IMG/VR virus record: IMGVR_UViG_3300033991_000067
Coordinates: 1 to 30,598 of that record
Reading direction: 5' to 3' (one strand)
From: a virus
DNA length: 30,598 nt
A model generated the notes under the pieces. The model was not told the origin of the DNA. It did not search any database and saw nothing but the letters and a program-made list of their open reading frames with translations. The position numbers and the translations under genes are program-made. Positions 1 through 30,598 of the stretch are shown piece after piece (positions within the stretch are counted from its first letter, which is position 1; every line of letters begins with the position of its first letter).

Positions 1-470
1 AATAGGAGTGTTTTAGTGTTACCACTGCCTGTAGGTGTTGATACTGTGCTTCTTGTTTGCAAACGAATGTAACCAGTATATCCCGAAACTCCAGAAGCTC
101 CATAAACTATAGTTGCTGCACCTTCTGCTGAATTAATTGCTAAAGCTGCTCCTTCTGTTATAGGAACATCAGAATCAGCATTAGGTGTCTCAGATGGTGT
201 AGCATAAGCTACATTAGCTGCTGCTTTTATTGCTTCTCCTGTAACATAAGCTCCTGCACTTTTCCAAAAAAGCATATTACTTATTGTTGTCCAAGTTCCA
301 GTAAATTTACATCTTATGTATTTCTCATAAGACGCATTTCCTCTAACTATTGGATTACTTGCAGGAACTAAATTAGCAGAATCAATAGAACCAAAATTAA
401 CATTACTAATATCTAAAGTTTCTGTCTCGGATACTGTATTTGATTCACAAAAATGATGAACACTTGCCAT
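1..470 (-). CDS. Virion structural protein, partial (3' end off the window)
   Basis: An open frame starts at ATG 470 behind a strong GAGGAGG ribosome binding site and runs off the left edge, so about 156 N-terminal residues are visible. It begins MASVHHFCESNTVS and is rich in Ala, Ser and Thr. It contains the stretch VAYATPSETPNAD and a beta-rich segment GYTGYIRLQTRS. These resemble the C-terminus of the 209-aa protein at 1080-1709 (SYATPSAETFCLTVRYTYL), so the two may be relatives in a family of small beta-rich tail or baseplate proteins. It lies downstream of the tape measure and distal tail genes, where siphophages carry baseplate and receptor-binding components. The specific function is not recognised; virion role is inferred from context. 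Confidence 0.75.
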   Translation of the reverse strand, partial: MASVHHFCESNTVSETETLDISNVNFGSIDSANLVPASNPIVRGNASYEKYIRCKFTGTWTTISNMLFWKSAGAYVTGEAIKAAANVAYATPSETPNADSDVPITEGAALAINSAEGAATIVYGASGVSGYTGYIRLQTRSTVSTPTGSGNTKTLL

Positions 471-559
471 AGTTATTTGTCCTCCTCTTTATTTAATTTC
501 TTTGCGAAATATTGTTTCCAATAGTATCTATTTATATTATTGCCATTTGTTTTTTCATC

Positions 560-697
560 TTATTTTATAAATTTTCTAATTAATTCATCTGTTTTATCTT
601 TCATTTCATTTAAAGTGGCTTCTTTGGGCAAATTTCCCTCTAAAAGTTTCCTAATCAAAAATAAAGTACGTTCAATAAATTCATGTCTTTGTACCAT
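560..697 (-). CDS. Small hypothetical protein, 45 aa (possibly truncated by an in-frame TAA)
   Basis: The frame starts at ATG 697, and its ribosome binding site AAAGGA lies inside the last codons of the 122-aa gene upstream. The product begins MVQRHEFIERTLFLIRKLLEG, is charged and probably alpha-helical, with no recognised domain. After the TAA at 560-562 the same frame stays open for 28 more codons (DEKTNGNNINRYYWKQ and on). It stops at 473-475, just over the ribosome binding site of the next gene. In such a compact operon this suggests an original gene of about 74 residues that now holds a nonsense codon, or a stop that is sometimes read through. Function unknown. Confidence 0.55.
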   Translation of the reverse strand: MVQRHEFIERTLFLIRKLLEGNLPKEATLNEMKDKTDELIRKFIK

Positions 698-698
698 T

Positions 699-1067
699 TT
701 ATAATCCTTTTTTCCATCCTATCGGATTTAATGAATTAACGTACTTATCTTCTTTATCTAAAATTTCTAAATTAATATTGTTATTTTTTAAATTAATCTT
801 GTAATGTAAAATTTTATTTTCTCTTTCTATCAATAAATGAGAAAATTCTAAATTTACAATACCTCTTCGTCCCCCTGTTATATCTTCGGTTACTTCAATA
901 TAATGATAAATTCTTTTAAAGTTAGCCAAACATAACATATCTCCCGACGGAAGAGAATAAAAAATTGAACGAATTGATTTGTCGGGAATTTCTTGCCATT
1001 TAGTGGTTTTTAAATCTTCACCGATAAATTTAGAATTATCAGAAAAAATTAAAGTAAATAAATTCAT
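699..1067 (-). CDS. Hypothetical phage protein, 122 aa
   Basis: The gene starts at ATG 1067 behind AAAGGA, 12 bases after the stop of the 209-aa virion gene. The protein begins MNLFTLIFSDNSKFIGEDL and alternates short hydrophobic strands with charged turns (for example YHYIEVTEDITGGRRG), as in a small beta-rich domain. There is no signal peptide, membrane segment or cysteine motif. Its place in the distal tail region suggests a virion or tail-assembly role, but I do not recognise the family. Start and frame are well supported by the ribosome binding site and by the tight fit with both neighbours. Confidence 0.7.
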   Translation of the reverse strand: MNLFTLIFSDNSKFIGEDLKTTKWQEIPDKSIRSIFYSLPSGDMLCLANFKRIYHYIEVTEDITGGRRGIVNLEFSHLLIERENKILHYKINLKNNNINLEILDKEDKYVNSLNPIGWKKGL

Positions 1068-1079
1068 TTATAATCCTTT

Positions 1080-1709
1080 CTACAAATAGGTGTATCTTAC
1101 GGTCAAACAAAATGTTTCCGCAGAAGGTGTAGCATAAGATTGTGGAATAACCACTTTACAGTTGCAATACAAATCTTTTGCCCCTGCCAAAACAGCAGAA
1201 TCCAATTCCACATAATTAGATGCTCCTGCTATCGCAGTTCCAGCCCATCCTGCTCCTGGAAGTGCATCGGTAGTTTTTACCGCTTTTACCATTGAATTAG
1301 CAGGTGTTCCCAATCCTAAAACATTTTTATTGGCTGTAGAATGAGCAGAAGTATCCCATGCCTCAAGACGAGGAATGGTAGCAGTAATGCCATCGAATCT
1401 AAAAGCAAATACATATCGTTTATTTTCACCCATACCTTTAACTAAATGAGTATACAGCGAACCTCCAACTGAGTGCGAGTAATCCATGAGCAAACATTTA
1501 GCTATTGTAGTAGCAACAGAATCGCTAATAATTGTAGCATTTTCGTTTAATTCGTCAGCAGTTGGCTCATGCGTCATTAAATCATCTAACGTTGCCGACC
1601 AAATAAGATAATCATTCGTTAAATCGACATCAATATAATCTGCTGGCGTAGTAGTGTAAGAAACATCAGCATCGACATAATTCACAGAAAAAATCATAGC
1701 AGTTGCCAT
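1080..1709 (-). CDS. Virion structural protein, 209 aa (distal tail/baseplate region)
   Basis: The start at ATG 1709 follows a strong AGGAGG. The protein begins MATAMIFSVNYVDADVSYTT and is beta-rich, high in Ala, Thr and Tyr, with almost no charge clusters, which is typical of phage virion proteins. It ends in SYATPSAETFCLTVRYTYL, resembling part of the truncated protein at 1-470, so the two are probably related. It lies two genes downstream of the tape measure with one homing endonuclease gene between. A part in the tail tip or baseplate is inferred from gene order only; no catalytic or binding motif is visible. Confidence 0.7.
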   Translation of the reverse strand: MATAMIFSVNYVDADVSYTTTPADYIDVDLTNDYLIWSATLDDLMTHEPTADELNENATIISDSVATTIAKCLLMDYSHSVGGSLYTHLVKGMGENKRYVFAFRFDGITATIPRLEAWDTSAHSTANKNVLGLGTPANSMVKAVKTTDALPGAGWAGTAIAGASNYVELDSAVLAGAKDLYCNCKVVIPQSYATPSAETFCLTVRYTYL

Positions 1710-1722
1710 ATTAAAAAACCTC

Positions 1723-2457
1723 CTATTTTATAATTCTTAAAGATTGTAACTTAATTTTATCTAATATTTCTATCTTAATTTTTGAATATTGTTTCTTAAA
1801 TAAATTAAATTTCTTTTTAGCATCATCTCGCCAGAAACCTTTAATCTCAATATAAGTATCATTTTCTGGCAGATAAAAATCGGGAGTATAGGTTGTATTA
1901 CCCAAGTCGAAAGTTTTTGACTCATAGAGCCATTTAATGTGATTTTCATCTAACCATTTAGCGAATGATATTTCGTAAGAACTTCTCATCCATGTAGATT
2001 TGTATTTATTCCATTTTCCATGAGTAACTTTACCATACATAGGATTATTTTTACCTTTTGTTACCCCTTTTTTCTTCATAGTTAAAGAAATTTTATCTTT
2101 CCAATTTTTTGATTTCTTTATTCCTTTATTATAAGGATAATTTTTCATAAATTTAATATGACATTTGATACATCTTTTATATTTTTTACTTGTTAATTCT
2201 CTACCACATTTGCATTTAGGTAATCCACCTCTCCATGCAGGATTGTTTTTACCTTTCATAAGTATTCTTTGATTTTCTTTATTACAATTTTTACATCTTT
2301 TAACTCTGTAATCACTTAGTTCTTTTTTACAATCTATGCAATAATACTTTTTTAACGTTCTGCCATCTATATACATACCATGATTCTTTCCTTTAAATTC
2401 TCCTCGTTTTGATTTGCAAGAACAACATTGACAGTTTGAATTGGTATGTTTTATCAT
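1723..2457 (-). CDS. Zinc-ribbon PD-(D/E)XK homing endonuclase-like protein (free-standing)
   Basis: A 244-aa protein, basic and Lys/Cys-rich in its N-terminal half. It has several zinc-binding Cys pairs: C9/C11/C14, C40/C43 with C55/C58, and C82/C84 with C96/C99. Repeated GKNNPxWxG/GKNNPMYGK segments follow, as in the NUMOD-type DNA-binding motifs of phage homing endonucleases. The C-terminal domain carries a nuclease signature: E162 in RSSYEISFAKWL, D193 in TYTPDFYLPEND, then E204-x-K206 in YIEIKG. This is a restriction-endonuclease-like PD-(D/E)XK site rather than HNH. It starts at TAATATG, where TAA is the stop of the upstream tail gene, with no ribosome binding site of its own, so translation is probably coupled. 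It is a paralogue of the protein at 27740-28573. Confidence 0.85.
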   Translation of the reverse strand: MIKHTNSNCQCCSCKSKRGEFKGKNHGMYIDGRTLKKYYCIDCKKELSDYRVKRCKNCNKENQRILMKGKNNPAWRGGLPKCKCGRELTSKKYKRCIKCHIKFMKNYPYNKGIKKSKNWKDKISLTMKKKGVTKGKNNPMYGKVTHGKWNKYKSTWMRSSYEISFAKWLDENHIKWLYESKTFDLGNTTYTPDFYLPENDTYIEIKGFWRDDAKKKFNLFKKQYSKIKIEILDKIKLQSLRIIK

Positions 2458-2458
2458 A

Positions 2459-2875
2459 TTAATAGCTAAATACAGTAAATTTTATACGATAAGGCTGAGC
2501 TTCGGTTCTCATATCATCGCTATTTGGAAATTCAATTTGGTCAATTCTTCTCACCGAGTATGCCCAATCCGTTACATAAGTTGCTCCATTCCAATGTTTA
2601 AGTGTTAGAGTCGCTGGGTCAGTAGTTACATTAGTTCTCATTGTTCCCATTAAAGTCGTTAAATCAGCATATCCATCAGCGTCGAATAGAATACCTTCTA
2701 CATTTATCTCTATAGCCTCTTTTCCTGACGGAATTATAATACACCCATCCGCCCTATTTCCCTTAATCACCGTCGCCTTCATTGCTGGCTGAGGGTCTGA
2801 AATAGACTGCACAAGCGGTAAGTTGTAGTCATGTGTTCCATCTGAAAAATTTAAAATTACTACTGTATTCGCCAT
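2459..2875 (-). CDS. Phage tail protein, 138 aa (distal tail region)
   Basis: The start at ATG 2875 follows AAAGGAG. The protein begins MANTVVILNFSDGTHDYNLP and is beta-rich. It has an acidic, hydrophobic core with pattern IEINVEGILFDADGYADL and ends RIKFTVFSY. Its position directly after the tape measure gene is that of a distal tail or tail-tip protein in siphophages (a Dit-like role), and a beginning of a ligand-binding-like domain followed by a strand-rich body is compatible with that. It is much shorter than typical full Dit proteins, so the exact assignment is uncertain. Its stop overlaps the start of the homing endonuclease gene downstream as TAATATG. Confidence 0.7.
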   Translation of the reverse strand: MANTVVILNFSDGTHDYNLPLVQSISDPQPAMKATVIKGNRADGCIIIPSGKEAIEINVEGILFDADGYADLTTLMGTMRTNVTTDPATLTLKHWNGATYVTDWAYSVRRIDQIEFPNSDDMRTEAQPYRIKFTVFSY

Positions 2876-2889
2876 ATTATTTTACTCCT

Positions 2890-5322
2890 TTACTTATATT
2901 CTCTTTTTATATTATAAATTCTTCCCCAAGCATCTTGAAAACTAGCATCGTTTAATACACCTTTTTTTACTTCTTCAGCTAATAATTCAGCCATTTCTTC
3001 TAATGTAGGCATTGCACTTAAATCTACATTTACTTGCATATTTTGAGCACCGATATTAGTAACATTTGTTATTGGTTTTATTTCTTCTCTTGGCATTGTT
3101 GGAGTTAATCCAGCAAACTTTCCTAAAGCCCCTAAAGGACTTAATGTAGCGGTTATCTGTGCTTCAGGAAGGTCATATAATCTTTGTATTATTTTACCTA
3201 TTGCATTTTGCCCTTCTTGAGTAAAAGTATTCCAATATTCCATAATTAAATTTTTATCGTAGGCAGAATTTTCAAATGATTGAACTAATTCTTGAGGATT
3301 CATATTTCTTAACTCTAACATTCTTCTTAATTTTGCTCGTTCAAACATATCGGCTTGCTCGTATTTGGTATAAATGTCGGTATATTGTTGCTGTTGTTTT
3401 TGTAAAATTTGTGTTTTTCGTAATTCTATTTGATTAACTTGTTTTGCTAATCCAATTAATTTTTCTTGAACAAAAGGTTGTTGATTGGTAGTTTGTAATA
3501 TTTTTTCCCAATTTTCTGATAAAACATTAGTCAACATTTCTTGCTTACTTAATTGAGGAACTATTCTATTTTGAATTGCATCTAACGAATTATATTGGTC
3601 AACTATTTTGCTTACTTCATTTGCTATTTCTGCAATCAAAATATCTGATTCGCTATAACCTTCATTAATCAATTTCTGGATAGCAATCTGTTCTTGTATA
3701 TCTCTTTTTTGTAACTCTATTTGGCGTAATAAATTAGAATGAACTTTTATTTCTTCCTTCTTTTTTTCAATGTGTTTTTCAGACCAATCCGTAATTGTTT
3801 TTTCTATTTTTGCTTGTACTGCTCCTTCTTTTGCTAATTCTGCTGCTTTGTCAATTAATCTATCGGCTATATCTAACATATATGTATCTTTAGGATACTT
3901 CATTTGAATTCCTGCCGATAATTCTATAGTTTTTGCTACTGATAATTTTCCAGCCAAACCTTCTTCTATGCTATTCCAAAACTCATTTATATCTTTATCT
4001 ATATCAGATATTTGTTTTTTTACTTCTATAATAGGATGTGCAACAAGTCTAAAAAAACTAGCTATGTTATTTCCTGCTTCTAATGCTCTTTTTGCTAATT
4101 CATCCATTACAATATTTAATTGTTTTAATCCTTCTGCAAAATCTTTAGTTCCTAAAGTTCCAGTTATAAACTGCTCAAAAAGTTGAGTTCTTAATTCTCT
4201 AAAAACTTTCAATTGACCGCTTACACTATTTATAACATCTTCTTGCCTTTTTCTATAATCATCCAATACTCCCATCTGGTCTTTATAACCTTTGGTTGAT
4301 ATATTTAAATTTTCTTGTAATTGGTCATATAAAGCTACCAGTGCTTTTATTGGTTCTCCACCTCTTACTCCACCAAAAATAGTAGAAATAATCTCTTGTG
4401 CAGCAGCAGGAAAAGTCTGTGCTTCTGATAATTGTTTAGTAGCACTTAAAACTTTCATCATTACATCAAATGTAGTATCTAATTGTGGATTCACATAAAT
4501 TCCTAAAGAAGAAGCTAATTTATCAGCGTTGTCTATTAATTTGCTAAATGAAGTCCTTAATAATGTTCCTCCTCTTGACCCTAACATAGCTGCACTATTT
4601 AAAGTAGACAATAAAGCGATAGTTTCATCCATAGTGAGATTCATTGTATTTGCTGTTGGCAAAAACGCTCTTAATGATTCGGTTAAATCTCCTGCTTCGC
4701 CAGCATTAACTTGCCATAATTTATACATTTTAGCTAATTGAACTTCCATTGCTTGTTGAGGAGGAATAGTCTGGTCTACTGTATCTCCTAAAATTTTAAA
4801 AGTCATAGCTAAAATCTTTGCTACTTTAGCAGAATCTTCCTGAGTAGCAATTGCAAATCTTGTTGCTGCTTCAGCCCCTTCCCATGCTTTTTGATAATCA
4901 AAACCAATTGTTCCAAATTGATAAAAAGCATTAGCAATTTTAGTCATAGATTCGCCAGTTTCTTGGGCGAGATTTCTTATTCTACTACCTAAATCAGCCA
5001 TTGCCTCACTCATACTACCAGTTACGCCATGAGTTACTGCTTGGGCTTTTAACATAGCAGCATTAAAATCTTCCATATATTTAAAACCTTCTGAAAATCC
5101 TCTCAAAAAAGACATTATTGCTCCTCTTGCAATCATCCATACTGGAGCAACAATAGCGACTCTACGCATAGCTCGTTCAAAATTGCCCATCTTCTTACTG
5201 GCAGTATCTACTTCTTTAGAACCTTTATCCATAGATTTAAAAACCCGTTCTATCTCAGCCTGAGTTTTTCCTGCATTTTTAGCAGAAAAGATAACATCGA
5301 TTAAATGCTGATATGTAGCCAT
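2890..5322 (-). CDS. Tail tape measure protein (TP901-like), 810 aa
   Basis: The longest tail gene before the distal tail proteins. Residues about 85-350 match the conserved core of TP901-type tape measure proteins: an Ala-rich helical region with LRNLAQETGES, FYQFGTIGFDYQKAWEGAEA, a later GSRGGTLLRTSFSKLIDN, and an LNSAAMLG stretch. A long charged, Gln- and Lys-rich helical region (about 400-700) follows, and the C-terminus is hydrophobic and beta-like. Tape measure proteins set tail length and are ejected with the DNA. At roughly 0.15 nm per residue this would predict a tail in the 120 nm range. The start overlaps the stop of the upstream 110-aa gene as TAATG, with GAGGA just upstream, so translation is coupled. 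Confidence 0.92.
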   Translation of the reverse strand: MATYQHLIDVIFSAKNAGKTQAEIERVFKSMDKGSKEVDTASKKMGNFERAMRRVAIVAPVWMIARGAIMSFLRGFSEGFKYMEDFNAAMLKAQAVTHGVTGSMSEAMADLGSRIRNLAQETGESMTKIANAFYQFGTIGFDYQKAWEGAEAATRFAIATQEDSAKVAKILAMTFKILGDTVDQTIPPQQAMEVQLAKMYKLWQVNAGEAGDLTESLRAFLPTANTMNLTMDETIALLSTLNSAAMLGSRGGTLLRTSFSKLIDNADKLASSLGIYVNPQLDTTFDVMMKVLSATKQLSEAQTFPAAAQEIISTIFGGVRGGEPIKALVALYDQLQENLNISTKGYKDQMGVLDDYRKRQEDVINSVSGQLKVFRELRTQLFEQFITGTLGTKDFAEGLKQLNIVMDELAKRALEAGNNIASFFRLVAHPIIEVKKQISDIDKDINEFWNSIEEGLAGKLSVAKTIELSAGIQMKYPKDTYMLDIADRLIDKAAELAKEGAVQAKIEKTITDWSEKHIEKKKEEIKVHSNLLRQIELQKRDIQEQIAIQKLINEGYSESDILIAEIANEVSKIVDQYNSLDAIQNRIVPQLSKQEMLTNVLSENWEKILQTTNQQPFVQEKLIGLAKQVNQIELRKTQILQKQQQQYTDIYTKYEQADMFERAKLRRMLELRNMNPQELVQSFENSAYDKNLIMEYWNTFTQEGQNAIGKIIQRLYDLPEAQITATLSPLGALGKFAGLTPTMPREEIKPITNVTNIGAQNMQVNVDLSAMPTLEEMAELLAEEVKKGVLNDASFQDAWGRIYNIKREYK

Positions 5323-5654
5323 TATTTATTCCTCTTTTTATACTTTTTTGGAAAAACAAGGTGAATGTCTCTCTCTTTTTTACCTTTTTTTTCTTCGGGC
5401 TTCTCTCTTTTATAATAAGAATATGAATCCCAGTATATTTTATTTTCGATTACTTTTTTTGAAACTTTTTTAAGCATAATATCGGTATATAAATTATTAA
5501 ATATATATAAATAACTTAAAAATATCATCTGAATTTTTGAAAAATTCATATTATTTTCAAAAATTTTTATATTACTTATATCTTTTGCAGCAGAAAAAAG
5601 ATTCTGCATTTCAACAGATTTAGCTAATTCAATTAATGAGTTATCCATTTTCAT
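5322..5654 (-). CDS. Small protein preceding the tape measure (candidate second tail assembly chaperone), 110 aa
   Basis: I place the start at ATG 5654 (MKMDNSLIELAKSVEMQNLF), inside the last codons of the HNH gene; the longer frame reaching back to 5834 would run entirely within that gene. The protein is helical in its first half and very basic at the end (KKGKKERDIHLVFPKKYKKRNK region). Siphophages usually have one or two tail assembly chaperone genes immediately before the tape measure. With the 213-aa gene at 6311-6952 this looks like such a pair, now split by the HNH insertion. The chaperone role is inferred from gene order, not from a recognised domain. Confidence 0.6.
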   Translation of the reverse strand: MKMDNSLIELAKSVEMQNLFSAAKDISNIKIFENNMNFSKIQMIFLSYLYIFNNLYTDIMLKKVSKKVIENKIYWDSYSYYKREKPEEKKGKKERDIHLVFPKKYKKRNK

Positions 5655-6309
5655 AACTTTTTTTAGACCTCGATAAATTCTCTGCCTTCCACAAAGGTCG
5701 CAAGTTTTTATAGTTAAAGCACTTGAATTGTTCACTTGGCTTAGATAAGTCAAAAGAAGCACAAGGTCTAATGTGGTCAATATGCCATTTACCATAATTA
5801 GCCCAAGACATTCTAGGTTTAAAATGTTTCTCAAGATGTTTCTTTAATTTTTCTATAGAGCAACCAAGAAGTTTTATAGTGGATTTAGATTTATTAATTC
5901 CTTTTAAAGCTGACCAAACACGAGTTCTTAAATAACAAGATAATCTAAAATTAATATCAGTTTTCTTTCTATTTTTAATGTGTTTAGTTCGTCGTTCCTT
6001 ATAGTTTTTATGATATTGTTTTATTTCTTCTTTATGTTCTAAACGATAATTTTTTATTTCTTTTTTATGATTTTGACGATATATTTTATATCTTTGTAAA
6101 ATTTGTTCTTTATTGATTTTATAATATTGCTTTGCTTCTTTTTTATGCTCTTGCTGATATTTCGTAATTTCTTGTTTATGTTCTTGGCGATAATTTTTAT
6201 GATACTCTTTTTTTGCTTGTTTACTACATTCTTTAGAGCAACTTTTTTGATTAATGTTGGGGAATTTTACTTTATACTTTTTTTTACATATAGAACATAT
6301 TTTTTTCAT
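5641..6309 (-). CDS. HNH homing endonuclease with basic YxxxHKxE repeats
   Basis: A 222-aa protein. The N-terminus has a small zinc site (C5, C8, C24, C28). Residues about 36-105 are a run of imperfect 11-13-residue units of the form YRQEHKxEIxxY, very Lys/Glu/His-rich, likely a DNA-contacting helical linker. Residues 119-211 form the HNH domain: WHIDHIRPCASFDLSKPSEQ (H176, D178, H179), then N199, N202 and LRPLWKAENL. It starts 1 base after the stop of the 213-aa gene, behind TAGGA. Its last codons (SYENG-stop) overlap the start codon of the 110-aa gene. The C-terminal domain is closely similar to that of the endonuclease at 16187-16882. Confidence 0.88.
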   Translation of the reverse strand: MKKICSICKKKYKVKFPNINQKSCSKECSKQAKKEYHKNYRQEHKQEITKYQQEHKKEAKQYYKINKEQILQRYKIYRQNHKKEIKNYRLEHKEEIKQYHKNYKERRTKHIKNRKKTDINFRLSCYLRTRVWSALKGINKSKSTIKLLGCSIEKLKKHLEKHFKPRMSWANYGKWHIDHIRPCASFDLSKPSEQFKCFNYKNLRPLWKAENLSRSKKSYENG

Positions 6310-6310
6310 T

Positions 6311-6952
6311 TTAAATCCTATAATTTAGAGCCATTGAATAAGTTATTGTTTTTCCAATCAAATCTTCTTCTGCTTTCAAAAAATCTTCTATTTTATTATA
6401 GGCTCTCGTATATTCTTCATTAACTTTTATTTCCAGAGATAAATAAGATAAACATTTTATTACTTGATTTTCTAAAGTTTTTTCAAAAGAATTTTCTAAT
6501 AAATTTGTTTTTTGAATAGACAATCCATTTATTTCTCTTTCTAATTCTTCTATTTCGTCGGCATAGGTTTTGAGTATTGATTCTGGCTCTTTATTTTCTA
6601 ATGCTTCTCCTAATTTCATTCTTTTATCGTTTAATTCGGTTAATAGTTTTTTTACTTTTTCATCTATTTCTTTTTCGATGTCTATTCCTTTTTCTTTGTA
6701 TAATCTAATTAATTCAGATTCAAAAAGGATATTTTTATCTTGCAATAATTCTCCAAACTTGCGTCTGCGAAATAAATCCAATTCGTCTTTATCTTTTTGA
6801 TTGAGTAATCTAACTCGATATTCCTTATCTTTAAAAGAAAAAGATATAGTATTGGTTTTAATCATTTCGGCAACGAGGTCTAATTGATACTTATCATTTA
6901 ATTCCTTTGCCATTTTCTTTGCTTCTTCCTTACGTAATAATTCTTTTTCCAT
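6311..6952 (-). CDS. Candidate tail assembly chaperone, 213 aa
   Basis: The start at ATG 6952 follows AAGGAG, which is formed by the last codons of the 73-aa gene. The protein is almost entirely charged and helical. It begins MEKELLRKEEAKKMAKELND, has a small strand region FSFKDKEYRVRLLNQKDKDE, then long Glu/Lys coils. It ends in a domain with SFEKTLENQVIKCLSYLSLE. The size, helical character and place upstream of the tape measure fit a tail assembly chaperone (the gpG role in lambda). I see no obvious slippery sequence before its stop, and the partner gene is separated by the HNH gene, so a lambda-type G/GT frameshift cannot operate in the present arrangement. Confidence 0.6.
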   Translation of the reverse strand: MEKELLRKEEAKKMAKELNDKYQLDLVAEMIKTNTISFSFKDKEYRVRLLNQKDKDELDLFRRRKFGELLQDKNILFESELIRLYKEKGIDIEKEIDEKVKKLLTELNDKRMKLGEALENKEPESILKTYADEIEELEREINGLSIQKTNLLENSFEKTLENQVIKCLSYLSLEIKVNEEYTRAYNKIEDFLKAEEDLIGKTITYSMALNYRI

Positions 6953-6955
6953 ACA

Positions 6956-7177
6956 TTACTCCTTTTCTTTTTTAAACTCAAATAACATTTTTCCATTAAT
7001 TAAAGAATCATTTATATCCCGAAAAGATTCGTAGATTAATTCCTTACATTCTTTTTTTATTATTTCTTTATCATCAGAAAGCTCGAATCGTTTCATCAAC
7101 TTACCTACGAGCTTCTTGGATTCTGATTCTAACATAAATTTTAATAAATTAAGGTCTAATAATACTTTATTTTCCAT
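6956..7177 (-). CDS. Small acidic/basic helical protein, 73 aa
   Basis: Starts at ATG 7177, overlapping the stop of the LamG protein gene as TAATG, so its translation is coupled. It begins MENKVLLDLNLLKFMLESES and is a highly charged helical protein (KELIYESFRDINDSLING) with no Cys, membrane segment or recognised motif. It sits between a surface LamG protein and the candidate tail assembly chaperone. Function unknown. Confidence 0.65.
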   Translation of the reverse strand: MENKVLLDLNLLKFMLESESKKLVGKLMKRFELSDDKEIIKKECKELIYESFRDINDSLINGKMLFEFKKEKE

Positions 7178-9507
7178 TAAGATTCCTTTGTCATTTTATA
7201 AGAAGTACAATTATTACTTACATCATAAACTGCTGTTAATAAATAAGTAGCTATCGGATTTGTGTTCGCATCGCAGTCTGCCTTTGTCGGGTAAATTTTT
7301 GTTGTTGCACTTGTCAATAATCCAGAAGCATTATAAGTTGTTGCTGTTATACGAAAATTTTCTTGTGTTAAACCAAGTATTCTCTTAATTTCTGTATCTA
7401 AATTTGATAAATCTAAACTTATTCCTTCTATTTCAGCAATTATTTCATTCTTATTTGCAGTTGCATTAGTTTCACTTGCTGGGTCATCTGGAAGATTATC
7501 TGTTCTTTCTTTTATTGCATTTATATTAGTAGATAAATCTTTTATTAATTCATTTACTGCAATAATTGACGAATAATAATTACTATTATAGCAAATAGTA
7601 GCATGTAAATAATACACTTCTTGGTCATCTAATTCATCAGGTGTTCTATGAAATAAAAATACACCTTCAGAAGTTGGGGTATTATTTATTGTTGGATGAT
7701 ATTTAGTTACTCCATTGCTATCTTTTAATTCTATTTCACAATTAGTTGGAGTTGTTATTCTTGAACCATTAATTTCTAACCAAGTACAAATAGCTAAAGT
7801 ATTTTCGCAAGTCAATAAACCTACTGATGCTTTACATATTGCTGTCGAAGCATGTTCAGTTAAATTAAGATTTAGGACATGTTCATTAATAACAGATATA
7901 GATTGTTTTTTATCATAATAATCTATCTTTATTAATATTATCTCATAAGTTCCGTATTCCCACGAATAAGAAAAAGGGCTATCATAATAAGCTGGAGGCG
8001 TTCCATCACCAGGGTCAAATAAAAAATTTAATAAATGCTCATCTGTAATACTATCTTTTACATTTATAATTTTTGTATATTTACTTACTACAATATCCAA
8101 ATTGTCTTGATTTGAAATAAATTCTTCATCAGTTATTTTTAAAATGCAGTTTATTGTTCCTATATTATTAAAAGTATATTCATAATTTCTTATGGCTTCT
8201 TGCAAAGTTCCATAACCATTTTTAGGAATTTCAATAAATCCACTTCCTTCTATATCATAATAAGCATGTGCTAATTCAATGTCGCCATTTGGGTCAGAAA
8301 TAGCTGCATCACTAAATGGTTTTATTGTTTGGTGGTCTTTACATGTTTTGTTTGTTCCTGCATAAACATTTGGTGGCTCTCCTATTGTTGCTACAATTTC
8401 GTTGTTATCTAATTCACATTTTTGAGTTCCATTACTTATTAAAAAAGCTCTAAATAATATTTTTTCTGTTATAATGGAAAATGTTTCTATATTTGCACCA
8501 ATTATGATTGAAGAATTATAATGGCTTGAATCCCCACCAGAAATCCAAGCACTACCATTCCAATAATACCATGTTACTCCATCATCATCACTAATATTGT
8601 AACCTATACTTCCTTCATTTCCTACGCCTAAAGTTTCATTAAATGCAAACCAATTAGCTATGCCTATTACTTGCCAAGAGGCATTTGGTCGTATAGTTGG
8701 TTTATCAGAAAAATAATACCAGTTTTCTCTTCCTATTCCAGAATTATATATAAAAGCAATTTCTGCAACAGTTAATACTTTATTATAAATATTACATTCA
8801 TCCAACAATCCACCATAATAATCTCCAACCGCATCTCTTGCACCTAATTGAAAATCATAATTTACTATTATATCTCCTGTGCCTAAAGTATCTTTTATAA
8901 TTGTTAATGATTGTAAAGAATTATCGATATATACCTGAATACCTGAAGCTAAACCATTTCCGTTATATGTAACTACAATATGATGCCATGAATTATCATT
9001 CCATCCTGTTGAGATTGACGTTACATGAATGAATTGATTAGAAGGTACGGAATAAACTAACCGTACTGATATTGAACCATTTGTATTCATTCCAAATGAA
9101 TAACCTGTTTGCGAAGATATAAATCCTTGTTTACCCATCATCATGCCATAAGTACTGGTTGGGCAACCATTTGATGTTTTAAACCAACATGCTAAACTAA
9201 ACGGAGTAGTTTTACTAATCTTAAATATATTACCAAATTCTACGTATTCATTAATTCCATTAAATGACAGACAATTGCCTAACTTTCCACTAACCCAATT
9301 AGAATCATCCATATTAATAGCAGTACCATTTCTACTATTTCCTGATGAATCAGAAACTACAATACCAGAAGATTCGTTTAAATGCCAGCGAGCATATACA
9401 TTAGATAAATTTTCTTTTAAAGTAGCTAAATCTCCGCTAACTTCTATTTTAGCGGAATTATATGTATATTCCGCAGGAGTATTATAGTCATAATGTTTAT
9501 TAGCCAT
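7177..9507 (-). CDS. LamG-domain virion surface protein, 776 aa
   Basis: Starts at ATG 9507 behind AAGAGGAAC. Residues about 38-258 form a laminin-G/concanavalin-like domain: WHLNESSGIVVSDSSGNSRNG, then GKLGNCLSFNGINEYVEFG, WHHIVVTYNG, and DECNIYNKVLTVAEIAFIYN are hallmark segments of LamG_3 domains. Beta-rich Ig- or PKD-like modules follow (for example around ISDPNGDIELAHAYYDIEG). A C-terminal stalk has predicted coil (NELIKDLSTNINAIKERTDN) and an end domain. Such proteins bind glycans or cell surfaces. It follows a BppU-like 109-aa protein and lies between the tail tube and chaperone genes, an unusual place for a fibre. It is probably a side fibre or tail decoration; its paralogue is the fibre at 24467-27421. 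Confidence 0.8.
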   Translation of the reverse strand: MANKHYDYNTPAEYTYNSAKIEVSGDLATLKENLSNVYARWHLNESSGIVVSDSSGNSRNGTAINMDDSNWVSGKLGNCLSFNGINEYVEFGNIFKISKTTPFSLACWFKTSNGCPTSTYGMMMGKQGFISSQTGYSFGMNTNGSISVRLVYSVPSNQFIHVTSISTGWNDNSWHHIVVTYNGNGLASGIQVYIDNSLQSLTIIKDTLGTGDIIVNYDFQLGARDAVGDYYGGLLDECNIYNKVLTVAEIAFIYNSGIGRENWYYFSDKPTIRPNASWQVIGIANWFAFNETLGVGNEGSIGYNISDDDGVTWYYWNGSAWISGGDSSHYNSSIIIGANIETFSIITEKILFRAFLISNGTQKCELDNNEIVATIGEPPNVYAGTNKTCKDHQTIKPFSDAAISDPNGDIELAHAYYDIEGSGFIEIPKNGYGTLQEAIRNYEYTFNNIGTINCILKITDEEFISNQDNLDIVVSKYTKIINVKDSITDEHLLNFLFDPGDGTPPAYYDSPFSYSWEYGTYEIILIKIDYYDKKQSISVINEHVLNLNLTEHASTAICKASVGLLTCENTLAICTWLEINGSRITTPTNCEIELKDSNGVTKYHPTINNTPTSEGVFLFHRTPDELDDQEVYYLHATICYNSNYYSSIIAVNELIKDLSTNINAIKERTDNLPDDPASETNATANKNEIIAEIEGISLDLSNLDTEIKRILGLTQENFRITATTYNASGLLTSATTKIYPTKADCDANTNPIATYLLTAVYDVSNNCTSYKMTKES

Positions 9508-9521
9508 TTTTGTTCCTCTTT

Positions 9522-9851
9522 TTATTTAGTTAATGCCTGAATTAAATTTAATGAAAAAGTAGTACTTTTGTCTATTTCACCTGTTGTAAAAATAGTTTTT
9601 AATTCCAGGTTATAAGAACCAGCAGCCTGATTTAGATTTGTTGAAGTTAGGGTTACTTTTACAATTCCTGAAACCACTAAAGTTTTATCAAAATCTGTAT
9701 CTGTTTTAGTAATTACTGCTGTGCCACCTGAGTCTTTGACTACTAAAGAAAATGTAGCCCCTGTTAAATTGATAATAGTTCCTGAAGCATCTTTAAAAGT
9801 AAACGAAAGTACTTTTTGTTCCTGAGTTTTTAATGTAATATCATTTGCCAT
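9522..9851 (-). CDS. BppU N-terminal-like small virion protein, 109 aa
   Basis: Starts at ATG 9851 behind AAGGAG. It begins MANDITLKTQEQKVLSFTFK and has the pattern INLTGATFSLVVKDSGGTAV ... GSYNLELKTIF ... FSLNLIQALTK. This is the usual layout of BppU N-terminal-like domains, which anchor receptor-binding proteins to a baseplate or tail: a strand, the phrase LTGATxxxxVKD, a strand with YNLEL, and a closing strand. The protein at 28575-28967 has the same layout (VDITGATVTMLIKN ... GNYLYEIQIEM). It directly precedes the LamG gene at 7177-9507 and may form its attachment site. The family assignment is from pattern memory and should be read as probable. Confidence 0.65.
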   Translation of the reverse strand: MANDITLKTQEQKVLSFTFKDASGTIINLTGATFSLVVKDSGGTAVITKTDTDFDKTLVVSGIVKVTLTSTNLNQAAGSYNLELKTIFTTGEIDKSTTFSLNLIQALTK

Positions 9852-9862
9852 TTTTTATCTCC

Positions 9863-10087
9863 TTAATCTTGTACAGTTACATTTGGCTGGTCTAAAATAA
9901 CTTCAATATCTTCCTGACCAGCTTCTATATTTATATTCTCTTGTTCAATTACAATATCTAAAGTTTCATCTTCTACTAAAACTTCAATAATCTTTTCTCC
10001 ATAATCTATAGTAATTTCAAAAGGAAGATAATAATTTATATCTTCTGCTGAAATAAATCCTTTTGTTAAAAGTGAAATTGGAATCAT
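9863..10087 (-). CDS. Small acidic protein, 74 aa
   Basis: I choose ATG 10087 because AGGAGT lies just upstream; a longer frame beginning at 10111 would start inside the U-tract side of a terminator and is rejected. The protein begins MIPISLLTKGFISAEDINYY and is strongly acidic, with alternating hydrophobic residues (EKIIEVLVEDETLDIVIEQE), so it is probably a small beta-sandwich. It opens the BppU-like/LamG surface-protein cassette and is preceded by an intrinsic terminator that leaves no room for a promoter. Family not recognised; a virion role is inferred from context. Confidence 0.7.
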   Translation of the reverse strand: MIPISLLTKGFISAEDINYYLPFEITIDYGEKIIEVLVEDETLDIVIEQENINIEAGQEDIEVILDQPNVTVQD

Positions 10088-10097
10088 TTTACTCCTA

Positions 10098-10130
10098 ATA
10101 AAAAAGCCCAATCTAAGTAAGATAGGGCTT
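10098..10130 (-). terminator. Intrinsic terminator inside the operon (attenuator candidate)
   Basis: On the minus strand AAGCCC-U-AUCU-UACUU-AGAU-U-GGGCUU forms a stem of 6 + 4 pairs around a single U-U mismatch and a 5-base loop. The arms are at 104-109/125-130 and 111-114/120-123 of the 10,000s. It is followed at once by a run of six U. The ribosome binding site of the 74-aa gene begins three bases after the U run, so the downstream genes can only be expressed by read-through. Confidence 0.8.
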
Positions 10131-10187
10131 AATTTTTTTATAAAAAATAGTTACCTTACCTTACCGATTAAAAATATTACTTACTTA

Positions 10188-10856
10188 TCAAAATTTTATT
10201 TTTTCCGAATAAAAATTATACCAATAATTTCTGTTTGAATTACTTTTAGCATGGCAGTTTCTACAAAGACTAATTAAATTATTAAAATCAGTATTTCTCT
10301 TATTATAGTCTATATGATGAACATCCAATTGCCTTCCATTTTCTAACTGAGAACAACCGCATAATTGACATTTATAATGGTCTCTAAATCTAACTTGTTC
10401 TTTTAAAGAAGAATCAAATTCATCACCATATTCCATGAGATTTCTATCTTCTATCCAATTCCAATGTAATTTTCCTTTTCGAGAACAAGACTTGCATCGT
10501 AGAAATCTTGGATATATTTCTGTTCCACAATCTATACAATAGTATTTTTTTCTGCCTTTTTTATGGGAGCAAGATTTGCATTTTTTAGCATCCCATCTTT
10601 TTATTTCTTTTCCACAATCAGGGCAATAACGAGGATTAATACTGATGCCATTTATGTAATGACATGCTTTTTTACCTATATATTTACCTTTTAAAGATTC
10701 TGCGGTAGTTCTTATTTTAATATTGTATTTTTTTAAATAACGATAAACAGCAGCAAAAGAACGATTCAATTTAGTAGCAATTTCTTTACCTGTTTTCTTA
10801 TTAATGGAATATTCTTTAATAAGATATTCCTTTTCTATTATTTTTGCTTTGCTCAT
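10188..10856 (-). CDS. HTH / double zinc-ribbon / HNH homing endonuclease, 222 aa
   Basis: Residues about 8-50 form a helix-turn-helix (TGKEIATKLNRSFAAVYRYL). Two zinc ribbons follow: C78/C81 with C93/C96, and C107/C110 with C121/C124. The C-terminal HNH domain has C163/C166, then H180-H181-I-D in LDVHHIDYNKRN, N193, and C198xxC201-H202 (LCRNCHAKSN). Domain order and size are those of free-standing phage HNH endonucleases. It starts at ATG 10856 with no visible ribosome binding site: the preceding bases are an A-run and the foot of a stable hairpin behind the tail tube gene. It ends at TGA 10188, about 100 bases before the next gene; that gap holds a triple GGTAA repeat (10151-10165 on the complement) and a terminator. 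Confidence 0.9.
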   Translation of the reverse strand: MSKAKIIEKEYLIKEYSINKKTGKEIATKLNRSFAAVYRYLKKYNIKIRTTAESLKGKYIGKKACHYINGISINPRYCPDCGKEIKRWDAKKCKSCSHKKGRKKYYCIDCGTEIYPRFLRCKSCSRKGKLHWNWIEDRNLMEYGDEFDSSLKEQVRFRDHYKCQLCGCSQLENGRQLDVHHIDYNKRNTDFNNLISLCRNCHAKSNSNRNYWYNFYSEKIKF

Positions 10857-10866
10857 ATTTTTTTGG

Positions 10867-10892
10867 GAAGGGGCTATTTACATAACCCCTTC
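10867..10892 (-). promoter_or_regulatory. Stable hairpin after the tail tube gene, no U-tract
   Basis: On the minus strand GAAGGGGUUAU-GUAA-AUAGCCCCUUC is an 11-pair stem (one G-U) capped by a GNRA-type GUAA tetraloop, 7 bases after the tail tube stop codon. It is followed by CCAAAAAAA, not by U, so it is unlikely to terminate transcription. A role as a 3' stability element for the tail tube message, or as a block on the start codon of the endonuclease 11 bases further on, is inferred. Confidence 0.7.
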
Positions 10893-10898
10893 AAATTA

Positions 10899-12119
10899 TT
10901 AAAGTTCCGATTCGTCGGTAGTTACCATAAAATTGTCAGATTCAAGAGTATCATCCGCCGAGTCCATATCTTCGGGTCTCGCACCCAAAGGTTTGAGTGC
11001 TGTTGGGCTAAGCCCAGTAATTTTATACCCCATCTTAAAACTTGTTTTTTCATTAGTGGTATAAATTTTTACCGTCATTGATATTGTATCTACCAAATTT
11101 TCAACATCTATATCTTTATAAGCACCTATATTTCCGAGTATCTCTTCTATAGAAAAGTCTTCTAGGATGCGACCAAGAGTTACTGTAACTGTTTTACTTT
11201 TTACACCAGTCTGAACCACTTCAGTATTTCCTATTTCCTTATAATCTGCTCTTTCCAAAACGACATCGATACCTACACTCTGTAAACGATAAACTTGCTG
11301 ATTATCTCCTGCACCTATTTTTAAATAAATCGTACACTGGTCTGCATATAAAGCATCAGAATCTACATCATTGTCAGTCCATAAAGTAGTATAAGCTGTA
11401 GCAGCAGGATAAAATACTTTTATAATGTCTCCAACTTCGCAAGTCTGCACAATAACCGAACCTGCCGAGTATCTCCAAGTATTATCAGCATAAGGAGAAG
11501 CAGTATCTTCTACCAATTCACTAACAACACCTGAACGAACTCTTAATACTCTATAAATGTATTTTCCAGCAGCATATTCTATTGCAACAGGTGATAAAAC
11601 AATTGTTTCTATTCCTGGAACTGAATTTGTTGCTTTCTGAAAAGCTAAATAATTATCCTTAATTATTCTACATTGTTCACCAGCCAAATCGAAACTTCGT
11701 GTAACCATTGCATCTGGGTCTGCAATATTAATCGTGAATCCACTTAATCTTTGTTTCGGAAAATAAACCGTTCCCTTAAAACTTCCATCCTCATCTGTCA
11801 AATAAGCACTTATGTCAAAACGAGTAGATTTTAAATCATCCAAATCTACAGATTCATCCAATGCTCCAGAAGCAGGGTCTACGATGTTAGCTAAATCTCT
11901 CCAAAAAGCCATTGAACCATATTCATTCTGAGTAAGTGTTACAGGACAAGAAGGTATAAGTTTATGAACCCCTAACTTTAATGTTCTGCCCAATTCGTAT
12001 AATTTTTCCTGATTAAGAGTTATATCTCCCGAAATTTCCGTAACCCTGTCCACCTGGGAAGGGTCTCGGTCTGAATTCCAGGGATACACACGACAAACAC
12101 TCGCATTGCCTTTAATCAT
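10899..12119 (-). CDS. Major tail tube protein candidate, 406 aa
   Basis: Starts at ATG 12119 behind AAAGGAGAT. The beta-rich 406-aa protein begins MIKGNASVCRVYPWNSDRDP. It contains features expected of a large tube protein with added domains: ITLNQEKLYELGR near the N-terminus and a middle insertion (about 175-260) of Ig-like character. A C-terminal part follows with TVTVTLGRILEDFSIEEILGN and SMTVKIYTTNEKTSF. Larger than the usual 150-250-aa siphophage tube proteins, so it may carry an external domain. Its place after the tail completion gene and before the tail chaperones and tape measure supports the assignment, as does the stable hairpin behind it, a feature shared only with the capsid gene. 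Confidence 0.7.
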   Translation of the reverse strand: MIKGNASVCRVYPWNSDRDPSQVDRVTEISGDITLNQEKLYELGRTLKLGVHKLIPSCPVTLTQNEYGSMAFWRDLANIVDPASGALDESVDLDDLKSTRFDISAYLTDEDGSFKGTVYFPKQRLSGFTINIADPDAMVTRSFDLAGEQCRIIKDNYLAFQKATNSVPGIETIVLSPVAIEYAAGKYIYRVLRVRSGVVSELVEDTASPYADNTWRYSAGSVIVQTCEVGDIIKVFYPAATAYTTLWTDNDVDSDALYADQCTIYLKIGAGDNQQVYRLQSVGIDVVLERADYKEIGNTEVVQTGVKSKTVTVTLGRILEDFSIEEILGNIGAYKDIDVENLVDTISMTVKIYTTNEKTSFKMGYKITGLSPTALKPLGARPEDMDSADDTLESDNFMVTTDESEL

Positions 12120-12146
12120 CTCTATATCTCCTTTGTTTTAAATGAG

Positions 12147-12953
12147 TTATGACTTTTTAGCCTCTTCAATAGGTTCAGTTTTTGGTAATTTCTCTTCTTC
12201 TCTAAGAAGAAACCAACTGATATAGTCATTTACTCTATTTATCCTTACTAAATATAAGTATGCTTCTTGGTGCAATTTGTTATGTATTTTTTTATCTTTT
12301 AAATACATAAAATTATCTTCATTATTGTTTTCTCTACTACAATCAATATGATGCACCACCTTACCGTCGATTTTATCTTTTGTATCGACAATTTCATATT
12401 TCAAACAAAAATCTTTTAAATAATCATAAATTAATCCTATTTCAACTAAATATTCGTATCCTCGCCAATGTAAACTTCTATGTTTTCCTTGAGCAATTTT
12501 CAAAAAATTCGATTCTTTATTATTTTTTTTGTTTCCATCTATATGATGTTTAATTGTTATATTTTTGTTAGTATCTCCTGTCCAATACGGTTTAAAATTC
12601 TGTTTTCTTTGCGAACAAGATTTACATAATCCAGATTTACTGCTTCTGGTAATTTCATTTCCACATTTACAAAAATATTTTTTAGAATTTTGTTTCCTTA
12701 TAAATTTATAACAATTTATACAGTATTTTGATTTATAAAAAGTTAATTTTCCGCAAATTAAACAATTGTTTCTTGTAGTTATTTTTTTAAACCATCCTAA
12801 TTCATGTATTTTATCATAAATTGTATGATTACTTATTTTCAATAATTTAGCAATTTTAGTTGGTGAAATTTTTTGTATAACATATAAATCGTAAAGATTT
12901 TTTATATCAACTTTCAAAGAACAAAATCTACCTAATTTATCTCGTTTTTTCAT
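12147..12953 (-). CDS. Tandem-HNH homing endonuclease with HTH and zinc ribbons, 268 aa
   Basis: Residues about 18-58 form an HTH (ISPTKIAKLLKISNHTIYDK). Zinc ribbons follow at C64/C67 with C78/C81, and C95/C97 with C110/C113. Two copies of an HNH module then occur in tandem. Module 1 (about 134-186) has KHHIDGNKKNNKESNFLKI and HRSLHWRGYEYLV. Module 2 (about 198-251) has VHHIDCSRENNNEDNFMYL and HNKLHQEAYLYLV. Both keep the HHID, the central N and the terminal H, so both could be active. The gene starts two bases after the stop of the 70-aa gene, with only a weak GGAA upstream, and ends 27 bases before the tail tube start. Confidence 0.85.
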   Translation of the reverse strand: MKKRDKLGRFCSLKVDIKNLYDLYVIQKISPTKIAKLLKISNHTIYDKIHELGWFKKITTRNNCLICGKLTFYKSKYCINCYKFIRKQNSKKYFCKCGNEITRSSKSGLCKSCSQRKQNFKPYWTGDTNKNITIKHHIDGNKKNNKESNFLKIAQGKHRSLHWRGYEYLVEIGLIYDYLKDFCLKYEIVDTKDKIDGKVVHHIDCSRENNNEDNFMYLKDKKIHNKLHQEAYLYLVRINRVNDYISWFLLREEEKLPKTEPIEEAKKS

Positions 12954-12954
12954 C

Positions 12955-13167
12955 TTATTCCGTTATTCCTATTTTTCCTTCAATTCTCGCTATTCTTTCA
13001 CCAAATTTATCAATTCTATCATCAAGTTTTTGTATAAATCCTTTTAATTCTTTTACTGATAATTCAAGATGTTTTAAATCATTCATCTTAATCAAAATAA
13101 AAATAACACCATTAAAAATTGTAGTTACCAATGATAATCCTATACCTATATAAGATAAATTAATCAT
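12955..13167 (-). CDS. Small membrane-anchored coiled-coil protein, 70 aa
   Basis: Starts at ATG 13167 behind ATAGGAG. Residues about 4-27 (LSYIGIGLSLVTTIFNGVIF) form one membrane segment. Residues about 30-66 are a heptad-like coiled coil (LKHLELSVKELKGFIQKLDD and following). The layout is like XhlA-type holin-associated proteins and other small phage membrane proteins. It is unusual to find it between the tail completion and tail tube genes, so it could instead be an assembly or superinfection factor. I cannot choose between these. Confidence 0.65.
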   Translation of the reverse strand: MINLSYIGIGLSLVTTIFNGVIFILIKMNDLKHLELSVKELKGFIQKLDDRIDKFGERIARIEGKIGITE

Positions 13168-13175
13168 TTTATCTC

Positions 13176-13643
13176 CTATAATGCTACTCTCGCTCTTACA
13201 CTTATTAAATGTCTATATTTATCTTCCTTTGCCAATCCTTCGAGATTTGCAAGTTCCTTACGATTGGCAGTAATTTCTAAAACTGAAATTCTTCCTGCTA
13301 AAATTTTCTCTGATACTATTCCGCCTGTAATATTATAAGTATAATAATTTATTCCAGTCATTATTTTTGGAAGAATCCAATCAGCCAAATCTAATTTTTG
13401 CCCATCATTTTCTGCAAAAATACGAATTTCTATATTTACAAAATCACTTAATCCATCGCTTCCTACTTCTAATCTTTTTTCTGGGCGGTCTGTAACATTG
13501 ACTAAGATAGCGGGAAAATGTCCTTCATAAATTTCCGAAAAGACCTTCTCGCAATAAATTCCAGTCCAGCCATCGGTTACTAAATCTGCGGTAATTTTAT
13601 CGATTACAGAAGCCTCTACATTCCTACTTAGTCTATATGCCAT
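13176..13643 (-). CDS. Tail completion/terminator-like protein, 155 aa
   Basis: Starts at ATG 13643 in the context TAATATGG, where TAA is close to the upstream gene stop, with only a weak purine run before it. It begins MAYRLSRNVEASVIDKITAD and has an alpha/beta pattern: FPAILVNVTDRPEKRLEVG, then FVNIEIRIFAENDGQKLDLA and a final strand HLISVRARVAL. Length, pattern and position (after an HK97 gp10-like neck protein and before the tail tube) fit tail completion proteins, which cap the tail tube and join it to the head. Assignment rests mostly on order. Confidence 0.65.
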   Translation of the reverse strand: MAYRLSRNVEASVIDKITADLVTDGWTGIYCEKVFSEIYEGHFPAILVNVTDRPEKRLEVGSDGLSDFVNIEIRIFAENDGQKLDLADWILPKIMTGINYYTYNITGGIVSEKILAGRISVLEITANRKELANLEGLAKEDKYRHLISVRARVAL

Positions 13644-13644
13644 A

Positions 13645-14193
13645 TTATTTACTCGCTTGTTCTAAATTTTTTGAAAATTTTAAAATTTCTTTTTGTATAT
13701 AAGCAACCAAATCAGAATAAGCTATATCTACAAATCTTAATGGAGGAATTGGTTTCTTATTTGTATTTTTATCAAAAAAAGTATATTCACCTGCTCCTAC
13801 TAACCATTTTCCACCGCTTTTTGAACTATCGGGAGCACCATCAGGAAAAGCTCCTAAAGGAAGAAAAGCATTTGCAGCCCCTGGCTTAAATCCGTCATTA
13901 AATGCTTCCCAATAAGTTTGTCCATTCTTTCCTTTTGGAAAATTATTAATATTCCCTATTCCTACATGAACTCCTGCGGGTGTAGAAAGAACATCTACTC
14001 CTATTGAATTCGCTAATGATTGTAATCTAAATCCAGAACCTTCGAGAATTTTTTTCATTATTTCAGCAGTGGCTTGAGATGATAAAATAATCTGATTTTG
14101 AAGCTCTGGATAAATACGAGCAGAAACTTCCCGCATAAATTGACGAGGGTCTTTCCCTTTTTTTGTAATCCGAATTGTAAATGTTTTAGGCAT
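13645..14193 (-). CDS. HK97 gp10-like neck/tail component, 182 aa
   Basis: Starts at ATG 14193 behind AAGGAAA. The N-terminus (MPKTFTIRITKKGKDPRQFM) is followed by a helix with QNQIILSSQATAEIMKKILE. A Gly-rich central region comes next (VHVGIGNINNFPKGKNGQTY ... WLVGAGEYTFF), then a C-terminal helix beginning PPLRFVDIAYSDLVAYIQK. The long helix, flexible Gly/Pro-rich loop with a bulky aromatic cluster, and closing PP-RF-helix are typical of HK97 gp10-family proteins. These join head and tail. Position between the head-closure and tail-completion genes agrees. Confidence 0.75.
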   Translation of the reverse strand: MPKTFTIRITKKGKDPRQFMREVSARIYPELQNQIILSSQATAEIMKKILEGSGFRLQSLANSIGVDVLSTPAGVHVGIGNINNFPKGKNGQTYWEAFNDGFKPGAANAFLPLGAFPDGAPDSSKSGGKWLVGAGEYTFFDKNTNKKPIPPLRFVDIAYSDLVAYIQKEILKFSKNLEQASK

Positions 14194-14204
14194 TTATCAT
14201 TTCC

Positions 14205-14591
14205 TTATGTATTTATTACTTTTTTCTCTAAAATTACTACTAAATAATCTTGTCGAGAAAGTATTCCAAATCCTTTTTGGTCATCTTTGTAACATTTGAA
14301 ATATTCTTCTCCGATTTTTATTCTATCGGCAGCTTTAATTGTATTGATATGTCTTTTTTCTATAATAATTTCTTTTGAGCCAATGGGGATATTTCCATAA
14401 TAAGCCCACTTTAATGCTTCTACAGATACATCTCTCACTAAAGCATCTATAGCGATAGGTTGTATAAAATTTTTTTCAGTTGTCCGTTCATACGGGTCAG
14501 TTAATACGCTCTGGGCGTTATATAATAAAATCTTTTGTAACTTATTTTCTTGTCTTAATATATTAAAAATATTAATTCGTTTATCTGGCAT
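14205..14591 (-). CDS. Head closure (stopper-like) protein candidate, 128 aa
   Basis: The start at ATG 14591 lies inside the last codons of the HNH gene upstream, and the ribosome binding site TTGGAG is also inside that gene, so the endonuclease now supplies its translation signals. The protein begins MPDKRINIFNILRQENKLQK and has a beta-rich C-terminal half (KEIIIEKRHINTIKAADRIK, EEYFKCYKDDQKGFG, DYLVVILEKK). The layout, a strand-rich barrel with an exposed IGEEYFKC strand, is as in small head-closure proteins. The position between the connector and gp10-like genes supports that. Confidence 0.6.
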   Translation of the reverse strand: MPDKRINIFNILRQENKLQKILLYNAQSVLTDPYERTTEKNFIQPIAIDALVRDVSVEALKWAYYGNIPIGSKEIIIEKRHINTIKAADRIKIGEEYFKCYKDDQKGFGILSRQDYLVVILEKKVINT

Positions 14592-15474
14592 TTACTTTCT
14601 CCAAAAGTTTAGTTTTGTATAATTTCTGCCAATAATCTCTGTTTTTATTCGCCCTTAAATTACATTGTTTACAGAGCGTAATTAAATTATTTTCAACACA
14701 ATTTTTCTTATTATAATCAATGTGATGAACTTCTAAAACATTACCAATTACTATTAAATGTTCTTCTTCAGTCATAGAGCAATTCTGACAAGTATAATTG
14801 TCTCGTTTGCGAATTTGTTCTCTTATCAATCTAAATTCTAAAGGATATGGTTCATAACTTCTTCCATCAATCCAAGAAGGAGCTTTTTCGCCAAATCTAT
14901 GAATTCCATACATAGGATTGTTATCGCCATTAACATCTGCATGATTTTCACTCATTCTTTTTTTTATTTCTTCATTGTCCATTGCTTTTTGTGTTATTAT
15001 ACCTTGTCTTTCTTTTTGTTCTTTAGTCCATTTATGACCATAATTAAAATTATCTGAGCCTAAACATTTTCCTTTTCTTGCTTCTGATAGTTGTTTTCTT
15101 CTTTTATCACTAAAAAATTCTCCTGTATTTGCTTCTTGACTTGTTCTCATTGGTATATTGTATTTTTTTATTCTTCTATAAATTACGCTATTATCTACTT
15201 TCGTTTCTTCTGAAATTTTATTTACTGATTTTTTATTAATTATATATTCAGTATATAAATATTCGTAAGTTAATATATTCTCATATTTTAAATTTCTTTT
15301 TTGTAATTTGGTATTTTCGCTTCTCGTTCTTATTTTAATTCCAAATCTATGTAGATAATTTGTAATGGTTGCTGAACATGTTTTTAATTCTAAAGATATT
15401 ACATAACTAGATTTTAATTCTTTTATATATTTATACATTAATAATTTTTTATCTATATCTACTCTTTTTTCCAT
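14581..15474 (-). CDS. Double-HTH / NUMOD / HNH homing endonuclease, 297 aa
   Basis: Two similar helix-turn-helix units (about 8-50 ending GIKIRTRSEN, and 66-112 ending NIPMRTSQEA) are followed by NUMOD3-like segments (about 120-195: SDKRRKQLSEARKGKCLGSD, GDNNPMYGIH). The HNH domain spans about 217-280, with C229/C232, H250-H251-I-D in LEVHHIDYNKKN, N262 and C268/C271. The last HNH position is Asn 272 (LCKQCNLRAN) where the endonuclease at 10188-10856 has His, a known H-N-N variant. It overlaps the 46-aa gene by 16 bases at its start. Its end overlaps the head-closure gene start by 11 bases. Confidence 0.9.
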   Translation of the reverse strand: MEKRVDIDKKLLMYKYIKELKSSYVISLELKTCSATITNYLHRFGIKIRTRSENTKLQKRNLKYENILTYEYLYTEYIINKKSVNKISEETKVDNSVIYRRIKKYNIPMRTSQEANTGEFFSDKRRKQLSEARKGKCLGSDNFNYGHKWTKEQKERQGIITQKAMDNEEIKKRMSENHADVNGDNNPMYGIHRFGEKAPSWIDGRSYEPYPLEFRLIREQIRKRDNYTCQNCSMTEEEHLIVIGNVLEVHHIDYNKKNCVENNLITLCKQCNLRANKNRDYWQKLYKTKLLEKVNAR

Positions 15475-15599
15475 TTTTCTTCTTCTCTATATTCTTCTGA
15501 AATTTCTGCTTCGCTAAAATAAAGTTCTCCGTCTTTATACAGTAAGCAATAATACCAATTCCCTGTTCGCCACCAATCCCAAATTATAAATAATGCCAT
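15459..15599 (-). CDS. Trp-rich small protein, 46 aa
   Basis: I place the start at ATG 15599, in the context TTAATATGG directly after the connector stop codon (15601-15603), with GGA upstream. The product begins MALFIIWDWWRTGNWYYCLL and then becomes acidic (YKDGELYFSEAEISEEYREE), with five Trp in 46 residues. It is too long and polar for a membrane anchor. The frame could extend upstream to 15659, but that stretch overlaps the connector gene and has no start signal. Function unknown; it may be a small connector-region accessory. Confidence 0.5.
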   Translation of the reverse strand: MALFIIWDWWRTGNWYYCLLYKDGELYFSEAEISEEYREEEKWKKE

Positions 15600-15600
15600 A

Positions 15601-16194
15601 TTAATTGTCCGTTGGTTCTGGTAATTGTTCATCCGTTCCAATATAGGCGATTTGCCCAAAAGTCTTTTTAAATTGCTGTAAGGTTGCCTTGATTTTTTTT
15701 TCTACTGACATATTATCAGTATCAAATACTATAGTAAATTCGGGAGTCCTGTATTGCCGAATATTTCCTTTTATTAAAATTGCAGCAACAATAGATAAAA
15801 GACATTCTTCAGATTCAGAAGGAGTCGGGAAAATTATATTATCAGACTTAGCTGTAAATACTTTATATTTTTCTATAGCAAGATGATAAATTGCATTTCT
15901 TATGTAAGCCCTGAGTTCTGAATCCGAATATTTCTCATAGGCGTTATATTCAAAAGTCAATACATCTCCTGATGTGAGAGTTCCTGTTACTGTAACTTTT
16001 CCTGTCGAAGATGAATAAGAATAATTTGTTCCTGCCCAAATTGTTCCATTCTTTTTTACAATTAATGTAGTAGCATCTATATTAGCATATTGAAGTGTAA
16101 ATATTTTAGACGACCCAAAATACTCCTGAGATTCATTGACGAATTTATATCCATCATCAATTAAATCTCTCAATTTAGAAATTATATTATTCAC
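15601..16194 (-). CDS. Head-tail connector/adaptor protein, 197 aa (GTG start)
   Basis: I choose GTG 16194 because AAAAAGGAG lies 6 bases upstream; a longer open frame to 16299 lies within the endonuclease. The protein begins VNNIISKLRDLIDDGYKFVN. It has a beta-hairpin insertion (TTLIVKKNGTIWAGTNYSYS ... GDVLTFEYNAYE), then helical segments (SDSELRAYIRNAIYHLAIEK and ESEECLLSIVAAILIKG). This is the usual build of connector proteins of the gp6/gp15 type: helical bundle with an inserted beta domain. They sit under the portal as the first neck ring. The last codons of the HNH gene contain both its ribosome binding site and its start. Confidence 0.75.
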   Translation of the reverse strand: MNNIISKLRDLIDDGYKFVNESQEYFGSSKIFTLQYANIDATTLIVKKNGTIWAGTNYSYSSSTGKVTVTGTLTSGDVLTFEYNAYEKYSDSELRAYIRNAIYHLAIEKYKVFTAKSDNIIFPTPSESEECLLSIVAAILIKGNIRQYRTPEFTIVFDTDNMSVEKKIKATLQQFKKTFGQIAYIGTDEQLPEPTDN

Positions 16195-16882
16195 ATTTAT
16201 CTCCTTTTTGTAAATTCTCTTTAGCCCATAATGGTTGTAAATTAGTATAATTAAAGCACTTGCGTTGCTCGCTTGGCTTGCTAAGGTCAAATGAGGCACA
16301 TGGTCGGATATGGTCTATATGCCATTTGCCATAATTAGACCAGGACATATTTGGTTTAAACTTAGATTCGAGATGCTTCTTTAAAAAATCTATAGAACAA
16401 CCAATGAGTTTTATAGTTGAATTAGTCTTTTTATTTTCTTTTAATACTGCCCATATTCTACTTCTTAAATAACTTGTAATCTTATAATTTAAATCATTTC
16501 TTTTCCTAAATCTAACATATTTAACAAGTTTTTTTAATATTATTTCTTTATTTTTTAAATAATACAATTCAGAACTTTTTTTTATTTTATCTTTGTTTAA
16601 TAATCGATATATTTTATTTTTCTCAATAATTAATTTTATATTTTTTTCTCGATATTTTTTCATTCGTTCATAAATCTGTTTTTTATGTGTTTTATAATAT
16701 TTCTCTCCATAATACTTCATATAATCTTTAAAATATTTTTTATGTTTTAATCTATATATTTTACTTAATAACAGATGTCTTTTTTTATTTTTTACATAGT
16801 GTTCTTTTGCACGTTTTAAAATTTTTTCTTTATTCTTTTTATAATATTTCCTTTTATATAATTTCTTTTCTTCTTTATTCAC
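16187..16882 (-). CDS. HNH homing endonuclease with basic repeats (GTG start)
   Basis: A 231-aa protein starting at GTG 16882 behind CAGGAG, with GTGA overlap of the upstream gene stop. Residues 1-120 are an extremely Lys/Tyr/Asn-rich run of imperfect units like YYKKNKEKILKR and KIYRLLNKDKIKK. Residues about 131-223 form the HNH domain: WHIDHIRPCASFDLSKPSEQ (H188, D190, H191), N211, N214, LQPLWAKENL. That domain is nearly identical to the one at 5641-6309. The bases around its start (AGGAGAAAAAGTGAATAA) closely match those around the start of the connector gene that follows (AGGAGATAAATGTGAATAA), forming a flanking direct repeat. Confidence 0.9.
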   Translation of the reverse strand: MNKEEKKLYKRKYYKKNKEKILKRAKEHYVKNKKRHLLLSKIYRLKHKKYFKDYMKYYGEKYYKTHKKQIYERMKKYREKNIKLIIEKNKIYRLLNKDKIKKSSELYYLKNKEIILKKLVKYVRFRKRNDLNYKITSYLRSRIWAVLKENKKTNSTIKLIGCSIDFLKKHLESKFKPNMSWSNYGKWHIDHIRPCASFDLSKPSEQRKCFNYTNLQPLWAKENLQKGDKCE

Positions 16883-17334
16883 TTTTTCTCCTGTTTTTTA
16901 TGGATTAATAAAACTTCTTGCCCTCTGCTTTTATAAAAACCAAATCCATATTTGGGAAATCCTAATTTATTTTTTAATTGTGCTATTCTTGTTATTGGAT
17001 TTTCTTTTTTAAATTTAGCATATAATTCGTATTGAGAAAAATTCCAATTCAAATACTTCAATAAATCATAAGCAAAATCTATTTTTTCAACGAGGATTTT
17101 TATATAAAGTCGAAATCCTTTACTTCTATAAATCAATAAAATTCCTTTAATTTCTTTCTCTTCAACTGCGTATGTTTCCTGATATTTTAAAAGTTTCTCT
17201 ATAAGTTTTAAATTTTCTTTTGGAAATTTTCTTTCTTTTTCAATTGTTACATAAAAATCAAAATAACAATCATTACATCTATTAACAAATTCATAAAAAG
17301 AAATCTTATCTTTTAATTGCAATCGCCTAATCAT
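16879..17334 (-). CDS. Small alpha/beta protein, possible GNAT-like acetyltransferase, 151 aa
   Basis: Starts at ATG 17334 behind AAAGGAAA, close behind the compound hairpin of the capsid gene. The sequence MIRRLQLKDKISFYEFVNRC ... IKGILLIYRSKGFRLYIKIL ... KYGFGFYKSRGQEVLLIHKK has the rhythm of a GNAT fold. It has a starting strand and helix, a pair of strands ending in GILLIYR, a helix, and a final strand with the aromatic Phe-Gly-Phe-Tyr. Small GNAT-like genes are common among phage head genes. The acetyl-CoA-binding R/QxxGxG/A motif is not clearly present, so activity is uncertain. Confidence 0.5.
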   Translation of the reverse strand: MIRRLQLKDKISFYEFVNRCNDCYFDFYVTIEKERKFPKENLKLIEKLLKYQETYAVEEKEIKGILLIYRSKGFRLYIKILVEKIDFAYDLLKYLNWNFSQYELYAKFKKENPITRIAQLKNKLGFPKYGFGFYKSRGQEVLLIHKKQEKK

Positions 17335-17343
17335 TTATTTCCT

Positions 17344-17394
17344 TTCTGATATTTTATGGGAGGGAGGAAAATTTTCCTCCCTCATCTATCAGAA
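17344..17394 (-). promoter_or_regulatory. Compound hairpin after the major capsid gene, no U-tract
   Basis: Three bases after the capsid stop codon lies an outer stem UUCUGAUA/UAUCAGAA (17387-17394 with 17344-17351). It encloses a perfect 24-base palindrome, GAGGGAGGAAAA joined to TTTTCCTCCCTC, at 17360-17383. No U run follows. It is probably an RNA stability or partial-pausing element for the abundant capsid message. The outer 3' arm touches the ribosome binding site of the next gene, so it may also lower its translation. Confidence 0.75.
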
Positions 17395-17396
17395 GT

Positions 17397-18335
17397 TTAA
17401 ATATTTAAATCATCGCTCCACGATACAGCTTTATAATTTACAAGAGCTTCGATTGCACATTCATATCCAACCACACCATAACCTAAAATGTTCTTGCTGT
17501 TATTTATAACTTGAAGTCCACCGATAGTTGTAATTAATCTTTCAGCTTTATCAGGTTCGATACCCAATAATGTAGCTACATCAGGATTAATTTTGCGTCT
17601 TACAAATAAGCAAGGTTTTCCACCAACATTAAGTTTAGAATCTCTTGCTACCATGATAGCTTTAGTTGCAGCCAATACTGGAAGAGCAGAACCAGTATCT
17701 AATGTTACTGTCGAACCAGTAACTTTCACTACCTTTATACCATTAGCAGCTAACATTTCTTTTAAACCAACTCTATAATTGAAATTGTCAGCATTTTCTT
17801 TATCATAAGTGTTGATTTTTTCCCAAACTGTAGAACCAACTAAAAGAATGAAATTGTCTCCATAATCAACAATCTTATGAACCATCTTTACTATACCATC
17901 ATAAAGGTCTTCGCCAGAACCGCAGGTAATTTTCTGGTCAACTTTAGCTAAAATAATATCCAACATTCTTTTAACATCAAGTTTATCCATAGAACGAGTA
18001 ATTGCTAATTTCTTTCTCGCTAAAGCTGTCTGGTCTTTTGCATTTTGAAGGTCTTGAATAGTAACATAAGCTAAATCCGATTGATAACCAACAAATGTTA
18101 AGGAACTAGCACCAGTAGGGGATTTCTTATTTGATGTAACTTCACCAGATGCTCCAGCAGTATAAACTGTATCCACGTTGTCATCATAAGCAGCAAAATA
18201 ATAAACATCTTCACCAAAATCCGCAGTTTCGATGTCGGCTATTTCTGTTAATTCAATAGGAACTGGGATATTACTATCAATAGGCTGCCCGATAACTTTT
18301 GCAATTTCCAAACCATTGATTTCTAACTTATTCAT
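17397..18335 (-). CDS. Major capsid protein, 312 aa (HK97-fold candidate)
   Basis: Starts at ATG 18335 behind GAGGAT. The position immediately after the portal and protease-scaffold genes, the 312-aa length and the mixed alpha/beta pattern fit an HK97-fold capsid protein. Segments include QPIDSNIPVPIELTEIADIE near the N-terminus, RKKLAITRSMDKLDVKRMLD as a long spine-type helix, DNFILLVGSTVWEKINT and ERLITTIGGLQVINNSKN (P-loop/A-domain-like), and a C-terminal VVGYECAIEALVNYKAVSW. The N-terminal cleaved delta domain is not obvious, because the scaffold function is in the upstream gene. The strong downstream hairpin is consistent with high expression. Confidence 0.85.
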   Translation of the reverse strand: MNKLEINGLEIAKVIGQPIDSNIPVPIELTEIADIETADFGEDVYYFAAYDDNVDTVYTAGASGEVTSNKKSPTGASSLTFVGYQSDLAYVTIQDLQNAKDQTALARKKLAITRSMDKLDVKRMLDIILAKVDQKITCGSGEDLYDGIVKMVHKIVDYGDNFILLVGSTVWEKINTYDKENADNFNYRVGLKEMLAANGIKVVKVTGSTVTLDTGSALPVLAATKAIMVARDSKLNVGGKPCLFVRRKINPDVATLLGIEPDKAERLITTIGGLQVINNSKNILGYGVVGYECAIEALVNYKAVSWSDDLNI

Positions 18336-18378
18336 TTTTATTTTATCCTCTTTTTTATCTTTTATTTTTTTATCTTTT

Positions 18379-18402
18379 AAGCTAGGCTATTGCCTTTTGC
18401 TT
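18379..18402 (-). promoter_or_regulatory. Hairpin between protease-scaffold and capsid genes
   Basis: On the minus strand AAGC-AAAA-GGC-AAUA-GCC-UA-GCUU forms a two-part stem in the 73-base gap before the capsid gene. It is followed by A-rich repeats of the form AAAAGATAAAAAA up to the capsid ribosome binding site. No U-tract, so not a terminator. An RNA processing site or leader structure for capsid message is possible. The stem is short and the case is weak. Confidence 0.35.
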
Positions 18403-18408
18403 ATCTTT

Positions 18409-20313
18409 TTATTCGTGCCCGTAGGCTTTTAGATTTATCTTTTTTTGACGCTCTTTGTATTGATTATCTTTTTCTTTTTGTGATACATCTCCTACTTCTA
18501 CTGTAGGTTCTTCTTTTGCTTCTTCAACTTTAGGTTTCTTTAATTCTGCTATTTCTTGAGCTTTCGCATCAAGTTCTTTTTTTAGATTAGATATTTCTGT
18601 TTCTTTTTCTGTTATCTTTTGTTCAAGAGCAACTTTTACTTCATTAGTTTTAGCTTCAAGTTCGACTTTATGAAGATTTGTTAATTCTTCTTTGGCTTTA
18701 TTGACAGCTTGCTCTAATTCAGCAAAGTCATATTTCTTTTTTATTTCTACTTCTTCAGATACTTCATCTTTAGTTCCATCTTTATATTCAGTTACTCTTT
18801 TAGTATAACCTTTTATTTCTTCTGTTCCAGATGGAGTTCCATCGACATAAATAGAAATTCTTACTTCACGATACTCGCTTGTAACTTTAACAATTATTTT
18901 AGGCTCAATTACTTGCACTTCTTGAGCTTTTACTTCCTTCGTTTCTTCGACTTTAGGTTCTTCAACTTTCGTTTCAGTAGTAGCAGGAGCTACCTGGGTT
19001 TCGGTTGCTTTTTCTTCAGTCTTGGTTTCTTCAGGAAGTTTAACTTCTATTTTTTCTTCAGCTTTTTCTAACGCATCCTTATGTCTTTCAAGATGAGCAT
19101 TTGCTTTTTTCTGCAAATCTTCAGCAGAAATAGAATCACTAACGGGTTTTATTTGATTTACTCTGGCTAACGCATTTTTATAATGGGGCAAATCTAAATT
19201 TGCATTTGATTTGTCTTTTCCCAAATCTCCTTCACCATTATGATGTGGGAGATGTCTACAATTTTTATCTTCAACTTTCTCAGGATAAGCAGGTTCGATT
19301 GCAGCAAATGCTGAATCGGGCAAACTATTGATAAATTTGCGAGTCCATTTTGCAGCATCTTCTGTTAATTCTTTCTGCTCTTCCTCAGAAGAATAATAAA
19401 ATGCCATTGCTAAATCAAATGTAATTTCCTCTTCCTTAGTAACATTGGCAAATAAATCTTTTAACATAGTAGATTTAGTTTCCTCCTTTTCTTTATTTTC
19501 TGATTTTTCAGTTGGTTGTCCTTTTCCTGGGCGGTCTTTTCTTCTCATTTCTCCACCACATTCTGGACATTTAATATCTTTACAATGTTTATCAGAAGTA
19601 ATAATCTTACCACATTTTAAACATTCACATTCGTAAGATGCTTCTTCTGTTTCTTCTAAAGCCATTTGAGCGTAAATTAAGTCTTGTTCAAAGACTTTAT
19701 TGATTATCTTTTCTGCTTCTTGTAATTCTGTCTTTGCTATTAATTTAAAAATCTTAGCTTTTGGACAGGCAGGAGCATGGCTAAGCAAAACTCCCGTTCC
19801 ATGAAAAATAATTGGATTTATTTCTCTAAATCCATTATCCAATTCTTTGACTACTGATTTTTTAGTTATTGGGTCTTTATTCCAGATTTCAAAACTTACA
19901 GCAGCTTCACCAGATTTTACTTTTTCTTTTAATTCTTCTGCTTGGTCGGGAAATAATGATTTAAAAAGAACATTAATAGTTTCTATTTTATCTTCATTTA
20001 TTTTTGCAGAAATGGTAAATCCACATACAAATCCAGAGCCATTGTGCTCCCAATTACATTGTTTTCCAATTAAAGTTGGCAATCCTTTTTCAACTGCTTT
20101 TTTAGGAAGAATAACTCCATTTAGATTTACTTTATCGATTTCTGCATAAACAGTTTTCATTACCATTAAATCTGGAGAAGGTAATTCAATTCCTATTTTT
20201 TTAGCAGCTTCAATTAGTTCTTTATCTTCTTTTCCTACCTCTAAAAAAGTAGTTTTTCCTCTTTTTGCTATTTCTAATAGTGCTTCTGCTATAAGTTTGT
20301 TATTATTTTGCAT
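18409..20313 (-). CDS. Prohead protease-scaffold fusion protein with zinc ribbon, 634 aa
   Basis: Starts at ATG 20313 behind GAGGAGA. Residues about 50-190 form a prohead serine protease-like domain: H90 in CNWEHNGSGFVCGF and S140 in GEAAVSFEIW are the likely catalytic pair, with HAPACPKAKIF at the end. A zinc ribbon follows (C231/C234 with C249/C252). Next comes the NCRHLPHHNGEGD ... LDLPHYKNALARV segment (about 351-385), common in phage head proteins. Residues about 400-600 are a Glu/Lys-rich, coiled-coil scaffold-like region (KEELTNLHKVELEAKTNEVK, EISNLKKELDAKAQEIAELK). The protease normally cleaves scaffold and capsid during head maturation. Its place between portal and capsid is canonical; the zinc ribbon and long linker are unusual. 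Confidence 0.8.
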   Translation of the reverse strand: MQNNNKLIAEALLEIAKRGKTTFLEVGKEDKELIEAAKKIGIELPSPDLMVMKTVYAEIDKVNLNGVILPKKAVEKGLPTLIGKQCNWEHNGSGFVCGFTISAKINEDKIETINVLFKSLFPDQAEELKEKVKSGEAAVSFEIWNKDPITKKSVVKELDNGFREINPIIFHGTGVLLSHAPACPKAKIFKLIAKTELQEAEKIINKVFEQDLIYAQMALEETEEASYECECLKCGKIITSDKHCKDIKCPECGGEMRRKDRPGKGQPTEKSENKEKEETKSTMLKDLFANVTKEEEITFDLAMAFYYSSEEEQKELTEDAAKWTRKFINSLPDSAFAAIEPAYPEKVEDKNCRHLPHHNGEGDLGKDKSNANLDLPHYKNALARVNQIKPVSDSISAEDLQKKANAHLERHKDALEKAEEKIEVKLPEETKTEEKATETQVAPATTETKVEEPKVEETKEVKAQEVQVIEPKIIVKVTSEYREVRISIYVDGTPSGTEEIKGYTKRVTEYKDGTKDEVSEEVEIKKKYDFAELEQAVNKAKEELTNLHKVELEAKTNEVKVALEQKITEKETEISNLKKELDAKAQEIAELKKPKVEEAKEEPTVEVGDVSQKEKDNQYKERQKKINLKAYGHE

Positions 20314-20314
20314 A

Positions 20315-22105
20315 TTATTTTGTCTCCTCTTCGGATTTCACCCATTTATCATTTACTTTTTTATAACCATGTTTTTTAAGCCATCTTTTAAGGGCTGTCC
20401 ATGCCACAGGATAGGCATAATCTTCTCCTTTTGGTAAGGATTTATTAAAAACTTCTATAAATACCTCTTGAGCACCTTTAGGATATTTTTTTAAAAATGC
20501 AGGAGGATTATCTTTATCATAAGGAGCGATAATCACATCATCCTGTGTAACTGCCTCTTCGCATTGAGGGCATTTTACCCATCCCATTCCTGCTTCTGGA
20601 ATAGATAAATAATCGAATTCATAACCACATTTTTTGCATTTTGCTATTTGCTTTGTTTCTAAATTCTCTTCAATTTCTGATTTAGTCATTGTTGTGGGGT
20701 TAGTTTCTTTTTCTTTTTGTTTTTCTTCTTGTTTCTTTGTTATTTTCGGTGCTGGTGATATATTTGTATCGATTCCTTTATCTTCGGTGTTTTGTATAAC
20801 TCTAGGATAATAAATTTCTCTTAATCCTTCATCCCATTCTTTCTTAGCCCTTTGAGTTTCACACTCATGGTCAACTTGTAATGCTTCATGATAAGTTTCA
20901 TAAGAAATTGCACCATAAATGAACGCCGACCTCAATTGGTCGAGAATTATTTGTACATTGATTTTTAATTGAGTACTGGTAATTTTCAGATATTTACTGT
21001 CAGAAAATAACTTGCGATGGTCGAGTTTGTTTTCTGTTATAATCAATTGTATTACATCCATTAACATGGATTTGAAATCCGAAACCCCAGAATTAATCTC
21101 TGCGATAAAGGGGCGGGGATTTAATCTTGTTTCTTGGCGTGATTGTGCTATCTCAATTAAATCAACAAATCCAAGACCCGACATCAAAGCCCTATACCCT
21201 TGCCTATAAAGCTCCTCCCTTAATATAGGTAAGAGGTCAGGAATTAAATGGTCATATTTTTGGTCAAAAGGAATAGCATTTGCAGGTAATTTTCCTTTTT
21301 CATTTTTATAACGCTCTACTGCTGATTTGAAATTATCTAATAAAGTTTTTAATTCTTCATCAGTATAATTGCCTTTATCTTGCAAATACATATTCTCAGT
21401 TCCCTTTGTAATCTGGAATAAATAAGGCAAAACTTTAGAAACTGCTTCATCTCCTTTAGATGCCAGAATTTCCATTGCCAACCAATTCTTTAGTATGCCT
21501 TTTTTTACTAAATAAGGAGATGGATACTTACTAAACCATCTTGCAAAAGGCTTCTGAACAATTATTTGCTCTTTATCATTTTTAGGTATTTTATTCTTTT
21601 TTGCTTCATCTAAATAATACTCATCAGTTCCTAATTTAAAATTTTTCTCGTTTTTTCTATCGATATAAATAGAAGCTCCATTAACAAAATAAAGTAGTGT
21701 AGGAACTTTTATAGAAGTATTGCCGATAGAAATAGTTTCCCAATTACTAACTCGCATTAAGCAAAGAGAAGAACTAGCCCAACGCTCCTTATAATACTCT
21801 TTGGCAAGTTCTTGGAGACCAGTAGGAACTCCATTAATATTTAAATTGATTCTTGATAACCATAAATTAAATAATTTTTCTAAAGTTTCCTCAGAACACT
21901 CTACTTTTAAAATTGCCTCAGAAGAAGAATTGATAGAATAATCTACCAGAGTAGAAATAATCCCCGAAATATCGTTATCTAACATTTCTTCTATTTTTCC
22001 ACAACGTTCATGAAAATCGGAAGGAACTTTAACATTTCCAGATGAATAAAGATAATTTAAGAAGGCTTCCCACAATCCACTGGCTAATCCGCTACTTCCT
22101 GCCAT
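20315..22105 (-). CDS. Portal protein with C-terminal zinc ribbon and ChaB-like domain, 596 aa
   Basis: Starts at ATG 22105 behind AAAGGAG. Its place between large terminase and protease-scaffold marks it as the portal, and residues 1-430 are compatible: a clip/stem-type region with VKKGILKNWLAMEILASKGD, LPANAIPFDQKYDHLIPDLL, and a long helix with ISYETYHEALQ. After a Lys/Glu-rich linker (about 440-480) a zinc ribbon follows (C490/C493 with C512/C515). Residues about 534-582 then match ChaB-like domains: NPPAFLKKYPKGAQEVFIEV, then YAYPVAWTALKRWLKKHGY. The portal forms the ring through which DNA enters and leaves the head. The C-terminal extension is not part of normal portals. Confidence 0.85.
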   Translation of the reverse strand: MAGSSGLASGLWEAFLNYLYSSGNVKVPSDFHERCGKIEEMLDNDISGIISTLVDYSINSSSEAILKVECSEETLEKLFNLWLSRINLNINGVPTGLQELAKEYYKERWASSSLCLMRVSNWETISIGNTSIKVPTLLYFVNGASIYIDRKNEKNFKLGTDEYYLDEAKKNKIPKNDKEQIIVQKPFARWFSKYPSPYLVKKGILKNWLAMEILASKGDEAVSKVLPYLFQITKGTENMYLQDKGNYTDEELKTLLDNFKSAVERYKNEKGKLPANAIPFDQKYDHLIPDLLPILREELYRQGYRALMSGLGFVDLIEIAQSRQETRLNPRPFIAEINSGVSDFKSMLMDVIQLIITENKLDHRKLFSDSKYLKITSTQLKINVQIILDQLRSAFIYGAISYETYHEALQVDHECETQRAKKEWDEGLREIYYPRVIQNTEDKGIDTNISPAPKITKKQEEKQKEKETNPTTMTKSEIEENLETKQIAKCKKCGYEFDYLSIPEAGMGWVKCPQCEEAVTQDDVIIAPYDKDNPPAFLKKYPKGAQEVFIEVFNKSLPKGEDYAYPVAWTALKRWLKKHGYKKVNDKWVKSEEETK

Positions 22106-22123
22106 TTTTATCTCCTTTTATTT

Positions 22124-23737
22124 TTAAAAAACTCCCATTCCAGTTTTTTTTGTCTGAATAGGTTGTATATTTTTAAATTCTGTATTCCAGTGAACTATAC
22201 TCATAACCTGAAACGCTTGGTGCAAATGATTAGCAGTTTTACTTCCATATACTGTTCGTTGTCCAGATTTCATTACTATAATTCCATCAAATTGAGAATC
22301 GAGCTTCATATCTGTTAGACATTTTATTTTTTTACCATAAAAAATTCTTTTCAAAACTTGGATGCTCCAATCTATTATATATTCTTCCTTATGAATGGGT
22401 TTTCCTTTTGAATCATATTTAATAGAGTTTGTCTTTTGGTCTCTCTCAAAATCTATAGGAATTTTCTCGTTAAACGAAACTCCAAAAACATGTTCTTCAT
22501 CTGGTTTGTTGTATTTTGTTGCTAAAGAGCAAAACAATGCCTTACCACCACCAGAGGTAGTATCGATACCTATAACATTTGCTTGCAAAGTATCAATAAT
22601 AAATTCATGTATTTCTTTATCTTCGTCTGGTGTTAATTTAAATGTGGTGATATTATAAGTATATTTATAAATCCCATTTGATTGAAAAAGAACGATGATT
22701 TCTGTTGGTGCACCGCCTTCTCCGACATCTGTATAAATTCCGCATAATTCTGCATTAATTGGTTTGTCGATAATAATTATTTCTTTATGTCTAATAAAAT
22801 TTATTTTATTTATTTCGAAACATTTTATGAGAATCGGCACACCATCTTTATCTTTGATATATGTCTCTCTAATTCTCTCAATATCATAAACCGATTCGCC
22901 ATTTTCTATAACTATTCCATCTATCTGAACTTGATAACCAGATGAACTTTTTCCACCAAATTCTTTTATTGCTGCTTCTTCTTTTTCTTCATTCCAAGTA
23001 GGATTAATATAAGAGGGAAAATTAATTATTTTGCTTTTATTTTTAAAATCATAGTATTTTTTCCCCATTGGCGATTCTTTTGAGAAGGTTGTCATTCCTG
23101 TATAATGATGAATACATCCTATTTCAGCTTGAGCCATTAATTTTTCTCTTGTAATCTGATTAGTTAAATAAGAAGATTCTTCTTCCCAATTTCTTTCGTC
23201 ATGGCGACCATGATAATTACCACCTGGATTTTTTCCTGCAACGTTATTATTAACAGATTCTAAGCAAGCACCATTTGGAACTAATGCTTGATAAGGATTT
23301 CTTTTTGCTCTTATATTTAGTAATTTAAAAATTGGATGATATTCTAATGCTACAAAAATTTGTTCCATTACTTTTTTTATTTTTTCGGCGTCTGCACTAG
23401 AAATCGAACCTTTTTTAAATATATTATTAAATAATGATAATAATACATCAACTATTAAACCTATAAGAGATTTTCCTGTTAACCTTCCACCCAATATGTA
23501 GGCTTCCGACATTCCGTTTTTTAATCGAAAAAGTTCGTCTTCAGATAGTTTAGAATTTTCAAAGAGCAAAGAATCCCAAGAAAGATAAAAATATTGATAT
23601 TTACGTACTTCGCTATATTTATTTTCATCAAATAATGACAAATTTCCTAAATCAGAAAACAACACTTCTGTTGCCGAAATAGGATGTCTTAATATTGAAA
23701 ATAAAATTAAATCTTCGTTACTTATTTTATCTATCAT
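22124..23737 (-). CDS. terL: Terminase large subunit, 537 aa
   Basis: The DNA-packaging motor. The ATPase Walker A is GGRLTGKS at residues 83-90, and a Walker B-like D180-E181 occurs in YHGRHDERNWEEES. After the coupling region (HHYTGMTTFSKESPMGK) the RNase H-like nuclease domain shows acidic residues D337 in CGIYTDVGEGG and D392 in VIGIDTTSGGGKALF. The length of 537 aa is normal. Its start (ATG 23737) lies within the end of the upstream gene by 11 bases, so the two are probably translationally coupled. Frame and motifs leave little doubt. Confidence 0.95.
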   Translation of the reverse strand: MIDKISNEDLILFSILRHPISATEVLFSDLGNLSLFDENKYSEVRKYQYFYLSWDSLLFENSKLSEDELFRLKNGMSEAYILGGRLTGKSLIGLIVDVLLSLFNNIFKKGSISSADAEKIKKVMEQIFVALEYHPIFKLLNIRAKRNPYQALVPNGACLESVNNNVAGKNPGGNYHGRHDERNWEEESSYLTNQITREKLMAQAEIGCIHHYTGMTTFSKESPMGKKYYDFKNKSKIINFPSYINPTWNEEKEEAAIKEFGGKSSSGYQVQIDGIVIENGESVYDIERIRETYIKDKDGVPILIKCFEINKINFIRHKEIIIIDKPINAELCGIYTDVGEGGAPTEIIVLFQSNGIYKYTYNITTFKLTPDEDKEIHEFIIDTLQANVIGIDTTSGGGKALFCSLATKYNKPDEEHVFGVSFNEKIPIDFERDQKTNSIKYDSKGKPIHKEEYIIDWSIQVLKRIFYGKKIKCLTDMKLDSQFDGIIVMKSGQRTVYGSKTANHLHQAFQVMSIVHWNTEFKNIQPIQTKKTGMGVF

Positions 23738-24446
23738 TTTCTGATTTTTCTTTTAAATATAAATTGTCATAAAGTTTGTCGATATATAATTCTGCTACTC
23801 CTAAAATATTAGCTAATTCTGTTTTTGTTATTCTCTTATTATGATATAAATCAAATAAATCTTTATTGTATAAAATTGTATTACGAAACCACTTACATTT
23901 TTCTGAAGTTAAATGTTCGGTCTTTAATAAAAGATAAAATAAATTTTGGCAATGGGGGCATTTTACAACATTACATCCCTGATGCTCCTCAAAATATTTT
24001 AGTGCTTTTCTTTTCAAAGATTCTAATACTTCTTTTAATTCTGATTCTTGATTTTCTTTTCTTACTAACCCTAATTTTTCTTTTAAATTTAAAATCTGAG
24101 TATTCAAATCATTTAATTGCTGAACCATTTGCACAGGAATACATGGATTTGCTTTTCCGTATTCTGTGGCTAAATACTTTTTTATTCTTTCGGCTAAAAT
24201 TTCCAAACCAATTAATTGAGATAAGGTATCCCTCTCGCTAAAATTTTCAAAAGAAGATTCATTCAAATAACCTTCTAAAAGTTTTGTAGCATATTCTTTT
24301 TCTTCTGGTAAACAAAAAGTTAATGAACTCAATAAATTATCTCTCTCTATTTTTTCTTGAGCAATTTTATTTAATTCTTCTTGAGTATAATTTTTATATT
24401 GTGGCAAATTTCTTAATCTTTTTGTTGTTCTTTCTAATTCGTTCAC
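23727..24446 (-). CDS. Terminase small subunit candidate with Cys cluster, 239 aa (GTG start)
   Basis: Starts at GTG 24446 with AGGGA upstream. It immediately precedes and overlaps the large terminase, the usual place for the small subunit, which recognises DNA for packaging. The protein is charged and helical (RTTKRLRNLPQYKNYTQEEL, a coil region with LNTQILNLKEKLGLVRKEN). A possible zinc site occurs at CNVVKCPHCQNLF ... EKCKWF, and a C-terminal HTH-like segment reads NKRITKTELANILGVAELYI. DNA binding by the HTH fits the role. The zinc site is not typical of small terminases; assignment is by context plus HTH. Confidence 0.7.
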   Translation of the reverse strand: MNELERTTKRLRNLPQYKNYTQEELNKIAQEKIERDNLLSSLTFCLPEEKEYATKLLEGYLNESSFENFSERDTLSQLIGLEILAERIKKYLATEYGKANPCIPVQMVQQLNDLNTQILNLKEKLGLVRKENQESELKEVLESLKRKALKYFEEHQGCNVVKCPHCQNLFYLLLKTEHLTSEKCKWFRNTILYNKDLFDLYHNKRITKTELANILGVAELYIDKLYDNLYLKEKSENDR

Positions 24447-24466
24447 TTATCCCTACTTTCTATTAA

Positions 24467-27421
24467 TTAAAGTCCGTAAAATCCTACTTTAATATTTTTA
24501 TTATCTCCTACTTTATTTTGAACTTTAAATTGGTCAGTTTCCCAATATACATTGTAAGTAGAAGCATTGTCTTTTACAATAGCAAATAAAGCATTAGAAG
24601 ATATATTAACTACTGTTTGATTTTCTATTCTAAACGTTCCTGTTATTCCAGAAGTAGATTCTCTTACTATCAATAATCCATAAGAAGCAACTATTCCAGT
24701 AGATAAAACTTCATCAGTATCAAAATCGATGTCAGAAGCAATAGAACTTGCAATTTTACCCACTACTTCTAATTTTTCTGCTGGACTCACTGTTCCTATA
24801 CCTATCTTTCCATCTGTGTCTATTATCAATACATTTACTTCATCGCTATCTCTTAAAACTAAAATATTGGTAGAGCCATCATTAGTAGTTCCTTTTATTG
24901 TTAATTTTCCTACCTCTGGAGTTCCATCTAAATCTGTAGTTCCTATACCTACATTATTGGTAGGTATTAATAAAATATCAAATTGACTATTTAATTCTAT
25001 AGAACTATTTGGATGACAAAGAGCTTCTAAATAACAATCTGCTCCTGTAGAAAAAGTTAAAAAAATATCTTCTTCTAATGCTAACGGAGCAGTTATTCTT
25101 AATCCTACTTGGACTGATGTTACAAAAACATTTACAACACCTTCTTCATCTATTGTTAATCTTTCTGAACTATCAACATTTAATCTTATAGTTTTTCCTT
25201 GTATTATTGTTCTTCCTTCATCATCACCTAAAGTAACAATATTAGATTCATTTAATTCTACTCCATTTTTAACTTTTAAAACATCAGCTTCATAAGTATG
25301 AGTAGAAGTTCCTATAATTTTGCCCTCAACCCAACTACCACTTGTTACTGTTCCGTCATAAGTTGCTGTTCCTTCAAAATTATCTGCAACTGTTCCTGAT
25401 TCTTCATCAAAATGATACCCTAATAATAATCCAGAATTCCAAGGAGCTATACTTAAATTCGCAAAAGTTCCTGCTCCAGAATTCCAAATAGTATTTCTTT
25501 CATCTGAAGTAAGCACTCTATTAAATAAAGCAGCTTCATCTAAATCTCCTTCCCAATATAAATCTTCTTTACTGCTTTTTCCTATTAAAAGATGGCAAGG
25601 ATAATTAGAATAACCTGGAGGATTAATATATACTTGAGCATTAATAATTTCTACATTATCCAAATAAGCGTGTTCTTCTACAAGAGCAGGATAACCAGAA
25701 CCAGGGTCAGCTAATGTTACTACTAATAAATGCCAATTAGTATCATTTATATTTCCGCCTTGTTGGGGTTGTGCTCCCCCTGCATAAGTGCATGTAATAT
25801 ATATGGCAGCATCGGTATTATCACGATAAGCTAATATTTGAAATCCACCAATACCTGTATTATTATTTTTTGACAATAAACATTTATAATAATATGGTGG
25901 AGTATCTGTTAATCTAAACCAACAATAAAAACTATAACCTCCTATATTAGCATCATAATTGGTATCTAAATTTCCTATATTATTAAAATTTAAAGCATTT
26001 CCTATATTAATTAATTTATCTGTTCTTGCTAACCATTTTACTTCCTTATCTGTATCGCTTCTTGTAATACGAGTATATTCATCATCACCTGTATCTATTA
26101 ATCTAATTTCTGGGTCAACCGATTCTAATTTTATATTTCCTAAAACTGTTAATTTTTCATCTATATAGTCTCTACTTGCAAAAGTTCCTATTCCTAAATT
26201 ACCTTCAGAAGTAAGTCTCATTATTTCTGTTTGAGTCCAAGGGCTTCCTGAATTTGTTCTAATATAAATAAAATCTGGATAAACAGTAGGATAATTGGGA
26301 TTTACTGGATATAATCTAAATTCTAATCCTTCTCCTATAAAGTGCATCCTACCTTGACCATTTCCGCATTGAATTCTAGGTTCATAAGTTTTGGTTTCAT
26401 CCCATTCATTTTCAAAAACTGTTATATAAGGAGCACATCCTCCTACATATAAAGGTGCTAAATGTGCTCCAGCACCCCAAATTTTAATTCCCCCGAAAAA
26501 CAAAAATTCACGCTTTGCTTCATCTAATGGGTCTTGTGTTATCCTAATATAAGTAGTAAGAAAATTCTGAGGATATAAAGCAGTTACTTCTGTATCGTTT
26601 GTTACTATTTTATATATTTTTGCAGTATTCGCTGGTTGTTCTGGCTCTTCTGCACCATTATTAACTGAAATATATTGTCTTGTGCCATCTGTTTTCAAAT
26701 AAGCATAAGTATCTTTATTTGCTGGCATAGTAACATGAGTTTCTGCTTCGCTTATTACTCTTATTCCACTAATATAAGCTATTCCTGCTTGCCAATTAAT
26801 CCAAAAGCCTCCGCCCTCACTACAATAGTTTCCAGAAATTCCTATATCTAAAAACAAATCAGAAAAATACATCTGATGACTTCCGTCATGTTTTTTAGAA
26901 ATAGCATCAGCAACATCAGAATCTGCTTTTACATCGGTTATTATTGTTGCTTCTGATTTATTATCTACATTTCCTAGACCTACTTCTGATTTTGTTACTG
27001 CATGTGGATTTCCAGTTACAATTCCACTATGTGTATAAGCTGCTTTTGCGTTAGCAGCAGAAATTTCATTAAGTCCTCCTGTATCTAAAGCTTGGTCTGT
27101 TCCTTGTGTATGTTTTAAAGAAACAGCATCGTCTATATTAGCAACTGAAGATGAAGGTTTCCCATTTATAGAATCCCATTCCAAATCCACTATGTCGCCA
27201 GCATCTACCCAATCTGTTAAAAGACCAGAAGAAGCCTCTATACTCCAAACATATAAATGCCCAGTATCATTTACTAACCTTGCATCGCCTTTCGAATTTA
27301 AAGTTAAAGGCAAAGATGCCTGAGTAGCAACTCCTGCTTTAAAAGCTAAAACAACATTAGTTGGAACGAGCTGAAGTTGACCCGTAAAAGGATTTAATTT
27401 TGCACGATATTCTGTAGCCAT
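24467..27421 (-). CDS. Large LamG-containing tail fibre protein, 984 aa
   Basis: Starts at ATG 27421 behind AGGAG. Residues about 131-156 (HSGIVTGNPHAVTKSEVGLG and NVDNKSE) match the tail-fibre repeat of many phages. A LamG-type domain occupies about 480-665 (YSFYCWFRL, NDTNWHLLVVTLADPG, DLDEAALFNRVLTSDERNTI). Repeats of NLGIGT/NVGIGT and IGIGTVSPAEKLEVVG lie on both sides of the LamG domain, as in fibres that usually end in a self-cleaving chaperone. Here no S74 catalytic motif is visible and the C-terminus ends KNIKVGFYGL. The protein probably binds the host surface. Its location upstream of the terminase genes is unusual. Confidence 0.85.
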   Translation of the reverse strand: MATEYRAKLNPFTGQLQLVPTNVVLAFKAGVATQASLPLTLNSKGDARLVNDTGHLYVWSIEASSGLLTDWVDAGDIVDLEWDSINGKPSSSVANIDDAVSLKHTQGTDQALDTGGLNEISAANAKAAYTHSGIVTGNPHAVTKSEVGLGNVDNKSEATIITDVKADSDVADAISKKHDGSHQMYFSDLFLDIGISGNYCSEGGGFWINWQAGIAYISGIRVISEAETHVTMPANKDTYAYLKTDGTRQYISVNNGAEEPEQPANTAKIYKIVTNDTEVTALYPQNFLTTYIRITQDPLDEAKREFLFFGGIKIWGAGAHLAPLYVGGCAPYITVFENEWDETKTYEPRIQCGNGQGRMHFIGEGLEFRLYPVNPNYPTVYPDFIYIRTNSGSPWTQTEIMRLTSEGNLGIGTFASRDYIDEKLTVLGNIKLESVDPEIRLIDTGDDEYTRITRSDTDKEVKWLARTDKLINIGNALNFNNIGNLDTNYDANIGGYSFYCWFRLTDTPPYYYKCLLSKNNNTGIGGFQILAYRDNTDAAIYITCTYAGGAQPQQGGNINDTNWHLLVVTLADPGSGYPALVEEHAYLDNVEIINAQVYINPPGYSNYPCHLLIGKSSKEDLYWEGDLDEAALFNRVLTSDERNTIWNSGAGTFANLSIAPWNSGLLLGYHFDEESGTVADNFEGTATYDGTVTSGSWVEGKIIGTSTHTYEADVLKVKNGVELNESNIVTLGDDEGRTIIQGKTIRLNVDSSERLTIDEEGVVNVFVTSVQVGLRITAPLALEEDIFLTFSTGADCYLEALCHPNSSIELNSQFDILLIPTNNVGIGTTDLDGTPEVGKLTIKGTTNDGSTNILVLRDSDEVNVLIIDTDGKIGIGTVSPAEKLEVVGKIASSIASDIDFDTDEVLSTGIVASYGLLIVRESTSGITGTFRIENQTVVNISSNALFAIVKDNASTYNVYWETDQFKVQNKVGDNKNIKVGFYGL

Positions 27422-27480
27422 TTATTTTTCTCCTAATTTGGTTTCTTTCTTTTTTAAGTTAAGAAAAATTATTTATCTAT

Positions 27481-27726
27481 TTATACTGTAGGGTCTACTA
27501 ATGAATCTGGATAACCATAACTTTGTGTAACTTTTGCTGTCCAAATAGTATCTACATCTCCAGTTCCTAAAAAATATTTAACATCGGAAGTTGTTTTGTT
27601 AGTTCTCATAATAAGAATTGCACCTTTTCTATCTTCATACAAATAATAATTATAATCAATTGGGGTTTCATCGCTCTTTAAAAAAATGAAATTTTGCAAA
27701 CCAAACGAAATGCTCTTTGATAACAT
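27481..27726 (-). CDS. Small beta-rich protein, 81 aa
   Basis: Starts at ATG 27726 behind AAAGGAG. It begins MLSKSISFGLQNFIFLKSDE and continues with alternating strands (YNYYLYEDRKGAILIMRTNK, DVKYFLGTGDVDTIWTAK). It is a compact all-beta protein with no Cys, transmembrane segment or known motif. It lies between a BppU-like gene/endonuclease and the large fibre, so it is probably a virion or fibre-associated protein. Family not recognised. Confidence 0.7.
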   Translation of the reverse strand: MLSKSISFGLQNFIFLKSDETPIDYNYYLYEDRKGAILIMRTNKTTSDVKYFLGTGDVDTIWTAKVTQSYGYPDSLVDPTV

Positions 27727-27739
27727 TTTATTTTCTCCT

Positions 27740-28573
27740 TTAAATAATTTTTAATTTTTCTAAATCTTTTTTTTCTAAAATATCAATATTAACATTATTA
27801 TATCTTTTTCTGAATTCTTTGAATTTATTTTTAAAAATCTCAGATTTATAACCTTTTATTTCTACATATTTATTTAATTCTGGTAAATAAAAATCTGGTC
27901 TATAAGTTGTTTCTCCTAAATCAAATACTTTGGTTTCGTATTGCCATTTGATACTTTGTCGGTCTAAATATTTAGCATAAGCCACTTCCCAAGATGACCT
28001 CATCATTGTGTTTTTATATCTAACAAAATGAGGTTTTGTTATTTTTCCAAAATTATGATGATGAATTCCTCTATTAAATTTTTTAAAACATTTAAGACAT
28101 CTTTTGGTTTGATATTTCAAATCTATTCCACAATCAATACATTTAAAATAAGAATTCTCTTTATAATTTGGATTATTTGTTCCTATTATTCGTTTACTTT
28201 GTTCTTTAGCATTACATTTTCTACATCGTTTTGAAACTCTGCTAATTAATCTATTGCAGCCTACACATCTATTTTTTTCTTTTAATTTTTTTGAATGTTT
28301 TTTACATTTTTTAGTTCCATAAAACCAAGCATTATAACCTATTTCTTTTTTGCACTCTAAACAAAAATGTTTTTCCGAACATCTTCCATCTTTAAAATTA
28401 GGGGCATTTTTGCCTCTATGATATTCTTTATGTTCTTGATAATGTTTCTTTATTGAGCAAGAATGACATCTTAAACTTCTTGGGTCACTAACTAATTTTT
28501 CACAATCTAAACATTTATGTTTATGTTTCTCTCTGTATTTTTTTAAATATTCAGAATAATCTTTTTTATTCAT
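27740..28573 (-). CDS. Multi-zinc-ribbon PD-(D/E)XK homing endonuclease-like protein, 277 aa
   Basis: Four Cys-rich zinc ribbons precede the nuclease domain: C21/C24 with C36/C39; C71/C74 with C90; C103/C106 with C117/C120; C145/C148 with C159/C162. The C-terminal nuclease has E196 in RSSWEVAYAKYL, D227 in TYRPDFYLPE and E238-x-K240 in YVEIKGY, a PD-(D/E)XK arrangement closely similar to the protein at 1723-2457. It starts at TAATATG, where TAA is the stop of the BppU-like gene, with no good ribosome binding site, and ends 13 bases before the 81-aa gene, leaving that gene's own AAAGGAG intact. Probably a free-standing homing endonuclease. Confidence 0.85.
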   Translation of the reverse strand: MNKKDYSEYLKKYREKHKHKCLDCEKLVSDPRSLRCHSCSIKKHYQEHKEYHRGKNAPNFKDGRCSEKHFCLECKKEIGYNAWFYGTKKCKKHSKKLKEKNRCVGCNRLISRVSKRCRKCNAKEQSKRIIGTNNPNYKENSYFKCIDCGIDLKYQTKRCLKCFKKFNRGIHHHNFGKITKPHFVRYKNTMMRSSWEVAYAKYLDRQSIKWQYETKVFDLGETTYRPDFYLPELNKYVEIKGYKSEIFKNKFKEFRKRYNNVNIDILEKKDLEKLKII

Positions 28574-28574
28574 A

Positions 28575-28967
28575 TTAACTTGTTATTCCAATTATATTTC
28601 TTTGAAAACAAATAGTGCCTTCTAATAATTTATAAACTTTTTCATCTGTCATTTCTATCTGAATTTCGTATAAATAATTGCCAATCAAATCTGCACAATC
28701 ATCTGGTTCAATTTCTAAATCAAATTCGCCAGAAGTAGGAAAATCAAAAGAAGTAACTGTTTTAGTTAAAACAGCCGAAGCATCTGTATCTGTTGCCAAA
28801 TTTTTTATTAACATAGTAACTGTTGCCCCAGTTATATCTACTCCCTGGAGTTCTTCATCTTGGCAAATTATATTTAGTATATTAGTCGCATTTGAAATAA
28901 GAACCAAATCTTGATTTACTACTGCTTGTTCTAATGTTTCATCTGAAATTGTGCAATATAATTTCAT
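28575..28967 (-). CDS. BppU N-terminal-like virion protein, 130 aa; first gene of the late operon
   Basis: I choose ATG 28967 because TTTAGGAG lies 10 bases upstream; a longer frame to 29015 would begin inside the terminator and is rejected. The protein begins MKLYCTISDETLEQAVVNQD. It then follows the BppU-like layout with GVDITGATVTMLIKNLATDT, a strand in FDLEIEPDDCADLIGNYLYE, and a closing EGTICFQRNI. It resembles the 109-aa protein at 9522-9851. BppU-like domains attach receptor-binding proteins to the tail or baseplate; here the fibre at 24467-27421 is the likely partner. It is the first gene after the structured RNA and terminator. Confidence 0.7.
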   Translation of the reverse strand: MKLYCTISDETLEQAVVNQDLVLISNATNILNIICQDEELQGVDITGATVTMLIKNLATDTDASAVLTKTVTSFDFPTSGEFDLEIEPDDCADLIGNYLYEIQIEMTDEKVYKLLEGTICFQRNIIGITS

Positions 28968-29002
28968 TGAATTTTTTCTCCTAAATTTTTTTAATAGTTT
29001 AT

Positions 29003-29053
29003 AAAAAAAGCCCAAATTAAAGATAAAACATCATCATCTTCAACTTGAGCTTT
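29003..29053 (-). terminator. Intrinsic terminator upstream of the first late gene
   Basis: On the minus strand AAAGCUCAA (29053-29045) pairs with UUGGGCUUU (29015-29007) with one G-U. An inner stem AAGAU/AUCUU lies in the loop (29040-29036 with 29024-29020), and a run of seven or more U follows. Only about 23 bases separate it from the AGGAG of the BppU-like gene. It may end the RNA described at 29003-29296, or act as an attenuator on the late operon. Confidence 0.75.
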
Positions 29054-29296
29054 AAATTTTTGGTGAGTAGCCCCCGCATACGCAGTGGCTACCCTTATGT
29101 TCCTGGCTTATAAACCCAGGTATGAAACAATAACCTTTTCTAAGCCTCTCAGAGCCATCAACTCAGTCAACGCCCTTTTGAGGAAGTCAGAAAAGGTGCA
29201 AGTATATTATTTATAAAGACTTAGAGCAAGATTCGCTGTGTACCCTTTCTTTCCCGACATTCGGTAATACTGGCATTAAAGCATCAATTGCCCCTA
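29003..29296 (-). ncRNA. Candidate structured noncoding or leader RNA, family not recognised
   Basis: No gene in either strand. Read on the minus strand from about 29296, consecutive strong hairpins are found. First comes GGCAAUU/AAUGCC with one bulge (29292-29272), then CCGA-AUG-UCGG (29264-29254). Third is a long helix, ACCUUUUCU (29197-29189) with AGAAAAGGU (29141-29133), extended inward by about six more pairs around two mismatches. Fourth is UAUUGUU/AACAUA plus CCUGG/CCAGG (29132-29096). Fifth is GUAGCC-CUGC-GUAU-GCGG-GGCUAC (29092-29067), with one A-G mismatch. The terminator follows. A TATATA or TAGTAT box at 29295-29303 is a weak promoter candidate. Local GC is visibly higher than the AT-rich surroundings. 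No tRNA T-loop, no recognised riboswitch core. Confidence 0.5.
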
Positions 29297-29515
29297 TATA
29301 CTAATAGATAAATTTTCTTCATTTTTAGTAAATTATTTTTTCTTCTTATCCATCTTATTATCAATAAGTTATGAAAACTCAAAAAAATACTTTGATTAAT
29401 TCATTTTTAAGGGGGGCGAAATAGCCTAAATTTGTTAATATAATACCTTTATTTTACTTTCTTACCAATCGAATGTTAGATTTTTAAGAAAAAAAATTTC
29501 CTTAACACTACTTTT

Positions 29516-29544
29516 AATCTCTCTCTTAACAATCTCTCTCTTAA
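29516..29544. repeat. Tandem CT-rich direct repeat (2 x 14 bases, period 15)
   Basis: AATCTCTCTCTTAA occurs twice in tandem at 29516-29529 and 29531-29544. It could be a paired protein-binding site; no function can be read from the sequence alone. Confidence 0.8.
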
Positions 29545-29556
29545 TAAATACATAAC

Positions 29557-29716
29557 GTATTACATAGTAATACTAGTAAGTAACGTAGTTACTTACGTAA
29601 CTACTAGTTTATATTAAATACTAAGTATTTAATAAGCGTAAATCTAAAAAACAGATTTACTTATACCATTTTTTCATTGATTTTCTTCTTCAGAGTAGCT
29701 TACTCAGGGAAGAAAA
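29557..29716. repeat. Chain of five consecutive hairpins
   Basis: In order on the plus strand: GTATTAC-ATA-GTAATAC (29557-29573); ACTAGTA ... TACTAGT (29572-29608), containing AAGTAAC-GTA-GTTACTT; TATTAAATACT-A-AGTATTTAATA (29612-29634); GTAAATCT ... AGATTTAC (29638-29660); and TTTTCTTC ... GAGTA-GCT-TACTC ... GAAGAAAA (29681-29716). All of the stems are perfect. They could be protein-binding palindromes, secondary-structure origin elements, or part of a larger transcript. Confidence 0.85.
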
Positions 29717-29778
29717 AACAAAATAATGATATAGTCCTTTGTGTTGGGGGTAGGGGGCATTTCACCACGCCACCTCAA

Positions 29779-29812
29779 TTCTACGTTTCTTAGAAACTAA
29801 TTTAAAGTAGAA
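29779..29812. repeat. Nested hairpin bordering the GGTAGA cluster
   Basis: TTCTAC (29779-29784) pairs with GTAGAA (29807-29812) and encloses GTTTCT-T-AGAAAC. The outer arms are themselves copies of the TTCTAC/GTAGAA repeat, so it belongs to the same repeat family. Confidence 0.7.
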
Positions 29813-29835
29813 ATTTGGTAGATTACCTTAAAATT

Positions 29836-29841
29836 ATTATA
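29836..29841 (-). promoter_or_regulatory. Possible minus-strand promoter -10 box TATAAT
   Basis: The minus strand reads TTCTACCTTATT, seven bases, AATGGGTTATAAT, leftwards into the late operon. The same two blocks recur around 30019-30064. No good -35 box; the TTCTACC block may serve as an activator box instead. Promoter status is a guess from the consensus -10. Confidence 0.35.
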
Positions 29842-30018
29842 ACCCATTGATATTCAATAAGGTAGAATTATAGTAGATAACTAAGTAGAAAAAGGTAGAT
29901 TTGTAATTTACCTAAAGAGTAAAATGGGTAGATATGGGTAGAAAGTATAATTTACTACTTTGGTAAAAAATAACTTGCTTATATAATAGGGTAGAAACGC
30001 AGGTAGAAGCAAAAGTAG

Positions 30019-30024
30019 ATTATA
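30019..30024 (-). promoter_or_regulatory. Possible minus-strand promoter -10 box TATAAT (second copy)
   Basis: AATGGGTTATAAT lies 28 bases downstream of TTCTACC on the minus strand, a repeat of the arrangement at 29836. A third TTATAAT, with an extended TGT before it, occurs at 30226-30231. Confidence 0.35.
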
Positions 30025-30077
30025 ACCCATTATCCTATATATAGTTAAATAAGGTAGAAACTCATATTTCTACCCAT

Positions 30078-30104
30078 GAAGCGATTAGGATGATTAATTG
30101 CTTC
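30078..30104. repeat. 10-pair hairpin GAAGCGATTA/TAATTGCTTC
   Basis: Stem of ten pairs with one G-T position and a 7-base loop, directly right of the last GGTAGA copies. A second hairpin TCAGAAA/TTTCTGA follows at 30112-30137. Confidence 0.65.
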
Positions 30105-30273
30105 AAATTAGTCAGAAAAACTATATATTATTTCTGATAAAAGGCGACTTAAAATAAAATAAGAAGATAGACCCAATTCATATAGTATCTTTGCTAAAAA
30201 GAACAATAATCTCATTTCTGTTAAGATTATAACATTTTTGTTAATTTACCAAAATGTATCCGAATTGGCTTAT

Positions 30274-30488
30274 TTTTGCTCCCGACGACTTATATCATAT
30301 TTTTATTGTAAGTATAATAATTATAAGAGATTATATTAGAAAAATAAGAAATTAAGAATTCTCCGAATAATCAAAAATAAGAGAAAATCAGTATAGGCGG
30401 AATTTTTTTATTTAAGTTATTGTAAGTAAAGAAGATAAATTGGGCGAAATCGGTAGAAAGATATAGTCGGGTATCGTCGAGCAAAAAA
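30274..30488. repeat. Imperfect inverted repeat pair with GATATA and AGCAAAAA ends
   Basis: The complement of 30274-30296 reads GATATAAGTCGTCGGG then AGCAAAA. The plus strand at 30460-30488 reads GATATAGTCGGG, TATCGTCG, AGCAAAAAA. Both arms start with GATATA and end with AGCAAAAA around a CGTCG-containing core; about 165 bases separate them. TATTTTTGCT also occurs as a direct repeat at 30271 and 30492. Confidence 0.6.
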
Positions 30489-30534
30489 GGGTATTTTTGC
30501 TAAACCGAACCCCGCTCCATTGTTATAACTAATT

Positions 30535-30598
30535 GATTTATAATGATTTATAATCATTTTAAGGCATTAGATTTTATAATTTACTATTATAAGTAAAT
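30535..30598. repeat. Direct repeat GATTTATAAT x2 and terminal hairpin
   Basis: GATTTATAAT is repeated in tandem at 30535-30554, giving two plus-strand TATAAT boxes, and ATTTACT/AGTAAAT (30579-30598) forms a hairpin ending at the window edge. A rightward promoter is possible but no -35 box is clear. Confidence 0.4.

Follow-up and report, generated by a model that had tools for sequence, protein, structure and literature searches.

We identified, at the start of a phage's late operon, a structured noncoding leader RNA in which at least two hairpins resemble, in both sequence and structure, small RNAs encoded in bacteria next to DUF3800 genes, and we judge the chances to be evenly balanced that with this leader the phage encodes an array that mimics these host DUF3800-linked hairpin RNAs. 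Three hairpin types (A, B and C) were distinguished: as far as sequence can tell, the identities of A and C appear well supported and that of B moderately so. The window, i.e. the whole stretch of DNA that was analysed, contains C and A, the phage L002 contains B and A, and L005 contains B.

The window is a linear virus record of 30,598 bases and a fragment, so that part of the genome is missing. All its large genes lie on the minus strand, and the operon runs in the order 130-aa first gene, HNH-type nuclease, fibre, terminase, portal-like protein with a ChaB domain and tape measure, the terminase and portal labels being derived from size, order and sequence features and not from a family hit. 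The fibre, terminase, portal-like and tape-measure genes downstream bear out the late operon of which an earlier note on this DNA had spoken. The first operon gene (28575-28967, minus strand; PHROG 1084, of unknown function) begins with an ATG at 28967, has an AGGAG site ahead of it, and has homologues after the leader in L002 and L005. Five genes (10188-10856, 12147-12953, 14581-15474, 16187-16882 and 27740-28573) have matches to families of HNH, endonuclease VII-like or other endonucleases; for a stretch of 30 kb, this is a large number of probable homing nucleases. Upstream of the leader, 29300-30598 is about 1.3 kb of noncoding DNA with dense GGTAGA-type repeats; the motif GGGG..TTTAGCAAAA is repeated in this zone of the window, L002, L005 and L006, and is perhaps an origin or packaging signal.

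The leader lies at 29003-29296 on the minus strand, its 5' end being putative, and no good promoter stands out directly 5' of it. The minus strand of 28985-29310 folds at -103.4 kcal/mol, against -74.1 +/- 4.9 kcal/mol for shuffled sequences (z = -5.96; a stability matched by 0/100 shuffles), and no ORF of at least 50 aa was found within 29003-29296, in agreement with the structured RNA that the earlier note had placed there. The higher GC described by the same note was also recovered, the leader being the peak of GC (0.30-0.43) and of stability (z -3.2 to -5.5) in sliding 150-nt windows; three further 150-nt windows of the upstream noncoding stretch also had z < -3. The intrinsic terminator that had been proposed was located by fold and sequence at 29053-29003 (minus strand), as a long hairpin followed by U7, and is conserved in L005, with AAAGCTCAAG..TTTGGGCTTTTTTT common to both. 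An outer stem, CCUUUUCU../AGAAAAGG, is predicted around hairpin C (29133-29197, minus strand); its CCTTTTCTGACTT..GAAAAGGTTAT is common to the window, in which it presents C, and to L005, in which it presents B.

Against Rfam, the leader gave chance matches only, at gathering as well as at permissive thresholds. No covariance model of GOLLD, ROOL or 6S matched, and these proposed identities were abandoned; group I intron, tmRNA, tRNA-like and RNase P identities were dropped as well, and the leader does not demonstrably resemble put.

Relatives of the phage were found with the terminase as query (L002 at 70 % identity, L005 at 61 % and the distant L006 at 36 %); a direct scan with the first gene found none, and the terminase alignment had no match in bacterial genomes. 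No counterpart was found among INPHARED known phages. In L002 (about 4291-4640) and L005 (about 1240-1675), a search in related phages such as had been suggested from the sequence alone found a structured RNA kept at the equivalent place, ahead of the first-gene homologue, with one extra gene between in L002; the placement of both counterparts is by synteny. Hairpin A is common to the window and L002 at an equivalent place, GGAYTGGGGATNCCTGGTCGACT is common to L002 and L005, and L006 has no recognisable A, B or C. Two further features of these relatives were observed. The L005 terminase (7822-10560, 912 aa) has an intein-like insert of ~375 aa relative to its relatives, and an HNH-type ORF lies directly upstream of the leader RNA in L002 (3771-4300), with an in-frame TAG after which the HNH-like reading continues (TNL*PLWAKDNLIKSN), i.e. 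it is decayed or read through.

The position at the operon head, the terminator kept in L005 and the strong, near-consensus sigma-70 promoter directly before the L005 RNA (TTGACA-16-TATACT) would also suit a cis-acting late leader, in which RNA and terminator gate the entry of polymerase by the logic of lambda tR' or HK022 put, and in which the likeness to DUF3800 RNAs would be inherited raw material with no role in trans. We consider this unlikely, since what phages share with bacteria is the DUF3800 hairpins and not the terminator context, since in the unrelated phage L004 hairpin A stands by itself, flanked by two structural genes, and since no terminator is clear in L002. The earlier note had offered either a small trans-acting RNA or a leader that decides passage into the late genes; a structured RNA ended by a terminator was retained from both, and the trans-acting reading appears the better of the two. 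A cis-regulatory role can nevertheless be compatible with mimicry.

Hairpin A (GGGUAGCC-A-CUGC-GUAU-GCGG-G-GGCUACUC; 29065-29094, minus strand) has pair probabilities of 0.96-1.00. It had been described as a 10-pair stem with a GUAU tetraloop; the hairpin stands, but its pairs are 8+4, with a conserved A/G mismatch between them. The query motif GGNNNN-CACTGC-NN-ATGCGGGGG-NNNN-C recovered L002 and L004, and a wider pattern, blind to neighbouring genes, found 36 stretches in 85,000 bacterial and archaeal genomes. When uninterrupted pairing of the outer stem was required, at least 8 pairs were present in four bacterial and three phage cases and at most 4 in the rest; weak matches in GC-rich coding sequence were thrown out at this step. 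At all four bacterial loci retained (L036, L042, L049 and L056, with 8 to 10 pairs), the hairpin abuts the 3' end of a DUF3800 gene and lies on the strand opposite to that gene, in convergent orientation, and it is directly preceded by a promoter in L042, L049 and L036.

In the alignment, type A is an 8-pair stem around ACUGC(NNAU)GCGGG, with 100 % paired cells and three positions changed on both sides, whereas sliding the partners by one base lowered pairing to ~55 %. The covariation score was reached by 0/500 shuffles (the bacterial-only set was also tested), so that the check for covariation proposed in the earlier note did reveal compensatory changes in this hairpin. The ACTGC strand was taken as the structured strand because G-U pairs occur only there. 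A model search added the loci L071, L072 and L073, the second with an intact DUF3800 gene and the two others apparently with DUF3800 remnants only. Built from bacteria only, the A model (R2) recovered the window (E = 3.6e-10), L002 (9e-12) and L004 (7e-13), with no further matches in 98 kb. Beside DUF3800 loci of this type, L049:3915-6368 resembles an LmuB-like ATPase and L042:3-668 an HKD-domain protein, and these defence-like neighbours are a hint of defence islands.

Hairpin C (AGGGC-GUUGAC-UGA-GUUGAU-(bulged G)-GCUCU; 29151-29176, minus strand) has its twin in the convergent RNA of L161, which has the shape of this hairpin, the middle one in the window: GC-GUYGRC-loop-GYYGAU-bulged G-GC. 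After this structural match, sixty more DUF3800 flanks were retrieved. In L174, L178, L180 and L181, 22/24 bases are identical to the window hairpin and the bulged G is kept, the two differences being one in the loop and one G-U/G-C exchange. The window thus carries the type C pattern, GGGCGUUGACUG.GU.GAUGGCUC with a bulged G, and the next-best site elsewhere in it has 10 mismatches. Five exact copies of C were found in 285 Omnitrophota genomes, four of them abutting DUF3800; these four loci count as one clade because their DUF3800 proteins are 80-93 % identical.

Type B was first noticed as the core of the L002 and L005 leaders and was later met beside Omnitrophota DUF3800 genes, when Omnitrophota were searched with a DUF3800 alignment and the antisense strand of the 3' flanks was read. 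The bacterial B RNA consists of GGACTGGGGATTCCCGGTCGGC and a terminator hairpin, after a TTGACA..TATAGT-type promoter. Identity to it is 20/22 bases in L002 and 18/22 in L005, against at least 7 mismatches in resampled sequence. With a bacteria-only B model, the L002 and L005 leaders ranked first and second in 98 kb, at weak E-values (0.003 and 0.06). No compensatory changes were found in B, whose stem is too invariant for covariation, and type B was not found in the window.

By gapped BLAST against the flanks, the score of the window leader was reached by 4/300 of its shuffled versions and that of the L002 leader by 0/300, and the L005 leader did not exceed shuffles. The case for the window is therefore based on the E-value of the A model and on the ungapped, structure-matched identity of C, and not on raw similarity. 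The other hairpins of the window and L005 had no match in the sampled DUF3800 flanks. Judging from the hairpins, we infer that the phage host may belong to Omnitrophota or Patescibacteria.

In these two phyla, the DUF3800-RNA unit, present at many DUF3800 genes, comprises a sigma-70 promoter, a short stable hairpin RNA and a terminator, aimed at the 3' end of DUF3800, and the hairpin type differs between DUF3800 subfamilies. Promoters were counted in 123 DUF3800 3' flanks: with no more than one mismatch allowed, one was present in antisense in 38 and in sense in 3; with up to two allowed, the counts were 69 in antisense (i.e. facing the gene) versus 19 in sense. From this antisense excess it follows that DUF3800 is commonly accompanied by a convergent small RNA in the sampled phyla. 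Other convergent DUF3800 RNA families, among them a three-way junction type, were seen at L108, L109, L131 and L132 and at L135, L140-L142, L144, L147 and L152. No PADLOC model matched the DUF3800-sRNA pairs, DUF3800 is not proven to be a defence system, and to our knowledge no function has been established for these pairs. An RNase H fold has been reported for DUF3800 (PMC10910872); in our AlphaFold2 model (pLDDT 74), the best solved matches were RNase H2/HII (E about 2e-4), and DUF3800 is predicted to be RNase H-like.

The phage leader lies beside no DUF3800 gene, and none was found in five phage records (including records of about 30, 51, 42 and 86 kb, all fragments); the phage copies were filed as look-alikes and not as DUF3800 loci because of this absence from the phage contigs. 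Given the incompleteness of these contigs and the RNase H-type appearance of DUF3800, the hairpins might instead be sites that are bound or processed by a DUF3800 protein which the phage itself uses, e.g. in late mRNA maturation, and which is encoded in the missing part of the genome or supplied by the host. We find this distinctly unlikely, as so many kilobases of phage contigs hold no such gene and as a single enzyme would not need hairpins of different subfamilies in one RNA.

Bacterial solo hairpins do exist, with DUF3800 3' remnants at L071 and L073 and, in Omnitrophota, as one solo type C RNA with a promoter and without a DUF3800 gene (L227, around 1521, minus strand), and they would agree with hairpins that are decayed leftovers of DUF3800 elements once inserted in the phage. 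Such an origin seems very improbable to us: no DUF3800 leftover was seen flanking the phage hairpins, the two types stand close together in shared stems, and A is kept at its place in both the window and L002. Two hairpin types of different subfamilies within ~110 bases of one transcript, in the combinations C+A and B+A and without DUF3800, would not be well explained by chance or decay, and an array of mimics is the best explanation for this mixture.

If the leader is such an array, its RNA would accumulate during infection, and its hairpins, presented on the phage's own stems, would displace the cognate RNA by binding to host DUF3800 proteins. Binding might silence a toxic nuclease, in the manner of pseudo-ToxI and ToxN, or might spoil a guide or cofactor by loading DUF3800 with useless RNA, as Racr does with Cas proteins; the late genes would be transcribed when polymerase in part reads through the terminator. 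The resemblance suggests that phages may use RNA decoys against DUF3800 systems. The wider proposition, that the leaders of phages of uncultivated bacteria are composite decoys for several DUF3800 nuclease systems and that DUF3800 with its hairpin RNA forms an unrecognised, widespread antiphage or toxin-antitoxin system under RNA control, we hold more tentatively, at somewhat less than an even chance. DUF3800-linked RNAs have so far been catalogued without a function, and the concentration of several of their hairpin types in DUF3800-free phage leaders provides a functional lead, as there seems to be a reason for phages to produce them; an orphan RNA/protein pair would thereby become a testable host-phage conflict system.

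Several known systems can be set beside this leader. The paper of Weinberg in 2017 is said to be the founding one on DUF3800-associated RNA motifs. Rfam DUF3800-I (RF02969), DUF3800-IX (RF02968) and their sisters are likewise short conserved hairpins adjoining DUF3800 genes; in contrast to them, types A, B and C match no Rfam model (the gathering score of DUF3800-I to XI was not reached) and are present in phages without a DUF3800 gene. HK022 put and the lambda 6S-tR' late leader likewise place a structured RNA and a terminator before an operon, but have no sequence or Rfam link to the window leader, for which an antitermination role is a candidate only. The pseudo-ToxI of phage PhiTE, a phage RNA resembling the antitoxin RNA by which a nuclease toxin of the host is silenced (PMC3475682), shares with the leader its similarity to a host small RNA; ToxI, however, is a repetitive antitoxin RNA, whereas the RNAs beside DUF3800 are single hairpins in convergent orientation and the toxicity of DUF3800 is only presumed. 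Racr are solitary phage copies of a host small-RNA unit; what they imitate are CRISPR repeats, and their targets are Cas proteins (PMC10651486). Phage-encoded solitary units of host small RNAs are common to both cases, with the differences that function is proven for Racr and that here the partner would be DUF3800 and several unit types stand in one transcript, so that multi-target RNA mimicry would be added to the known single-target cases.
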